A DNA stretch of 64,000 nucleotides from Smithella sp. PtaU1.Bin162 (lineage in GTDB: Bacteria > Desulfobacterota > Syntrophia > Syntrophales > Smithellaceae): the NCBI GenBank assembly GCA_002068015.1, contig MVRV01000138.1, positions 1-64,000 on the forward strand, written 5' to 3'. Positions 1 through 64,000 of this stretch are shown piece by piece. Numbering within the stretch: position 1 is the first letter of the stretch; every line of letters begins with the position of its first letter. The notes below the pieces were generated by a model. The model saw nothing but the letters and a program-made list of their open reading frames with translations. It was not told where the DNA came from and made no database searches. Position numbers and translations under genes: made by a program.

Positions 1-252
1 TTGGCGGGCCCGATGTCCAACGATATTATCCGGATTAAAAGCGCAAAACTATTAGCGGGTGATACAACCACCCAGGCATCTATTATAAACGTACTAGACA
101 ATAATCGTTTGATAGTGGAAGCCGCTCAAAAGACTCAGGCACATGCTCCGCTTATCAATGCCTGTTTAAAGCTTTATGAAACGGCACAGCAGAAAGGATT
201 GGGCGAATTTGATATGATTTCAGTTATCAAGTCATTTGAAACTATTCAATAG
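1..252 (+). CDS. Beta-hydroxyacid dehydrogenase (3-hydroxyisobutyrate dehydrogenase family), C-terminal fragment
   Basis: The 83 residues read as the C-terminal helical domain of the NAD(P)-dependent beta-hydroxyacid dehydrogenases (3-hydroxyisobutyrate dehydrogenase, tartronate semialdehyde reductase and relatives). They show a lysine-rich stretch, then the pattern LLAGDTTTQASI, a helix with EAAQKTQAHAPLI, and the end motif LYETAQQKGLGEFD. The Rossmann domain and start codon lie before the window, so the TTG at position 1 is only the window edge. The substrate cannot be told from this fragment. Confidence 0.75.
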   Translation: MAGPMSNDIIRIKSAKLLAGDTTTQASIINVLDNNRLIVEAAQKTQAHAPLINACLKLYETAQQKGLGEFDMISVIKSFETIQ

Positions 253-674
253 AACGCTAAAGGTACAAAATGAACCTAATTATTCTGATTTTGTAATTAT
301 ATCAGACATTTTCCCCAGTTCGCTTACATATATCTGAATTATCAATTACACATTTCAGAATGTACAAAGTGATTATTACCAATTGAAAGGAAGTATGTTT
401 GCCAAAATTGGCTGATGCTTTGTTTCAGAAAGTTACGATACTTTAGAGTTTGTCTTTAGGATCGTTGTAATGAATAATTCACTAATGCATAAAGATAATA
501 AGTATTATATCTCACATTACCTAGTTAATTTGAAATATGTTTCTCTTCACAATCACAAAGGCTGTCACCGAAATTGAGGGAGAATTTACACTAAATTTAT
601 CAAATCCGCACAGTGAAGCCGCACAGTTGAAAAAAGAAGGGGCTACGTCTGGCAACGTAACACCTTAATATTAT
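253..674. other. AT-rich intergenic stretch, no clear gene
   Basis: No gene of normal length is present between the dehydrogenase tail and tRNA-Pro. The one open frame worth noting is 537-668 on the plus strand: 43 codons, ATG start, no clear ribosome binding site. Its product has ordinary amino-acid composition (ending EGATSGNVTP) but I do not recognise it. It could be the decayed end of a lost gene. tRNA-flanking positions are common integration sites, but I see no integrase or direct repeat here. Confidence 0.4.
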
Positions 675-751
675 TGGTCGGGGCGGAGTGATTTGAACAC
701 TCGACATCCTGCTCCCAAAGCAGGCGCGCTACCAGGCTGCGCTACGCCCCG
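675..751 (-). tRNA. tRNA-Pro (anticodon TGG)
   Basis: On the minus strand the acceptor arm CGGGGCG pairs with CGCCCCG. The anticodon arm CCTGC-TTTGGGA-GCAGG gives anticodon TGG. The T-loop reads GTTCAAATC. The discriminator A is followed by an encoded CCA (675-677). Length is 77 nt with CCA, and all arms close. It lies 14 nt downstream of the rdgB stop on the same strand. Confidence 0.96.
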
Positions 752-765
752 TATTTAAGTTAGAA

Positions 766-1356
766 TCAACAACATGACAATAACTTGTTTTTCAGTTTGG
801 CCAAAGCCTGACCGCGATGGCTCAATGTATTTTTAACAGCGGAAGGTAATTCGGCCGCAGTCATTTTCATCTCCGGCACCCAGAATATCGGATCGTAACC
901 AAAACCGTTTGAACCTCGTTTTTCATCAATTATCTGACCCTGCCAATTTCCTGCGAAAGATTCAAAACTGCCATCCGCCCTATAGAGAACCAATACACAC
1001 TGAAAGTAAGCTGTTCTTTTTTCAGGGGGAACATTTTTTAATTTGTCCAGGAGCTTCGCATTATTTTCGTCATCAGTCGCCTTTTCACCGGCATATCGCG
1101 AGGAGTAGATGCCTGGTTCTCCGTTTAAAACACTTACCGTCAATCCGGAATCATCGGCCAGTACGGTTTCTCCGGTAATACCGGAAATAATTTTGGCTTT
1201 TTTTAATGCGTTTTCCAAAAAGCTTTTCCCGTCTTCGACAATTTCCGGAATGCCGTCATAATCCGTTAAAGAAATCAATTCGACTTTTGTATCCGCGAGC
1301 ATTGATTTGATTTCATTCAGTTTACCTTGATTTCTGGATGCAAAGACAATTTTCAT
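766..1356 (-). CDS. rdgB: RdgB/HAM1 family XTP/dITP diphosphatase
   Basis: Hydrolyses non-canonical purine triphosphates (dITP, XTP, ITP) to monophosphates, keeping them out of DNA and RNA. The N-terminal [13 protein letters not shown] is the family signature, followed by [19 protein letters not shown] and the C-terminal [11 protein letters not shown], with SHRGQAL near the end. The ATG at 1356 overlaps the rph stop (ATGA). A TTG three codons earlier is less likely. 196 residues is normal. The rph-rdgB pairing is common and suggests translational coupling. Confidence 0.95.
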
Positions 1357-2081
1357 GATCGCCAATCACCTATTACTTCTTTCTGTTTGGCGATTATTGT
1401 TTTAATGCCGTTTGCGGCCAGTTCGGTCATTTTATCCAATTGTCCTTTATTGAAGGGATGTTGTTCGGCAGTACCCTGAATTTCAATAAACAAACCGGAA
1501 CCTGTCATTATAAAATTCATATCAACTTCCGCCCGGGAATCTTCTTCGTAGGCCAGATCAATAATAACTTCATTAGCCACAATACCAACGCTGATTGCCG
1601 AGACATAATCATTAACGGGAATTTTCTCCAGGGTACCTTCCTGTTTCATTGCCTTGAACAAATCAATAAGCGCCACAAAACCACCGGTGATTGACGCCGT
1701 TCTCGTTCCCCCATCAGCCTGGATAACATCACAATCGATATAAATCGTTTTTTCACCGAAAGCCGTTAAATCCGTAACCGCCCGGAGCGATCTTCCGATC
1801 AGCCGCTGGATTTCGTGAGTCCGGCCTCCCAGACGGCCGCGTGTAACTTCCCGGGCTGTTCTCGTCTCCGTGGACATCGGCAGCATTGAATACTCGGCCG
1901 TCAACCAGCCCTTACCGGTATTTTTTAAAAAAGGTGCTGTTTTATCATCCAGAGCGGCAGTACAAATAACTTTCGTATTGCCAAACTCAACAAGCACGGA
2001 AGCTGCGTTTTTCAGATAAGAATTGGTAATTTTAATGGGTCGAAGTTCATCCCATTTTCTGCCGAGGCTTCTCTTAATCAC
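1353..2081 (-). CDS. rph: Ribonuclease PH
   Basis: Phosphorolytic 3'-5' exoribonuclease that trims tRNA precursors, removing nucleotides after CCA with inorganic phosphate. The protein starts with the RNase PH pattern [19 protein letters not shown]. It has the [20 protein letters not shown] segment that binds phosphate and tRNA, then [18 protein letters not shown] and the late motif [11 protein letters not shown]. 242 residues is full length. It overlaps rdgB by 4 nt and is 7 nt downstream of the amidase gene, so the three are probably co-transcribed. Confidence 0.96.
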
Positions 2082-2088
2082 TTTTCAC

Positions 2089-2781
2089 CTAAAAAAATGA
2101 CTTAATGCTCCGGGCCAGAGCTTTGGCTATTTCCGTTTGACCGGCTGGAGAAAGCAATTTCTTTCGTTCTTCAGGATTTGTAACAAATCCTATCTCCACA
2201 ACTACTGCGGGAATATCCATACCTTCCAGAACGGGCGTTTCCGCTTCCCTTAACCCCCGCCCTTTGCGCGGGAACAGAGTATCCAGATTTTTTTGCACAA
2301 GTTGAGCGATTTTTCTGGAATCTTTGAGATATTTATCTCTTGTCTCTTTTACTCCGCTTTTTACCTGTTTTTTTTGATCCGCTAAATTAAGAAACCCCGG
2401 ATAATAAATTTCAAATCCGGAAGCGCCCTTGCTGAAACCGCCATTGACGTGCAGGCTTAAAAGTAAATCCGGCTTGCCTTGAGAAATGATTTTCCGGCGA
2501 TCTTCGAGACTGATTGTTTTATCGGAGTCACGCGTCAGCATAATTTCCCAATTGCCGTTTTTCGCCAGTTCCTTTTGCAACAAAAGTGCAATAGCCAGGG
2601 TGATATCTTTTTCTCCGGTTTTATCGTCAATTTTTACACCGGAGTCCTGACCTCCGTGCGCCGGATCAATGACCACCAGAGGCTTCTTTTCCGCAGCCGG
2701 CAAATCCGGCACTCCCCAGATAATGGGGAAAATAACCAGCAGTAATATCAGAATAAAAAATTTTCCTGTTCTATAAAACAT
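2089..2781 (-). CDS. N-acetylmuramoyl-L-alanine amidase (Amidase_3)
   Basis: Cuts the bond between N-acetylmuramic acid and the stem peptide, acting in the periplasm during cell separation or turnover. The start at 2781 has AGGTGAAGAG directly upstream. The longer frame to 2859 would put 26 unneeded residues in front. Residues 1-30 form a signal peptide or anchor (GKFFILILLLVIFPIIWG). The Zn-amidase motifs are VIDPAHGGQDSG, LSLHVNGG and VVVEIGFVTNPEE. No AMIN or LysM domain is present, so this is a minimal catalytic type. Confidence 0.9.
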   Translation of the reverse strand: MFYRTGKFFILILLLVIFPIIWGVPDLPAAEKKPLVVIDPAHGGQDSGVKIDDKTGEKDITLAIALLLQKELAKNGNWEIMLTRDSDKTISLEDRRKIISQGKPDLLLSLHVNGGFSKGASGFEIYYPGFLNLADQKKQVKSGVKETRDKYLKDSRKIAQLVQKNLDTLFPRKGRGLREAETPVLEGMDIPAVVVEIGFVTNPEERKKLLSPAGQTEIAKALARSIKSFF

Positions 2782-2865
2782 CTCTTCACCTGATTTATAT
2801 TTGCGCCTGCTTATAAGCAAAGTACCCGTGTTTGTCAACATCCAAATGATTATAATCATTAATTT

Positions 2866-5010
2866 TCAGGATTTGCGTATTCTTTCGATGGATTTGACTG
2901 ACTTCAGTTGTTTAATGGCCGAAAGTATTTGATTAAGCTGCTTTAAGTCATTTACATCTATCATAAAATTGCAGGTAGCAATCATATCAATTGTTTCCAC
3001 CTGAGCATAACTGATGTTTACATCAAACGATGAGATTGTTGAACTGATCTCGGTTAGAATACCTTTGCGGTCGTCACTGACGATTTTGATATGAACGGGA
3101 TATGCATGCTTCTCCCGGACATTCCAGTCAATATCCACAATCCGGTCGATATCAAGGTTTTTGATATGCGGACAATTCCGCGTATGTACGGTAATGCCGC
3201 GGCCGCGTGATATATATCCTGCTATATCATCGCCGGGAATAGGATTACAACACTTGGCGAATTTAACCATTACATCATCAATCCCGGTTAAGGATATACC
3301 AAGCGATGGCACAGCTTCCGGCTTTTTCTTAACTTTTTCGAGGACCGGTACCGGAGTTTTAGACGTATCTTCAACCAGAAAATGATTGACAACTTGCTTG
3401 GGTGAAATACGGCCATAACCTACCTGGGATACCAGATCATCGAGCGAGTTTACACCGTATTCAACGAATATTTTTTTGATTTCTTCCGCTTTAACCAAAT
3501 TAGTAAATTTCAAACCGTGTCTTTTAAATTCCTTATCCAGCAAATCACGCCCCAGGGCAAGAGAGCTTTTCTTTTTTTCCAGATTAATCCAGTTTTTTAT
3601 CTTGGAAATGGCCCGGGTTGTTACAACATATTTCAGCCAATCCTTACTGGGATGGTGTCCAATTTGCGTTATGATCTCCACCCTGTCTCCGTTTTGCAGT
3701 GCGTATTTTAAAGGAACAATGTTGCGGTTAACCTTGGCGCCGATACATTGATTACCGACATCCGAATGAATACTGTAGGCAAAATCAATCGGTGTTGCCC
3801 CTTTGGGAAAGGCCCTCACATCTCCATTGGGAGTAAATACGTAGACTTCTTCCGGAAACAGCGCGAGCTTTAAATTGGACATAAACTCCCGCGGATCTTT
3901 TATTTCCTGCTGCACTTCCAGTGTTTCGCGGAGTTTCTTTATTTGTGTATCTTCGTCATGCTCGAAGGTTCGGCCTTCTTTATATTTCCAGTGAGCGGCA
4001 ATGCCTTTTTCCGCCCACTCGTGCATTGCTTTTGTCCGGATCTGAATTTCCAGCCGCTCCCCATAGGGCCCGATGACCGTAGTATGTAAAGACTGATAAT
4101 TGTTGGCTTTGGGCATGGCGATATAGTCTTTGAATCTTCCCGGAACCGGCTTCCATAGGGCGTGGACGGAACTCAACACCTCATAACAGGTTTTTACATT
4201 ATCGGAATCCAGAATCAGGCGGAAGGCAATGAGATCATATACTTCATCAAAGTTGATATGTTGTTCCTGCATTTTTTTAAAGATGCTGTAAAAATGTTTG
4301 GCCCGTCCTTCGACTTCCCCCTTAATGGATAGCTTCTCCAGTTCTCTTATAATAACGTTTTTTACTTCGTCGGTATAACGGTCGCGTGATTGCTTGGTCT
4401 TAACAATGCGCCGCGACAGATCGCTGTATTCTTCCGGATATAAATATTTAAAGGCAAGATCTTCCAGCACCATTTTCATCCAGTTGATACCCAGGCGGTT
4501 GGCAAGCGGTGCGTATATTTCCATAGTTTCTTTGGCGATATAAATCCTTCTGTCCGGCGGGTGATATTGCAGAGTGCGCATATTATGAATACGGTCCGCC
4601 AGCCGCACTAATAAAATACGAATATCGGCGGACATAGCCAATATCATTTTACGAAAATTTTCCGCCAACCTCTCTTCCTGAGAACCGAAAGAAATACGGC
4701 TCAGCTTTGTCAAGCCGCCGACCAGGAAGGCTACATCTTTACCGAATTCTTTTTCTACCTGTTCCTGAGTGGTCAGAGTGTCTTCCACCGTATCATGCAG
4801 TAAACCGCTGATAATGGTTGCGGCATCCAGTTTCATGTCGACAAGAATGCCCGCAACTTCCATGGGATGAGTAAGATATGGTTCTCCGGAAAGCCTTACC
4901 TGCCCCTGATGTACGGTTGCCGAATAGATATAGGCTTTTTCGATCATTTCCAGTTCTTTGGCGGGCAGATAAGATTGGGCTTTATCGAGAATGTCGGTAA
5001 TTCGTAACAT
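2866..5010 (-). CDS. relA: Bifunctional (p)ppGpp synthetase/hydrolase (Rel/SpoT)
   Basis: Makes and degrades the stringent-response alarmone (p)ppGpp. Domains in order: an HD hydrolase with intact HDTVED at residues 72-77; a synthetase domain containing GRFKDYIAMPKANNYQSLH, where RFKD is the form seen in bifunctional Rel enzymes (monofunctional RelA has EXDD); a TGS domain with VYVFTPNGDVRAFPKGAT; a zinc-finger region with KCCNPIPGD; and a C-terminal ACT domain. 714 residues is the normal length. Both active sites look functional. It sits between the amidase gene and proS, all on one strand. Confidence 0.96.
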   Translation of the reverse strand: MLRITDILDKAQSYLPAKELEMIEKAYIYSATVHQGQVRLSGEPYLTHPMEVAGILVDMKLDAATIISGLLHDTVEDTLTTQEQVEKEFGKDVAFLVGGLTKLSRISFGSQEERLAENFRKMILAMSADIRILLVRLADRIHNMRTLQYHPPDRRIYIAKETMEIYAPLANRLGINWMKMVLEDLAFKYLYPEEYSDLSRRIVKTKQSRDRYTDEVKNVIIRELEKLSIKGEVEGRAKHFYSIFKKMQEQHINFDEVYDLIAFRLILDSDNVKTCYEVLSSVHALWKPVPGRFKDYIAMPKANNYQSLHTTVIGPYGERLEIQIRTKAMHEWAEKGIAAHWKYKEGRTFEHDEDTQIKKLRETLEVQQEIKDPREFMSNLKLALFPEEVYVFTPNGDVRAFPKGATPIDFAYSIHSDVGNQCIGAKVNRNIVPLKYALQNGDRVEIITQIGHHPSKDWLKYVVTTRAISKIKNWINLEKKKSSLALGRDLLDKEFKRHGLKFTNLVKAEEIKKIFVEYGVNSLDDLVSQVGYGRISPKQVVNHFLVEDTSKTPVPVLEKVKKKPEAVPSLGISLTGIDDVMVKFAKCCNPIPGDDIAGYISRGRGITVHTRNCPHIKNLDIDRIVDIDWNVREKHAYPVHIKIVSDDRKGILTEISSTISSFDVNISYAQVETIDMIATCNFMIDVNDLKQLNQILSAIKQLKSVKSIERIRKS

Positions 5011-5033
5011 GAAATTTCCCAGACGATCTAAAC

Positions 5034-6770
5034 TTACGTTTGTTTACCCGCAACCGGGTTTATACTCCCGGCAATGCTTTTTTCGATTGCGGATACTATA
5101 TTCTGAAGAGGGTGAATTGTCGTTTTTCCTGATTTTCTCTCTTTTAATTCTACGTTCCCGCCCGCAAGGTTTTTTTGACCAACAGTGATGCGTAGCGGAA
5201 TTCCGATGAGATCGGCATCTTTGAACTTTACCCCCGCCCTTTCATCGCGGTCATCGAGAATAACCTCGACGCCACGGAACAGCAAATCTTTATAAATTTT
5301 TTCGGCTGCCTGCAAAACCTGTCCTTCATTCACGTTCACCGGCGTAATTATGACCTGATAGGGAGCAAGCGGCATGGGCCAGATTATTCCGTTTTCATCA
5401 TTATTCTGTTCAATGCAGGCGGCCACGGTTCTGCCGACACCTATTCCATAGCAACCCATGATCATTATCTTTTCCTGGCCGTCGCGATCGAGATATACGG
5501 CTTTCAAAGCTTTGCTGTATTTTGTTCCCAGTTTGAAAACATGGCCGACTTCAATACCACGGACAAATTGAATGCCGCCACCGCAACGCGGGCAGGTATC
5601 ACTTTTCTCAATTACGCGTAAATCCGCAAAAGATTCGACATTAAAATCGCGGCCGATATTGACGTTTTTCAGATGATAATCTTCTTTATTGGCGCCGGTG
5701 ACAAAATTGACCATGTTCATTACGGAATAATCGGCAATGATCCGGGTCTTTATTTTTACCGCTCCGGCAAATCCACGCGGAGCACCGGTAGCATGCAGAA
5801 TCATGTCATCCTCGGCAAGGGTGAGTTCATTTATCCCCAGATAATTTTTTACCTTAATCTCGTTTACTTCCTGATCGCCGCGAATCAGTATGGCACAGGG
5901 CTTGCCGTCGGCGTTAAAGATCAGCGTCTTGACGATATCCCGCGGTGTCACTTTTAAGAAAGCACTGACTTCTTCGATCGTCCGCACGTTCGGGGTATGG
6001 ACACTCTCCAGAGGCAATTTGTCTTTTTCTCCTGTTTCCTTTTTCTCCGGCCGGGCGATTTCAGCTTTTTCCAGGTTGGCGGCATAATTACATTTTTCGC
6101 AAACAATCATGGCATCTTCACCGGATTCCGCCATAACCATAAATTCATGGGAATACTTCCCGCCGATACTGCCGGAATCGGCTTCCACCGGCCGGAATTT
6201 CAAACCACACCGCTCAAAAATACTAGTATAGGCGGCAAACATCTTTTCATAACTTACCTCCGCTCCCGCCTCATCGGCATCAAAGCTATAGGCATCTTTC
6301 ATTCCGAATTCGCGACAGCGCATCACACCGAAACGGGGACGGACTTCATCACGGAATTTGGTCTGAATCTGATAAAGATTACGGGGCAACTGGCGGTACG
6401 TCTTGATATCGTTGCGCACCAGATCGGTTATCACTTCTTCATGGGTCGGTCCCAGGCAATATTCACGGTCATGACGGTCACGCAGTCTTAATAATTCCTT
6501 GCCGTAATATTCCCAACGTCCCGATTCCTGCCAAAGCTCGGCAGGCTGCACCATGGGCAGAAAAACTTCCTGCGCTCCGGCCCTATTCATTTCTTCGCGT
6601 ATAATCTGTTCTACCTTACGGATAACCCGATAACCCAGAGGCAGATATGAATAAATGCCGCTGGTTAATTTTCGAATCAGACCCGCCCGGATCATCAACT
6701 GATGGCTAATTATTTCGGCATCGGAAGGAACTTCTCTCCCGGTGGGAAGAAACATCTCTGAATAACGCAT
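5034..6770 (-). CDS. proS: Prolyl-tRNA synthetase, bacterial type
   Basis: Charges tRNA-Pro. It is a class II synthetase of the bacterial type with the editing domain inserted between motifs 2 and 3. The N-terminus has [18 protein letters not shown], then motif 2 ([19 protein letters not shown]), then the YbaK-like insertion at about residues 235-390 that hydrolyses Ala-tRNA-Pro. Motif 3 is [18 protein letters not shown], followed by the anticodon-binding domain. The ATG overlaps the ispG stop by one base (TAATG), which suggests translational coupling. The cognate tRNA-Pro is also in this window (675-751). Confidence 0.97.
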
Positions 6771-7855
6771 TACTCCTCCTTTTTCTCTGCAAGCATATTA
6801 TCAATTTCCTCGAGCAGAACCGGAATAAATTCGTTTTCTGCAATTCTTTTTGAGGCAACTCCTTTTTGGAAAAGCATACCGAACCCCCTGCCGCCGGCAA
6901 TACCGATATCGGCATCGGCGGCCTCGCCCGGACCGTTGACTACACAACCCATGAGAGCCACTTTCACATATTCTTTCCTTCCGGCCAGAGCCTTTTCCAT
7001 CCTTTCCGTTAATCCTAAAAGATCTATCTGACAGCGACCGCAGGTGGGGCAGGAAACGATTTCCGGTCCGACTTTTCTTATTTTCAACGAACGTAGAATT
7101 CCGTAGGCGACAGGGATTTCCAGCAGAGGATCACCGGTTACGGATACTCTGATGGTGTCACCGATTCCCTGATAGAGCAAGGTTCCAATGCCCAGAGACG
7201 ATTTGACGGCCGCGGAAACCAGTGTTCCCGCCTCCGTCACACCCAGATGCAATGGATAATCGGTTTTCTCCGAAATTTTCTTATAGGCTTCAATCATAAC
7301 CGGCACATCTGATGATTTCAAAGACAACTTCAGATTGCCGAAATCTTCAGCTTCAAAAATCTCAATATTCTTTAACGCACTAGCTACTATAGCGTCCGCC
7401 GTCACCCCTCCGTACTCAAGTATTACATCCTTCTGCAGGGAGCCGGCATTAACCCCGAGGCGAATTACTACTTCCCGTTCTTTGGCTGTTTTAATTATCT
7501 CCCGAATCTTCTCCGGAGCAATATTGCCCGGATTAATCCTGATGGCGGCAACGCCATGTTTCATTGCCTCTATCGCCAGCTGAGAATGGAAATGAATATC
7601 GGCAACAAGAGGAAGCTTGATTCTTTTTTTAATTTCCGCAACGGCATCTGCCGCTTCCTGATCCGGTACGGCAATGCGGATAATTTCACAACCGGCATCA
7701 GAAAGCGCATTTATCTGGGCAACCGTGGCTTTGATATCACATGTGTTTGTGTTCGTCATGGATTGAACGGTGATGGGAGAATCGCCTCCTACAGGAACTC
7801 CGCCCAGATATATTTTTCTTGTCTTCTTCCTTTTTATTGGAGAAAAATCATCCAT
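6770..7855 (-). CDS. ispG: 4-hydroxy-3-methylbut-2-enyl diphosphate synthase (flavodoxin/ferredoxin)
   Basis: [4Fe-4S] enzyme of the MEP isoprenoid pathway that converts methylerythritol cyclodiphosphate to HMBPP. The N-terminal TIM-barrel part holds [19 protein letters not shown]. The cluster cysteines lie in CPTCGRCQ and [10 protein letters not shown], the latter being the family signature. 361 residues matches the single-domain bacterial form. The ribosome binding site is weak. It is the first gene of the ispG-proS-rel-amidase-rph-rdgB run, and the 120 bp between it and the PurF-like gene could hold its promoter. Confidence 0.96.
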
Positions 7856-7975
7856 ATTTTTCAGCTTTCATCAATTATTTTTGCTGAAATTTATAACACG
7901 ACGCCTTTTCTCTGGCAACGGATAATTTGGGGATCAGCAGATTTTAAAAATCAGGAATAAAGCAATCGGTATTTT

Positions 7976-9379
7976 TTATTTGCCCTGCCAGCAGTAAAGG
8001 CATAATTGATCTGCCGGAAGACCTATTGCGGTAATCATATCTTCAATTTCCAGATACTTCAGGGAGGTAATATTCAGATCGCGCCGGATCCAGTCAATCA
8101 TCTTGGTATGTTTTACCGAAGATCGATCGAGGTATTCTTCCAAGTTGTCGAGATCCTTCCCTTCCATGATTCTTATTGCTTTGCGGCAAGCCAGTTCCGC
8201 CGATGATCTGGTGGAAGACGCATAGATGCAGGGGAACATTAACGGAGGACAGGCGGGACGAATATGGATTTCACGCGCTCCGTTATCCCACAATTTTTTT
8301 ATCGTGTAATTCTTGAGCTGCGTGCCCCTTACGATGGAATCGTCACAAATTATCATGCGGTTGCCGTTAATCACATCATGAACCGCACTTAACTTCATTG
8401 TAGCCACAAGATCCCTTATTTCCTGGGAAGGTGGCGTATAACTGCGTCCGTAACCCGGAGTATATTTAATCAAAGGGCGGCGGAAAGGTATTCCTGATTC
8501 CATGGCATAGCCTATCGCGTGCCCTACTCCAGAATCGGGGATACCGGCGACAAAGTCGGCATCCACATTATCCCGCCGGGCCAGATAACGTCCGCAACGC
8601 TCGCGGGTGTTTTCCACGCTGATTCCTTCGTAACTAGATGAAGGATAACCCGTATAAATCCACAAAAACGAACATATCTTTTTCGTGCTGCCTTCCGGTT
8701 TCATTTCTTTGATCCCTTCCGGAGAAATAAGGGTAATCTCCCCGGGACCAAGAAACTTGACCAATTCATATCCCAGATTTTCGAAAGAACTGGCTTCGGT
8801 TGCTACAATATAGGATTTTTCATTTCGATTTCTCTTCTTACCGATAGCCAGAGGAAAGCGGCCAAACTTATCACGAGCTGCATAAATACCGTCCCTGGTT
8901 AAAACCAGGGCACAAATTGACCCTTCAATGGCACCACGCATGGAGGCGATTCCTTCGACAATATTATCTCCCCGGTTAATCAGACGGGCAACGATTTCCA
9001 CATTGTTGACACCACCGCCGGCCATTTCACTGAAGGATACGCCTTCATTAAGGAGTTCACCGGTTAATTTATCTTTATTGCTGATGAGCCCGGTGGCGAC
9101 AACAGCATAAGCACCGAATTTGGAACGAATAATTAAAGGCTGCGGTGACTCATCATCAATTGCTCCGATTCCGAAACAGCCTTCCATTTTCCTGAAATCA
9201 TCGATAAATCGCGATTTGAACTGGGCTTGAGAAATACTATGAATGGCATTGTGGAACCCTTTGGCCCCTAACACCGCCATACCGCCGTTTTCCGTTCCCA
9301 GATGTGAATGATAATCGGTCCCGTAAAACAGCGTCTGAACACAATTTTCCTGTGATACTACTCCGAATATGCCTCCCAT
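7976..9379 (-). CDS. PurF-like amidophosphoribosyltransferase lacking the catalytic N-terminal cysteine
   Basis: The whole length matches PurF, which uses PRPP and glutamine to start purine synthesis. The N-terminus reads MGGIFGVV where PurF has MCGIFG, so the Cys nucleophile of the Ntn glutaminase is Gly. The codon is GGA (two bases away from a Cys codon), and an in-frame TAA six codons upstream excludes a longer start. The PRPP loop IICDDSIVRGT (about residue 343) is intact. Cysteines at about 235 and 383 and the C-terminal pair in LCLYC match the [4Fe-4S] ligands of Bacillus PurF. The expected result is loss of glutaminase, leaving NH3-dependent or different chemistry. It follows aspC by 15 nt with a good AGGAAGG site. 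Confidence 0.85.
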   Translation of the reverse strand: MGGIFGVVSQENCVQTLFYGTDYHSHLGTENGGMAVLGAKGFHNAIHSISQAQFKSRFIDDFRKMEGCFGIGAIDDESPQPLIIRSKFGAYAVVATGLISNKDKLTGELLNEGVSFSEMAGGGVNNVEIVARLINRGDNIVEGIASMRGAIEGSICALVLTRDGIYAARDKFGRFPLAIGKKRNRNEKSYIVATEASSFENLGYELVKFLGPGEITLISPEGIKEMKPEGSTKKICSFLWIYTGYPSSSYEGISVENTRERCGRYLARRDNVDADFVAGIPDSGVGHAIGYAMESGIPFRRPLIKYTPGYGRSYTPPSQEIRDLVATMKLSAVHDVINGNRMIICDDSIVRGTQLKNYTIKKLWDNGAREIHIRPACPPLMFPCIYASSTRSSAELACRKAIRIMEGKDLDNLEEYLDRSSVKHTKMIDWIRRDLNITSLKYLEIEDMITAIGLPADQLCLYCWQGK

Positions 9380-9394
9380 TGGTTTACCTTCCTC

Positions 9395-10588
9395 TTAATC
9401 TAGTTTAGCTACGGCGGCTTTTACGCGTTTCAAGCCTTCTTCAATATTCTTCATCGATGTGGCATAAGAAAGGCGGATATGGTCATCACTGCCGAAGGCT
9501 GCGCCGGGAACAATGGCAACGTTCACCTCATCCAAAAGATAATCAATCAGTTCTGCGGAATTGGTTATTTTTTTACCCTTAAACGAACGGCCGTAAATTC
9601 CGGAAACATTCGGAAATACATAAAAAGCACCTTCCGGAGAAAGACATTTTATATCCGGAATATCGTTGAGCATCTGTACAATAACGTCTCTTCTTTTCCG
9701 GAACTCGGAAACCATTTTACCAACTACGGCCTGATCACCGTTTAATGCTTCCACTGCGGCTTTTTGAGAAATAGAAGTAGGATTGGATGTATTCTGACTT
9801 TGAATCTTATTAACAGCGGCAATCACCTGCTCCGGCCCGGCGGCATAACCAATACGCCAGCCGGTCATGGCATATGCTTTGGAAACGCCGTTTACGACTA
9901 TTGTTTTATCTTTTATTCTTGGTTCCGCCGTTGCAATATTGGCAAACGGAAAATCTGCATAAATTATTTTTTCATAAATATCGTCGGAAATAACAAGTAT
10001 TGCCGTATCGAGAAGAACAGCTGCGAGCTCTTTTAATTCAGCCGGGGAATAAGCCGCTCCGGTCGGATTGGACGGGCTGTTGATCACAACCGCACGGGTG
10101 CGTCCTGTTATTGCCGCTTTAAGCTCGGCCGGTTTCATTTTAAAACCGTCCGCCTCAGAAGTATTGACAATAACCGGCCGGCCGCCGGCCAGCACGACAA
10201 TATCAGGATAGGAAACCCAGTAAGGGGCGGGAATAATAACTTCATCACCTTCTTCAAAAAGAGCCTGGGCCAGATTGTACAGGGTATGCTTTGCCCCGCA
10301 GGAAACCACAACCTGGGAACGTTTATATTCCAGTGCATTATCACGCTTTAATTTGGCAATAACGGCTTCTTTCAATTCATCCGTACCACCCACCGGCGTG
10401 TATTTGGTGAAACCGGTTTCGATGGCACGAATCGCCGCACCCTTAATATTGATCGGAGTGTCAAAATCCGGCTCTCCGGCACCAAAACCGATCACATCAC
10501 GTCCTTCCGCCCTTAAGGCATTGGCTTTGGCAGTAATGGCCAAAGTTTCCGACGGTTTAATTTTTGCTACTCTTGCCGCTAACTTCAC
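9395..10588 (-). CDS. aspC: Class I aminotransferase, AspB-like (probable aspartate aminotransferase)
   Basis: PLP enzyme that moves amino groups between aspartate or similar amino acids and 2-oxoglutarate. Motifs of the I-beta group are present: GFGAGEPDFDTP near the N-terminus, the asparagine region INSPSNPTG, and the PLP lysine in NGVSKAYAMTGWRIGY. The C-terminal arginine region reads DHIRLSYATS. The start is GTG at 10588, supported by AGGAGG seven bases upstream. It begins 4 nt after the coaD stop, so it is in the same transcript. Exact amino acid preference is not provable from sequence. Confidence 0.88.
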   Translation of the reverse strand: MKLAARVAKIKPSETLAITAKANALRAEGRDVIGFGAGEPDFDTPINIKGAAIRAIETGFTKYTPVGGTDELKEAVIAKLKRDNALEYKRSQVVVSCGAKHTLYNLAQALFEEGDEVIIPAPYWVSYPDIVVLAGGRPVIVNTSEADGFKMKPAELKAAITGRTRAVVINSPSNPTGAAYSPAELKELAAVLLDTAILVISDDIYEKIIYADFPFANIATAEPRIKDKTIVVNGVSKAYAMTGWRIGYAAGPEQVIAAVNKIQSQNTSNPTSISQKAAVEALNGDQAVVGKMVSEFRKRRDVIVQMLNDIPDIKCLSPEGAFYVFPNVSGIYGRSFKGKKITNSAELIDYLLDEVNVAIVPGAAFGSDDHIRLSYATSMKNIEEGLKRVKAAVAKLD

Positions 10589-10591
10589 AAG

Positions 10592-11101
10592 CTACCTCCT
10601 GTCAGCATTAAATTTTTCCAGCAGTTTTTGGTGGACATTATCCGGAACCAGTCCTTTTACCGAACCGCCGATGCTCACCACCTGTTTAATGAGCTGCGAA
10701 CCCGTATAGAACCACTTAAAGCCGCTCATGAGGAACACTGTTTCAATATCTCTGGCCTGCCGGCGATTCATAAGAGCCATCTGGAATTCGTATTCAAAAT
10801 CAGACAGTGCCCGCATTCCCCGTAAAATTATATTGGTATTTGTTTTTTTTAAATAATCAACAAGGAGCCCCGCATGGCTGTCCGCTTTTACCCCTTCTAT
10901 AGAGCCGATGGCTTCATCTATCATGGAAACGCGTTCTTCCACTGTAAACAAAGAAGCTTTATTGGGATTATAGGCCACAAGAACGATGATTTCATCAAAC
11001 ACCCGAATTCCTCTTTTGATAATATCCAGATGGCCATTGGTTATCGGGTCAAATGACCCGGGGTAAACTGCAACTCTGCTCACAAATTTATCTTTCATCA
11101 T
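10592..11101 (-). CDS. coaD: Phosphopantetheine adenylyltransferase
   Basis: Fourth step of coenzyme A synthesis: 4'-phosphopantetheine plus ATP gives dephospho-CoA. The nucleotidyltransferase signature AVYPGSFDPITNGHLDII is at the N-terminus, RGMRALSDFEYEFQMA in the middle, and the ISST-like loop is written GSQLIKQVVSIGG. The ATG at 11101 overlaps the rsmD stop (ATGA) and has GGAG five bases upstream. A GTG two codons earlier is less likely. About 169 residues is a typical length. coaBC, another CoA gene, lies at 31063-32274. Confidence 0.95.
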   Translation of the reverse strand: MMKDKFVSRVAVYPGSFDPITNGHLDIIKRGIRVFDEIIVLVAYNPNKASLFTVEERVSMIDEAIGSIEGVKADSHAGLLVDYLKKTNTNIILRGMRALSDFEYEFQMALMNRRQARDIETVFLMSGFKWFYTGSQLIKQVVSIGGSVKGLVPDNVHQKLLEKFNADRR

Positions 11102-11655
11102 GAACACTCCATTTTCAGAAAAGTCAGAACATTGTCACCGTACTTTCGCTGATCTTCAAGAATAGTTTTTTCATCCAGGAGCAAAACCACATCTTCTCTT
11201 GCCGGATGTTGAATAATAATTACCGATTCCTCCGCCCAGACTGGATTATTCTTCAACAGCACGATGGTTTTTTCCACTAATCCCCGGCCATAGGGCGGAT
11301 CGGCAAAAATAAAGTCAAACTCATATTTGTTTTTAAAAAGATCACCAAGACCATCACCAACATTCCGGGTGATAACCCGGCATTCTTTATTCAGGCCGCA
11401 AGCGGCAATATTATTTTGAAGAGATAAAGCAATTCTCCTGTTACCTTCAATTAACACAACTTCTTTTGCACCGCGGCTTGCCGCTTCTATTCCCACGCTC
11501 CCGGAACCGGCAAACAAATCGAGAAATGACTTACCTTCCAATGAACCGAGTAAATTAAAAAGGGTCTCCCGTAAAAAATCGGACGTCGGTCTTTCTTTCG
11601 ACGTTGAGGGAAACTTAAGTATCCTTCCTTTGGCTTTGCCTCCAATAATTCTCAT
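11098..11655 (-). CDS. rsmD: 16S rRNA (guanine966-N2)-methyltransferase RsmD
   Basis: SAM-dependent methyltransferase acting on G966 of 16S rRNA in the small subunit. The start MRIIGGKAKGR and RPTSDFLRETLFN are family hallmarks. SAM motif I is LDLFAGSGSVGIEAASRGA and the catalytic motif is FADPPYG. The open frame runs 40 codons further upstream into pssA, but the family starts at MRIIGG, so the ATG at 11655 is used. It overlaps coaD by 4 nt, and rsmD-coaD is a very common pair. Confidence 0.94.
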   Translation of the reverse strand: MRIIGGKAKGRILKFPSTSKERPTSDFLRETLFNLLGSLEGKSFLDLFAGSGSVGIEAASRGAKEVVLIEGNRRIALSLQNNIAACGLNKECRVITRNVGDGLGDLFKNKYEFDFIFADPPYGRGLVEKTIVLLKNNPVWAEESVIIIQHPAREDVVLLLDEKTILEDQRKYGDNVLTFLKMECS

Positions 11656-11705
11656 AGTCCGGACATAATTATACAGACGCTTTGCTGATCGTTTCCCGAG
11701 GTCTG

Positions 11706-12479
11706 TTATTCCTGTTTGTTTTTTTTCTTTTCTTTGGTTTTTTGAGCCACCTGCCGGCCGCATTTCGCCACCCACCAGATAGGCCCGGAAATCGCATAAC
11801 CGACCATCAGTACAAAAATCACAACTTCAGGAACCGCTACGATAACAATTAACAACACCACCAGGAGAAAAAAAGACATGAAGGGCTTGCGCGCGAAAAT
11901 CTTCATATCCTTTCCGCTGTAATATTTGATATTGCTGACCATCAAAAGGGAAAGAACAATAACAAAGGACAGCATATAGGGATTATGAAACTTCCCTTCT
12001 ACGCCGGCATAGTCAAAAAAAAGCACCGTTGTGGCGACCACCGAAGCGGCAGCGGGAATAGGCAGGCCGTTAAATACTTTGCTTTCAATAATTCCGATTT
12101 GAATATTATACCGGGCTAATCGAAGCGCTCCACAAACGACAAACATAAATGCGGCAATCCAGCCCCACTTTCCGTAAAAGAACATCGCCCAGTTATAGGC
12201 TAAAAGAGAAGGCGCAACGCCAAAAGCAACTAAATCGGAAAGCGAATCGTATTCGGCGCCGAATTTACTCGTGGTATTGGTAATACGGGCAATCCTGCCA
12301 TCCAGGCCATCCAGGACAAGAGAAGCTAAAATAGCCACGGCGGCAATAATAAATTTTTCCTGAAGAGAAGCAATAACAGAGTAGAAACCGGCGAAGAGAG
12401 ATGCCGTAGTAAAAAGATTCGGTAAAACATAAATGCCTTTTCTGATGCGCAGTTTTTTGAGAGGAGTATCTTTATTCAT
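11706..12479 (-). CDS. pssA: CDP-diacylglycerol-serine O-phosphatidyltransferase
   Basis: Inner-membrane enzyme that makes phosphatidylserine from CDP-diacylglycerol and serine. The CDP-alcohol phosphotransferase motif is complete: DGLDGRIARITNTTSKFGAEYDSLSD is the D-G-x2-A-R-x8-G-x3-D-x3-D signature. Six to eight hydrophobic segments follow. The C-terminus is lysine rich. It lies just downstream of psd, which decarboxylates its product, so the two make phosphatidylethanolamine together. Confidence 0.94.
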   Translation of the reverse strand: MNKDTPLKKLRIRKGIYVLPNLFTTASLFAGFYSVIASLQEKFIIAAVAILASLVLDGLDGRIARITNTTSKFGAEYDSLSDLVAFGVAPSLLAYNWAMFFYGKWGWIAAFMFVVCGALRLARYNIQIGIIESKVFNGLPIPAAASVVATTVLFFDYAGVEGKFHNPYMLSFVIVLSLLMVSNIKYYSGKDMKIFARKPFMSFFLLVVLLIVIVAVPEVVIFVLMVGYAISGPIWWVAKCGRQVAQKTKEKKKNKQE

Positions 12480-12511
12480 GATTTCTTCTTTAAAAAGTCG
12501 TTTATTCGGAA

Positions 12512-13153
12512 TCAGGATAAATAACCCAGTGGCGTCTCGCCTGCCCTGACCTTCTCACCGATTTTTACGTTAATGCGCGATTCGGGAGGTAAATAAACAT
12601 CTACCCGTGAACCGAAGCGAATCAAACCAAATCTTTCGCCTTTTTTAACCGAATTTCCCGTTTCCACCCAGCAGACTATCCGGCGTGCGATGAGACCGGC
12701 AATTTGTACTACCCATACCGGTGAGCCGTTTTCCGGTGAAATCAGAATTTCGTTGCGTTCGTTATCCAGCGATGCTTTGTCCAGATTGGCCGAAAAAAAT
12801 TTCCCTTTGTGATAATTTATTGCTGCAATTTTTCCGCCGACGGGAGCACGGTTAACATGAACATTGAAAACATTCATGAAAATACTGATTTTTTTGAATT
12901 TTCCGGTAATGGTGCCTGCCATATCCACATCTTCCACCTTGATTATTTTACCATCAGCGGGAGAAATAACAACCTTTTCTTCCTCTGCAAAAGACCTCTC
13001 CGGATTGCGGAAAAACCAGATAATAAAAAATGAGACCAGGACAACCGGAATAAACAGCCAATAGATACCCAAGAAGGCGAGGAAAACAGCAATAACAAGG
13101 GAAAAGATGATAAAAGGATAACCTTCCTGAGCAATGATACTGTCATGTTTCAT
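12512..13153 (-). CDS. psd: Phosphatidylserine decarboxylase, short (Psd2-like) form
   Basis: Pyruvoyl enzyme that converts phosphatidylserine to phosphatidylethanolamine. Two membrane segments near the N-terminus (residues 10-45) precede the catalytic part: VVISPADGKI, FMNVFNVHVNRAP, and the self-cleavage site in IRFGSRVDVYLP, where cleavage between Gly and Ser produces the pyruvoyl group. 213 residues matches the compact form found in many deltaproteobacteria, not the E. coli form. The ATG at 13153 is preceded by GAGGG at a rather long distance. Confidence 0.94.
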   Translation of the reverse strand: MKHDSIIAQEGYPFIIFSLVIAVFLAFLGIYWLFIPVVLVSFFIIWFFRNPERSFAEEEKVVISPADGKIIKVEDVDMAGTITGKFKKISIFMNVFNVHVNRAPVGGKIAAINYHKGKFFSANLDKASLDNERNEILISPENGSPVWVVQIAGLIARRIVCWVETGNSVKKGERFGLIRFGSRVDVYLPPESRINVKIGEKVRAGETPLGYLS

Positions 13154-13315
13154 AAAGTCTTTTTTCCCTCGGCAGGCCAGATGCTTTTAACAGCTCGCTT
13201 TGAACCTCCCCATAACGACCCCGCAGGTATATTTTCTAATGCAGCGGTAAGGCCCGGTAACGCAATCAATAAATAGATGCGGCTTGATATTTATGAAGGT
13301 TTTGTTGATATATTA
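13154..13315 (-). promoter_or_regulatory. Leader region of psd, unassigned
   Basis: About 160 nt between the candidate 6S RNA and psd. On the minus strand it is GC-richer than normal intergenic DNA here and can form stems, for example CCGCTGCA with TGCGGGG. One frame stays open for about 50 codons up to a TGA just before psd, but it lacks an ATG and a ribosome binding site. A TTGACA (13327-13332, inside the RNA candidate) followed after 17 nt by TATCAA is a possible psd promoter. I cannot match the leader to a known riboswitch. Confidence 0.25.
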
Positions 13316-13456
13316 AATGAATGCGCTTGTCAACGAATCTTTGAACCGAATAACCCGCTTCAAGGTTGCGTCGCAAAACTGTCCATGGTATTGCCGAGCC
13401 TGATTCTCCTGGAATGGTGATAAGAGGTGGAATTCTTTTCTTTAGCAATTCGCCTT
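13316..13456 (-). ncRNA. ssrS: Candidate 6S RNA (SsrS)
   Basis: On the minus strand a good -10 hexamer TATACT (13462-13467) is followed by about 140 nt. The second half resembles my memory of proteobacterial 6S RNA: GCGACGC (13368-13374), then a hairpin with arms TTGAA/TTCAA (13341-13363), as in the CCTTGAACC hairpin of E. coli, then GCGCATTC, which can pair in part with the 5' end. 6S RNA binds sigma-70 RNA polymerase. The candidate is shorter than usual, ends are approximate, and no terminator is visible. Confidence 0.4.
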
Positions 13457-13559
13457 TATTCAGTATAATGTTTTTGATTTTCCAAGAAGTAAAATGAGTA
13501 GAGTATTTTCAATAATATTGTTTTTCAGCGTTGGTTCATTTTTCAAAGGCCGATAAGCT

Positions 13560-15026
13560 ATGCCTAAAATTCAATATTCTTTTATCTGGGGTGTTTTCGT
13601 CACAATTATTTTCATCACTCTGCTGATCATTCGTCTGGAAATTGTTCCGGAAAACAGGGAGCAGACAACCATTGTACCTGTGGCAGCAGACAGGCGTCCT
13701 GCCGATACCTGGATGAATATTTATCAAAACGACAAAAAAATCGGCTTTGTTCACCGGACTTTTACCAGAATGGACAAAGGTTTTCATTTTGCCGAAGAAG
13801 CGTTTATGCAAATTAATGCGCTGGGAGTGATTCAAGCACTTACTATCCTTACCGAAGGAGACCTTAATTACGATATGACCATCTCTTCCTTTAATTTCAA
13901 TCTGACCTCCGGTATTTTTCGCTTCAATGCTCATGGTTCTATTGTCAAAAACAAGCTGATTATCTTTACCGGCTTGCCCGGCAGCCAGGAAAAAAGTGAA
14001 ATTCCGGTCGGGGAAATACCCCATATGAGCGGTGGTGTTTACGACGCGGCATTTGCCGCGAAACTGGAAAAGGATACGACCGGCAATTTCAGCATTTTTG
14101 ACCCCTCCACCCTGGCTATGCGGCAGGTTAAAGTCACCCGGAACGCCGATGAAATAATTCCGGTTATGGGAAAACGAACTCTCACGCAAAAATACTGTGC
14201 TGATTTTATGGGCGCCCGAAACTGTGCCTGGCTCAACAAAAACGGAGAGACTCTGAAGGAAACCGGCATGCTCGGTCTTTCTCTGGAAAAAGTAAGCCCC
14301 GAAGAGGCCCGGAAAGAAACAGCAAAAGACGGCATTATTGATTTTACGCAGGCAGCATCAATCCCTGCTAATGTTGCAATTCAGGAACCGGTAAAATTAA
14401 CCGGGATCAAATTGAAAATCACCGGTATCGGCCATATGTTTTTCTATGTCAACGGCGGCCGGCAGCATCTCCGGAAAGATGTTTTAACAATCACCCGAGA
14501 AACCCCTTCCCCGTCGCAACGATCAGCCGACAAGCTGCCGCCGGAGCTTGCCGTTTTCCTCAAAGCCACTCCTCTGATACAGGCGGGTGATCCGGCAATG
14601 AAAGAACAAGTGGATAATATTGTAAAGCCCGGCGACCCGCCCGAACAAAAAATAAGCAAAATCGTCAACTGGGTATATCGCCACATCGAAAAGAAGCCAT
14701 CACTATCCGTACCCAATGCCCTGGAAGTATTAAAAAATAAAACGGGTGACTGTAACGAACATGCCGTTCTTGTCGCTGCCTTATTGAGAACAGCCGGAAT
14801 TCCCGCCCAAATAGAAACAGGACTGGTATATTTGCGCGGCAGGTTTTATTATCATGCCTGGAACATTGCTTATGCGGACAGCTGGCTTACCGCCGATGCC
14901 GTTTTTAATCAGGTACCTGCCGACGTCACTCATATCCGGCTGATCCGCGGCGAGAGCGATAAGCAACTGGATTTAATCGGTGTTATGGGTAAAATAAAAA
15001 TTGATGTTCTGGAGCAGACAAAGTGA
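13560..15026 (+). CDS. Membrane-anchored transglutaminase-like protein
   Basis: Residues 7-27 form a membrane anchor or uncleaved signal. Residues about 35-330 are an extracytoplasmic region I do not recognise. The C-terminal part is a transglutaminase-like (cysteine protease fold) domain with the triad in order: Cys in GDCNEHAVL (about residue 398), His in YYHAWN (about 432) and Asp in LTADAVFNQ (about 446). Such domains can act as proteases or amide-modifying enzymes. The stop overlaps the GTG of the ABC ATPase gene, so it is probably part of that exporter operon. The substrate is unknown. Confidence 0.75.
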   Translation: MPKIQYSFIWGVFVTIIFITLLIIRLEIVPENREQTTIVPVAADRRPADTWMNIYQNDKKIGFVHRTFTRMDKGFHFAEEAFMQINALGVIQALTILTEGDLNYDMTISSFNFNLTSGIFRFNAHGSIVKNKLIIFTGLPGSQEKSEIPVGEIPHMSGGVYDAAFAAKLEKDTTGNFSIFDPSTLAMRQVKVTRNADEIIPVMGKRTLTQKYCADFMGARNCAWLNKNGETLKETGMLGLSLEKVSPEEARKETAKDGIIDFTQAASIPANVAIQEPVKLTGIKLKITGIGHMFFYVNGGRQHLRKDVLTITRETPSPSQRSADKLPPELAVFLKATPLIQAGDPAMKEQVDNIVKPGDPPEQKISKIVNWVYRHIEKKPSLSVPNALEVLKNKTGDCNEHAVLVAALLRTAGIPAQIETGLVYLRGRFYYHAWNIAYADSWLTADAVFNQVPADVTHIRLIRGESDKQLDLIGVMGKIKIDVLEQTK

Positions 15027-15757
15027 TTCAATTACAGGAATTAACAAAAGATTACGGAACGACCATTGCCGTCAATAAACTCAATCTGAATGTGTCCGCC
15101 GGTGAAATATATGGATTTATCGGCCCCAACGGCGCCGGTAAAACTACAACTATTCGCATGATGGGCGGTATTCTTGCCCCTACATCCGGAAAAATATTAA
15201 TCGGCGGCTGGGATATGTCCAAAGATCCGGTAATGGCTAAAAAAATAATCGGCTTTGTGCCGGACAGGCCGTTTCTTTATGAAAAGCTGACCGGCCTGGA
15301 GTTCATGCAATTTTCGGCTGATTTATACGATGTGAGCCCGGAGTCTTTTCCTCCTAAAGCAGAACAACTGCTCAGGCAATTTGCCTTGTGGGACTGGGCC
15401 AACGAAATAATCGAAGCTTATTCGCACGGCATGAAACAAAGGCTCATCATCGCTTCCGCCCTGCTTCACGATCCGCAAATATTGATTATTGATGAGCCGA
15501 TGGTCGGCCTTGATCCCATGGCCGTACACATGGTGAAAGATATTTTTCAGGAACTGGCTTCAAAAAAAATAACCATCTTTATTTCCACTCACACCTTGAG
15601 CATAGCGGAGGACCTGTGCCATAGAATCGGCGTAATTCATCAGGGCACGCTTCTGGCTCAGGGCAACGTCAGTGAACTGCAGAGCATAGCGAAACTTGGC
15701 GAGGCCAGGCTCGAAGAAGTATTCCTTACAATAATTAAGGAAAATACTTTCTTATGA
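15023..15757 (+). CDS. ABC transporter ATP-binding protein (ABC-2 type)
   Basis: Cytoplasmic ATPase of an exporter. Walker A is GPNGAGKTTTIRMM, the Q-loop region VPDRPFLYEKLTG, the signature YSHGMKQRL (a variant of LSGGQ with SHG, common in ABC-2 ATPases), Walker B LIIDEPMVGLDP, and the switch histidine is in FISTHTLS. The start is GTG at 15023, overlapping the previous stop, and the end overlaps the permease ATG (ATGA). The three genes form one translationally coupled unit. Confidence 0.92.
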   Translation: MIQLQELTKDYGTTIAVNKLNLNVSAGEIYGFIGPNGAGKTTTIRMMGGILAPTSGKILIGGWDMSKDPVMAKKIIGFVPDRPFLYEKLTGLEFMQFSADLYDVSPESFPPKAEQLLRQFALWDWANEIIEAYSHGMKQRLIIASALLHDPQILIIDEPMVGLDPMAVHMVKDIFQELASKKITIFISTHTLSIAEDLCHRIGVIHQGTLLAQGNVSELQSIAKLGEARLEEVFLTIIKENTFL

Positions 15758-17448
15758 AAACAATTATTGCACTGCTGAAGCCACGTTTGCTTTCCTCTTT
15801 GAATAATTTTCGACCGGACAATAAAAAAAATATCTGGATAAGAATATTTATCTTCGGTGCAATCGGTCTTTTCTTCTGGGCCGGTACATTTTTTGCGTGC
15901 TGGCGTGTTTTGCTTTATTTTCAGAGTGTACAGGACTTCGGCAATATTCTGGCCTTGAAACTTCTTACCATGGTGGTCATGACTTTCTTCACTTTATTGA
16001 TCTTCAGCAACATCATCAACTGTCTTTCTCACTTCTATCTGAGTCTGGATTTACAGATTTTACATTCTCTGCCCGTTTCTGCGCGGGATATTTTTTTCTC
16101 CCGCTGGCTCGCCAGTACCTTCGACAGTTCCTGGATGGTTGTCCTCTTCAGCCTACCCGTATTTCTGTCTTACGGAATCATTTACAAAGCCGGTATCTTT
16201 TTTTATGGAGTTGTTTTACTGGCAGTTATTTTCCTGGCACTGATCACTTCAGCTATGAGCGGGATCCTCGTATTGTTCGGCGCAAAAATTCTGCCGGCGG
16301 GACGTATCCGGACAATTATAATCATCGTCGGCTTCATACTGATTCTGAGTCTTGTGATGGTTTTGCGTCTGACCCGGCCGGAACAATTGGTCAACCCGGA
16401 CAGCTTTGCTTCCGCCGTACTTTATTTAAATTCCATGCAGGCACCAGCCTCGCCGCTTTTCCCCACGACCTGGATCACCGACGCAATCAAGGACGCTCTT
16501 TTCGGGAATTTTCAAAGCTCGCTTTTTAATCTTGCTCTCACCGGAAGCTGTGCTTGCATGCTTATCTTTTTTGCCGATATAATTTCACAAAGAGCTTACT
16601 TCAAGGGTTTTTCCAAGTCCCAGACAACCCCCGAACGTCTTTTCAGAGCGGCAAAAAGAAGATTCTTTCACTGGGAAAATCTATTGCTTTTTCTCCCCCG
16701 GACGGCCAAGGCTTTTGCCGTAAAAGAAATTCGGACATTTTTCCGCAATTCGACGCAATGGCCGCAACTTTTTCTAATGGGTGCCTTAATAATTATTTAT
16801 CTTTACAACTTTTCCGTTTTACCTTTGGATAAATCACCGATAAAAACAGTCTACCTCCAGAATTTATTTTCCTTCCTGAATATGGGGCTCGCTTCCTTTG
16901 TGCTTTCGGCAATTGCCGCCCGTTTTGTTTTTCCGACCGTAAGTACGGAAGGCGCAGCTTTCTGGATCATTCAGGCAGCACCGGTATCTCTCAAAACTTT
17001 TCTCCGGATCAAGTTTTTTGTCTATTATTTCCCGTTACTAATCATGGCGGAACTACTTATTATCGTATCAAACCTGCTTTTGCAGGTTTCCTCTTTCATG
17101 ATGATTCTGTCCGCCGCAACCATGTTCTTTCTTGTTCCGGCTATTGTAGCCATGGGAGTGGGCCTGGGCGCCGTTTATCCTGATTTCAAATCGGAAAATC
17201 CGGCACAGGCGGCAACAAGTTTCGGCGGTCTGATTTATATGATTCTCTGCTTCACCCTGATTGCCGTTGTGATAATTCTGGAAGCTGGACCCGTTTACTA
17301 TATTTTTATGACCGGCATACGCAATCAAGTTTTGACAAACTGGCAGATCGCCTGGCTTACAGGATCCTTTATTATCGCACTTCTTCTCTGTTTTCTGGCA
17401 ATTGTTTATCCCCTGCGTCTGGGTGAAAAAAGTCTGAAAATAAGATAA
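15754..17448 (+). CDS. ABC transporter permease
   Basis: Large integral membrane protein with about 12 hydrophobic segments, starting with RIFIFGAIGLFFWAGTFFAC and ending with FIIALLLCFLAIVYPL. It pairs with the ATPase directly upstream (4-nt overlap) and resembles the putative ABC-2 exporter permeases whose substrates are unknown. A cytoplasmic loop around residues 285-320 is rich in Arg and Lys. The neighbouring transglutaminase-like protein suggests an envelope role, which is inference only. Confidence 0.8.
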   Translation: MKTIIALLKPRLLSSLNNFRPDNKKNIWIRIFIFGAIGLFFWAGTFFACWRVLLYFQSVQDFGNILALKLLTMVVMTFFTLLIFSNIINCLSHFYLSLDLQILHSLPVSARDIFFSRWLASTFDSSWMVVLFSLPVFLSYGIIYKAGIFFYGVVLLAVIFLALITSAMSGILVLFGAKILPAGRIRTIIIIVGFILILSLVMVLRLTRPEQLVNPDSFASAVLYLNSMQAPASPLFPTTWITDAIKDALFGNFQSSLFNLALTGSCACMLIFFADIISQRAYFKGFSKSQTTPERLFRAAKRRFFHWENLLLFLPRTAKAFAVKEIRTFFRNSTQWPQLFLMGALIIIYLYNFSVLPLDKSPIKTVYLQNLFSFLNMGLASFVLSAIAARFVFPTVSTEGAAFWIIQAAPVSLKTFLRIKFFVYYFPLLIMAELLIIVSNLLLQVSSFMMILSAATMFFLVPAIVAMGVGLGAVYPDFKSENPAQAATSFGGLIYMILCFTLIAVVIILEAGPVYYIFMTGIRNQVLTNWQIAWLTGSFIIALLLCFLAIVYPLRLGEKSLKIR

Positions 17449-17680
17449 GCGGGTCTATACTTTTAAAATGATTTCACCACCGAATAAAGAGTCGGGGGAA
17501 TTTCGATGTTTTTTTATTCTTTACCGATCTCAACATACTGCAAATACGGCATTTATGTCTTTTGCCTTGCGGATCCGGAGCTAAAATTGTCTTGCTTTTA
17601 CCGGCGGGATGAGTTAAACAAGCGCGCATTCAAATTCAGCTGTTTATCGTGAAATTATTGAGATATTGAAAGGAGTTTTC

Positions 17681-19762
17681 ATGGCAAAGTATGAATCCAA
17701 GTCTCTGAGAAATATTGCAATAGTCGGCCACGGCGGCACAGGAAAAACCTCCCTTTGTGAATCCTTACTATTTGTTTCCGGAAAAAGCGAACGGTTGGGC
17801 AAGGTCGATGACGCAACTTCCATAATGGACTATGAGCCGGAAGAACAAAAACGGCGTATTTCCATAAGTTCAGCAGTAAATTTTGTCGAGTGGAATAAGC
17901 ATAAAATAAATATTATTGATACACCGGGTGATTCTAATTTTGCTTTTGATATAAAATGCTCACTGAGTGTTGTAGATAACGCAGTCGTTGTTATTGATGC
18001 CGTGGGCGGTGTGGAATTTCAAACTCAAAAAGTCTGGGAATTTGCAGATGAATTTAATCTTCCCCGGGCAATTTTCATCAACCGAATGGACCGTGAACGT
18101 GCGGACTTCAACAAGGTACTGGAAAGCATTAAAACAAAGTTAAAGAAAAAAGCCACTCCCGTCTGTCTACCCGTCGGGGCGGAAGATAAATTTAAAGGCA
18201 TTATCGATCTTGTCGCCATGAAAGCCTATACTTTCACCGATAATAAAGGCATCGGCAAAGCAGCCGATATTCCCGCGGAATTAATGGACGAAGCAAGTCT
18301 GATGCGCAGTTCGATGGTGGAAGATATTGCGGAAGCCGATGACGAATTGATGAATAAATATCTGGAAGCCGGAGAACTTTCCGCAGAAGAATTGCAGGCT
18401 GGATTGAAAAAAGGAGTTGCTTCCGGCAGTCTGATACCGATCGTCTGCGGTTCGGCAATAAAAGGTATTGGAATTTCCTTATTGCTCGATATTATTATCG
18501 GTTCTTTCGCCTCACCGACAGACCGCGGTGCAATTAAAGGTAAAAAACCGCAAACAAACGATGTTGAAGAGAGAAAGCCATCGGAAGATGCTCCATTTTC
18601 AGCCATTGTTTTTAAAACCATAGCCGATCCTTATGCCGGGAGACTGACCTTATTCCGTGTATATTCCGGAAAGCTTGCGCCTGACTCCGGAGTTTATAAT
18701 TCCACCAAAAAAATCACGGAAAAATTCGGCCATATCTTCTTTCTGGAGGGGAAAAATCAAAAACAGGCCGATGGGCTGATTCCCGGTGATATAGCCGGTG
18801 TGGCCAAACTCAAGGAAACGGTCACGGGCGATACCCTGTGTTTCGAAAAAGCCCCGATAATATTCAGCAAGGTTGATATCCCGCATCCGATTATGTCTTT
18901 TGCCATAGAACCTAAAACACGTGGTGATGAAGATAAAATAGCTTCCTCTATCCATCGTTTGACGGAAGAAGACCCGACAATTGTTTTCTCCCGCAATGTT
19001 GAGACCAAGGAAATGATTCTTTCCGGTATGGGGCAGGTGCACATCGAAGTAAATATTGAAAAAATGAGAAGAAAATTCGGTGTGGAAGTCAATCTGAATA
19101 CGCCGAAAGTTCCCTACAAGGAAACCATCAAGGGAAAAACCAACGTTCAGGGCAAATATAAGAAACAGTCCGGCGGACGCGGTCAGTTCGGCGATTGCTG
19201 GATTGACATCGAACCTCTGCCCCGCGGCGGCGGTTTCATATTCGAGGACAAAATCGTCGGCGGCGTTATTCCGGGACAATATCGTCCGGCGGTAGAAAAA
19301 GGCATTGTCGAAGCAGCGGCCAAAGGCGTCATCGCCGGTTATCCGGTAGTGGATTTCAAGGTAGCCTTGACATTCGGTTCCTATCATACGGTAGATTCTT
19401 CGGAAATGGCTTTCAAAATTGCGGGATCAATGGCTTTTCAGAAAGGTGTCATGGATTGTCAACCGGTGCTTCTGGAACCGATTGTCACCATCGATATCGA
19501 AGTTCCCGATGAATACATGGGTGATGTGATCGGCGACCTTAACAGCCGTCGAGGTCGCGTTCTGGGTATGGACACCAACGGCACCAACCAGGTTATTAAA
19601 GGTCAGGTACCGCTTGCGGAAATCCTGAAATACGCACCGGATTTACGTTCCATGACCAGCGGCCGGGGAAACTTCACCTATACCGAATCGCACTATGAAG
19701 AAGTTCCTTCATATATCGCGGAAAAGATTATTGCTGAATCGAAAAAAGATAAGGAAGAATAA
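17681..19762 (+). CDS. EF-G-like translational GTPase (EF-G paralog)
   Basis: Has the EF-G domain order (G, II, III, IV, V) but belongs to the paralog group. The P-loop is GHGGTGKTSL where classical EF-G has AHIDAGKTT, G3 is DTPGDSNF instead of DTPGHVDF, and G4 is NRMDRE. Domain IV (RGQFGDCWIDIEPLP) and domain V (MGDVIGDLNSRRGRVLGMD) are present. Likely acts on the ribosome, but whether in translocation, recycling or stress is unknown. The ATG at 17681 has AAAGGAG upstream, so the TTG at 17666 is rejected. Main fusA is presumably elsewhere in a str operon. Confidence 0.88.
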   Translation: MAKYESKSLRNIAIVGHGGTGKTSLCESLLFVSGKSERLGKVDDATSIMDYEPEEQKRRISISSAVNFVEWNKHKINIIDTPGDSNFAFDIKCSLSVVDNAVVVIDAVGGVEFQTQKVWEFADEFNLPRAIFINRMDRERADFNKVLESIKTKLKKKATPVCLPVGAEDKFKGIIDLVAMKAYTFTDNKGIGKAADIPAELMDEASLMRSSMVEDIAEADDELMNKYLEAGELSAEELQAGLKKGVASGSLIPIVCGSAIKGIGISLLLDIIIGSFASPTDRGAIKGKKPQTNDVEERKPSEDAPFSAIVFKTIADPYAGRLTLFRVYSGKLAPDSGVYNSTKKITEKFGHIFFLEGKNQKQADGLIPGDIAGVAKLKETVTGDTLCFEKAPIIFSKVDIPHPIMSFAIEPKTRGDEDKIASSIHRLTEEDPTIVFSRNVETKEMILSGMGQVHIEVNIEKMRRKFGVEVNLNTPKVPYKETIKGKTNVQGKYKKQSGGRGQFGDCWIDIEPLPRGGGFIFEDKIVGGVIPGQYRPAVEKGIVEAAAKGVIAGYPVVDFKVALTFGSYHTVDSSEMAFKIAGSMAFQKGVMDCQPVLLEPIVTIDIEVPDEYMGDVIGDLNSRRGRVLGMDTNGTNQVIKGQVPLAEILKYAPDLRSMTSGRGNFTYTESHYEEVPSYIAEKIIAESKKDKEE

Positions 19763-19771
19763 TTTTTTTTT

Positions 19772-19803
19772 ACGCCGGTGTTGTTTACGCCGGCGTTTTT
19801 TAT
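19772..19803 (+). terminator. Rho-independent terminator of the EF-G-like gene
   Basis: Stem of 9 pairs with one G-U: ACGCCGGTG (19772-19780), loop TTGTTTA, CGCCGGCGT (19788-19796), then a run of T. It starts 9 nt after the stop codon. The gene beyond is on the minus strand. Confidence 0.85.
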
Positions 19804-19812
19804 TCTGATTTT

Positions 19813-20289
19813 TTAACTCGGCGTTATAGATAGTCTTTCCAGAAATTGCAGACTGTTGCGCTCATGAGTCCCCTGCCAGTAAATTTTCCGGCAGCAGGGA
19901 CATTGATTATATTCGCCGCAATTGGCAAAAACATAAGGCGGCACGAAATTTTTCACCCCTTCTTTAGCCACCGGCAACAATCTTTCGTTGCACCGAAGAC
20001 AAATACTGAACAACCTTTGTTTTTCAATTTTCAGAGAAAACTTTGTTATAACCTCTTTGATCTGACTGCCGGCATCTTTACCGGTAACAAGATACAGCTT
20101 CCCGGCAAACTGCCTTGCCGGCATATCCTGTCTTCGAGTCAGAATAATTCTTTTTTCGGCATCGGCCAGCCGCATCATTTTCCGCCCCGCTTTTCCGGAA
20201 AAGACAGTCGTATTCCAACCCAAAAGGCGTAACCATTTGGCTAACTTGGCCAAACTGGCATCGGTAATGTATCGGGGATATTCACTCAT
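19813..20289 (-). CDS. Mut7-C RNase domain protein with zinc ribbon
   Basis: Residues 1-90 match the Mut7-C domain of the PIN-like RNase fold, with acidic residues in ITDASLAKLAKWLRLLGW, an LTRRQD motif and a later TGKDAGSQI. Residues about 95-145 form a zinc ribbon with CLRC and CPCCRK. Proteins of this kind are predicted RNA-cleaving or RNA-binding factors. The start follows the LapA-like stop by 2 nt, so it lies in the HIT/LapA operon. The exact target is unknown. Confidence 0.82.
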   Translation of the reverse strand: MSEYPRYITDASLAKLAKWLRLLGWNTTVFSGKAGRKMMRLADAEKRIILTRRQDMPARQFAGKLYLVTGKDAGSQIKEVITKFSLKIEKQRLFSICLRCNERLLPVAKEGVKNFVPPYVFANCGEYNQCPCCRKIYWQGTHERNSLQFLERLSITPS

Positions 20290-20291
20290 TA

Positions 20292-20600
20292 TTAATCAAT
20301 GGGAGTTTTTGTCTCTTCGATAATCGGCGGCGGCTCATTGGCATGAAGCTCTTTGCGTAAATCACGAATCGTCTTATTCAACCGGCTGATGGTGCGGTTC
20401 AGACGGAATCTCTCAATAATACCGAGAAATCCGGTAATTACCACCCCGATCAGCAGAGATACGAAAAGCAGCATATATATGGGAACATCCATATTAAAGA
20501 AATTATAATATTTAAGATGAACCGGTGCTGCATTTTCCACGGAAAAGGTAACGATAAAAAAAGCAAAAACTATAAGTAAAATTAAAGATATTGTTTTCAT
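20292..20600 (-). CDS. LapA-domain inner-membrane protein (DUF1049)
   Basis: About 102 residues with two membrane helices (SLILLIVFAFFIVTFSVEN and YMLLFVSLLIGVVITGFLG). A charged cytoplasmic coiled tail follows (RLNRTISRLNKTIRDLRKEL). This is the layout of LapA, which in E. coli works with LapB in controlling LPS synthesis. The ATG at 20600 follows the HIT stop by 4 nt. The longer frame upstream would overlap the HIT gene and is rejected. The role in this organism is inferred only. Confidence 0.82.
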   Translation of the reverse strand: MKTISLILLIVFAFFIVTFSVENAAPVHLKYYNFFNMDVPIYMLLFVSLLIGVVITGFLGIIERFRLNRTISRLNKTIRDLRKELHANEPPPIIEETKTPID

Positions 20601-20604
20601 CTCT

Positions 20605-21090
20605 TCAGTCCTTCGCGGAATATTTCTTAAAAAGAGGAATAAGCCGGGTTGCCGTTGTCTGCACATCCTCCGGTATAACCCGGACATTATTTACAACACT
20701 CATAAAGTTCGTATCGCCTTCCCAGCGGGGGATCACATGTACATGAATATGTTCTTCCACACCCGCCCCGGCGGTTTTTCCTATATTCATACCGATATTA
20801 AATCCATCGGGATTCATTGCTTCCTTGAGAACTTTAATCGACGTATCCAGCAGCGCAAATATTTCGTTTCTTTCCGCCTGATCCAGATCTTCAATTCTAC
20901 CGATATGTCTTGCCGGAATGATCATTAAGTGGCCGTTAACGTAAGGATATCTGTTGATCATCACAAATGACGATTTACCTTCGTAGATAACATATTCGTC
21001 ACAGCGAATCGAACATTTACAAAACACACAGCCGGCCGGTTTTTCACCTTTAATATATTCCATACGCCACGGTGCAAAAATCGTATCCAT
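20605..21090 (-). CDS. HIT family protein (nucleotide hydrolase/transferase, Ap4A-type)
   Basis: The catalytic histidine triad reads EEHIHVHVIPRW, matching H-x-H-x-H-x-x. The N-terminal DTIFAPWRMEYIKG and the pair CVFCKC fit the FHIT-like or Ap4A-phosphorylase-like branch that carries zinc-binding cysteines. It probably hydrolyses or phosphorolyses dinucleoside polyphosphates or AMP conjugates. Start at the ATG 21090; a TTG four codons earlier is possible. About 161 residues is normal for the group. Confidence 0.88.
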   Translation of the reverse strand: MDTIFAPWRMEYIKGEKPAGCVFCKCSIRCDEYVIYEGKSSFVMINRYPYVNGHLMIIPARHIGRIEDLDQAERNEIFALLDTSIKVLKEAMNPDGFNIGMNIGKTAGAGVEEHIHVHVIPRWEGDTNFMSVVNNVRVIPEDVQTTATRLIPLFKKYSAKD

Positions 21091-21114
21091 ATTTAAACTC
21101 AAATTAAATAAAAA

Positions 21115-21606
21115 CTATAGATTAATTATCCTACCTTCTATCCTTTTGTCAATTTCTAATATCCCGATTGATTTATGCAAAGAGAAACGCCTGTCGGTGG
21201 GAGAACCGGGATTGAAAAAGAGAACTCCGTTATTCCTGCGGCAGACAGCTTTATGGGTATGCCCATAAATAATACAATCCAGAGGGCCTGTTTTTGCCAG
21301 TATTTTTTCTTCAATGCCCCAGGGTGGTCCCCATCCATGAATCAGGCCGAGTTTGAATCCGTTTATTTCAAACAGTATTTGATCGGGCAGTTTTTCTTTG
21401 ACGGAAGGATAATCCATATTCCCACGGACGGCTTTAATCTCTTTGCCCTCAAATATATCCAAAACGCGCAGATCAACCAGATCCCCGGCATGAACAACAA
21501 CATTAACATCGCTGAAATGTTCAGCGACGATCTTTTTAAATTTTTCGTCATAACCGGACAAATGGGTATCGGAAACAACGCCTATTTTTATCATTTTTTC
21601 TTCCAT
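21115..21606 (-). CDS. YfcE/MJ0936-type metallophosphoesterase
   Basis: Small calcineurin-like phosphodiesterase. The metal ligands are in VVSDTHLSG, VVHAGDLVD, VRGNMDYP, LIHGWG and YGHTHKAV, which are all the motifs of the family. It ends with NPGSPTDRR. About 163 residues. The start is either the ATG at 21606 or the one at 21594, and both have purine-rich upstream bases. The open frame to 21693 is longer than the family needs. Substrate unknown, as for most family members. Confidence 0.88.
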   Translation of the reverse strand: MEEKMIKIGVVSDTHLSGYDEKFKKIVAEHFSDVNVVVHAGDLVDLRVLDIFEGKEIKAVRGNMDYPSVKEKLPDQILFEINGFKLGLIHGWGPPWGIEEKILAKTGPLDCIIYGHTHKAVCRRNNGVLFFNPGSPTDRRFSLHKSIGILEIDKRIEGRIINL

Positions 21607-21708
21607 AACTTCCGGGCAATTTATTAGCCGCAAGAAATAAAAAATACAAGCTAAGTTTTTCCAAGCACCGCGTTTCGGCAAATCAATACTCAATAAAAAG
21701 CTTTTAAT

Positions 21709-21737
21709 TTGACTTTATATTGAAGTCACGTTACTAT
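21709..21737 (+). promoter_or_regulatory. Sigma-70-type promoter for the ligA operon
   Basis: TTGACT (21709-21714), a 17-nt spacer, then TACTAT (21732-21737). The -10 box overlaps the first ATG (21736), so that codon cannot be the start. Transcription should begin near 21744, almost exactly at the next in-frame ATG (21745). Confidence 0.6.
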
Positions 21738-21744
21738 GCATTCC

Positions 21745-24038
<2,294 letters not shown>

Positions 24039-24162
24039 TACCTTTCCGCTTCCAAAAGATAACGATGCGGCTGGAAGGAGGCGTGAAAGCGAATAATTCA
24101 ATACGCAGAGAAAACCGGTTTCTCTGTCGGCAAAGTCAGACACAAAAAGCGAAAGGGGCTCC
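24039..24162 (+). other. ligA-acyP spacer with a hairpin
   Basis: Contains a perfect 8-bp inverted repeat, CAGAGAAA/TTTCTCTG with a 5-nt loop, at 24106-24126. There is no T run, so it is not a standard terminator. A ribosome binding site (AAAGGGG) precedes acyP. Confidence 0.35.
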
Positions 24163-24438
24163 ATGAAACGGATAAGAGTTTATATCAGCGGTCGAGTTCA
24201 GGGTGTCTTTTTCCGGGCAGCAACAAGACGCGCTGCCGCAGATTTGAATCTTAAGGGCTGGGTACGCAATATGGATGACGGCCGGGTGGAAGCCTTATTC
24301 GAAGGTGCAGATGCCGCTGTGGGAAAAATGATTGCCTGGTGTAAAATCGGTCCCCCTTCCGCAAAAGTTGAACAGGTAGAACTTAGAGAAGAACATTATA
24401 CCGGCGGATTTTCCGACTTCAGTATCAGGCATTTATAA
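24163..24438 (+). CDS. acyP: Acylphosphatase
   Basis: Small alpha/beta enzyme that hydrolyses acyl phosphates. The catalytic arginine is in SGRVQGVFFR and the catalytic asparagine in GWVRNMDDGRVEALFEG, both classic motifs. 91 residues is the standard size. AAAGGGG lies 6 nt before the ATG. It probably limits acyl-phosphate levels, though its physiological role in bacteria is poorly defined. Confidence 0.95.
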   Translation: MKRIRVYISGRVQGVFFRAATRRAAADLNLKGWVRNMDDGRVEALFEGADAAVGKMIAWCKIGPPSAKVEQVELREEHYTGGFSDFSIRHL

Positions 24439-24513
24439 ACACATACTACCGGGCAATATTTTCTCAGCAGCGGATCCTTTCGTGTATTATTAATCTTCAG
24501 CAAAGGAGCGTTT

Positions 24514-25761
24514 ATGCCGGAAAAGATATCAATCAGTTCCCTGCAGAAGCAAATAATGACCGATCACTACCTGCGGGCGCTCGATGCGAAAAGTTCCGGA
24601 AAACTTGTTGTCTATGTAACGGCGATCTTTCCCGTTGAAATTGTGCGGGCCTTTGAACCTCATATTGTCGCCGTATATCCGGAAAATCATGCCGTTAATC
24701 TTATAGTAAACGGCCTGGCGGAGGTTTTCTCCGAAGTTGCCATCACCAGAAAGTCACTAGATCGTTTGGGGTGCTCCTACGAGCTTGCCAATACAGGGTA
24801 TCTGCTGGCAAAAGATTTCTCCGCAATGAAAACGGATGATATCGCCGCTCTTAAATCAGTACCGGTACTGGCCAGACCGGATATTCTGCTGGCCTGCAAC
24901 AACCAGTGCGACGTTGTCGCCGAATGGTTTCAAAATTTGAGTCGCATGTACGGCGATATTCCTTTTAAAATCATCAACGCCGGTAATCGTTATGACGGTA
25001 TTGTGAATAAAGAAAGAATCGAATATGTCCGAGAGCAGCTGCTGGATGTAATAAATTTGCTTGAAAAGGAAACACAAACAAAGCTCGACCGTGATAAATT
25101 ACTGGATACCGCCCGCAAATCAGCGGCAGCAGTCAAATTATGGAGGCAGTATCTGGAATCCGGCCGAAACATTCCTTCACCCATGACCGTATTCGACGGC
25201 TTTTACCACATGGCACCCATTGTCGCCGAAAGAGGCAGGCAAACCGCCCTCGACTATTACCGGCAGCTTACGGAAAAAACGAAACTCAAAATCGATTCCT
25301 CCATCTCTGCCGTTCAGCCGGAAAAACACAGGATCCTCTGGGATAATCTTGCCACCTGGTTTAATTTCGGCGAATTGAAGAAGTATCTTGCGCAGCGGGG
25401 CATAGCTGTTGTCGGTTCAAATTATCTCGACACATGGAAAAGAGAGCTGGACACATCATCTTTTGACAATCTCTTAACTTCAATGGCGGAAGAATACTGC
25501 GCCATATACGTTACCATGACTATCGGACAAAGAATTGAATCCTGGAAAAAAATGGTCCGGGATTATTCCGCCAAGGGAGTGCTGTTCCATAACAACCGCA
25601 GCTGCCACACTTTTTCCAGAGTACAGGGACAAATCGCGGAAGCATTAATACAGGAATTCGGCAGTGACTTCAAACCGATTTTATTCGACGGAGACATGGG
25701 GCTGAAAGAACGATTCCAGAGACACCGCTTTGAAACCGCCATAGAGACGTTCTTTGATTGA
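24514..25761 (+). CDS. 2-hydroxyacyl-CoA dehydratase / HgdB-FldBC family subunit (orphan)
   Basis: Matches the 2-hydroxyglutaryl-CoA dehydratase D-component family, which also includes benzoyl-CoA reductase subunits BcrB and BcrC. Those enzymes hold [4Fe-4S] clusters that deliver low-potential electrons to acyl-CoA substrates. Visible features are CNNQCDVV (about residue 129) and FHNNRSCH near the C-terminus, which hold probable cluster cysteines. The N-terminal region reads VYVTAIFPVEIVRA where many members carry a Cys. No partner subunit or activator ATPase is nearby, so substrate and partner are unknown. A good AAAGGAG precedes the ATG. Confidence 0.8.
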   Translation: MPEKISISSLQKQIMTDHYLRALDAKSSGKLVVYVTAIFPVEIVRAFEPHIVAVYPENHAVNLIVNGLAEVFSEVAITRKSLDRLGCSYELANTGYLLAKDFSAMKTDDIAALKSVPVLARPDILLACNNQCDVVAEWFQNLSRMYGDIPFKIINAGNRYDGIVNKERIEYVREQLLDVINLLEKETQTKLDRDKLLDTARKSAAAVKLWRQYLESGRNIPSPMTVFDGFYHMAPIVAERGRQTALDYYRQLTEKTKLKIDSSISAVQPEKHRILWDNLATWFNFGELKKYLAQRGIAVVGSNYLDTWKRELDTSSFDNLLTSMAEEYCAIYVTMTIGQRIESWKKMVRDYSAKGVLFHNNRSCHTFSRVQGQIAEALIQEFGSDFKPILFDGDMGLKERFQRHRFETAIETFFD

Positions 25762-25806
25762 TCTACGCTTTGCAGTAAGCGATTTCACGCGTTTTACTTC
25801 CAATCA

Positions 25807-26994
25807 TCACGGCTGTCTGCACTCGTCGATGGCCTTGGCGAACCCATCCAGGGAATTAATTATCGTTGAATCATCAACGCAATATGCTATGCGGAAGTAA
25901 CCCGGACAATTGAATCCGCTGCCGGGAACAGCCAGAATATTTCTTTTTAAAAGCACCCGAATAAACTCTACATCATCCGGAATCGGGGTCTGGGGAAATA
26001 AATAAAAAGCGCCTTCTGGTTTTTCAAATTTATACCCGGCCGCCGCCAAGCCTGAACAAAGGAGATCACGTTTTCGCTGATAGACATCAACATCAACTTT
26101 GACATCCTGCAATCCGGCGATAATACGCTGCATCAATGACGGCGCATTGACATAACCCAGAATTCGCGTACAGAGAATCAAGGCATTGATGAGGTCGTTG
26201 CATTCTTCAACAGTGGGGTTGACGGCGATATAACCGATTCTTTCCCCCGGCAGAGAAAGCGTTTTGGAATAAGAATAGGCAATAATACTGTTTTTATATG
26301 CCTTTAAAATACTGGGAACGGTAACATTGTCATAGACGATTTCACTGTAAGGTTCGTCCGAAACGAGATAAATCGTCTTATTCAGCTTTTTGCCCTTTTC
26401 AGTAAGCAATAAAGCAATATCGGCAATGTTAACTGCACTGTATACTTTCCCGGTAGGATTATTGGGAGAATTGATGATTACTGCCTTTGTTTTACCGGTG
26501 ATCGCTCTGTCGATAGCCTCAATATCCGGAGAAAAATCACTTTTCGTTGATGCATATTTTACAATCCCGCCGGAATTATCTATATAAAAAGGGTATTCCA
26601 CAAAGAAAGGTTGCAGTACAATCACCTCGTCGCCGGGATCGAGCAGCGCCTTGAGAATGACATTCAGCGCGCCGCCTGCTCCGCAGGACATGATGATATG
26701 ATCGGCAGACATTTTCAATCCGGTTGTCTTGCCGATTTTTGCGGCAACGGCCTGTCTTGTCTCGTAGTATCCGGCGTTGGGCGTATAACCATGCTTCAGC
26801 GGAATATTTTTCCCGGCCAGACTTATCAACTCGCGTTTAAATTCATCGGGCGGCTCCACATTGGGATTTCCCAGACTGAAATCATATACTTTGTCGGCGC
26901 CGAACTTTTTTTTCAGAATGGCGCCTTCTTCGAACATTCTGCGAATCATTGATGACTGCGAACTCGCCGCTTTGACTTTTCGGGAAATTGACAT
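25807..26994 (-). CDS. Class I/II PLP-dependent aminotransferase
   Basis: Fold type I aminotransferase. It has the substrate-side DFSLGNPNVEPP, the INSPNNPTGKVYS asparagine motif, and the PLP lysine in SYSKTLSLPGERIGY. The C-terminal arginine is in GYFRIAYCVDD. 395 residues. The sequence is clearly different from the aspC-like protein at 9395, so it is not a recent duplicate. The adjacent HAD phosphatase is in the same direction 17 nt upstream. The amino acid substrate cannot be assigned. Confidence 0.85.
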   Translation of the reverse strand: MSISRKVKAASSQSSMIRRMFEEGAILKKKFGADKVYDFSLGNPNVEPPDEFKRELISLAGKNIPLKHGYTPNAGYYETRQAVAAKIGKTTGLKMSADHIIMSCGAGGALNVILKALLDPGDEVIVLQPFFVEYPFYIDNSGGIVKYASTKSDFSPDIEAIDRAITGKTKAVIINSPNNPTGKVYSAVNIADIALLLTEKGKKLNKTIYLVSDEPYSEIVYDNVTVPSILKAYKNSIIAYSYSKTLSLPGERIGYIAVNPTVEECNDLINALILCTRILGYVNAPSLMQRIIAGLQDVKVDVDVYQRKRDLLCSGLAAAGYKFEKPEGAFYLFPQTPIPDDVEFIRVLLKRNILAVPGSGFNCPGYFRIAYCVDDSTIINSLDGFAKAIDECRQP

Positions 26995-27011
26995 TGTAAA
27001 ACCTCTTTACT

Positions 27012-27671
27012 TTAGTAATTCTTCAGCAGGTAACAGTTTATCTCTCTGAAATCTTCAAACAGCAAGCAGGGAGTCCCTTCCTGCTCACACCGTTGAAAAA
27101 GAATTTTTTTGGCAAATACCATATCCGCATAGCGCGACGGACAAAAATCGGAATAACCGTCACCAATATAAATTATTTCATCATAAATTAAGCGATGTGA
27201 ATTCAATATTCTGCTCTTACATGTCCCGCAACGTCCGCAGAATTCATTTTTACCGGGAAATTCGATGCATAAAGAACTATCCGCGCCGAAGACGGCCAGG
27301 TTGGAATAATACTCCATCCCGGTGAGATTATATTTATCCAGAACCGCCTTAATATAGAAATCCAAACCGTCGGATACTATCTTTACATCAATGCCTTTAT
27401 CCTTGATTAAAGAACAAAACTCGGGGAAATACGGATCAAGCCTCTCCATCACCATAATGTGATCAAGCATTCTTTCTCGGCTGCCTTTAAGCCGCTCGGC
27501 GATTCTTTTATAAGCAATGCGGGAACCTATTTTTCCTTTAACGTAATCTCGCTCAATATCTTTCAAACTGGCAGTAGAAAACTTATTGATAATCTGATTG
27601 CCCAGATCAACAGTGCAAATTGTTCCGTCAAAATCCGTAATAATAAGAGTTTTTTTGGTTCGGGCAGACAT
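27012..27671 (-). CDS. HAD-superfamily phosphatase, MtnX/SerB-like
   Basis: The nucleophile motif is ITDFDGTICTVD, motif II is KIVSDGLDF, and motif III with the acidic pair is IYIGDGYSDFCPSRYAD. A cysteine cluster, FCGRCGTCKSR, sits in the cap-to-core region, which is also seen in MtnX-type phosphatases. It probably hydrolyses a small phosphorylated metabolite. Its neighbour is an aminotransferase, so a shared amino-acid or methionine-salvage role is possible but not shown. Confidence 0.8.
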   Translation of the reverse strand: MSARTKKTLIITDFDGTICTVDLGNQIINKFSTASLKDIERDYVKGKIGSRIAYKRIAERLKGSRERMLDHIMVMERLDPYFPEFCSLIKDKGIDVKIVSDGLDFYIKAVLDKYNLTGMEYYSNLAVFGADSSLCIEFPGKNEFCGRCGTCKSRILNSHRLIYDEIIYIGDGYSDFCPSRYADMVFAKKILFQRCEQEGTPCLLFEDFREINCYLLKNY

Positions 27672-27770
27672 AATGAGAAAGTTTTAATTTCCTTGAATAT
27701 TATGCCGTCTGGTCTCACAAAAAAACCGGACGGCTGCTTGGCTAAATTTGAATAATAAATACCGGGTTCC

Positions 27771-27816
27771 CTTGCCGGAACCAACAGGACAAGTGAATTT
27801 CCTGCTCGCCGGCAAG
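27771..27816. other. Inverted repeat in the spacer between the HAD phosphatase and LiaF-like genes
   Basis: CTTGCCGG (27771-27778) and CCGGCAAG (27809-27816) pair perfectly, with an inner CAGGA/TCCTG pair. There is no T tail on either strand, so at best it is a Rho-dependent end or an RNA-processing hairpin for the minus-strand transcripts. Confidence 0.35.
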
Positions 27817-27837
27817 CAAACAGTCGGAACTTGTAAA

Positions 27838-28152
27838 TTAATCGTGCTTTCGCCTCTTGATCAACAAATGAATACCTACCAGAATCAATAGAGCCGGCAA
27901 TATATATTTGGACAATTTATAAATCTCCAGTCCGTAAATTTCGATAAATACAAAAATTATACCGACGACCGCGATAAACCAGCCGCCGATATCTTTAGCG
28001 CTTTGAATTATTGTACTGATGCCAATCACAATAAGCAAAAACGGCCAGCTTTTGGAAAAAGAATAATATCCCGACATATGCAAAAAGATCAGCACACCCA
28101 GAGTGATTAAAATCAAACCTCCGGTAAGCACATGGCGTTTTCTGTCTGCCAT
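27838..28152 (-). CDS. Small membrane protein, LiaI/LiaF-like TM region
   Basis: About 104 residues with three or four close-packed hydrophobic segments (VLTGGLILITLGVLIFLHM, WPFLLIVIGISTIIQSA, WFIAVVGIIFVFIEIYG, YILPALLILVGIHLLIK). This is the layout of the DUF5668/LiaF N-terminal region. The ATG at 28152 is backed by AGGAGGGG. It follows the slipin gene closely, so it may belong to the same membrane-quality operon. Function unknown. Confidence 0.75.
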   Translation of the reverse strand: MADRKRHVLTGGLILITLGVLIFLHMSGYYSFSKSWPFLLIVIGISTIIQSAKDIGGWFIAVVGIIFVFIEIYGLEIYKLSKYILPALLILVGIHLLIKRRKHD

Positions 28153-28212
28153 AAGGGCCCCTCCTGTTTTCTTCGTCTTAATCGGACGGAGCAAAACTTC
28201 GTCCGCAATTCG

Positions 28213-28977
28213 TTATAGCTTTTCCGCCAGCTTTAAGAACGGCTTGAATAAATCAATCGGAATGGGGAAAACAGTCGTCGAATTATTTTCCGATGCAATC
28301 TGATTGAGCGTTTGCAAATAGCGCAGTTGCAGTGACATCGGTTGTGTTTCCATCAGGGCGGCGGCATCAATCAGTTTTTGAGCGGCCTGATATTCACCTT
28401 CGGCATTAATAATCTTGGCTCTTCTTTCCCTTTCCGCCTCAGCCTGTTTGGCCATGGCGCGTTTCATTTCTTCGGGCAGATCAATGTGCTTTACTTCGAC
28501 CAGGGATACTTTGATTCCCCACGGTTCCGTACTGCGATCCAATATAGCCTGTAAATTCATATTAATTTTTTCCCGCTCGGACAATATTTCATCGAGTTCC
28601 ATCTGGCCGCAAACACTTCTCAATGTGGTTTGCGCCAATTGGGAGGTGGCATAAAGATAATTTTCAACATTAGTCACCGCAGCATTGGCGTCCATTACTC
28701 GGAAATAAACAACGGCGCTTACTTTGATGGATACGTTATCCTTAGTGATAACATCCTGAGGTGGGACGTCCATGGTTATTGTCCGCATATCCACTTTGAC
28801 CACTTTGTCAATTCCGGGAATGATGATAATCAAACCCGGTCCCTTGACGTCTCTAATCCTGCCCAGACGAAAAACAACCGCCCTTTCATATTCGTTTAAT
28901 ATACGAATGGCAGAAGCCAAAAACATAATAACCAGTACAATGATAACAAGTGTAGATACAGAAAAAGCTCCAAACAT
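28213..28977 (-). CDS. Slipin/stomatin-type SPFH membrane protein
   Basis: N-terminal membrane helix ([19 protein letters not shown]) followed by the SPFH/PHB domain: [26 protein letters not shown] and [12 protein letters not shown] helical [16 protein letters not shown] segment typical of stomatins comes next. Such proteins form oligomers in membrane microdomains. The partner NfeD gene lies 28 nt upstream, the well-known nfeD-slipin pair. AGGAGGG precedes the ATG. Confidence 0.94.
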
Positions 28978-29005
28978 TTTAATTTCCCTCCTTTTATTTA
29001 TGGAA

Positions 29006-30310
29006 CTATTGCTCTTTTTTTATTTCTTCCACGTTCAAATTAAGACCTTCCATTTTAAGAATTTTTACTTTTGCTCCCTTCCTGATTGGTCTGTCACTTG
29101 TCGCCTTCCAATATTCTCCTTTTACTAACACCTCTCCTTCGCCCGTTATGTCGGTTACCGCCTCAGCCTCAGTACCAATCATAGCTTCAGAACCGGAAAA
29201 AGGTTTCCTCATCTGTGCCTTAATGGCTAACAATATGACCGCTATGAAAAATGCCGAAGCGACGACAACAGCAGGAATCAAAACCTGCAAAGAAATTTTA
29301 AGCGCCGGTTCAGTTGTATCAAACAAGAGTAATGATCCCATAATTAATGAAATTACACCTCCCACAGTGAGCATTCCATGACTCATAACCTTTATTTCCG
29401 CAATGAATAAAATTACGCCGAATATTATCAGCAATATTCCCGTGTAATTCACAGGTAGTGTGGATAAGCCGAAAAACGCCAGCAAAAGCGATATCCCGCC
29501 TATCACTCCCGGCAATATGGCACCCGGTGTAGATAGTTCAAAATATAATCCGGCCAGACCGATAAGTAAAAGAATATATGAAATATTGGGATCGGAAATC
29601 GCCGCTAGTATTTTCTGACGCGTCCCTGTTTTCTTATTATTAATTACGGCATTTTTCGTGGTTATCTTCTTTTTCCCTTGGGCCAGTTTTATTTCTTTCT
29701 GATCAATTGCAATCAGAAGTTTTTCTATATCAGGGGCAACATAGTCTATCACTTTTAATTTCAGCGCTTCTTCAGCTGTAATTGATTCGCTTTTGCGGAC
29801 AGCCTTCTCCACCCATTCTTCCGAACGTCCTTTGGATTTGGCAATACTACGGGCATATGCAGCAGCGTCGTTTTCCACTTTTTTCGCCATTGTTTTATCC
29901 ATTGTCCCTCCCCCGATACCAATGGCTACGGGATGAGCCGCCCCGATATTGGTGCCCGGAGCCATTGCGGCAACATGGGCGGCCTGAGTAATAATCACTC
30001 CAGCAGATGCGGCACGTGCTCCGGAGGGATAAACAAAAACGATCACCGGCAAAGGAGCGTTCAGAATACTTTTAGCAATATCACGCATGGCCGTATCCAA
30101 ACCTCCCGGAGTATCGAGCAAAATAATAAGTCCTTCCGCGGATTCTTTGTTGGCGTCTTCAATACTCTGGGCTATATATTTTGCCGTCGGCGAAGTTATG
30201 ATACCGTCAATACTGATCATATTAAATACCGGCTTTTTCTCTTCGGCAGAGGCACAAATATTTATAAGCGATAGAATTAAAATCAAGACGGAAATAATTT
30301 TTTTCATCAT
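29006..30310 (-). CDS. nfeD: NfeD, membrane-bound ClpP-class serine protease
   Basis: Order of parts: signal peptide (residues 1-22), ClpP-like protease domain, a series of four or five membrane helices (about 235-355), and a C-terminal NfeD OB-fold ([18 protein letters not shown]). The protease part has [15 protein letters not shown] and the catalytic serine in [16 protein letters not shown]. Archaeal homologs cut the C-terminus of stomatin, which agrees with the slipin gene next to it. The start is the first or second of two adjacent ATGs; AGAGGTGG is upstream. Confidence 0.93.
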
Positions 30311-30343
30311 AAATCCACCTCTTTTTTTGACTGCGGATGACGA

Positions 30344-31066
30344 TCAGTTCTGCAATTCTTTCATAATCAGCTGCACATCTTCCCAAACAAGTTTTTTGGC
30401 GGAAGGATTGCGTAATAAATAAGCGGGGTGATACGTCGGCATTAATTTTATTCCTTCATAGGAATGGAAACGGCCGCGCAAAACGGTTATCGGTACTTCC
30501 GTCTTTAATAAAGTCTTGGCGGCAAATGTTCCTAAAGCACAGATAATTTCCGGCTTTATTATTTCCAGCTGCCTCTTTAAAAAAGGTTCGCAAACCGAAA
30601 TCTCTTCCGGTAACGGATTACGGTTTTGCGGCGGGCGACATTTGAGAATATTGCAGATATAAACATTTTTCCGGCTCATTCCCATAGCTTCAATTATTTT
30701 CGTCAACAACTGCCCGGCCCGGCCGACAAACGGCAAACCCTGTTGATCTTCATCGGCTCCGGGAGCTTCTCCCACAAAAACAACCCTGGCGTGAGGGTCA
30801 CCATCACCAAAAACAAGATTGTGCCTGGTTTCACCAAGACGGCAGAGCCGGCAATCCGCCATATCTTTCCAAACCCTATTTAGATCCGCTTCTTTATTGC
30901 GGACATCTGCTTCACTGTTTTCCTTCACCCGCGCTCCTTTTTTCCAGTCCAGACCGGCGGCATACATGTTCTGATCGGTAATATGTGTTTTCAGAGCCTT
31001 AACTGCTGAAAGCAATTCGGCACGCAATTGCCGGGAAGATGATCCGGTAAGATTTTCCGTTATCAT
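30344..31066 (-). CDS. Uracil-DNA glycosylase, family 4 ([4Fe-4S])
   Basis: Removes uracil from DNA. The cluster cysteines are in CRLCRLGETR and in the CRPPQNRNPLPEEISVC stretch. The catalytic motif is GEAPGADEDQQGLPFVG, and the late loop is MPTYHPAYLLRNP. The first 80 residues are variable and helical. The ATG overlaps the stop of coaBC (4 nt), so the two are coupled. Confidence 0.93.
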   Translation of the reverse strand: MITENLTGSSSRQLRAELLSAVKALKTHITDQNMYAAGLDWKKGARVKENSEADVRNKEADLNRVWKDMADCRLCRLGETRHNLVFGDGDPHARVVFVGEAPGADEDQQGLPFVGRAGQLLTKIIEAMGMSRKNVYICNILKCRPPQNRNPLPEEISVCEPFLKRQLEIIKPEIICALGTFAAKTLLKTEVPITVLRGRFHSYEGIKLMPTYHPAYLLRNPSAKKLVWEDVQLIMKELQN

Positions 31067-32274
31067 TTTTTGCTTTTGCCTTTCTTCTTGATCACATCCC
31101 GAATCCGATCAAAAATCTTTAAGGCGGCATCAAGTTTCGTCATCTTGGAAAAAGCTTCCGCCTTACCGGTCTTGTCAATAATCGTAATTACATTTGTATC
31201 AGTCTGGAATCCGGCTCCTTCTTCCCGCAAACTGTTGGCCACGATAAAATCCAGGTTTTTTTTCTTCAACTTCTCCCGGGCATTGTCCAGAAGATTTTGT
31301 GTTTCCATGGCGAATCCGACAAGAATGCGACTGCCTTTGATTTTACCCAGTTCAAAAATTATATCCGGATTTCTTTCCAAATTCAGCGCCAGAGACTGCC
31401 TGTTTTTTTTGATTTTTTCCTGAGCTTTAACCGCCGGACGGTAATCGGCGACGGCTGCGGCTTTGATAACTATCGTCGCTTCTTCAAAATTATCCAATAC
31501 CGCCTTGTACATTTCCTGTGCCGTCCGGATTTGCACTATTTTATTCACCTGGGGCAGAGGCAGATTTGTCGGCCCGGTAACTAAAGTAACCTGGGCTCCG
31601 CGTCTGCGCGCAACTCTGGCCAGAGCATAGCCCATTTTACCTGATGATAAATTAGTTATAAAGCGCACCGGATCCAACGGCTCCTCCGTAGGTCCCGCCG
31701 TTACCAGAATTCTTTCGTCCGTCAAATCCTTGGGCGTCAGCATCATCGCGATTTCTTCAATTATTGACGAAATATCCGGTAGCCTTCCTGCACCTTTGGT
31801 TTTGCAGGCAAGTTCGCCGTAAGCACTATCCATGACAAAATAACCATGCATTTTAAGCTTATCGATATTTTCCTGAACAATGGGATTAGCCAGCATTTTG
31901 TCATTCATCGCCGGACAAAAAAGAGTCGGTTTGTCTTCCGCCATAATTGTTGTGGACAGCAAATCATCGGCAATTCCTCCCGCAATTTTCCCGATAATAT
32001 TACCCGTCGCCGGTGCAACAACAAAGGCGTCGGCAAACTCGGCAAGGCTTATGTGGGCCATGTCATACCGATCGGTAGGAACAAACATATCCGTATATAC
32101 CATATCCCCGGAAAGTGTCTGCAACGTAAGAGGTGTAATAAATTCCGTGGCGCTTCTGGTCATGATAACTTTTACCCGGGCACCTTCCTGAATAAGCGCT
32201 CTGGTTAATTCCGCTGCTTTATAGGCCGCAATTCCACCGGTAATTCCTAAAACAATTTTTTTCCCTGTCAGCAT
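31063..32274 (-). CDS. coaBC: Bifunctional phosphopantothenoylcysteine decarboxylase / phosphopantothenate-cysteine ligase
   Basis: Two steps of CoA synthesis in one protein. The CoaC part (residues 1 to about 185) is a flavoprotein with GITGGIAAYKAAEL, VAPATGNIIGKIAGGIADD, PAMNDKM and ELACKTKGAGRLPDI, the last holding the active cysteine. The CoaB part has ILVTAGPTEEPLDPVRFI and NLSSGKMGYALA. 403 residues is full length. The 130 bp upstream is shared with the divergent M23 gene. Confidence 0.96.
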   Translation of the reverse strand: MLTGKKIVLGITGGIAAYKAAELTRALIQEGARVKVIMTRSATEFITPLTLQTLSGDMVYTDMFVPTDRYDMAHISLAEFADAFVVAPATGNIIGKIAGGIADDLLSTTIMAEDKPTLFCPAMNDKMLANPIVQENIDKLKMHGYFVMDSAYGELACKTKGAGRLPDISSIIEEIAMMLTPKDLTDERILVTAGPTEEPLDPVRFITNLSSGKMGYALARVARRRGAQVTLVTGPTNLPLPQVNKIVQIRTAQEMYKAVLDNFEEATIVIKAAAVADYRPAVKAQEKIKKNRQSLALNLERNPDIIFELGKIKGSRILVGFAMETQNLLDNAREKLKKKNLDFIVANSLREEGAGFQTDTNVITIIDKTGKAEAFSKMTKLDAALKIFDRIRDVIKKKGKSKK

Positions 32275-32506
32275 AATCGGATCTTTCTATTGATTATTTT
32301 CACAAATATAACAGCCTTCTTCTGCAAGATCAAGGCATAACTATCCCCGGGTTATAACTTAAAAACACTTTATCCGCATCCAATCATGAAGGTGGGTAAA
32401 CTTTATGGCAACAAGACTGTCGGCGGGGGAAATTTGTCTTGCAAAAGGTATTAAAAGTATTTATATGGCCGCGCAGGTATTACATCTTTCAGTTTCAGGG
32501 GTCTTT

Positions 32507-33832
32507 ATGAAAAAACTTACTTCATCGGTCACCATTATAGTCGCTGTCATAATCATAGCCGGCCTTGCCTTTCTTTACTTCGGAAATTACCTGGAAAAAG
32601 AAGAGCCGGTAATTACATTCAATCAGGATATCAGCACACTGGGGAAACTGAAAAAAGCTGAAATAACCTTCTCCGATCAAAAAAGCGGTCTTGCCCAAAT
32701 ATATGCGGAAATTATTCAAGATAATAAAGGCCGGATTTTGATTGATGAAAATATTGTTTCCCGGGGAAATAAACAAAAAACAATATCTTTAATAATAGAT
32801 ACGGCCGCCTTAAAGTTACATGACGGCCCGGCCTTAATTAAACTGACCGCCGGCGATCATTCCTTGCTCAGGAATCAGGCTACCGTGTCTCAGCAGGTAA
32901 AAATAGATACCGTGCCGCCGCAGATATACCCGCTTAATCCCGTTAATAACGCCAATCAGGGCGGCACCTGCTTTATGGCTTACCGTATATCAAAGCCCGT
33001 TTTATCGACCGGTATCTATATCAATGATTATTTTACTCCAGCTTATCCTGCTCTCGTTGACAACAAACCTGTATTTTTAATTTATTTTGCCATACCAATC
33101 GATTCAACAAAAACAAACTCCACCATCAAAATATTTGCGCGTGACGATGCCGGCAATGAATCCATTATTGCATTTCCCTGCCTGATTAAAGAAAAGAAAT
33201 TCCGGACGGACAAAATGAATCTGAGCGATAACTTTCTCCAGCAAAAAATGCCTGAATTTCAGGCGATGGTTCCGTCCTTACAGGGCAAAACCCCATTGGA
33301 AACATTTATCTATGTAAATGACCGGATGCGGAACGATAATTTCCGGACTATTCAATCAATCTGTCAAAAATCATCTCCGAAAAAACTCTGGGAGGGAACA
33401 TTTTTACGAATGCCGAAAGCCAAACCCATGGCTCTGTTCGGCGACAGAAGAACGTATCTTGCGGGAGGAAAAGCGATAGCCAATTCCACACATGAGGGGG
33501 TGGATCTGGCATCAACTGCTCATGCGGCAATTGAAGCGGCCAACTCGGGGATAACGGCATTTGCCGGTCCACTGGGAATTTATGGAAATGCCGTGATCAT
33601 TGACCACGGCCAGGGATTATTCAGCCTTTACAGCCACTTATCTGCTATCAAGACCACAGTTGGAAAGACGGTGAAGAAAGCGGAAGTAATCGGCCACTCC
33701 GGTATCTCCGGCCTCGCCGGAGGTGATCATTTACATTTCGGTATTATTGCCGGAGGACGCTTTGTCAATCCGCAGGAATGGTGGGATGCCCACTGGATAA
33801 ATGACAACGTTACTCAAAAAATGATTTTCTGA
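32507..33832 (+). CDS. M23-family metallopeptidase, periplasmic, membrane anchored
   Basis: Murein endopeptidase-like or a LytM regulator. Residues 4-24 are a membrane anchor. A beta-rich region of about 270 residues follows, then the LytM domain with STHEGVDLASTAHA (first metal ligands H and D) and GDHLHFGII (HLH). Both motifs are intact, so it should be active. The ATG at 32507 has AGGGG upstream. The frame starting at 32405 adds 34 residues without a signal and is rejected. It is convergent with rapZ. Confidence 0.88.
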   Translation: MKKLTSSVTIIVAVIIIAGLAFLYFGNYLEKEEPVITFNQDISTLGKLKKAEITFSDQKSGLAQIYAEIIQDNKGRILIDENIVSRGNKQKTISLIIDTAALKLHDGPALIKLTAGDHSLLRNQATVSQQVKIDTVPPQIYPLNPVNNANQGGTCFMAYRISKPVLSTGIYINDYFTPAYPALVDNKPVFLIYFAIPIDSTKTNSTIKIFARDDAGNESIIAFPCLIKEKKFRTDKMNLSDNFLQQKMPEFQAMVPSLQGKTPLETFIYVNDRMRNDNFRTIQSICQKSSPKKLWEGTFLRMPKAKPMALFGDRRTYLAGGKAIANSTHEGVDLASTAHAAIEAANSGITAFAGPLGIYGNAVIIDHGQGLFSLYSHLSAIKTTVGKTVKKAEVIGHSGISGLAGGDHLHFGIIAGGRFVNPQEWWDAHWINDNVTQKMIF

Positions 33833-33852
33833 ATCGATTACAAACCAAAGTG

Positions 33853-34719
33853 CTAACTTTTATTAATGTCACGATGAGTAACATTGACAATATATTTTTT
33901 TTCTGAAAAATACGCAGCCAGTTGATTGGCAATAACTACGGAACGGTGTTTTCCACCGGTACAACCTAAGGCAATATTCAGGCGCACCTTGCCTTCCTTA
34001 TCATACAAGGGAATGGAAAAAGTCATCAAATCGAAAAACTTTAGCAGAAATGTTTTACTTTTTTCATCATTCAAAACAAATTTCCGCACGGCGTCGCTTT
34101 GCCCGTCAAATTCCTTTAATTCCTTGACAAAATAAGGATTAGGCAAAAACCTGACATCGAAAACAATATCGGCATCCGCAGGTAATCCATAACGGTATCC
34201 AAAGGAAATAACATTAACGATTACTTTTTTACTGCCTGATGAAGGTAAAAACGACCGCTGAACAATATCTTTAAGCTGATGAACATTGGTTGATGTTGTA
34301 TCAATTACATGGTCTGCCATCTCCTTAAGAGAACACAATTTTTCTCTTTCCAGTTTAATGCCGTCCATAACCGAACCTTTTTCGGAAAGAGGATGGGCGC
34401 GTCTGGTCTCGCTGAAACGATGCAAAAGCGAATCATCGGTAGAATCGAGAAATAGAATCTCAATTTTATAGCCTTTTTCTTTAATTAGGGAAAAAATACG
34501 CTGATATTTTTCCAAAAAACCCTTTTCCCGCAAATCCATAACCAGGGCAACCCGTTTTATTTCCGGAGATGATTGGGCGGTTATGGCCAGAAATTTCGGC
34601 AACAAAACAACCGGCAGGTTATCAACGCAAAAAAAACCGATATCTTCAAGTGCCCGCAGCGCTGTACTTTTACCCGAACCGGAAAGACCAGTAATTATTA
34701 CAACGCGTAAATTTTGCAT
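33853..34719 (-). CDS. rapZ: RapZ/YvcJ-type RNase adapter, nucleotide-binding
   Basis: Walker A is [17 protein letters not shown]. The family's second motif is [19 protein letters not shown], and the C-terminal [19 protein letters not shown] matches RapZ. In E. coli RapZ targets the GlmZ small RNA to RNase E and senses glucosamine-6-phosphate. In other bacteria its role is less clear. It is the last gene of the rpoN-hpf-ptsN-hprK-rapZ run and shares one base with hprK (TAATG). Confidence 0.95.
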
Positions 34720-35585
34720 TATTCATCCTTAAATAATAATTCTAAAGATTTTTTTAACAGATTTTTATCAAAATAGCCAGCAGATGGAATATTTACACGC
34801 AGGCAGGGCAACTCCATGCCGAGAATTTCCTTCTTCTCTTTTGTCAGCAGAATACTTTTCGTGTCGGTCTTTGCTGTTTCTATTACGGCAGCTAGCCTTG
34901 TATTTCTTTTTATTCTGTCCATATCAAATACGCCGGCGGCAGGTATAATCCCCGTGATTTCTGTATGAATATAATCCCTGGTTTTTCTATGCCCGCCTGC
35001 AATAAGTTTCCCCTTTGCATTTTTCTTAATCACAACCACGTCATCCGCCACCCAGCAATATTCTTTTGAAGCGAAATTTAAAGCCGCTGTTGTTTTCCCG
35101 ATACCGCTCGCTCCGGTAATTAAAACTCCCTTTCCGTCTGCCTCCAGCAGAACTCCGTGCAAATAAATAATGTTCTGCAGTTTTTCGCGGATTATCGCTT
35201 TTAAAATACTTCGCAGGTAATATTCATCATATTCCGATGCGGCTACAGGAATATTATTCATAGTCATGGATTTTTTTAAAAAACCGGGAATGGATAGTGA
35301 TCCGGATAAAATCAAAAAAATGATATCCTTTTTTAAAACAGCATCCAGTATAAAGATGCGCTGATTTTCTTCCATCTTGGAAAACCGGTTTAAAACCCGT
35401 GGAGTCATTATCGCTATGGTTGGATTGCTTTTTTTGAGAGGAGTAGCGGAAACTTGTCTAATAAGCCGAATGCTAATTACGGCAAACTCTTTTTTTGATC
35501 CGGGATCACGGGGAATTATTTCCGTTATACCAAGTCCAAGGAACCTACCCTGAAATATTTCTTTTAAAGACAATTTATTTTTCAT
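34719..35585 (-). CDS. hprK: HPr kinase/phosphorylase
   Basis: Phosphorylates and dephosphorylates Ser-46 of HPr in Gram-positives; in proteobacteria it is part of a PTS-based regulatory system. The catalytic domain has [18 protein letters not shown], the P-loop [11 protein letters not shown] and the acidic WVADDVVVI. The N-terminal domain is weakly conserved. Start at the ATG 35585 ([10 protein letters not shown]). The 20 residues further upstream come from the repeat copy at 35612 and are rejected. The ribosome binding site is weak, perhaps because the repeat replaced the original leader. Confidence 0.9.
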
Positions 35586-35611
35586 GGATGGAGAATGTTG
35601 TGCATCCCATA

Positions 35612-35845
35612 TTAAATCAATGACACTCGCTGAAAACGAGTGCAATGAAGTTTGAAGCGGAAGTGGAATTGATCCCGAAAGCAGAGCCCGGCAGGGAACC
35701 CCTGCGTATGCCTGGGTATGCAGGGCTAGCGAGTTTGGGCGAAGCTATTCGGGATCCCGGGGTCATATTCTCATGGGCTTGCTGCGATCGTAGAAGAACT
35801 GCACACTTTGTGATACCCCGCTGCTTGCAGCGGAGTCGTTCATTT
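35612..35845 (+). repeat. Dispersed repeat element, copy 1 (234 bp)
   Basis: The same sequence recurs in the opposite direction at 57108-57271. Both share the ends TTAAATCAATGACACTC and GAGTCGTTCATTT, an internal hairpin CACTCG/CGAGTG, and an inverted pair GATCCCGAAAGC/GCTATTCGGGATC. Copy 1 carries two extra stretches of about 24 and 45 nt. It lies inside the ptsN-hprK spacer, within an operon. The 112 bp from here to ptsN shows nothing else. A short open frame in it is an artefact. It looks like a small non-autonomous mobile or REP-like element. Confidence 0.8.
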
Positions 35846-35957
35846 GCCAAAAATAAAATAATAAAATGAATTGCCCAATTGACCAGCCGGTACACCATAA
35901 GTATTACCGGGCAAATGGACGGTATAAACAAAGGAAAACGGGCAATAATTCAATTAA

Positions 35958-36425
35958 TCAGGCAGGACAGGCTTCATCCTGTTGAATAATTATTTCATAC
36001 AATTCAGCTTTAGACTTCGCTTCCATGAGATCTTTGCGGAAATTACCCGCTTTCAGCATTTTAGAAATTTTTGCTAAAGCCTTCAAATGCTGACTGGCAC
36101 AATCTTCGGGCGCCAGGAGTAAAAAGAAAAGATAAACCGGTTTGCCATCCATGGAATCAAAAGCAACACCATTTTTGCTCCGCCCGAAGGCAACGGCAAC
36201 CTCTTCGAGAGCACCTATTTTCCCATGAGGAATCGCAACTCCGTCGCCTATCCCGGTAGAACCAAGTTTTTCTCTTTGCTGTAAAACATCGATAATTTTT
36301 GATTGATCAAGTTTGGGAAAACCGTTAACTATCATTTCCGACAATTCGGCCAGCACTTCTGTTTTTGTTCTGGCCTGTAAATCATCGTTAAGAAATTCCA
36401 TTTTCAAGATGTGATCCAAACGCAT
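35958..36425 (-). CDS. ptsN: PTS EIIA nitrogen-regulatory protein (EIIA-Ntr)
   Basis: Phosphoryl-accepting regulatory PTS protein. The active histidine is in DGVAIPHGKIGAL, and other EIIA-Ntr patterns are REKLGSTGIG and FLLLAPEDCASQHLKALA. The ATG at 36425 has AGGTGA six bases upstream. The alternative three codons earlier has none. It follows hpf in the usual rpoN-hpf-ptsN order. In this genus-type the phosphoryl donor EI/HPr must be encoded elsewhere. Confidence 0.93.
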   Translation of the reverse strand: MRLDHILKMEFLNDDLQARTKTEVLAELSEMIVNGFPKLDQSKIIDVLQQREKLGSTGIGDGVAIPHGKIGALEEVAVAFGRSKNGVAFDSMDGKPVYLFFLLLAPEDCASQHLKALAKISKMLKAGNFRKDLMEAKSKAELYEIIIQQDEACPA

Positions 36426-36513
36426 ATAATTCACCTATTTGAAAAAAACTCGGAAATTAAGTTTATACAGTTTTCCGAATTTATGATCATTATCAGATAT
36501 TATTTTATTTTCA

Positions 36514-37041
36514 TCAGCTATGCTCTTCAATGAGAGCGTAGTTCCCGTCATCACGGCGGTAAATCAGGCTGACATTTTCGGAAGAAGAATCACGATAAAT
36601 AATGAACTTTGTTTTACTTTCTTCTATTTCCATCAAGGCTTCATCAACGGCCATTGACTTTAAAACAATTCTTCTTGATTCCACTATTTTACTAAACGTT
36701 GCGTCTTCTTCACCCTTATTAAGTTTTTCTTCGGCATGACGAATACTGGCGGGTTTATGTTCACGGGTTTTTTCTTTTTGTTTTTTTAGCTGTTTTTCAA
36801 TTTTTTCTATACAACTGTCTATGGCCAGATGCATGTCTTTTGCTTCTTCTTTGGCATTCACATTCAAACCGTTGGCACTAAGATTAATTTCAGCAAAGCT
36901 TCTGAATTTTTCCGTGGAAAGGATAATGTGAGCTTCGGCCGGCATATCTAAATATCTTTTAAGTTTAAGAATTCTTTCTTCCGCATAAACTTTTTGCCAG
37001 TTCTCTCCTTCGCCAGTTCTGAAAGTAACCGAAATCTTCAT
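36514..37041 (-). CDS. hpf: Ribosome hibernation promoting factor, long form
   Basis: Binds the 30S subunit and drives 100S dimer formation in slow growth. The N-terminal S30AE domain (residues 1-100, with EKFRSFAEINLSANG and HLAIDSCIEKIEKQLKKQK) is joined by a linker to the C-terminal dimerisation domain (IVESRRIVLKSMAVDEALME and IYRRDDGNYALIE). 175 residues marks the long form. AGGGAGGAAC precedes the ATG. A CTGGCC/GGCCAG hairpin at 37110-37126 is in its leader. Confidence 0.95.
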   Translation of the reverse strand: MKISVTFRTGEGENWQKVYAEERILKLKRYLDMPAEAHIILSTEKFRSFAEINLSANGLNVNAKEEAKDMHLAIDSCIEKIEKQLKKQKEKTREHKPASIRHAEEKLNKGEEDATFSKIVESRRIVLKSMAVDEALMEIEESKTKFIIYRDSSSENVSLIYRRDDGNYALIEEHS

Positions 37042-37195
37042 TATTGTTCCTCCCTAATTGATTAAACTTCTTCACGCCTTTAAGTATGTTAACTCGATGC
37101 CAACACACCCTGGCCACAAAGGCCAGTCCTATAGTGATGTCAAAACCAAAAGTCAATTAATATTTTACACCATCTCCGGATTATAATTATACTTA

Positions 37196-38671
37196 TTAAA
37201 AATATTTCTTTCTCTTTGATGAAGGCAAAATACCCATCATTTCTCGATACTTAGCAACTGTTCGCCGCGCAATATCAATTCCTTTCTGCTTCAGCAGATC
37301 AACTATTTCACAATCGCTGTATGGTTTTTTAGAATCTTCTTTCCCGACCAGTTGTTTAATCTCTTCTTTGACACTCTTTGATGCAATTGTCTCACCGGAT
37401 GTTCTCTGGATGGAACTGCCGAAAAAATATTTCATTTCAAAAATACCGCGGGGGGAGTGCATATATTTATTGGTAACAACGCGGCTGATGGTTGATTCGT
37501 GCATTTCCACATCGTCGGCCACATCTCTCAAAACCAGCGGTTTAAGAAAGTTAATACCCAAATCAAAAAAATCTTTTTGAAATTTAACTATACTTTCAGC
37601 TACTTTGTAAATGGTCTTTTGTCGCTGTTGAATGCTTTTTATTAACCAGGTAGCCGACTGAACCTTGTCTCGAATGTATTTTTTTCCGTTTTCTTCCGCA
37701 TCATGATCTCCATGGCTGCCTACTCCCGCCATTACTTCTTTATAAAAATTGCTTATCCGCAGGCGCGGCAACCCGTCATCATTGAGAATTATCTTATATC
37801 CATCCCCTGATTTAACAACATAGACATCCGGGATTATTGATTGCACCCTTTCTTCGGAATACATACTTCCCGGCTTTGGCTCCATATTGCTGATCAATAA
37901 AACTGCAATCTCCACTTCGCGCAAAGGAATTTTCAATTTACGGGCAATATGAATATAATTTTTCAACTCCAGATCTTTAAGATGATCTTTTATTATCGTC
38001 TCAACAACAGGGTTCTTTACCCCCAGCATTCTGGCCTGGATTAAAAGGCATTCCTTTAAATCACGCGCACCAACTCCGGCCGGATCGAATTCCTGAACTT
38101 TCTTTAATACAGCCTCCGTAAATTCTTCCGTTACTTTTTCCAGTATCGCAATTTCCTGAATTGTTGCACATAAGTACCCATTTTGATCGAGATTGCCGAT
38201 TATCTGGGAACCTACTCTCATTTCTTCTTCGGTTAATGGAGAAAGTTTCATTTGCCACATCAGATGGCTGGTCAGCGATTTGCTTTCGGTAACAATATTA
38301 TCCCAGACAGGTGATTCGGCGTCTTTCCGATCATAAGATACACCGACCGGTCCATAATCCTCCAGGTAATTACTCCAATCAAATTCTTCCCGGCCATCAC
38401 CTTCCCCGGTGAGTTCTTCCGTGCGGTCAATTACTTTTACATCTTGATTTTCAATCACCTGAACATCATCTTCACCTATGGGCCGCACTTCTTCTTCATT
38501 TCCTTCATCAAGTGCGGCTTCTTCGAGGAGAGGGTTTTCTTCCATTTCCTGATTAATCGTATCTACGAGTTCCAACCGGGACAACTGCAGGAGTTTTATT
38601 GCCTGCTGCAGCTGCGGAGTCATTATCAACTGCTGAGAAAGTTTCAGATTTTGTTTTAATTCAAAGGCCAT
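37196..38671 (-). CDS. rpoN: RNA polymerase sigma-54 factor
   Basis: Alternative sigma factor for enhancer-dependent promoters. Region I is glutamine rich (MTPQLQQAIKLLQLSRLEL), followed by an acidic region II (residues 50-110) and the core-binding domain with LKECLLIQARMLG. The helix-turn-helix is in DVEMHESTISRVVTNKYM, and the RpoN box is ARRTVAKYRE near the C-terminus. 491 residues is full length. No obvious -24/-12 promoter was recognised by eye in this window. Confidence 0.97.
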   Translation of the reverse strand: MAFELKQNLKLSQQLIMTPQLQQAIKLLQLSRLELVDTINQEMEENPLLEEAALDEGNEEEVRPIGEDDVQVIENQDVKVIDRTEELTGEGDGREEFDWSNYLEDYGPVGVSYDRKDAESPVWDNIVTESKSLTSHLMWQMKLSPLTEEEMRVGSQIIGNLDQNGYLCATIQEIAILEKVTEEFTEAVLKKVQEFDPAGVGARDLKECLLIQARMLGVKNPVVETIIKDHLKDLELKNYIHIARKLKIPLREVEIAVLLISNMEPKPGSMYSEERVQSIIPDVYVVKSGDGYKIILNDDGLPRLRISNFYKEVMAGVGSHGDHDAEENGKKYIRDKVQSATWLIKSIQQRQKTIYKVAESIVKFQKDFFDLGINFLKPLVLRDVADDVEMHESTISRVVTNKYMHSPRGIFEMKYFFGSSIQRTSGETIASKSVKEEIKQLVGKEDSKKPYSDCEIVDLLKQKGIDIARRTVAKYREMMGILPSSKRKKYF

Positions 38672-38839
38672 AACTAATTATCTGCACCTGTCTGGTTTTA
38701 TAAATTAACCCTTTGGAATAATCAACACAACCGGAATCGACAATATTTCTTCTCTTAGCATTAATTTGGTAATTATTTTTTAAATATCAAACATAATTGC
38801 ATTAAAAAACATGACCCGGAAAACCGTTTTTCAAACCTA

Positions 38840-39400
38840 TTAATTACTCTTGTTTTCATTCTTTTCCTGAGGATAAATAACCGCTTTTACTCTTTTTTTA
38901 GGATCGCTTTCCACAACACCGCGATCTTCATTGACAAAAACAATAACCCGGTCCCCTTTTATCACATTCTTCTTGTCACGTAACGTCGTATTTCCCGTCA
39001 TAATAATTTGTCCGCTATCCTGTAAATATACAGCTTCATCCCCGGTCGCGATCATATCTTTTTGCGTTATCGTAACATTTCCCTTGGCTTCAATTTTTTC
39101 CAGATCACCGGTCCCCTCGATTTCCTTGGCAACAACCTTGTCTTTTTTATTGCTTTCCTTTTTATAGTACAAAAGCAACTGATCGGATTTTATTTCTTTA
39201 TCTCCTTGCGTCGCTACGGCATTTCCGGAAAATATTACCAGTTTTTTTTCATTGTAGGCATCCATGCGGTCCGACACAATTTCAATCGGTTCCCGGGAAT
39301 TAATTTTATTTGTTTTTATTGAATTGTCCTTTGCCTGCAAAGGGGTAAAAGCCAAGAATGTGAATGTAAAGCATATAATAAATATTTTTTTAATTACCAT
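38840..39400 (-). CDS. lptA: LPS transport periplasmic protein LptA (OstA-like)
   Basis: Periplasmic bridge protein that carries LPS from inner to outer membrane. A signal peptide (MVIKKIFIICFTFTFLAFTPL, ending in QAKD) is followed by the OstA-like beta-jellyroll: PIEIVSDRMDAYNEKKLVIF, SGNAVATQGD and GNVTITQKDMIATGDEA. 186 residues is normal. AGGAAAT precedes the ATG. The 168 bp downstream, where lptB would be expected, has no gene. Confidence 0.93.
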   Translation of the reverse strand: MVIKKIFIICFTFTFLAFTPLQAKDNSIKTNKINSREPIEIVSDRMDAYNEKKLVIFSGNAVATQGDKEIKSDQLLLYYKKESNKKDKVVAKEIEGTGDLEKIEAKGNVTITQKDMIATGDEAVYLQDSGQIIMTGNTTLRDKKNVIKGDRVIVFVNEDRGVVESDPKKRVKAVIYPQEKNENKSN

Positions 39401-39412
39401 TTAATTTCCTGA

Positions 39413-39967
39413 TTAATTTATTTTCGCTTTTACCGAAGATAAAAGTTTTAGTTCTCCGGTATTCATAAAAAGAGACAAACCTTTACCGGTTATTTTCATA
39501 CGTTGATTTTCCATAACTACCGGAGCGTCTGTATAAAATTTCTTTTCCGCATCGGAATATTTAAGATAATCTGTTGTAAAACGATCTCCTGATTCAGACA
39601 CAATTACAACATCGCCTTTAATTTCGATGTCTTTTTTATCCGTAAGCATTTGCCCTTTATTCCCGGTCATCACATACACTTTTTTCCCTGCTGTCGTCAA
39701 TTTTATTTGAACCTGATCAAATAAAGCGAGGTTTTGTTTTTTGAGATATTGAGCTGTGTGGGCTTTAACTTCCCATTTGGCGTTTGCTTCACCTACTTCC
39801 GTATAAATGAAGTCCTTGATCTGCAAATCAACATGATCCGGCAATATTTTCAATATATTCTTCGGTTTCTCATTGATGGCCCTGATTACTACAGTCAAAA
39901 CGACTGCCGCCGCCAAAACAACAACTGAAACCGACAATAAAATTATTTTTTTTTTGCTTAATTTCAT
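39413..39967 (-). CDS. lptC: LPS export protein LptC
   Basis: Single-pass inner-membrane protein of the Lpt machine. One membrane helix (IILLSVSVVVLAAAVVLTVVI, truncated here) is followed by the periplasmic LptC domain with ANAKWEVKAHTAQYLKKQN, KGQMLTDKKDIEIKGDVVI and TDYLKYSDAEKKFYTDAPV. 184 residues from the ATG at 39967; a TTG start four codons upstream is possible. lptC and lptA are 12 nt apart. Confidence 0.92.
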   Translation of the reverse strand: MKLSKKKIILLSVSVVVLAAAVVLTVVIRAINEKPKNILKILPDHVDLQIKDFIYTEVGEANAKWEVKAHTAQYLKKQNLALFDQVQIKLTTAGKKVYVMTGNKGQMLTDKKDIEIKGDVVIVSESGDRFTTDYLKYSDAEKKFYTDAPVVMENQRMKITGKGLSLFMNTGELKLLSSVKAKIN

Positions 39968-40168
39968 TCTGACATTCAAATCAATTGCTTTTTTCGCCTA
40001 ATTTTTATTTAACTTCTTTTATATCACTCAGTATAAAACATGTAAAGGCATAAGCTGGGGAATGGTTATTTTCTCCTGCTACTGGTAAATAAAAGATAAA
40101 AATTATGCATGACGTATTGAAATTAGTAACAATTAGTATTAATATGAATTACATTGTTTTAATCACCT

Positions 40169-40198
40169 TTGCTATTTTTGCATAAATCTCTGTATTAT
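40169..40198 (+). promoter_or_regulatory. Candidate promoter of the hbd-like/BKACE pair
   Basis: TTGCTA (40169-40174), an 18-nt spacer, then TATTAT (40193-40198), followed by AAAGGAG and the ATG at 40218. The leader would be very short. The whole 250-bp divergent spacer is strongly AT-rich. Confidence 0.4.
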
Positions 40199-40217
40199 AA
40201 AAAAGAAAGGAGCAGTT

Positions 40218-41129
40218 ATGGACAGACCGTTTGATAAAGTTACCGTTGTCGGGGCTGGTTTTCTAGGTACGCAGATAGCTTTGCTTTCAGCATACTCCGG
40301 CTACAAAGTCAGCATGTATGACACGAAAGAGAGTGCCTTTGACGACACTTATAAAAGATTAGTCGCTGATTTTAAGAATAGAGGCATAAATCCGGTTATT
40401 CCCTGGGATAAGTGGGATGAATTAAAAAACAGTATCAAATTTTCTACAGATCTTGCAGTTGCTCTTCGGGATACGGATTTCGTTGTTGAGGCGGTTTTTG
40501 AAGAAATAGAAACAAAACGTAAAGTTTTTAAGCTTATGGGTGACAATGCTCCGACAAAAGCAATTTTTGCATCGAACAGTTCATCAATGCCCATATCCAG
40601 AATGGAAGAAGCCAGCGGAAGACCGGAACGCTGCATCAACACTCATTTTTATCTACCTCTGCAGGGAATGAACATGACTGATCTTGCTCCCGGCACCAGG
40701 ACACTTGCCGAGGTCATGGACAAGGGCGATGCCTGGATTCGCTCTTTGGGTTGCGTCCCGCTCCGTGTAAAAAAAGAAATTCTCGGTTTCTGCTTCAATA
40801 GTGTTTGGCGGGCCATAAAAAGACAAACTCTCTATATGTGGGGTAATGACTTTGTCGATTTCCGTGATATTGACCGTGCCTGGCGCATATTTTCCAAGAT
40901 GCCCTTCGGGCCGTTTGCCCTGATGGATACGGTAGGACTCGATGTTGTGTATGACATTGAAATGGTTTATTATAATGATTCCAAAGATCCGAAGGATAAA
41001 CCACCCGAGGCTTTACTCCAAAAAATCAAGAAAGGCGAGCTCGGTGTAAAAACAGGGAAAGGATTCTATACATATCCTAATCCGGAATTCCAGAACCCTG
41101 ACTTTCTGAATCCGAATTCCAAAAAATAA
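40218..41129 (+). CDS. 3-hydroxyacyl-CoA dehydrogenase family protein, atypical active site
   Basis: NAD-binding Rossmann motif GAGFLGTQIA, then FASNSSSMPIS, the catalytic region NTHFYLPLQGMNMTD, and the C-terminal domain ending KTGKGFYTYP. In classical enzymes the His is followed 12 residues later by Glu and the motif is HFFNP. Here His is kept but the Glu position is Asp, and Asn is Leu. Its partner gene downstream is a BKACE. The same two families act together in carnitine breakdown (carnitine dehydrogenase and dehydrocarnitine cleavage), so a free beta-hydroxy acid is a plausible substrate. The substrate itself is unknown. Confidence 0.82.
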   Translation: MDRPFDKVTVVGAGFLGTQIALLSAYSGYKVSMYDTKESAFDDTYKRLVADFKNRGINPVIPWDKWDELKNSIKFSTDLAVALRDTDFVVEAVFEEIETKRKVFKLMGDNAPTKAIFASNSSSMPISRMEEASGRPERCINTHFYLPLQGMNMTDLAPGTRTLAEVMDKGDAWIRSLGCVPLRVKKEILGFCFNSVWRAIKRQTLYMWGNDFVDFRDIDRAWRIFSKMPFGPFALMDTVGLDVVYDIEMVYYNDSKDPKDKPPEALLQKIKKGELGVKTGKGFYTYPNPEFQNPDFLNPNSKK

Positions 41130-41195
41130 ATTTTCATATTTTAATGGAACCGCTTTTCCATAAAGAAATTAAAATTAAAGGAGGAAGTACGTTTT

Positions 41196-42119
41196 ATGAA
41201 TGAAAAAGTCGTTATTACAGCGGCAATCACAGGTGCAATCCACACACCGACAATGTCACCTTACCTTCCTGTAACACCAAAACAGATTGCTGACGAAGCG
41301 GTCCGCGCTTATGAAGCCGGAGCGGCAGTCGTCCATATTCACGGGCGGAGAGAATCGGACGGACTGGCAGTTGGTGATGTTAATATTATGAAAGAGATCA
41401 TAACCAGCATTAAAAGCCGCTGCAATGTCGTAATTTGCATTACCACCGGCGGCGCACTGGGTATGACTGTTGAACAACGCGTTTCTCCCGTCACTCTCTA
41501 TAAACCGGAGCTTGGTTCTTTCAATGCCGGTTCCATCAATTTTGCATTATTTCCGGTACTTAACAAGTTTAAAGAATGGAAATATGAATGGGAAAAACAA
41601 TATTTAGGAATGACTGAAGATTTCATCTTCCCCAACACCTTTAAATCCATGAAAGAATATTGCCGCATTTTCACTGAACATGGAACAAAGCCTGAGTTTG
41701 AAATCTATGACTCAGGCATGGTTAATAACGTTGCTTTCATGATTAACGCCGGCTGGATAAAAAAACCGGTTTATATTCAGTTTGTTCTGGGAGTATTAGG
41801 CGGTCTCACACCCAGCCCTGAAAATCTGATGTTCCTCGTTGATTATGCCCGCAGACAAATCGGCGACTTCGTTTTTTCCGTATGTGTTGCCGGCCGCGCT
41901 CAGTTTCCCACCTGTACCCAAGCATTACTACTTGGCGGCAACTGCCGTGTTGGCTTGGAAGACAATCTTTACTTAGAAAAAGGAAAAATGGCCAAGAGCA
42001 ACGCCGAGCAGGTAGCAAAAATGATTCGGATTTCCAAAGAATTAGGTGTGGAACCGGCAACCCCGGATGAAGCACGAAAGATTCTTGGATTGAAAGGCAT
42101 TGACAAGGTTAACTACTAA
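41196..42119 (+). CDS. Beta-keto acid cleavage enzyme (BKACE, DUF849 family)
   Basis: Zinc-dependent TIM-barrel enzyme that condenses a beta-keto acid with acetyl-CoA and releases acetoacetyl-CoA plus a shortened product. The zinc-binding histidines are in AVVHIHGRRESDG, and the C-terminal GLEDNLYLEKGKMAKSNAE is a family hallmark, as is the start VVITAAITGA. AAAGGAGG precedes the ATG. It lies 66 nt after the hydroxyacyl-CoA dehydrogenase-like gene and is probably co-transcribed. The side-chain specificity residues cannot be read reliably without an alignment. Confidence 0.9.
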   Translation: MNEKVVITAAITGAIHTPTMSPYLPVTPKQIADEAVRAYEAGAAVVHIHGRRESDGLAVGDVNIMKEIITSIKSRCNVVICITTGGALGMTVEQRVSPVTLYKPELGSFNAGSINFALFPVLNKFKEWKYEWEKQYLGMTEDFIFPNTFKSMKEYCRIFTEHGTKPEFEIYDSGMVNNVAFMINAGWIKKPVYIQFVLGVLGGLTPSPENLMFLVDYARRQIGDFVFSVCVAGRAQFPTCTQALLLGGNCRVGLEDNLYLEKGKMAKSNAEQVAKMIRISKELGVEPATPDEARKILGLKGIDKVNY

Positions 42120-42170
42120 TTTTCAAGGCTTTTCAGTATTGCAGTCTGAAGCCTCCTGAGCGAAAATATT

Positions 42171-42203
42171 AAAAGGCTATCCGAGAAAACGGATAGCCTT
42201 TTT
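42171..42203. terminator. Bidirectional terminator between BKACE and kdsC
   Basis: Perfect 13-bp stem AAAAGGCTATCCG / CGGATAGCCTTTT with loop AGAAAA, ending in T on the plus strand and, by symmetry, in T on the minus strand. It ends the plus-strand pair and the minus-strand kdsA-kdsC transcript. Confidence 0.9.
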
Positions 42204-42233
42204 CATTAGGCAATTCTTTATCGTAAAATCAAA

Positions 42234-42791
42234 TTACAGATGCTCAGTAAATTCATATTTGGCGGCAATTTCCGGCCAAACCCCTTGTGCCTGCAGGATA
42301 AGATCGCAAACTTCTCTAACCGCACCGCGACCTCCACTGCTTTTGGTTACATAATCAACCGATTTCTTTACTACAGTGAGGGCATCAAAAACCGCGGCGG
42401 AAAAGCCGACTGCTTTTAACACCGGTATATCAATTATATCATCCCCGATATATGCCACAGCATTGGAATCCAGTTTATTTTTTCGTAATATCCGGGCAAA
42501 GATTTCTTTTTTGTTGAATATCTTTTGATAGACTTCTTTGATTTCCAGATCTCGTGCACGGTATTTAACTACTTCAGACTTTCTCCCGGTAAGAAATACT
42601 ACTTTAATCCCGTAGCGTTGAATAAGTTTGATGCCATGGCCGTCGCGTACATCAAATTGCTTTATTTCACGTCCCTCGTCATCCATAATTATTCTGCCGT
42701 CGGTCATTACACCATCCACATCCAATATGAGCAGTTTAATATTCTTAAGTTTACCTTTAAGTTTTCTTTCCATCCTATTATTATACCTCAT
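42234..42791 (-). CDS. kdsC: 3-deoxy-D-manno-octulosonate 8-phosphate phosphatase
   Basis: HAD phosphatase of KDO synthesis. The nucleophile motif is LLILDVDGVMTDG, followed by FDVRDGHGIKLIQRYG, VVFLTGRKS and AYIGDDIIDIPVLKAVG, all as in KdsC. No cap domain, so it should be a tetramer. The ATG at 42791 overlaps the kdsA stop by 4 nt. A second ATG six codons later is preceded by ATAGG and is also possible. Confidence 0.95.
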   Translation of the reverse strand: MRYNNRMERKLKGKLKNIKLLILDVDGVMTDGRIIMDDEGREIKQFDVRDGHGIKLIQRYGIKVVFLTGRKSEVVKYRARDLEIKEVYQKIFNKKEIFARILRKNKLDSNAVAYIGDDIIDIPVLKAVGFSAAVFDALTVVKKSVDYVTKSSGGRGAVREVCDLILQAQGVWPEIAAKYEFTEHL

Positions 42792-43612
42792 TTTTTATCT
42801 TTAATAATTTTATCGATTTGCAGCAGTTCGCCAAGAAGTTCTTCCAGAGAATCAAGATACAGAGAATTAGCTCCATCGCACAGAGCCTTCTCGGGATTAC
42901 GGTGCACTTCCAAGAAAATACCGTCAACTCCCGCCGCTACCGCCGCACGGGCCAGATATATTACCATTTCCCGCTCGCCGCCGGATGCCGTACCGGCGCC
43001 ACCGGGCAGCTGCACGGCATGGGTTGCATCGAAGATTACCGGATACCCCATATTCCGCATTATAGGCAGGGATCTGACATCAAACACAAGATTGTGGTAA
43101 CCGAAGGAAACGCCTCTTTCCGTTATCAGAATATTTTCATTACCAACCGATCTTATTTTTTCAATAATGTTGATAATATCTCCCGGAGCAAGAAACTGGC
43201 CTTTTTTTATGTTGATTACCCTGGCTTTAACCGCTATCTCCAGAATAAAATCAGTCTGACGGCAAAGAAATGCCGGCACCTGCATTATGTCAAGGATTTC
43301 CGCCGCCGGCTCAATTTCTTCAAAACGATGAACATCGGAAAGAACAGGAACACCCAGTTTTTCCTTAATTCTTTTAAGAATAGCCAATCCTTCCATCGCC
43401 CCCGGGCCGCGGTAAGAATGAATGGATGTGCGGTTGGCTTTATCGTAAGATGCCTTGAATATATAAGGGATATTTAGCTTTGCCGCAAGATTCTTCATAT
43501 ATTGAGCAACGTCCATTGCCGATTCTTCATTTTCCAGTACACAGGGACCGGCTATCAGAACAAATCCTTTTTTACCACCGATCACAAAGTTACCCATATC
43601 AATCTGCTTCAT
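42788..43612 (-). CDS. kdsA: KDO-8-phosphate synthase
   Basis: Condenses PEP and arabinose-5-phosphate to KDO-8-phosphate for the LPS inner core. Visible motifs are LIAGPCVLENEE, FKASYDKANRTS, SYRGPGAMEGLAIL, TERGVSFGYHNLVFD and DATHAVQLPGGAG. 274 residues is full length. It is coupled to kdsC downstream and follows the TPR gene by 1 nt, so it belongs to the same transcript. Confidence 0.97.
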   Translation of the reverse strand: MKQIDMGNFVIGGKKGFVLIAGPCVLENEESAMDVAQYMKNLAAKLNIPYIFKASYDKANRTSIHSYRGPGAMEGLAILKRIKEKLGVPVLSDVHRFEEIEPAAEILDIMQVPAFLCRQTDFILEIAVKARVINIKKGQFLAPGDIINIIEKIRSVGNENILITERGVSFGYHNLVFDVRSLPIMRNMGYPVIFDATHAVQLPGGAGTASGGEREMVIYLARAAVAAGVDGIFLEVHRNPEKALCDGANSLYLDSLEELLGELLQIDKIIKDKK

Positions 43613-43613
43613 G

Positions 43614-45638
43614 CTATTCTTGCTCCTTATTAGTTTTCTGCAACTTTTTTTGCAGAAGTAATATCTTCAATCTCGGTATTCTTTTTTTGGCTCTCGATGA
43701 TTCCGGATTCAATTCGTAAGCATTGGTATAAGCCTGCAGAGCCTCCTGGTACAAACCTTTCTTTTCGTATACCTCACCAAGATTGGCATAGAGTTCATCA
43801 TCTTCCCGATCATATTTTAAGGCAATGAGATAATTTTCAATTGCCTTATCCCAATCACCACGAGCGGCATAAGCGTATCCCAGGCTTCCATAAGACGCTG
43901 CTTTTTTCGGCTCCAGCATAACAATTTTTTTATAATATTTTATGGCCTGATCAACTTTTTTTTCTTTCAGATAATAGTGGGCCAGAATACTCAATATCTC
44001 CTTCGTCGGAGGAGATATTTTCTCATATTCAGCTATGGCTTCTTTTTCTTTTCCCAGTTTTCCATAGGTATAAGCAAGATTGTAATGCAGATTGGAATTC
44101 TTTCCACCAAGCTTTATTGCTTTTTTGTAATTTTCCACCGAAAGGTTATAATTTTTTAATTCACCATAGGCAAAACCAAGGCTGGCAAAAACCGAAGGGT
44201 TACGGGGGTGAATTTTGGACAGCCTTTCATGATATTTAACAGAATGATCGAATTTGCCTCTTTTAAAATACAACTCCGCCAGACGCTCGATGGCATCGGA
44301 ATCATCCGGTTTAATTTTCAGGACATGTTCATATTCTTTGATTGCTTCGAGATCGAGTTTTCTCTTCTCATAAGCGGCCGCAAGATTAAATCTGATTACC
44401 GGTTCATCGGGACTCAGCGCTACCGCCTTCTTCAGATTATGCAACTCTTCTTCCGGATTTCCTTTTCCGGCGTAAGCCGCGGCGAGATTGGCATAGGCAG
44501 CGGCAAACCGCGGCTGATATCTTACTGCTTCCTTATAATATTTAACAGCATCGTCATATTTGCGAATTTTTAAATAAGCATCGCCCAAAGCAAGTAGTGC
44601 CGAATTTTTATCCTTGGAATTCCTGACAATATATTCATACTGTTCAATAGCCGGATTTATCTTCTTCACGTGAACATAAGCTTCACCTAACCGGAAGCGG
44701 ATGGTATAATTTTCCGGATCATTTTTTACAGCTGTTTTATAGTTTTCAATCGCCTGTTCCCAGAGGCCTTTTTCTTCAAAAGAAAAACCAAGAGTGGCAT
44801 AGGCTTCCGCATCCTGCGGATTTATCCTGACGAGTTTTCTGGATACCTCAATGGCGTGGTCGTATTCTTTTTTTCTAATGTAACATTCAGCCAACTCCCG
44901 CAACGCTACTTTATCCTCGGAATTTAACTCCAGCACATCCCGGTACTGGCTGATAGCGTCATCAATTTTTCCTAATTTCGTGTAGATTCCGGCCAAAATT
45001 TTACGTACACCCGTATCTTCCCGATTATATTCAATTGCCTTTTTCAGGTATTCAATTTGCATCTTCACATTTTTTGTATCCTTGGCAAAGCGCAGCCAAT
45101 CCTGAGGTGTAATGACAACTTTTATCGGCACATTAGCCAGCAACTCATTTTTGTGATTTATCCTGATGGAATAACCGGATATTGTTCCTCCACTCTGGCT
45201 CAGCTCACCCTTCAGCATTATTTTGTTAATCAGATCAACACCCCGCAACAAAACCCCCAGATCGTTGCCTCCCTTGCCCAATCCCTCAATACTTACCGTT
45301 GTAAATTCTCCTTTCAGGTCGTCGCTGGCAACCGCTCGCACGGCAAATTCGTCACGGTAAGTAACTTCGAGCGATTCGCCTGCACGGACAATAATGTCTT
45401 TACCATTTTTTTCCATGGCCAGATAATAAAAGTGCGGCTTACCCTGCAACAGATAGTAAGAGACTATATTGCTTCCCCGAACAGCATTAAATTTAATCCA
45501 TTCGACACTTTGGGGATAAAAGAAATATAACAAAACAAACAAAATAATTATTACAACGGCGCCGGTACCTGTGATTAACAATATCTTATGTCCGCTGCCT
45601 TTGTTTTGCCCATTATTATCTTTATTTTCCGCTTCCAT
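43614..45638 (-). CDS. Membrane-anchored TPR repeat protein
   Basis: Residues about 18-41 form one membrane anchor (LLITGTGAVVIIILFVLLYF). Residues 45-185 are an extracytoplasmic domain I do not recognise. The rest, to residue 674, is about 14 tetratricopeptide repeats with consensus units such as AIENYKTAVKNDPENYTIRF. TPR arrays bind other proteins, so a scaffold or assembly role in the envelope is likely. The context (kdsA downstream, xerD upstream) does not fix the partner. GAGGGA lies before the ATG. Confidence 0.8.
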   Translation of the reverse strand: MEAENKDNNGQNKGSGHKILLITGTGAVVIIILFVLLYFFYPQSVEWIKFNAVRGSNIVSYYLLQGKPHFYYLAMEKNGKDIIVRAGESLEVTYRDEFAVRAVASDDLKGEFTTVSIEGLGKGGNDLGVLLRGVDLINKIMLKGELSQSGGTISGYSIRINHKNELLANVPIKVVITPQDWLRFAKDTKNVKMQIEYLKKAIEYNREDTGVRKILAGIYTKLGKIDDAISQYRDVLELNSEDKVALRELAECYIRKKEYDHAIEVSRKLVRINPQDAEAYATLGFSFEEKGLWEQAIENYKTAVKNDPENYTIRFRLGEAYVHVKKINPAIEQYEYIVRNSKDKNSALLALGDAYLKIRKYDDAVKYYKEAVRYQPRFAAAYANLAAAYAGKGNPEEELHNLKKAVALSPDEPVIRFNLAAAYEKRKLDLEAIKEYEHVLKIKPDDSDAIERLAELYFKRGKFDHSVKYHERLSKIHPRNPSVFASLGFAYGELKNYNLSVENYKKAIKLGGKNSNLHYNLAYTYGKLGKEKEAIAEYEKISPPTKEILSILAHYYLKEKKVDQAIKYYKKIVMLEPKKAASYGSLGYAYAARGDWDKAIENYLIALKYDREDDELYANLGEVYEKKGLYQEALQAYTNAYELNPESSRAKKRIPRLKILLLQKKLQKTNKEQE

Positions 45639-45672
45639 CAGTCCCTCAATATATCTTTTTAAAATCGGGTTT

Positions 45673-46560
45673 TCATCCCCGGGGATGAAACTTTTTATGA
45701 ATCTCTTTTAATCTATCCCGTGTTATATGAGTATATATCTGCGTTGTGGATATGTCGGCATGTCCCAGCATTACCTGAACTGTACGCAAATCGGCACCTC
45801 CCTCTAAAAGATGGGAGGCAAAAGAATGGCGAAAAGTATGCGGATGAACCTTTTTCAGCAAACCTGATTTTTTGGCATATCCGGCTATTATTTTCCAGAC
45901 ACCCTGCCTGGTGAATTTATTGCCAAAGCGGTTAAGAAACAAAACATCCGTACTTCTATTGCGCATTAATTGCGGTCTGGCCTGTTCTATATAAAGTTTT
46001 GTACAGTCGTAAGCCTTTTTACCGACAGGAACTATGCGTTCTTTCGATCCCTTTCCCATAACAACCAGAAAACCAACCTGCCAGTTAATGCTGTTCATCA
46101 TCAGCCCCGTCAACTCGGAAACACGGATTCCCGTCGCATAAAGTAATTCCAGCATTGCAGAGTCCCGGCGTGCCACAGCTGTTTCCCCTCCCGGCTGGGC
46201 CAGAATAAGGTTCATTTCTTCCTTGCTGATAGTATCCGGAAGCCGCATCCATACTTTGGCGAGATCAATATTGGCAAGCGGTGTCTCGTCGATCAACTTT
46301 TCCCGCAAGAGAAACTTATAAAAACTCCGCAGTGCGGCAAGTGACCGGTTCATGGAATTTGCGGAAAGTCCTTCATTTTTAACCCGGACCAAGTATTCAA
46401 TAACCACCGACGGCACAACCTGCCGCAAATCCCTTAACCCCTGTTCCTGAACAATCAGCATAAAACGGGACAAATCGCGTCCGTAGGCTTCCAGAGTATT
46501 TTGGGCAATACCGCGTTCAATCAGAAGGTGATTTAAATATTTATCCAGTAATTCCCGCAT
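45673..46560 (-). CDS. xerD: Tyrosine recombinase XerD
   Basis: Resolves chromosome dimers at dif together with XerC. The catalytic set is complete: Arg in LLYATGIRVSELTGL, Lys in GKGSKERIVP, His and Arg in HPHTFRHSFASHLLEGG, His in LGHADISTTQIY and the nucleophile Tyr in that motif. The N-terminal SAM-like domain is DKYLNHLLIERGIAQNTLEAY-type. 295 residues is typical. No integrase-type extension or mobile element nearby, so this is a housekeeping recombinase. Confidence 0.93.
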   Translation of the reverse strand: MRELLDKYLNHLLIERGIAQNTLEAYGRDLSRFMLIVQEQGLRDLRQVVPSVVIEYLVRVKNEGLSANSMNRSLAALRSFYKFLLREKLIDETPLANIDLAKVWMRLPDTISKEEMNLILAQPGGETAVARRDSAMLELLYATGIRVSELTGLMMNSINWQVGFLVVMGKGSKERIVPVGKKAYDCTKLYIEQARPQLMRNRSTDVLFLNRFGNKFTRQGVWKIIAGYAKKSGLLKKVHPHTFRHSFASHLLEGGADLRTVQVMLGHADISTTQIYTHITRDRLKEIHKKFHPRG

Positions 46561-46673
46561 TTAAGTTTTTAACGCAAAAATAATAATGAAGTAAAGTTTT
46601 TTTATTGACTTATTTCATATTCTCGTAAAAATAAGAGTTATTAAAATATAAATAGCGTGGCGGAGAACAGAAA

Positions 46674-47147
46674 ATGGAAAAAATAATTATCGCTTCCGAT
46701 CACGGAGCCTTTGTTCTGAAAGACCGGATCATATCCTTTTTAAAAACGAAAAACTGCGAAATCAAAGATATGGGCGTCTATAATGAAGATTCCGTGGATT
46801 ATCCCGATATTGCCGGGAATACCTGCCGGGAATTTATGAAAGGCGGCTATGACTTCGGTATCTTACTTTGCGGTACAGGAATCGGCATGTCTATTGCCGC
46901 CAATAAAATTAAAGGAATCCGCTGCGCACTAGTCCATGACCTCTTCACTGCGGAAATGGCCAGAGCCCACAATAATGCCAACTTCATCGCTTTCGGCGGC
47001 CGGGTGAAATATTCCTTGGCGGTAACAGACATGATTGAAAAATTTAGAAATACAAAGTTTGAAGGCGGCCGCCACGAACGGAGAGTCGCCAAAATCATGG
47101 GCATGGAAGAGCGGTGCCAATCCGGGCTGATTTCGCCGGAGAAATAA
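46674..47147 (+). CDS. rpiB: Ribose-5-phosphate isomerase B
   Basis: Interconverts ribose-5-phosphate and ribulose-5-phosphate. Family motifs are IIASDHGAFVLKDRI, CGTGIGMSIAANKIKGIRC (with the catalytic Cys), HDLFTAEMARAHNNAN and AFGGR. 157 residues is normal. GGAGAAC precedes the ATG, and a TTGACT at 46605 may be part of its promoter, with a poor -10. Confidence 0.94.
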   Translation: MEKIIIASDHGAFVLKDRIISFLKTKNCEIKDMGVYNEDSVDYPDIAGNTCREFMKGGYDFGILLCGTGIGMSIAANKIKGIRCALVHDLFTAEMARAHNNANFIAFGGRVKYSLAVTDMIEKFRNTKFEGGRHERRVAKIMGMEERCQSGLISPEK

Positions 47148-47221
47148 TATCACATCTTGAATAATGTTTTTTCGCTGCAATACTCACGCTCAAACAATGC
47201 CCGGTACTGGTTTTGCTCATA

Positions 47222-47611
47222 TCATGCCATAAATATCTTATATGCCCAAAGCATGAAGGACACTGCCAGTACCAGCCAGACTAAGATAATTACGGCGCCT
47301 GACAGCCGACTCACAGGTTTTCCGTCTTGCATGGTTTCCTGTACCCGCAACCGGCAGCGGGCCAAAACACGATCAGGAACCAGCTTGATGGCAAGTGCAA
47401 TACCAAGAGGTATCAGGATAAGGTCATCCAAATAACCGAGAACCGGCACAAAGTCCGGGATAAGATCAATAGGACTTAAAGCATAGGCAACGATACCGGC
47501 AACAAGAAGTTTTGCATACCATGGTGTCCCGGGATCACGCGCAGCAAGGTACAGAGCAAATGTCTCCGCTTTGAGATGAAGAGCACGTTTTTTCCATTTC
47601 TCAGGAAACAT
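47222..47611 (-). CDS. YkvA family membrane protein (DUF1232)
   Basis: The DUF1232 signature is [20 protein letters not shown], placed between hydrophobic segments, with a C-terminal helix [20 protein letters not shown]. Function is unknown. The start is set at the ATG 47611 with GGGA upstream; a TTG at 47626 is the alternative. It is convergent with rpiB, and the 75 nt between their stops holds no clear terminator. Confidence 0.85.
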
Positions 47612-47753
47612 AGTATTTTTTCCCAAGTCTGTTCATACTTTCCCGTAATAAATTTATGGCGGTTTGTTCTGAAATGCAAACAGAAAAAGGTTGTTTTCTC
47701 TTTACTTCGGAATATGTTTCCCTAAACCAGGAATATTTAATTTCTTGATTCAT
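47601..47753 (-). CDS. Possible 50-residue ORF between cheW and ykvA-like gene
   Basis: A short open frame begins at ATG 47753 and ends at 47601, overlapping the start of the DUF1232 gene. The sequence ([33 protein letters not shown]) has a protein-like composition. The ribosome binding site is poor and no homolog is recognised. It may be chance. Confidence 0.2.
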
Positions 47754-47811
47754 CTGCAGCAAAGGCCAATCCTGCCTCCCCCCGCGGCAGAACCGGCCTT
47801 TATAAAACAGT

Positions 47812-48321
47812 TTATGTTGTTTTTTCCAATGCGGCCACTTCATCCACATTCATCACCCGGTCAATATCGAGCAAAATTTTTACCGTTCCTCCGGACTTGG
47901 CCATTCCTAAAATAAAATCAGTATTCAACAGTGTACCGAAATTCGGCGTATCTTCAATATCCACTTCTTTTATATTGAGTACCTCAGAAACGGCATCAAC
48001 CAGGAATCCGACAAGGATATGACCTGCTTCTCTTTTAATTTCGATAATAATTATACAGGTACGGTCGGTAAATTCTATCTGCGGCATCCCGAACTTGAGT
48101 TTTAAATCAATGACCGGAATTACCTTGCCTCGCAAATTGATCACTCCTTTAACATAAGCAGGTGTCTGCGGGACAGGAGTAATTGCAATAATTCCAATAA
48201 TTTCTTTAATTTTTAAAATACCTGCGCCATATTCTTCTCCGGCAAGGGTAAATGTTAGATATTTCCCCTCACGCCGGAGAGATTTTTCCGACTTACTTTC
48301 AGCCATAATTGCCGCTTCCAT
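47812..48321 (-). CDS. cheW: CheW-like chemotaxis coupling protein
   Basis: Links receptors to CheA. Motifs include YLTFTLAGEEYGAGILKIKE, VINLRGKVIPVIDL, FGMPQIEFTDRTCIIIIEI and ILLDIDRVMN. The leading 20 residues are charged and variable. GGAGGGG lies 6 nt before the ATG. No cheA or receptor gene is in the window, so it is an orphan copy or serves a different sensory system. It is divergent from the hydrogenase signalling module, across a 300-bp spacer that holds a large palindrome. Confidence 0.92.
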   Translation of the reverse strand: MEAAIMAESKSEKSLRREGKYLTFTLAGEEYGAGILKIKEIIGIIAITPVPQTPAYVKGVINLRGKVIPVIDLKLKFGMPQIEFTDRTCIIIIEIKREAGHILVGFLVDAVSEVLNIKEVDIEDTPNFGTLLNTDFILGMAKSGGTVKILLDIDRVMNVDEVAALEKTT

Positions 48322-48409
48322 GAAAACCCCTCCTTTTTTATAAAAATGAACTTTGGTGTGTCATTTTAATGGTGCCCTTTCTTATCAAAAGCCATTATTG
48401 GTAACGGCG

Positions 48410-48443
48410 ATTTTTCTTAAAAACTTAAGTTTTTAAGAAAAAT
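48410..48443. promoter_or_regulatory. Perfect 34-bp palindrome upstream of cheW and the hydrogenase module
   Basis: The left arm ATTTTTCTTAAAAACTT is exactly mirrored by the right arm, with no loop. It lies in the divergent spacer, 89 nt from the cheW ATG and about 60 nt before the TATAAT of the plus-strand genes. It could be an operator for a dimeric regulator or, if transcribed from either side, a hairpin terminator. Confidence 0.5.
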
Positions 48444-48504
48444 TATAAAATACAATTTTGTGCTTTTTTTAATTAAAAATATACGGTTTATTTATGTTTT
48501 CCGG

Positions 48505-48510
48505 TATAAT
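48505..48510 (+). promoter_or_regulatory. TATAAT -10 element ahead of the hydrogenase signalling module
   Basis: Perfect -10 hexamer in the 300-bp spacer between cheW and the first DRTGG gene. The -35 region is weak, so an activator may be needed. Transcription would start near 48517 and cross the hairpin at 48579. Confidence 0.45.
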
Positions 48511-48578
48511 TCTGTTGACAGAAAAGCCCCCCTTATGATAGCACTCACATAATATTTTAAACATCATGTCGATAATAT

Positions 48579-48605
48579 CCGGCATTAACAAAATTGCCGG
48601 TTTTT
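48579..48605 (+). terminator. Terminator-like hairpin in the leader of the hydrogenase operon
   Basis: CCGGCA (48579-48584), 10-nt loop, TGCCGG (48595-48600), then TTTTT. It is on the plus strand, 19 nt before the first start codon and 8 nt before the AAGGAG. The upstream gene (cheW) points away, so it cannot end a gene. It is most likely an attenuator or the end of a short leader RNA. Confidence 0.65.
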
Positions 48606-48623
48606 ATTTATCAAGGAGCACTA

Positions 48624-48998
48624 TTGAAACTGAGAGAAGTAAAAGAAATCCTCGATGCAGAAGTAATTATTGGTGAAGACAAACTTGATCTGGAAGTAAA
48701 AACGGCTTTTGGAGCCGACTTGATGAGTGATGTTCTGGCCTTCGCTAAAGCCGGCAGTTTATTGCTTACCGGTCTCACCAATGATCAGGTTATAAGGACC
48801 GCGGATATTCTCGACATTGCCGCAATCATCATGGTTCGCGGTAAAAGACCTGCTTCCGAAGCAATTGTTTTAGCTAAAGGATTGAAGATACCTATCTTGA
48901 CGACCAAATACATTCTTTTTGAAACAGCAGGGCGCCTATACGCCAAAGGCATAGTTGGTTGTTTGGAAAAAGTTGATAACGCCAGTGGACGCAACTGA
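48624..48998 (+). CDS. DRTGG-domain protein, first copy (hydrogenase-linked signalling)
   Basis: 124 residues; the whole length is a DRTGG domain, as found next to CBS domains and in bifurcating-hydrogenase operons. Recognised by LDLEVKTAFGADLMSDVLAF, LLLTGLTNDQVIRTADIL and IVLAKGLKIPILTT. The start is TTG at 48624, with AAGGAG seven bases upstream; the frame extends further only by running through the leader hairpin. It overlaps the following HATPase gene by about 14 nt. The ligand is unknown. Confidence 0.8.
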   Translation: MKLREVKEILDAEVIIGEDKLDLEVKTAFGADLMSDVLAFAKAGSLLLTGLTNDQVIRTADILDIAAIIMVRGKRPASEAIVLAKGLKIPILTTKYILFETAGRLYAKGIVGCLEKVDNASGRN

Positions 48999-49422
48999 CA
49001 AAACACCTTATCAACGCAGTTTTTATGTAGAGGGCGGTAATTTTACTTACGCGGGTATTGTTTCCACAAGTATTAAATCCATTCTCAAACAAATGGGATT
49101 GCCTGCTGACGTGGTAAGAAAAGCGGCAATTGTTTCATACGAATCAGAAATTAATATCGTTTCTTATGCAAAAAAAGGAGTAATTAAACTCACGGTCGAT
49201 TCCCAGACCATTCAGATAGAGGCAATTGATGAAGGTCCCGGAATTCCCAACATTGATCTGGCCATGCAGGAAGGTTACTCCACTGCTGACCAGAAAATTC
49301 GGGAAATGGGATTTGGCGCCGGAATGGGGTTGTGTAACATCAAGAATTATTCCGACACATTTAATATTTCTTCGGAAATCGGCAAAGGAGCTTTTCTGAA
49401 GATGATAATCGACAGGCATTGA
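48985..49422 (+). CDS. RsbT/RsbW-type ATP-binding protein (HATPase)
   Basis: Small GHKL-fold kinase domain without a receiver or dimer region, like the anti-sigma serine kinases RsbW/RsbT. N-box SYESEINIVSYAKKG, G1 box EAIDEGPGIPNIDLAMQEGYS, G2 box GFGAGMGLCNIKNYSD. The start is GTG at 48985 (inside the end of the DRTGG gene), with TTG 48973 as alternative. It may phosphorylate its DRTGG neighbours, which is inference from gene order. Confidence 0.8.
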   Translation: MDATDKTPYQRSFYVEGGNFTYAGIVSTSIKSILKQMGLPADVVRKAAIVSYESEINIVSYAKKGVIKLTVDSQTIQIEAIDEGPGIPNIDLAMQEGYSTADQKIREMGFGAGMGLCNIKNYSDTFNISSEIGKGAFLKMIIDRH

Positions 49423-49440
49423 TTACTTACGGGTCTTATT

Positions 49441-49782
49441 GTGAATATTGAAACGATCATCAAAGAATTGAATTTAAAACTAAGGTCTGCAACAGGCGAC
49501 CTTAAAAAAAATATATCGGGAGGTTACACGGGAGATCTGCTGAGCGATGTTATGGCAAATTCGCACGAAGGAGATATTTGGATAACTAGGCAGGTGCACC
49601 AGAATATCGTCGCCGTCGCCAGCCTTAAAGATCATGCGGGTATTATTCTCATCAATTCCTGCGAGCCGGCAAAAGATACATTGGAAAGAGCCGCGCAGGA
49701 AAATATCCCTATCATGGTTTCAGACTTGAGTGCATTTGAATTATCGGGTAAAGTTTATGATCTGCTGGCAAAAAAAGATTAA
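49441..49782 (+). CDS. DRTGG-domain protein, second copy
   Basis: 113 residues, GTG start at 49441. It resembles the first DRTGG protein in the core GGYTGDLLSDVMANSHEGDI and LERAAQENIPIMVSD, but the two are clearly diverged. Ligand and partner are unknown. It stands between the HATPase and PHP genes in a tight same-strand run. Confidence 0.75.
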   Translation: MNIETIIKELNLKLRSATGDLKKNISGGYTGDLLSDVMANSHEGDIWITRQVHQNIVAVASLKDHAGIILINSCEPAKDTLERAAQENIPIMVSDLSAFELSGKVYDLLAKKD

Positions 49783-49829
49783 TTTGCCGATGGAACTTTG
49801 AGGATAATCCCGAATAATTACGGCAAACA

Positions 49830-50570
49830 ATGATGCTGAAAGTTTTTAACTGTGATTTTCATATTCACACATGTCTGTCACCCTGTGCCGATCTGGATAT
49901 GCATCCGCGGGCTCTGGTGGAAAAAGCACTGGAAGCAAAACTTGACCTCATAGCCATCTGCGATCATAATTCCTCGGAAAACGTACCTTTCGTAATGAAT
50001 GCAGCTAGTGGCAAGGCTTTAAATGTTATTTCCGGAATGGAAATAACGACAAGCGAAGAAGTCCATGTATTGGCGATCTTCGACTCCCTCGACAACCTTG
50101 CCCGCATACAACGGGTTGTTTATCAGCATTTAAGCGGGAAAAATGACGAAAGACTTTTCGGTGTTCAGGCTGTTGTTAATGAAAATGGCGAAGTTGAAGG
50201 AATCAACGAAAAATTACTGATAGGTGCGACCGACTTATCATTGGATAAATTATTAATTCATATTCATGAATTTAACGGTTTGGCAATAGCTGCACATATA
50301 GATAGAGAAAGTTTCAGTGTTTTGAGTCAGCTGGGTTTCATCGATAAAAAGGTAAAATTCGATGCACTGGAAATAACACCGGCAACAGGAATTGCCGGAG
50401 CAAGAATAAAATATCGGGATCTGAGTAATTATTCTTTTCTTGTTTCATCGGATTCCCATTTTTTAAAAGATATAGGCACGGCAAGAACAAAAATTGTTTT
50501 ACGGGAAGCGACGATAGCAGAATTAAAGATGGCCTTTGCCGGCCAAAATGGCCGCCGGGTTTTGGAGTAA
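49830..50570 (+). CDS. PHP-domain metal-dependent phosphoesterase
   Basis: Metal ligands are in DFHIHTCLSPCADLDMHP, AICDHNSSEN, ISGMEITTSEEVHVLAIF, AAHIDRESFSV and SSDSHFLKDIGTA, which are all PHP motifs. 246 residues, single domain. Two adjacent ATG codons serve as start and no strong ribosome binding site is visible. In this position it may act as the phosphatase arm of the signalling module, but family members vary widely. Confidence 0.85.
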   Translation: MMLKVFNCDFHIHTCLSPCADLDMHPRALVEKALEAKLDLIAICDHNSSENVPFVMNAASGKALNVISGMEITTSEEVHVLAIFDSLDNLARIQRVVYQHLSGKNDERLFGVQAVVNENGEVEGINEKLLIGATDLSLDKLLIHIHEFNGLAIAAHIDRESFSVLSQLGFIDKKVKFDALEITPATGIAGARIKYRDLSNYSFLVSSDSHFLKDIGTARTKIVLREATIAELKMAFAGQNGRRVLE

Positions 50571-50641
50571 CACAATTCCGCTTTCAGAGAATAACGCTGC
50601 AACCGGCATAAGGAAGCCTGCGAGTGTAAATTGGTGTAAAA

Positions 50642-51190
50642 ATGCTTGAACTTGCCCAGCATATTCTTGATATTGCGGAAAACTCCATCCGGGCCGGCGC
50701 TAAATTAATAGTCATTTCCGTTAATGAAGATACTGAAAAGAATTTATTAACGATTGATATAAATGATGACGGCTGCGGAATGAAGGAAGAAGAAGTGAAA
50801 AAGGCACTTGATCCGTTTTATACGACAAAAACCGTCCGGCCGGTTGGTTTGGGACTTCCTCTCTTAACGGATGCTGCCCGCAAATCGGGAGGAAAGCTGG
50901 ATTTGCAATCGCAGACAGGCAGAGGAACAAAGGTTACCGCTACTTTCCGGATTGATCATATTGATCGACAACCGCTGGGAAACATACCGGCCACATTAAT
51001 CACTCTTATTGCCGCCAATTCAGAGGTTGATTTTATTTACGATCATCGGCATAATGGCCGGCAATTTAAACTGGATACTCGAGAGATACGCGATGAAATT
51101 TATGATGTGCCTATTTACCATCCTGAAATTATTAAATATATCAGGAATATCATTGAAGAAGGTCTCTGTGAAATTGAAACAGAGGCCTGA
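50642..51190 (+). CDS. Second HATPase (GHKL) protein, histidine-kinase-like
   Basis: The ATP-binding boxes are complete: N-box HILDIAENSIRAGAK, G1 INDDGCGMKEEEV, an F-box-like DPFYTTK, G2 GLGLPLLTDAARK, and GRGTKVTATF. A C-terminal 60 residues (HIDRQPLGNIPATLITLIAA onward) is not part of the kinase fold and I do not recognise it. It lacks a phosphoacceptor domain. Its stop is 30 nt before the NuoE-like gene, which ties the module to the hydrogenase. Confidence 0.8.
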   Translation: MLELAQHILDIAENSIRAGAKLIVISVNEDTEKNLLTIDINDDGCGMKEEEVKKALDPFYTTKTVRPVGLGLPLLTDAARKSGGKLDLQSQTGRGTKVTATFRIDHIDRQPLGNIPATLITLIAANSEVDFIYDHRHNGRQFKLDTREIRDEIYDVPIYHPEIIKYIRNIIEEGLCEIETEA

Positions 51191-51220
51191 AATGAATATA
51201 TGTTTTGAGGAGGGAATTGG

Positions 51221-51715
51221 ATGAAAGCGGAAGACAGTGAACTTTTGAAAGAATTTACAACGGAACAAGTGGCCAAGCTCGATGAAATCATCAAGAAACA
51301 TAAGAGTAAACCCGGCGGGCTGATTCCCGTACTGGAAGAGGCGCAAATTGCTTTGGAATATCTGCCTATTTCCGTACAGAAAAAGATCGCCGCAGGATTA
51401 AATCTTCCTTTGAGCCGTGTTTATGGCGTTGTTACCTTCTACTCGTTTTTTACCATGACCCCGCGCGGCAAGCACACAGTGCGTGTTTGTCTGGGAACAG
51501 CCTGTTATGTACGCGGCGGTAAAGCGATAGCCGATACCCTAAAGAAGGAATTCGGCATTGAAGAAGGTGAAACCACGCCGGACAGAATGTTTACTCTGGA
51601 AACCGTCCGTTGCCTGGGCGCCTGTGGATTGGGACCGGTTATAGTTGTAGATGAAGAGGTACATGGCCGGGTGAAACCTTCCAAAGTCAAAGAAATACTG
51701 GCCCAGTATACATAA
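51221..51715 (+). CDS. NuoE/HydC-like [2Fe-2S] subunit of the hydrogenase complex
   Basis: Thioredoxin-like [2Fe-2S] protein as in Complex I NuoE and HydC of trimeric [FeFe] hydrogenases. The cysteine pattern is CLGTACYVRGG and CLGACGLGP (C-x4-C ... C-x3-C). The N-terminal helical part contains LIPVLEEAQIALEYLP and VYGVVTFYSFF. AGGAGGG precedes the ATG. It carries electrons between the flavin of the NuoF-like subunit and the iron-sulfur chain. Confidence 0.92.
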   Translation: MKAEDSELLKEFTTEQVAKLDEIIKKHKSKPGGLIPVLEEAQIALEYLPISVQKKIAAGLNLPLSRVYGVVTFYSFFTMTPRGKHTVRVCLGTACYVRGGKAIADTLKKEFGIEEGETTPDRMFTLETVRCLGACGLGPVIVVDEEVHGRVKPSKVKEILAQYT

Positions 51716-51754
51716 TTTCATTACTCGTTAGAATAATTTAAGGAGGAACCGCCG

Positions 51755-52138
51755 ATGGCGAAACTAACCATAGATGATCTGAAAAAAATAAAAGAAAAAG
51801 TACATTCGGAAATGGCTCTAAGAGAAGGCGACCGCAGAGTAAAAATCACGGTGCACATGGGAACCTGCGGTATTGCTTCCGGTGCCCGGGAAGTTATGGA
51901 TACACTGCTTACGGAAATTGAAGCAGCCCAGGTAACCGATGTTTTTGTGACTACATCAGGCTGCATGGGGCTTTGCAGCCGCGAACCATTGGTCACGGTT
52001 GAAATTTTAAATCAAGACCCGATAAAATATGAGTATATGAATCCCAACAAAATGCGGCAGGTTTTCAAAAGGCATGTTTTGGAGGGTGAAATTCAGACGC
52101 CTTTCGTTCTGGCCAAAGGTGCTGAAAAAACAAAGTAA
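51755..52138 (+). CDS. [2Fe-2S] thioredoxin-like ferredoxin subunit
   Basis: 127 residues. Cysteines occur as MGTCGIASGAREV and SGCMGLCSREPLVTVE, a thioredoxin-fold [2Fe-2S] pattern like the N-terminal domain of HydB/NuoF of bifurcating hydrogenases. Separate small subunits of this kind occur in trimeric and tetrameric hydrogenases (HndB type). AAGGAGGAA lies before the ATG. The NuoF fusion downstream carries another such domain at its own N-terminus. Confidence 0.88.
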   Translation: MAKLTIDDLKKIKEKVHSEMALREGDRRVKITVHMGTCGIASGAREVMDTLLTEIEAAQVTDVFVTTSGCMGLCSREPLVTVEILNQDPIKYEYMNPNKMRQVFKRHVLEGEIQTPFVLAKGAEKTK

Positions 52139-52205
52139 GTTCATTGCTGTTTTAGATATTATACATGTATAGATAAGATCATTTCTTAAGGAGGGTGTTG
52201 GTTAA

Positions 52206-55200
52206 ATGAAAATTTTTCGTTCACATATATTACTTTGTGGAGGTACCGGTTGCCAGGCTTCCGGCAGTCTGACCGTAAAAAAAGCTCTGTTGCAGGAGTT
52301 GGATAAGAAACATCTGGCTGATGAAATAAAAGTAGTGGAAACCGGTTGTAACGGATTTTGTGCCCTGGGACCCATCATGGTCGTGTACCCCGAAGGCATC
52401 ATTTATATCTCAGTCAAAGCCGCAGATATTCCGGAACTGGTAGAAGAACACCTGATCAAGGGAAGAGTTCTGGGACGTCTTTTATATCACGAACCATCTA
52501 CGGACAAAGTCATCCCGACGATGCAGGATATTCCCTTTTTCGCACTCCAGGAGTTGCGCGTGTTGAGAAACCGCGGGTTAATTGATCCGGAGAAGCTCGA
52601 AGAATATATCGCCCGTGACGGTTACGCCGGTATGGCCAAAGCGCTGACCGAGATGAAGCCGGAAGAAATCGTGAGCGAAGTTCTTAATTCCGGCTTACGC
52701 GGCCGCGGCGGAGCAGGTTTTCCTACAGGACTGAAATGGAAATTCGCCGCTCAGTCTAAAAGCGATATAAAATATGTTTTATGCAATGCCGACGAAGGCG
52801 ACCCCGGTGCCTTCATGGACAGGAGCGTACTCGAAGCTGATCCTCATTCCGTCCTCGAGGGAATGGTAATTGCGGCAAAAGCAATTGGATCAAAGCAGGG
52901 ATATATTTACTGCCGTGCCGAATATCCGCTGGCAATTCACCGTTTGAATATCGCCATCGGCCAGGCCAAAGAAGCCGGTCTTTTAGGCAAAAATATTTTA
53001 GGAACGGGCTTTGATTTCGATCTGGAAATTTATCAGGGAGCAGGTGCCTTTGTCTGCGGCGAAGAAACGGCTTTAATGACTTCCATTGAAGGTAAACGAG
53101 GCATGCCCCGTCCCCGACCGCCCTTCCCGGCAGTTGCCGGTCTCTGGCAGAAACCTAGTATCTTAAATAATGTCGAGACGCTGGCCAACGTCGGTCAAAT
53201 CATCCTGCGCGGCGCCAAGTGGTACGCATCCGTCGGCACCGAAAAAAGCAAAGGAACAAAAGTTTTCGCTTTAACCGGTGATGTCAATAATGTGGGTCTG
53301 GTCGAAGTTCCCATGGGAACTTCTCTGGGAACGATTGTCTACGACATCGGCGGCGGTATTCCCAAAGAAAAGAAATTTAAAGCGGCGCAATTAGGCGGTC
53401 CTTCCGGCGGCATGATTCCCATTCAGCATCTGAATGCTCCCATTGATTATGAAAAAGTCGTCGAATTAGGCGCCATCATGGGTTCCGGCGGTTTGATCGT
53501 TATGAACGAAGACAAATGCGCCGTGGATATGGCAAGGTTTTTCATGGATTTCTGTCAAGATGAATCCTGCGGCAAATGCACTCCCTGCCGTGAAGGCACC
53601 AAGCGCATGCTGGATATTTTGACCAATATCACGAAAGGCAAGGGAAAAGAAGGCGATATCGAGCTTCTGGAAGAAATGGCCGGTGTAATTAAAAATGCGG
53701 CTTTATGCGGACTGGGTCAAACGGCACCGAATCCAGTTCTGAGCACGATCCGTTATTTCCGCAACGAATACGAAGATCACATCCGCAATCACCGCTGCCG
53801 CGCCACCGTTTGTTCAGCGCTGTTTAAATCGCCCTGTCAGCATACCTGTCCGATTGAAATGGATATTCCTTCTTACATCGCTCTTGTTCGCGCAGGCAGA
53901 TTTGAAGATGCTTACAAAATATTATTGCAGACCAACCCCTTCCCGTCCGTCTGCGGTAGAGTCTGTGATCATAAATGTCAGACCAAATGCCGTCGCGGCA
54001 ATATGGACGAACCACTCGCGATTAAATTTTTGAAACGCTTTATTACCGACAATGCACCGCGGCCCAAGGTTGATCCGGTCCCCGTAACCCGCAAAGAAAA
54101 GGTCGCCGTAGTCGGTGCCGGTCCGTCCGGACTCACCGCCGCCCGTGATCTCGCCCTGCGTGGTTATAAAGTTGTCGTTTTTGAGGAACTTCCTTTTGCC
54201 GGTGGAATGCTGCGTTGGGGAATTCCCGCTTATCGTCTGCCCCGCAATATTCTGGATGGGGAAATTGACACCATCAAGGCCCTCGGCATAGAAATTAAAT
54301 TGAATACAAGAGTGGGGCGCGATATATCCTTCGCCAATATCGAAAAAGACTTCGACTTCATCTACCTCGCCTGCGGCGCTCATAAGAGCCAGAAAATGAA
54401 TGTCCCCGGTGAAGATTTGAAAAATGTTTACGGCGGCGTCGAATTCCTGCGCGATTTCAATGCCAACGAAGAAAAATGGTTAAAAGGAGAAAAACAACTT
54501 GGTAAAAAAGTAGCCGTGGTCGGTGGTGGAAACTCGGCTATTGACGCCGCCCGTGTAGCACTGCGCCTCGGTGCCGATGTAACTATTCTCTATCGCCGTT
54601 TAAGACAGGATATGCCCGCTGCGGAAGAAGAAATCAAGGCAGCTGAAGATGAAGGCATCAAGATCGAATACCTTGTCGCTCCATTAAGGATCGAAGGAAC
54701 AAAAGGAAAAGTCAGTTCCGTTTCCTGCCAGCGGATGAAGCTCGGCGATTATGATAACAGCGGCCGCAAAAAACCGGTTGCCGTCGCCGGTTCCGAATTT
54801 ACGCTGAATATTGACACAATCATTGCGGCCATAGGGCAGGTGCCGGACATGAGTTTTGTTGATGCGGCAAGCAAAATCGAGGTTAAACGGGACTGCCTGG
54901 TCGTCGGCAATGTTTATAAATCACGCACACGGAATATCCGCTATTTTGCGGGTGGTGACGCCGTAACCGGGCCTGATACCGTTATTGCCGCTATTGCCGC
55001 CGGACATCAGGCTGCCGACGACATTGATACTTCCATCAGGAAAGCAAACGGTGAGCCGGCTTACGAAAAACCGGCGGAAGAAAAAATCGACGTTCCGCTG
55101 GTCATCGACGAAGAGACGGTAGAAGCTCCTCAAATGCCCATGCCGGAGATGGAAAGCGCTCTCCGCAAGGCCGGCTTTGCAGAAGTGGAGCTTGGATTTA

Positions 55201-55259
55201 CCAAAGAAGATGCCATGAAAGAAGCCTGCCGCTGCCTGCGTTGCGATGCCGAGCTTTAA
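52206..55259 (+). CDS. NuoF/HydB-like subunit fused to a GltD/NfnB-like NADPH:FAD module
   Basis: 1017 residues. The order is: N-terminal [2Fe-2S] domain (CGGTGCQASGS and CNGFCALGP, 1-90); NuoF core with the NAD/FMN loop RGRGGAGFPTGLKW (about 165), GAGAFVCGEETALM, the SLBB part, and the N3-type [4Fe-4S] site ESCGKCTPCREGT (about 453). The GltD/NfnB-like half starts near 530: a Fer4_20 region with CQHTCP and CGRVCDHKCQTKC, an FAD site GAGPSGLTAARDLAL (about 637), and an NADP-type site GGGNSAIDAARVAL then LYRR (about 775). The usual ferredoxin tail of HydB is replaced. Expected to join NAD(H) and NADP(H) chemistry in the hydrogenase. Ribosome binding site AAGGAGGG. Confidence 0.92.
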   Translation: MKIFRSHILLCGGTGCQASGSLTVKKALLQELDKKHLADEIKVVETGCNGFCALGPIMVVYPEGIIYISVKAADIPELVEEHLIKGRVLGRLLYHEPSTDKVIPTMQDIPFFALQELRVLRNRGLIDPEKLEEYIARDGYAGMAKALTEMKPEEIVSEVLNSGLRGRGGAGFPTGLKWKFAAQSKSDIKYVLCNADEGDPGAFMDRSVLEADPHSVLEGMVIAAKAIGSKQGYIYCRAEYPLAIHRLNIAIGQAKEAGLLGKNILGTGFDFDLEIYQGAGAFVCGEETALMTSIEGKRGMPRPRPPFPAVAGLWQKPSILNNVETLANVGQIILRGAKWYASVGTEKSKGTKVFALTGDVNNVGLVEVPMGTSLGTIVYDIGGGIPKEKKFKAAQLGGPSGGMIPIQHLNAPIDYEKVVELGAIMGSGGLIVMNEDKCAVDMARFFMDFCQDESCGKCTPCREGTKRMLDILTNITKGKGKEGDIELLEEMAGVIKNAALCGLGQTAPNPVLSTIRYFRNEYEDHIRNHRCRATVCSALFKSPCQHTCPIEMDIPSYIALVRAGRFEDAYKILLQTNPFPSVCGRVCDHKCQTKCRRGNMDEPLAIKFLKRFITDNAPRPKVDPVPVTRKEKVAVVGAGPSGLTAARDLALRGYKVVVFEELPFAGGMLRWGIPAYRLPRNILDGEIDTIKALGIEIKLNTRVGRDISFANIEKDFDFIYLACGAHKSQKMNVPGEDLKNVYGGVEFLRDFNANEEKWLKGEKQLGKKVAVVGGGNSAIDAARVALRLGADVTILYRRLRQDMPAAEEEIKAAEDEGIKIEYLVAPLRIEGTKGKVSSVSCQRMKLGDYDNSGRKKPVAVAGSEFTLNIDTIIAAIGQVPDMSFVDAASKIEVKRDCLVVGNVYKSRTRNIRYFAGGDAVTGPDTVIAAIAAGHQAADDIDTSIRKANGEPAYEKPAEEKIDVPLVIDEETVEAPQMPMPEMESALRKAGFAEVELGFTKEDAMKEACRCLRCDAEL

Positions 55260-55287
55260 TATATTTTGGATTAAGGAGAACACATTT

Positions 55288-57045
55288 ATGTCAACCGTAA
55301 AATTGACTATTGATAATCGTAAAATTGAAGTTGAAGCGGGTACTACAATTCTGGAAGCAGCCAAGAAAAACGGAATTAAAATACCAACCCTTTGCGCCTG
55401 GACGGAAATAGGACATACGCCGGGCGCCTGCCGGGTTTGCATGACGGAAGTGGAAGGCCAGAAAAGTCTCATCGCCGCCTGTGTTTTTCCCGTAAGTGAA
55501 GGAATGGTCGTCCATACCAACACGGAAAAAGTGCGTCAGGCCCGGAAAATGGTTGTAGAGCTCCTGCTCGCCAATCATCCCCAGGAATGCAACTTCTGTG
55601 TGAGAAACGGTAATTGTGAATTGCAGAAAGTAGCCGAATTTGTGGGACTGCGGGAAGTTCGTTTCGATTACACCCAATTTCCCAAAGAAGGCATGATCGA
55701 CCGATCCAGCCCTTCGATTGTCCGGGACAACCGCAAATGCATCGAATGCCATCGCTGTGTGGCGGTTTGCGAAAATATCCAGACGGTTAATGTTTTGACT
55801 CCGGCGCACCGCGGCAGTGACGTGAAAGTTGTGCCGGCTTTTGATCTGCCGCTTATTGAATCCAATTGCGTCGCCTGCGGTCAATGCATTCTGGCGTGCC
55901 CGGTGGGAGCATTATACGAAAAAGATGACGTTGATGCGGTTTGGAAAGTCCTGCAGGATCCGCAAAAACACGTCGTAGTTCAGGAAGCTCCGGCCATACG
56001 GGCTGCTCTGGGCGAAGAATTCGGACTGCCCGCAGGTACGCTGGTTACGGGAAAAATGATCGCCGCACTGCGCAGGCTTGGTTTTGCCAAAGTTTTCGAC
56101 ACAAACTTCACTGCGGATCTGACGATCATTGAAGAAGGAAACGAATTGCTTAAACGTGTAAAAGAGGGCGGCAAACTGCCGATGATTACTTCGTGCAGCC
56201 CCGGCTGGATCAAATTCTGCGAACACTTTTATCCCGAATTACTGGGTCATCTCTCCACCTGCAAATCCCCGCAGCAGATGTTCGGTGCTCTGGCCAAAAC
56301 CTATTACGCTGAAACAGCAGGGATCGATCCCCAAGATATCGTTTCCATTTCCATTATGCCTTGCACGGCGAAAAAATTTGAAGCCCAGCGCCCGGAAATG
56401 GCAAGCAGCGGTTTCCGTGACGTGGATTATGTATTGACGACCAGAGAACTCGCCCGCATGATCAAAGAAGCCGGAATTGATTTTCTTAATCTGCCGGATG
56501 AGGAATATGACGCACCGATGGGCGAATATACCGGAGCCGCCACTATTTTTGGTGCAACCGGCGGCGTTATGGAAGCAGCATTGCGCACTGTTTATGCCGT
56601 CGTTACCGGAGAAAATTTACCGAGCCTCGATATTACCCCCGTGCGGGGATTGGAAGGAGTAAAGGAAGCAACCGTAAAAGTCGGAGCACTGGGCGATGTG
56701 AAAGTTGCGGTTGCCCATGGATTAGGTAATGCCCGCAAGATCATGGATAAAATCCGTGACGGTAGCGCCGATTATGCTTTTATTGAAATCATGTGTTGCC
56801 CGGGAGGCTGCATTGCCGGAGGCGGAGAACCCATCCCGACAAATAATGAAATGAGAGCTCTGCGCTCTGCCGCCCTCTATCGTGATGACGGAAAAGTACA
56901 AAAATTTCGCCAGTCGCACGAGAATCCTTCCATTACAAAGATTTACGATAAATTTTTAAAGGAACCGCTGGGGCATAAATCTCATCAGCTTCTGCATACT
57001 AAATATAAAAAGAGGGGCACTGAACTGCCTCAGGGAAAAGATTGA
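55288..57045 (+). CDS. hydA: [FeFe] hydrogenase catalytic subunit HydA, multisubunit (NAD(P)-linked) type
   Basis: 585 residues. The N-terminal [2Fe-2S] domain (CAWTEIGHTPGACRVC) is followed by the His-Cys3 cluster (HPQECNFCVRNGNC), two [4Fe-4S] motifs (CIECHRCVAVC and CVACGQCILACP), and the H-cluster domain. L1 reads TSCSPGW, L2 MPCTAKKFE, and L3 IMCCPGGCIAGGG. The C-terminal small-subunit domain is fused (QSHENPSITKIYDKF). No Tat signal, so it is cytoplasmic. Start at ATG 55288 with TAAGGAG. Likely partner of the three upstream subunits. Confidence 0.95.
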   Translation: MSTVKLTIDNRKIEVEAGTTILEAAKKNGIKIPTLCAWTEIGHTPGACRVCMTEVEGQKSLIAACVFPVSEGMVVHTNTEKVRQARKMVVELLLANHPQECNFCVRNGNCELQKVAEFVGLREVRFDYTQFPKEGMIDRSSPSIVRDNRKCIECHRCVAVCENIQTVNVLTPAHRGSDVKVVPAFDLPLIESNCVACGQCILACPVGALYEKDDVDAVWKVLQDPQKHVVVQEAPAIRAALGEEFGLPAGTLVTGKMIAALRRLGFAKVFDTNFTADLTIIEEGNELLKRVKEGGKLPMITSCSPGWIKFCEHFYPELLGHLSTCKSPQQMFGALAKTYYAETAGIDPQDIVSISIMPCTAKKFEAQRPEMASSGFRDVDYVLTTRELARMIKEAGIDFLNLPDEEYDAPMGEYTGAATIFGATGGVMEAALRTVYAVVTGENLPSLDITPVRGLEGVKEATVKVGALGDVKVAVAHGLGNARKIMDKIRDGSADYAFIEIMCCPGGCIAGGGEPIPTNNEMRALRSAALYRDDGKVQKFRQSHENPSITKIYDKFLKEPLGHKSHQLLHTKYKKRGTELPQGKD

Positions 57046-57074
57046 TAAATTTTCTATGAACGATTGAAAAAAAG

Positions 57075-57107
57075 AAGAGGTTTGTTCCTGAAGGACAAAC
57101 CTCTTTT
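57075..57107 (+). terminator. Terminator after hydA
   Basis: AAGAGGTTTGT (57075-57085) pairs perfectly with ACAAACCTCTT (57095-57105), with T at the end. It ends the long signalling/hydrogenase transcript, and repeat copy 2 begins directly after. Confidence 0.88.
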
Positions 57108-57271
57108 AAATGAACGACTCTGCCGCAAGCAGCGGGGAATATAACCCGGGATCCCGAATAGCTTCGCTCAAACTCGCTCGCCCTGCATAAGCCGGGCTTT
57201 GCTTTCGGGATCAATTCCACTTTCGCTTCAAACTTCATTGCACTCGCTTTCAGTGAGTGTCATTGATTTAA
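57108..57271 (-). repeat. Dispersed repeat element, copy 2 (164 bp)
   Basis: Reverse-oriented relative of the element at 35612-35845. The shared blocks differ by about ten substitutions, and two internal stretches are absent here. It sits between the hydA terminator and aspA, so any promoter for aspA-hydF must be within or just after it. An open frame reading through it is an artefact shared by both copies. Confidence 0.8.
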
Positions 57272-57292
57272 CCCTGAATATTTTTAAAGCAT

Positions 57293-58693
57293 ATGTCAGA
57301 CACACGGATTGAACATGATTTTTTGGGAGAGCTGCCTGTTCCGGCCGAAGCTTACTGGGGAATTCATACTCAGAGAGCGATTTCTAATTTTCCTATCAGC
57401 GGTATCAAGGTCAATCCCTGCCTCATTGCAAGCCTGGCGCTTGTCAAAAAATCCTGCTGCCTGGCCAATTGCGAAACAGGTCATCTTAATTCCGGAAAAG
57501 CCGCAGCGATTATCAATGCCTGTGATGAAATTGCCGAAGGCGGACTCTCCGATCAATTTCCCGTGGATGCACTGCAAGGCGGCGCCGGAACATCAACCAA
57601 TATGAATATCAACGAAGTCATTGCCAACCGTGCCATTGAAATTCAGGGCGGCAATAAAGGTGATTATTCTCTGATTCATCCTCTGGAAGATGTTAATCTG
57701 CATCAATCCACCAATGACGTCTATCCCTCGGCAATTAAAGTCGCCGGGATTTACCGGCTCCGTAATTTAGCAAAAGCCATTGCCGATCTGCAAGGCGCTT
57801 TTCAGGAAAAGGAAAAAGAGTTCGGCCGGATAATCAAAATCGGGAGAACGGAATTGCAGGAAGCTGTTCCTATTACCCTGGGAGCGGAATTTTCCGCTTT
57901 TGCCGAAGCAATTTCGCGCGACCGATGGCGGACTTCTAAATGTGAGGAACGTCTGCGCGTAGTAAATCTGGGAGGAACTGCTGTTGGTACCGGACTTACC
58001 GCACCCCGGGATTACATTTTCCTCGTCATTGAAAAATTAAGAGAAGCAACCGGACTGGGATTGTCACGCGGTGAAAACCTGCCTGCTGAAACCGCCAATG
58101 CCGATTCCTTTGTTGAAGTTTCCGGAATTCTTAAAGCCCATGCCGTAAATCTGCTGAAAATCGCCAATGACTTACGTTTAATGAACTTCCTCGGAGAAAT
58201 AAAACTACCTCAGTTGCAGGCAGGTTCTTCAATCATGCCCGGAAAAGTGAATCCTGTTTTGCTGGAGGCGGCAATTTCCGTAGGCTATAAAGTTATCGCC
58301 AATGACGGCATCGTAACCGCAACCGCCAGCCGCGGCACGCAACAGATCAACGAATTTCTCCCGCTGCTGGCCCACTCCCTTCTGGAAACACTTGATTTAC
58401 TGATCAATATTGATAAACTACTGGCCAATCATGTCCGGGGCATCACCGCCGGCGTTGATAAATGCCGGGAATATTTCGAACACAGTCCGATGATTATTAC
58501 CGCTCTTTTACCTGTCATCGGTTATGAACGGGCAACTCAGTTAATGGCTGAATTTACGCGGACCGGGACAAAAAATATGCGGAAATTTTTGGAAGAAAAA
58601 CTGGGCGGATCCATTGTGGAAAAAGTCTTTTCTTCCGTCAGCCTGACTGCATTAGGTTACAAGGATTATGGAAAAGACACCGAAAAGCAATAG
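57293..58693 (+). CDS. aspA: Aspartate ammonia-lyase in the hydrogenase maturation cluster
   Basis: Splits aspartate to fumarate and ammonia. The superfamily signature GSSIMPGKVNP is present, with GGAGTSTNMNINEVIANRA and HQSTNDVYPSAIK. 466 residues is normal. There is no strong ribosome binding site. It overlaps hydF by 26 nt, so it is co-translated with the maturase. In several [FeFe] hydrogenase loci aspA sits beside hyd genes; supply of the ammonium that forms the bridging amine of the H-cluster is a possible reason. Fumarase or related activity cannot be ruled out by eye. Confidence 0.88.
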   Translation: MSDTRIEHDFLGELPVPAEAYWGIHTQRAISNFPISGIKVNPCLIASLALVKKSCCLANCETGHLNSGKAAAIINACDEIAEGGLSDQFPVDALQGGAGTSTNMNINEVIANRAIEIQGGNKGDYSLIHPLEDVNLHQSTNDVYPSAIKVAGIYRLRNLAKAIADLQGAFQEKEKEFGRIIKIGRTELQEAVPITLGAEFSAFAEAISRDRWRTSKCEERLRVVNLGGTAVGTGLTAPRDYIFLVIEKLREATGLGLSRGENLPAETANADSFVEVSGILKAHAVNLLKIANDLRLMNFLGEIKLPQLQAGSSIMPGKVNPVLLEAAISVGYKVIANDGIVTATASRGTQQINEFLPLLAHSLLETLDLLINIDKLLANHVRGITAGVDKCREYFEHSPMIITALLPVIGYERATQLMAEFTRTGTKNMRKFLEEKLGGSIVEKVFSSVSLTALGYKDYGKDTEKQ

Positions 58694-59918
58694 ACTGCAC
58701 ATTGCTCTCATGGGACGTACTAATGTCGGCAAATCCAGCCTGCTTAACCTGATGGTGGGGCAGGACATTGCCATAACTTCACCTCTGGCCGGTACAACTA
58801 CGGATGTTGTCGAAAAGGCCATGGAACTTTTGCCGCTGGGACCGGTTCTTTTTCTCGATACCGCCGGACTGGATGATACCTCGCAACTTTCCCGCGCCCG
58901 ACTGGAAAAAACGGCAAAAATATTTGACCGCGCCGATGTTATTTTTCTTCTAACGGAAGCCGATATTTGGACCGACTTTGAAGAAACCGTCCTGGTTCAG
59001 GCTAAAACCAGAAGAGTACCAGTTCTGGTTATTATCAATAAAATTGATTTAAAGGCTCCCTCGGCAGATTACCTGGAAACAATAAAACAAAAAACCGGTC
59101 GTGCAATCAGTGTTTCGTGCGCGAATATCTCCTTGCGTAATGCCTTTCTCGACGAATTAAAACAGCGTCTGCTGGAAATTACGCCTGCCGATTTTATTGC
59201 CCCTCCGTCACTTATCGGAGATTTACTTCCACCCGGCAGTATTGCCGTTCTCGTAGTTCCCATTGATTTACAGGCACCCAAAGGCAGGCTTATTCTACCT
59301 CAGGTACAGACAATTCGGGATGCTCTGGACAATGATGCGGCAACTCTGGTTGTCAAAGAACGGGAATTATCCGCCGTGCTGGCCAATCTGAAAAATCCGC
59401 CGGCAATCGTCGTAACGGACTCTCAAGCCGTTCTCAAAGTGACCGCCGATGTTCCTAAAAACATTCCCGTCACAACCTTCTCCATATTATTTGCCAGACA
59501 AAAATCGGATCTCTCCGCCATGGCAAGAGGGGCTGCAAGCATCGGCCGATTAAAGCCCGGCGACCGGGTTTTAATCGCGGAGGCCTGTTCCCACCATGCT
59601 CTCGAAGACGATATCGGCCGTATAAAAATCCCCCGTTGGCTCAGGCAATATCTGGGCTTTGATGTGCAAATCGATATTTCCGCAGGCCGTGATTATCCGG
59701 AGAACCTCAATCAATATAAACTGATCATCCATTGCGGGGCCTGCATGCTGACACGCCGGGAAATGCTCACCCGCTTACATAAAGCCGAAGAAGCGAGTGT
59801 CTCAGTCACCAATTATGGTGTGGCGATTTCTTTTCTCCAGGGTGTAATCCGGCGCACACTGGAACCATTTCCTTACGCGCTGGAAGCTTTTGAAAAAGAA
59901 ATGAAGCAGAATTCATGA
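58668..59918 (+). CDS. hydF: [FeFe] hydrogenase maturation GTPase/scaffold HydF
   Basis: Scaffold that receives the 2Fe precursor and hands it to HydA. N-terminal GTPase: Walker A ALMGRTNVGKSSLLN, G3 LDTAGLDD and G4 INKIDL. The C-terminal cluster site has the HydF pattern C-x-H then H-C-x2-C: ACSHHALEDDIGRI and HCGACMLTRREML. 416 residues is full length. The start overlaps the 3' end of aspA. The adjacent hydG and two hydA genes agree with the assignment. Confidence 0.95.
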   Translation: MEKTPKSNRLHIALMGRTNVGKSSLLNLMVGQDIAITSPLAGTTTDVVEKAMELLPLGPVLFLDTAGLDDTSQLSRARLEKTAKIFDRADVIFLLTEADIWTDFEETVLVQAKTRRVPVLVIINKIDLKAPSADYLETIKQKTGRAISVSCANISLRNAFLDELKQRLLEITPADFIAPPSLIGDLLPPGSIAVLVVPIDLQAPKGRLILPQVQTIRDALDNDAATLVVKERELSAVLANLKNPPAIVVTDSQAVLKVTADVPKNIPVTTFSILFARQKSDLSAMARGAASIGRLKPGDRVLIAEACSHHALEDDIGRIKIPRWLRQYLGFDVQIDISAGRDYPENLNQYKLIIHCGACMLTRREMLTRLHKAEEASVSVTNYGVAISFLQGVIRRTLEPFPYALEAFEKEMKQNS

Positions 59919-60090
59919 TTTCCGCTGGCTCTGCCTGAAGCTCAATCGGCGGGGCGTTAAACGGAAATCGCTTTCCTTTAAACGATTTTCCCATTGACCA
60001 GCACAAGAGCATTTTTTGTTCAAAATTCGAGACGACTGTCCTGAATAGCGGCATTATAAAAATGCCAAAACAATCATGCTCAAAAACAAC

Positions 60091-60153
60091 TTGACCTATT
60101 GGAATGAATTACATATGTATTAAATAATATATGTCATTTATGACATATATTAT
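60091..60153 (+). promoter_or_regulatory. Candidate promoter and 30-bp operator of the second hydrogenase operon
   Basis: TTGACC (60091-60096) is a possible -35. About 27 nt on lies a perfect inverted repeat with 14-bp arms, ATAATATATGTCAT and its mirror at 60140-60153, separated by TT. The core TGTCA-N4-TGACA resembles sites of dimeric winged-helix or Crp/Fnr-type regulators. It ends 44 nt before the ATG. The 10-box is not clear. Confidence 0.55.
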
Positions 60154-60197
60154 AGTTCATGTCGGATAATGAATTTACTTTAGAAAGGAAAAGGGAA

Positions 60198-61478
60198 ATG
60201 AATGTAACCGCAAAAACATATCAAAAAGGAGAAATTCCCGGCGTAATTGCGATCAATGCCACCGTTTGTAAAGGATGTGATGCCTGCAAACGCCACTGCC
60301 CCACCGGGGCAATCACAGGCATGTTCGGCACGACGCACCGTATAGATGTTGATCTCTGCCTGAGCTGCGGACAATGTCTCATCAATTGCCCGTTCGGCGC
60401 TCCCTATGAAACATCGGATACGGTAGATGAAGTCATCGCCAAACTCAAAGACCGTAATAACACGGTTGTCGGTATTATCGCTCCGGCCGTGCGCGTGGCC
60501 ATCGGTGAAGACTTCGGCCTTCCGGCCGGCTCTCTGGTCACAGGTAAACTTTATGGTTCAATGAAAAAAGCCGGTTTCGAAATTCTTGATAATAATTTTA
60601 CCGCTGATTTAACCATTATGGAAGAAGGAACCGAATTCATCACCCGCGCCCGTCATGCGCTTTTCGGCGAAAAAAGCGAACATGGCGGGGAAATCGGTCC
60701 GCTGCCTCAGTTTACTTCCTGCTGCCCGGCGTGGGTCCGGTTTGTCGAAACCAGGTATCCGACATTGATTCCCCATTTATCGTCGGCGAAATCGCCCCAA
60801 CAGATGGCCGGTACTGTCGCCAAAACATACGGCACCAATGTTTGGAAAAAATCACCGGAAAGTATTTATACGGTCGGCATCATGCCCTGCACGGCCAAAA
60901 AACTGGAAGCCTCCCGTCCGGAATTTAACGCCGCCTATAAATACAACAAAAAAAACGGCCGCGGGCTTACGAATAAACCCTATCCTGATGTGGACACCGT
61001 TTTGACCACTCGCGATTTATCACGTCTGTTCAAAAAGCTCAAAATCGACTTGGCGCAGGAAGAAGAAGTCGCAGGCGGATCGCTGCTTGCCGACTACACG
61101 GGTGCAGGCACAATCTTCGGCAATACGGGCGGCGTTATGGAAGCAGCGCTGAGAACCGCTTACGCTGTTCTGACCGGCAGTGAATTAAAACCGCTAGAGT
61201 TCAAACCGGTACGGGGATTACAAGGCATGAAGAGTGCATCAGTGACACTCAAAGACGCCAAATACAACAAGGAAGTTACGGTAAAAGTGGCTGTTGTACA
61301 CAATATGGCTGAAAATATCCAACCGGTCGTAAATGAAGTGCTGGCCGGCCGTTCACCCTATCATTTCATTGAAGTGATGAACTGTCCGGGAGGTTGCATC
61401 AACGGCGGCGGGCAGCCTGTTTGCAGCAGCGGTTCTTCCTGGATCAGTGCTATCCGTCCCTGGTTTGCGTGGAAATAA
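60198..61478 (+). CDS. [FeFe] hydrogenase large subunit of a membrane-linked complex
   Basis: 426 residues from ATG 60198 (AAAGG and AGGG upstream). Two [4Fe-4S] motifs (CKGCDACKRHCPTGA and CLSCGQCLINCPFGA) precede the H-cluster domain with canonical motifs: L1 TSCCPAW, L2 MPCTAKKLE, L3 EVMNCPGGCINGGG. Lacks the [2Fe-2S] and His-Cys3 domains and has no fused small-subunit domain. No signal peptide of its own. The next gene encodes a separate small subunit with a Tat motif, so the pair is probably exported together as in Desulfovibrio HydAB. Confidence 0.94.
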   Translation: MNVTAKTYQKGEIPGVIAINATVCKGCDACKRHCPTGAITGMFGTTHRIDVDLCLSCGQCLINCPFGAPYETSDTVDEVIAKLKDRNNTVVGIIAPAVRVAIGEDFGLPAGSLVTGKLYGSMKKAGFEILDNNFTADLTIMEEGTEFITRARHALFGEKSEHGGEIGPLPQFTSCCPAWVRFVETRYPTLIPHLSSAKSPQQMAGTVAKTYGTNVWKKSPESIYTVGIMPCTAKKLEASRPEFNAAYKYNKKNGRGLTNKPYPDVDTVLTTRDLSRLFKKLKIDLAQEEEVAGGSLLADYTGAGTIFGNTGGVMEAALRTAYAVLTGSELKPLEFKPVRGLQGMKSASVTLKDAKYNKEVTVKVAVVHNMAENIQPVVNEVLAGRSPYHFIEVMNCPGGCINGGGQPVCSSGSSWISAIRPWFAWK

Positions 61479-61498
61479 CATAATAAAAGGAGAAAAAT

Positions 61499-61819
61499 AT
61501 GGAAAAACAAAGTTATCAATACATAGAAAACCCGCTGCAAGTAACACGACGGGAATTTATCACTATCGGCGGAATCGTTGTTGCTTTTCTGGCCATACCC
61601 ACCGTCTGGATAACGCTGGTAACTTCATCGAGCAGTCGCTATCTTCAGGCGCGGACAAAAGGCTTGTATCAGGATGATACAAAAGCCGCAGTCCGGGTCA
61701 GTCATGGCAATAAATCCGTGGCCCGTTATTATAAAGAATTCGGCGGCACTCCCCTGGGACAGATCTCCGAAGAATTGCTGCACACAAAATACATTAATCG
61801 AACAAAAGTTCTTTCCTGA
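61499..61819 (+). CDS. [FeFe] hydrogenase small subunit with Tat signal
   Basis: The twin-arginine motif TRREFITIGG is followed by a hydrophobic stretch (IVVAFLAIPTVWITLV). The C-terminal half is the iron-hydrogenase small-subunit domain (VRVSHGNKSVARYYKEFG, ISEELLHTKYI). The signal is likely to export the folded large subunit by hitch-hiking, or to serve as a membrane anchor. AAAGGAG lies before the ATG. 20 nt from the large subunit. Confidence 0.9.
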   Translation: MEKQSYQYIENPLQVTRREFITIGGIVVAFLAIPTVWITLVTSSSSRYLQARTKGLYQDDTKAAVRVSHGNKSVARYYKEFGGTPLGQISEELLHTKYINRTKVLS

Positions 61820-61833
61820 TAGGAGGTTAGTTT

Positions 61834-62493
61834 ATGTATAGTGAAAAAACCATTTTAAAACATCCCTGGAGTGTAAGAATATTCCATTATCTGTTGATTC
61901 TCAGTTTCCTGCCGCTGGCCATGACCGGGATCATTCTATATTTTAAACCGCTGAGCGAAAGCGCCGTGAATCTGGCCATGCAGGTTCATGTGGTCTGCGG
62001 AGTTATCCTGACCATAGATGCAATTGCTTATTTGCTGATTGGCTTTAACCGCGTTATTCTCTTCATTAAAAGAATCTTCACCATGTCCGTGACCGATGTC
62101 AAATGGTTCATGATTCTGGGAGGCTATCCGCAAAAATTATTATTAAGGAAGAAAGTTACCGTTCCACCAATGGGAAAATACAATTCCGGACAGAAGCTTT
62201 TCGGCATCTGCGTTTTCACCGGAGGTTCGGTTTTAATATTCACCGGATGGATATTATGGGCTTTTCCGCATCTTGTACCCGGAGAGACTGTTTATCTTCT
62301 TGGTTTATTACACACTATCTCTGCCTGGATCCTGACACTATTTTTACCGGTTCACCTGTTCCTGGGAATTTATATGTTTGACGACTTCAAGGCAATGATC
62401 CTGCATGGTAAAATTCCTTATGAAGAAGCAAAGGAAACGGCACCACTGTGGGTGGAAAAAGAAATTATTCCCATATCCAGGAATCAGTGTTGA
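61834..62493 (+). CDS. Cytochrome b subunit (FdnI/thiosulfate-reductase-like)
   Basis: Four membrane helices with histidines that can hold two b hemes: RIFHYLLILSFLPLAMTGI, QVHVVCGVILTIDAIA, a third segment IFTGWILWAFPH, and LLHTISAWILTLFLPVHLF. The layout matches the b-type quinone-binding subunit of formate dehydrogenase-N. AGGAGG precedes the ATG. As third gene of the operon it should pass electrons between the exported hydrogenase and the menaquinone pool. Confidence 0.9.
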   Translation: MYSEKTILKHPWSVRIFHYLLILSFLPLAMTGIILYFKPLSESAVNLAMQVHVVCGVILTIDAIAYLLIGFNRVILFIKRIFTMSVTDVKWFMILGGYPQKLLLRKKVTVPPMGKYNSGQKLFGICVFTGGSVLIFTGWILWAFPHLVPGETVYLLGLLHTISAWILTLFLPVHLFLGIYMFDDFKAMILHGKIPYEEAKETAPLWVEKEIIPISRNQC

Positions 62494-62586
62494 CAAAGCA
62501 ACTTTGATGACGATAATGTGGGTGAAATTAAATTCTGCCTGCGATGGAGGAATTTCTGATCCTGAGGGAAGTATGAAGTCTTTAAT

Positions 62587-62625
62587 AAAAAGGTTTGATT
62601 CTTCCGGGTCAAACCTTTTTATTTT
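62587..62625 (+). terminator. Terminator-like hairpin just before hydG
   Basis: Perfect 12-bp stem AAAAAGGTTTGA / TCAAACCTTTTT with a 10-nt loop, followed by ATTTTT. It lies 94 nt after the cytochrome b stop and 20 nt before the hydG ATG. No room is left for a normal promoter in between, so hydG expression must read through it or start from a promoter upstream of the hairpin. Confidence 0.85.
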
Positions 62626-62639
62626 TACGGTGAATACAA

Positions 62640-64000
62640 ATGATCAAAGATTTTATTGATGATGCAAAAATCGGAGATATACTCGAAAAAGCGAAGAATC
62701 CTCCGAAAGAAAAAGTACGGGAAATAATTGCCAAAGCAAAAACGCTGGAGGGGCTTATGCCCGGTGAAGTCGCTGTCCTGCTGCAAACGGAAGACGATGA
62801 ACTGATTACCGAAATCCAGCAGGCGGCACACTCTGTTAAAGAAGCCATCTACGGTAACCGTCTTGTTTTGTTTGCTCCGCTTTATATCGCCAATCTTTGC
62901 GCCAACAACTGCCTGTACTGCGGATTCCGCCGCGACAATAAAGATTTAAACCGCGTTGCCCTGACCATGGAACAAATTGAGAGTGAGGTGCGTGTTCTGG
63001 AACGCGAGGGACACAAGCGGCTTCTCATGCTCTGCGGTGAGCACCCTACCCGCTCCAGTCTGGAATATTTCATGGAAGCAATAGAAACCGCTTATGCAAC
63101 TAAAACGGAAAAAGGAGGAGAAATTCGCCGGATTAATGTGGAAATCGCCCCGCTGCAAGCCGAGGAATTCAAACTTTTAAAAAAAACGAACATCGGCACA
63201 TATGTTTTATTTCAGGAAACATATCACCATGCTACTTATAAAACAATGCACCCCAGCGGACCCAAAAAAGATTATGTCCGGCGACTTACCGCCATGCACC
63301 GCGCCCAGGAAGGCGGGATCAACGACGTCGGCATCGGTGCCCTCTTCGGTCTTTATGACTATAAGTTCGAAGTCCTGGGGTTGCTCTTCCATGCCCTGCA
63401 ACTCGAGCAGGATTGCGGTGTCGGGCCTCATACCATTTCCATTCCCCGGCTGGAACCGGCTTTTAATGCCCCGGCGGCAATTAAACCGCCGCATCCGGTG
63501 AGCGATCATGATTTTAAGAAACTCGTCGCCATTATTCGTCTTGCTGTTCCTTACACCGGCATGATCCTGAGTACCCGGGAAAATCCGGAAATACGCTCCG
63601 AAGTTTTCGAACTGGGCATTTCCCAGATCAGCGCCGGATCACGCACCAACCCCGGCGGCTATCAGGAAGATTCGAGTGACGCTTTTCGTGCCGCTCAGTT
63701 CAACCTCGGCGATACCCGGACTCTCGATGAAGTAATTTTCGACATAACAACAAAAGGACATATTCCCAGTTTCTGCACAGCTTGTTACCGTCTCGGACGC
63801 ACCGGTAAGGATTTTATGGATCTGGCCAAACCTGGTCTGATCCAGAAATTCTGCCAGACCAATGCACTTTTTACATTCAAAGAATATTTAATGGACTACG
63901 CAACCCCAAGCACACGAGAGGCCGGTGAGAAATTAATTCAACAAACAGTCCGGGAAAAAATTAAAACGGGAATGAAAAAATCGGTTTTGAATAAACTTCA
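62640..64000 (+). CDS. hydG: [FeFe] hydrogenase H-cluster maturase HydG (cut off by window end)
   Basis: Radical SAM tyrosine lyase that makes CO and cyanide for the H-cluster. The first cluster motif is CANNCLYC (CX3CX2C). The C-terminal second cluster is present (CTACYRLGRTG and a later Cys), which separates HydG from ThiH. Other motifs are MLCGEHPTR, VLFQETYHHATY and PRLEPAFNAP. About 453 codons are in the window, and the family has about 470, so only the last few residues are missing. HydE is expected beyond the end. Confidence 0.95.
   Translation, partial: MIKDFIDDAKIGDILEKAKNPPKEKVREIIAKAKTLEGLMPGEVAVLLQTEDDELITEIQQAAHSVKEAIYGNRLVLFAPLYIANLCANNCLYCGFRRDNKDLNRVALTMEQIESEVRVLEREGHKRLLMLCGEHPTRSSLEYFMEAIETAYATKTEKGGEIRRINVEIAPLQAEEFKLLKKTNIGTYVLFQETYHHATYKTMHPSGPKKDYVRRLTAMHRAQEGGINDVGIGALFGLYDYKFEVLGLLFHALQLEQDCGVGPHTISIPRLEPAFNAPAAIKPPHPVSDHDFKKLVAIIRLAVPYTGMILSTRENPEIRSEVFELGISQISAGSRTNPGGYQEDSSDAFRAAQFNLGDTRTLDEVIFDITTKGHIPSFCTACYRLGRTGKDFMDLAKPGLIQKFCQTNALFTFKEYLMDYATPSTREAGEKLIQQTVREKIKTGMKKSVLNKL

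Follow-up and report, generated by a model that had tools for sequence, protein, structure and literature searches.

What are the five genes that lead directly into the [FeFe]-hydrogenase genes of this window, that is, the whole stretch of 64,000 nucleotides analysed here? The initial annotation described them as two GHKL ATP-binding proteins without phosphoacceptor domains, two DRTGG proteins and a PHP phosphoesterase, in a tight same-strand run entering a nuoE-like gene. Pfam searches and intergenic distances confirmed this description, with the DRTGG match of the second DRTGG protein falling under the family cut-off. The features are as follows.

47812..48321, minus strand: CheW, divergent neighbour (Pfam PF01584)
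48624..48998, plus strand: DRT1, DRTGG-domain protein, 124 aa (Pfam PF07085; start TTG behind AAGGAG)
48985..49422, plus strand: HAT1, single-domain GHKL ATPase of SpoIIAB/RsbT type (Pfam HATPase_c/HATPase_c_2, NCBIfam spIIAB)
49441..49782, plus strand: DRT2, second DRTGG-like protein, 113 aa (Pfam DRTGG under cut-off; conserved motif)
49830..50570, plus strand: PHP metal-dependent phosphoesterase, 246 aa (Pfam PF02811 and PF13263)
50642..51190, plus strand: HAT2, GHKL ATPase with C-terminal extension (Pfam HATPase_c, AF2/Foldseek)
51221..51715, plus strand: HydC/HndA, NuoE-like [2Fe-2S] subunit (Pfam PF01257, 177.5 bits)
51755..52138, plus strand: HndB-like thioredoxin-fold subunit (Pfam PF01257 weak; position conserved in relatives)
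52206..55259, plus strand: HydB/HndC, NuoF-like, 1017 aa, with a fused GltD/NfnB-like NAD(P)H-binding domain (Pfam Complex1_51K, NADH_4Fe-4S, Fer4_20, Pyr_redox_2)
55288..57045, plus strand: HydA, [FeFe] hydrogenase catalytic subunit (NCBIfam FeFe_hydrog_A6, 914 bits, cut-off 765)
58668..59918, plus strand: HydF, [FeFe]-hydrogenase maturase, 3' of the hydrogenase gene run (Pfam HydF_dimer and HydF_tetramer)

Gene run and predicted proteins

The five module genes and the NuoE-HndB-NuoF/GltD-HydA genes all lie on the plus strand. Gaps within the module range from -14 to 71 bp (DRT1-HAT1, -14; HAT1-DRT2, 18; DRT2-PHP, 47; PHP-HAT2, 71), and similar spacing continues downstream (HAT2-HydC, 30; HydC-HndB, 39; HndB-HydB, 67; HydB-HydA, 28 bp). 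A scan of the window found no plus-strand terminator-like site between HAT2 and NuoE, the first such site past HydA being at 57240-57260, and a sigma-70 promoter scan 5' of DRT1 returned nothing convincing. With HydA above its NCBIfam cut-off and NuoE and NuoF subunits in the same run, the enzyme is an NADH-linked [FeFe] hydrogenase of the HydABC/Hnd type. The same subunit set is found in the tetrameric and trimeric HndABCD and HydABC(DE) enzymes of A. woodii, S. fructosivorans and T. maritima, from which the window's enzyme differs by the extra GltD-like NAD(P)H domain on its NuoF subunit; HAT2 may be the counterpart of hydE, an additional gene in the A. woodii operon. CheW lies outside the conserved cassette, and is found upstream in some relatives only.

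By sequence, HAT1 belongs to the serine-kinase type known from SpoIIAB and RsbT, as judged from Pfam HATPase_c (33.7 bits, cut-off 26.4), HATPase_c_2 (27.5, cut-off 27.4), NCBIfam spIIAB (2.3e-12) and the PDB entry of SpoIIAB, 1til (1.4e-4). Its N-box residues Glu53 and Asn57 are present in 100% of 127 sequences, and its lid reads GFGAGMGL. HAT2 (HATPase_c, 58.4 bits) has the motifs DIAENSIRAGA, DPFYTTK and GLGLP and a specific C-terminal extension of ~75 aa; its AF2 model (pLDDT 86.9) matched MutL/PMS2, TopoVI-B, WalK, ZraS and BCKDK in Foldseek, and Asp10 takes the place of the catalytic Glu of MutL. Thus, the earlier mention of kinase-like parts holds for HAT1 but not clearly for HAT2, whose motifs are MutL/TopoVI-B-like and which has no clear kinase N-box. 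Pfam found no HisKA or receiver domain in either protein and, with HPt phosphoacceptors also missing, a two-component system was rejected.

DRT1 belongs to the DRTGG family, both by profile (41.4 bits, cut-off 25.2) and by fold (AF2 pLDDT 92.7; top Foldseek match 2IOJ, a DRTGG structure, TM 0.78), whereas DRT2 scores 20.9 bits, under the same cut-off. Ser35 of DRT1, within DLMSDVL, is present in 132/132 orthologs and sits at the N-terminus of helix 34-40 in the AF2 model. In DRT2, Asp32, Ser35, Trp47, Thr49, Gln51 and His53 each occur in 126/126 sequences, within the motif GGYxGDLLSDVM..WITxQxHxN. The serine is thus common to all 258 sequences of both proteins (258/258), Asp32 and Thr49 being nearly invariant. 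DRT1 shares its AF2/Foldseek fold with known DRTGG regulatory domains (PF07085: AF1212, CBS-DRTGG pyrophosphatase), but the cassette proteins stand alone and carry a DLxSDV serine motif, 3L2B having Glu at the aligned position. Profile matches to designed 'Pizza' beta-propellers were rejected as short-repeat artefacts. The PHP protein (PF02811, 33.9 bits, cut-off 26.4; also PF13263) retains the complete metal set, namely HxH, D45/H46, E71, H79, H156 and D208xH210, at 99-100% in 138 sequences.

Distribution and partner enzymes

Full-length HAT2 orthologs were found in 33/40 relatives. Module gene order is kept in all 30 loci read and in nearly all of the 80 Syntrophales-like loci listed, among which NuoE/HydC lies directly 3' of HAT2 in 69/80, several others stopping at contig ends; this conservation of order is far beyond chance. 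Across the phylum, a PHP ortholog is present in 66/296 genomes and full-length HAT2 in 65, every one of them inside the 66 (naive P about 2.5e-65, where related genomes count as independent). The cassette was also found beyond the phylum, in Nitrospirota, Bacteroidota and Bacillota.

The five genes are therefore one version of a widespread, conserved signalling-type module for which we found no prior description in the open-access literature. No open-access paper naming the gene set was found, which agrees with the initial annotation that its function is not established, and 'DRTGG' and 'hydrogenase' appeared together in a single open-access paper, on the AAA/DRTGG protein DVU3031.

The occurrence of similar sets with bifurcating hydrogenases, also put forward initially, is real, but enrichment with [FeFe] HydA is moderate: the module is present in 17/33 genomes with HydA over cut-off versus 49/263 others. 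Most module genomes lack such a HydA, and hydrogenase as the sole link was rejected. Formate dehydrogenases are commoner partners than hydrogenases and, in two families, module genes lie inside the complex I operon, with nuoD on one side and nuoE on the other. The general partner is thus the group of NuoE-HndB-NuoF enzymes, namely hydrogenase, formate dehydrogenase and complex I. The link to the latter two suggests that NADH-dependent electron flow to H2, formate and respiration shares a single point of control; this flow sets the energy balance of syntrophic communities that form methane.

Sensory hydrogenases and the cassette

The full cassette has six genes, in the order DRT1-HAT1-HydS-D-DRT2-PHP-HAT2, where HydS-D is a group D sensory [FeFe]-hydrogenase. 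This protein lacks a PAS domain; it has two [4Fe-4S] motifs at its N-terminus, an H-domain in which the cysteines are retained, and an FeS motif (PF04060) at its C-terminus. HydS-D occurs in 21/60 neighbourhoods, drawn from 11 families, and in almost every case lies between HAT1 and DRT2. It is present in 29/296 phylum genomes, 29/29 of which have the module (scored as the PHP set of 66; naive P 3.5e-22, again treating relatives as independent). It is fused to DRT1 at locus L080 and to DRT2 at L181, while DRT1 is fused to HAT1 at L201, with further fusion cases at L180 and L182. Tandem CBS domains are fused to HAT1 in two families (L174, L196), whose loci show no HydS-D. Parabacteroides distasonis has all six genes in the same order, with no hydrogenase adjoining, and in Subdoligranulum DRT1-HAT1-HydS-D-DRT2-PHP diverges from HydC-HAT2-HndB-HydB-HydA.

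HydS-D was not found in the window's genome, which leaves the cassette there incomplete. Of the initial proposal, a serine-kinase partner-switch reporting on redox or nucleotide state, the signalling-type module is supported, but the usual redox/H2 sensor is the sixth gene, absent here. A different sensory hydrogenase, HydS-C (Fer4, H-domain, FeS and PAS), is encoded in this genome beside a SpoIIE phosphatase on contig C140. HydS-C and SpoIIE adjoin the module in some Smithellaceae (L050, L053, L061, L076) and lie downstream of HydA at L254. Phylum-wide, the association is weak (module in 14/34 genomes with HydS-C, odds ratio 2.8), and HydS-C as a general sensor is unsupported.

Sensory [FeFe] hydrogenases have a long record of spectroscopic work, yet a 2020 paper on TamHydS (PMC8163306) calls their signal transmission an open question. 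This group D (M2e) protein of Thermoanaerobacter mathranii has a domain make-up like HydS-D and a histidine kinase-like ATPase neighbour, but the reports on it (PMC8163306, PMC13104023) describe the enzyme, and DRTGG, PHP and second GHKL genes go unmentioned in the passages retrieved; moreover, the window's genome has the cassette without HydS-D. In all Thermoanaerobacter, the bifurcating hydrogenase is preceded by genes for a histidine kinase and for a hydrogenase like those of group D (PMC3608648). Group C sensory hydrogenases with PAS and a Ser/Thr phosphatase (Ruminococcus albus, PMC6776011; Thermotoga maritima HydS, PMC10055695) resemble the HydS-C and SpoIIE pair, which here lies on another contig and elsewhere adjoins the cassette only in some Smithellaceae. 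Since the cassette in many relatives contains an H2 sensor or is fused to one, and is also found next to formate enzymes and within complex I operons, these sensors probably have in it the signalling partner that was missing. Because HydS-D never occurs without the same partners in our sample, and separate lineages show it fused to one or the other of two such partners, a candidate signalling chain can be named that is directly testable.

A putative serine switch and its alternatives

With moderate confidence, we propose that the five genes are a HydS-less form of the cassette, which would report H2 or cytoplasmic redox state to NuoE-HndB-NuoF NADH-module enzymes through a serine switch. This proposal builds on which genes are present and in what order, on their co-occurrence and fusions, and on the intact catalytic motifs and the invariant serine. 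HAT1 would phosphorylate this serine in DRT1 and/or DRT2; PHP, together with the SpoIIE-type phosphatase beside HydS-C where present, would remove the phosphate; and the phosphorylation state would set which partner, HAT1 or HAT2, is bound. HAT2 would act as an ATP-dependent conformational switch, relaying the result to the partner enzyme (hydrogenase, formate dehydrogenase or complex I) or affecting how that enzyme is expressed. Input would come from HydS-D in most lineages, from the CBS domains on HAT1 in others and, in the window's organism, perhaps from the HydS-C/SpoIIE pair. Putative in this scheme are the kinase and phosphatase reactions, the role of the serine as phosphate acceptor, the exchange of partners, the target and the direction in which it is affected. 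Ser35 may instead be structural or ligand-binding, and a PHP protein acting as phosphoserine protein phosphatase would be unusual, which counts against the switch. More tentatively, it is tempting to speculate that anaerobes of several phyla, gut bacteria included, have an undescribed phosphorelay. Its GHKL serine kinase, with DRTGG rather than STAS partners, would carry the group D H2-sensor signal and control the whole class of NADH-module enzymes: hydrogenase, formate dehydrogenase and respiratory complex I.

The closest parallels are RsbT/RsbS and SpoIIAB/SpoIIAA, which share with the cassette a single-domain GHKL protein with N-box Glu and Asn and no HisKA, a small partner whose invariant serine sits where a helix starts, and a phosphatase within the set; in some relatives, a SpoIIE-type phosphatase also adjoins the module. 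However, their partner is a STAS protein, and Pfam found none in the cassette; as the fold here is DRTGG and not STAS, phosphoserine partner switching is proposed by analogy. The cassette further differs in its PHP rather than PP2C phosphatase, SpoIIE lying outside it, in the absence of a sigma factor, in its second, MutL/TopoVI-B-like GHKL protein and in its iron-sulphur, hydrogenase-like sensor.

Three alternatives to the serine switch were considered. First, the DRTGG proteins could sense a nucleotide or NAD(H) that PHP makes or destroys, the GHKL pair being ATP-dependent readers, with no protein phosphorylation. The closest DRTGG structures do include the regulatory CBS-DRTGG region of inorganic pyrophosphatase (3L2B/3L31), CBS domains are fused to HAT1, and the closest curated families of PHP are nucleases and nucleotidases, e.g. 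RNase Rnm and 3',5'-nucleoside bisphosphate phosphatase; yet the fully retained serine-kinase N-box of HAT1, and a serine rather than a ligand pocket as the sole residue in all DRT1 and DRT2 sequences, make this reading possible but rather unlikely. Second, and less probable still, HAT1 or HAT2 could gate assembly or activity by phosphorylating or clamping NuoE, HndB or NuoF directly, as BCKDK/PDK GHKL serine kinases do with dehydrogenase complexes. This would fit genes that accompany NuoE-HndB-NuoF regardless of catalytic partner, the nuoD-nuoE site included, as well as the Subdoligranulum HAT2 between HydC and HndB, and the structural matches of HAT2 to BCKDK and MutL/TopoVI-B. However, the BCKDK likeness (33-36% identity over about 85 residues) is limited to the ATP-binding core, Parabacteroides keeps the entire cassette with no such enzyme nearby, and HydS and the DRTGG parts are left unexplained. 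Third, the five genes and the enzymes could be neighbours only through ancestral clustering, or because a redox island was passed on horizontally, with no functional link between them. One inherited cluster could account for synteny inside Syntrophales, and the phylogenetic non-independence of the genomes speaks for this reading, but it is strongly disfavoured, given that PHP and HAT2 are kept together even at separate loci (e.g. G120, G144, G166), that the cassette stays constant while its partner varies, and that fusions between members recur in separate lineages.

Gene layout in the window

The five genes of the module encode two DRTGG(-like) proteins (DRT1 and DRT2), two GHKL ATPases (HAT1 and HAT2) and a PHP phosphoesterase, and they share one forward-strand run with the NADH-linked [FeFe] hydrogenase genes, namely, DRT1, HAT1, DRT2, PHP, HAT2, hydC (nuoE-like), hndB, hydB and hydA. 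The genome is a Smithellaceae/Syntrophales-like MAG, its nearest named loci belonging to Syntrophaceae and Smithella. Intergenic gaps in this run are of -14 to 71 bp, and it is flanked by a divergent cheW on one side and by lyase and hydF genes on the other. The initial annotation had these five genes and their coordinates right, and its only weak assignment is DRT2, which falls under the Pfam cut-off yet can be aligned with DRT1. The DRT1 start codon is TTG, preceded by AAGGAG, and the N-terminus of the protein can be aligned with those of relatives. Features of this genome are as follows.

48410-48443: perfect palindrome of 34 bp, ATTTTTCTTAAAAACTTAAGTTTTTAAGAAAAAT, between the divergent cheW and DRT1 genes
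52206-55259, forward strand: HydB, a 1017-aa fusion of NuoF and a GltD/NfnB-like NAD(P)H-binding domain, kept in relatives
55288-57045, forward strand: HydA
60159-62493: second [FeFe] hydrogenase, having a separate small subunit with a twin-arginine-like N-terminus, and cytochrome b561
62640: radical-SAM/BATS gene (HydG-like), after the second [FeFe] hydrogenase
Contig C140 of the same genome, locus L116, 7634-11071: GltD-HydA fusion of 1145 aa (GltD-like domain, HydA and thioredoxin-like [2Fe-2S] domain)

Given the additional domain of HydB, its sequence suggests that this hydrogenase may touch both NADH and NADPH. The first H-cluster motif of HydA reads TSCSPGW; the genome encodes two further group A-like HydA proteins, and theirs is TSCCPAW. 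The 26-bp core of the palindrome occurs once in the genome, and in 72 relatives nothing similar was seen before DRT1. The second hydrogenase is probably periplasmic and membrane-bound.

Conservation and enzyme partners of the module

The same-strand run into a nuoE-like gene, as first annotated, recurs in relatives: full-length HAT2 orthologs were found in 33 of 40, with the same gene order in the loci read, and NuoE lies directly 3' of HAT2 in 69 of the 80 named loci listed through their PHP protein, several of the remaining 11 stopping at contig ends. Across 296 genomes of the phylum, PHP orthologs occur in 65 (E <= 1e-65), or 66 with one split copy, and HAT2 in 65 (E <= 1e-54), all among those 66; a single partial HAT2 match, in genome G059, lies outside them. 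By genus, both reach 44/199; the co-occurrence P-values are descriptive, with phylogeny ignored. Since PHP and HAT2 sit on different contigs in some genomes (G120, G144 and G166), their association is more than synteny. At the gene level the association is close to certain. Two MAGs titled Actinobacteria and Spirochaetes (loci L033 and L056) carry the same cassette with a Syntrophales-type PHP gene (64-75% identical); these titles probably reflect wrong binning or labels.

The link to hydrogenases drawn in the initial annotation is real but not specific: HydA was found in seven of 60 module neighbourhoods (plus one partial H-domain), a molybdopterin (FDH/NuoG-like) subunit in 28, and NuoE, HndB or NuoF within reach in 46, several of the other 14 being cut by contig ends. 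The FDH of family f45 is interrupted by an in-frame stop that follows DHCARL and that we read as the selenocysteine site. In loci L174 (5199-19901) and L178, module genes lie inside a complex I operon, in the order nuoD, DRT2 (or HAT1-DRT2), PHP, HAT2, nuoE, nuoF, nuoG, nuoH and onward, nuoE and nuoF being separated by an HndB-like gene in L174; their 880-aa subunit scores higher with the FdhA model than with NuoG, both below cut-off. Family f33 has a reduced DRT1-HAT1-PHP set after nuoLMN. As partners vary among FDH, HydA and complex I, the common denominator is the NuoE-HndB-NuoF NADH module, not hydrogenase. In family f21 (L161, L165, L169 and L176), the module and NuoEFG-like genes are flanked on one side by genes of beta-oxidation (for acyl-CoA dehydrogenase, hydroxyacyl-CoA dehydrogenase and thiolase) and on the other by ETF genes.

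Sensory hydrogenases as candidate inputs

In Syntrophus (L109) and Thermodesulfovibrionia (L078, L080 and L091), an [FeFe]-hydrogenase-like protein is encoded among the cassette genes. This protein combines Fer4 motifs at its N-terminus with a divergent Fe_hyd_lg_C domain and a C-terminal FeS motif (PF04060), lacks PAS, and mostly has Ser/Thr in place of HydA's Met in the second H-cluster motif, in line with the description of the group D/M2e TamHydS (PMC8163306). This group D sensory hydrogenase (HydS-D) occurs in 29 of the 296 genomes, all 29 with the module. The usual order, DRT1-HAT1-HydS-D-DRT2-PHP-HAT2, was seen in 11 of 18 sampled families, and fusions join HydS-D to DRT1 (L080) or DRT2 (L180, L181 and L182), and DRT1 to HAT1 (L201). 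Two families have HAT1 joined to a pair of CBS domains, and HydS-D is absent from their loci. Two records from a plasmid collection extend this range. In Parabacteroides distasonis the complete six-gene cassette stands alone between aminopeptidase and TPR genes (L244, 6505-10276), with no hydrogenase enzyme in this neighbourhood; the record carries gyrA and is therefore probably a chromosomal piece. In Subdoligranulum, DRT1-HAT1-HydS-D-DRT2-PHP diverges from a HydC-HAT2-HndB-HydB-HydA run.

None of the four Fe_hyd_lg_C genes in the window's genome encodes HydS-D. Contig C140 has a group C HydS with PAS (HydS-C), adjoining a SpoIIE-type phosphatase and the GltD-HydA fusion. Because this HydA fusion-HydS-SpoIIE set adjoins the module elsewhere, the input in this organism could plausibly come from an H2 sensor paired with a serine/threonine-type phosphatase: in L050, L053, L061 and L076 the set shares the strand of DRT1 and closely precedes it, separated by a single small opposite-strand HATPase gene, and in L254 it is found downstream of HydA. 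Across the phylum the association of HydS-C with the module is weak (module in 14/34 HydS-C genomes versus 52/262 others).

Thermoanaerobacter was reported to carry genes for a histidine kinase and for a group D-like hydrogenase upstream of its bifurcating hydrogenase (PMC3608648), and R. albus a HydS of group C accompanied by a Ser/Thr phosphatase (PMC6776011). A search of mainly open-access literature turned up no account of the DRTGG, PHP and second GHKL genes as partners, of their fusions, or of the settings beside FDH and within complex I; subscription papers may contain one.

Protein motifs and a putative switch

HAT1, whose best curated match is SpoIIAB, retains Glu53 and Asn57 of the N-box, as well as its long lid (GFGAGMGL), at 98-100% in 127 sequences; the metal ligands of PHP are also conserved. 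DRT1 and DRT2 have in common Asp32-Leu33-x-Ser35, with Ser35 in 132/132 and 126/126 sequences, respectively; the solved DRTGG domain 3L2B has Glu at the aligned position. The confident predicted structure of DRT1 has the DRTGG fold (2IOJ, TM 0.78), and in this model helix 34-40 begins beside Ser35, a placement that, by analogy, recalls the SpoIIAA phosphoserine. In the reading that we favour, HAT1 would be a kinase and DRT1 and DRT2 its substrates, PHP, or sometimes SpoIIE, would act as phosphatase, HydS or CBS would set the switch, and HAT2 would read it out. We give this chemistry, as a hypothesis, about an even chance, and favour it over a ligand-sensing system of DRTGG proteins without phosphorylation and over a direct gate on the NuoEF module. 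The HAT2 fold resembles MutL/PMS2, TopoVI-B and histidine kinases, and its DIAENSIRAGA motif reads like motif I of MutL in which Asp replaces the catalytic Glu; because of this replacement, HAT2 may work as a conformational ATPase and not as a kinase.
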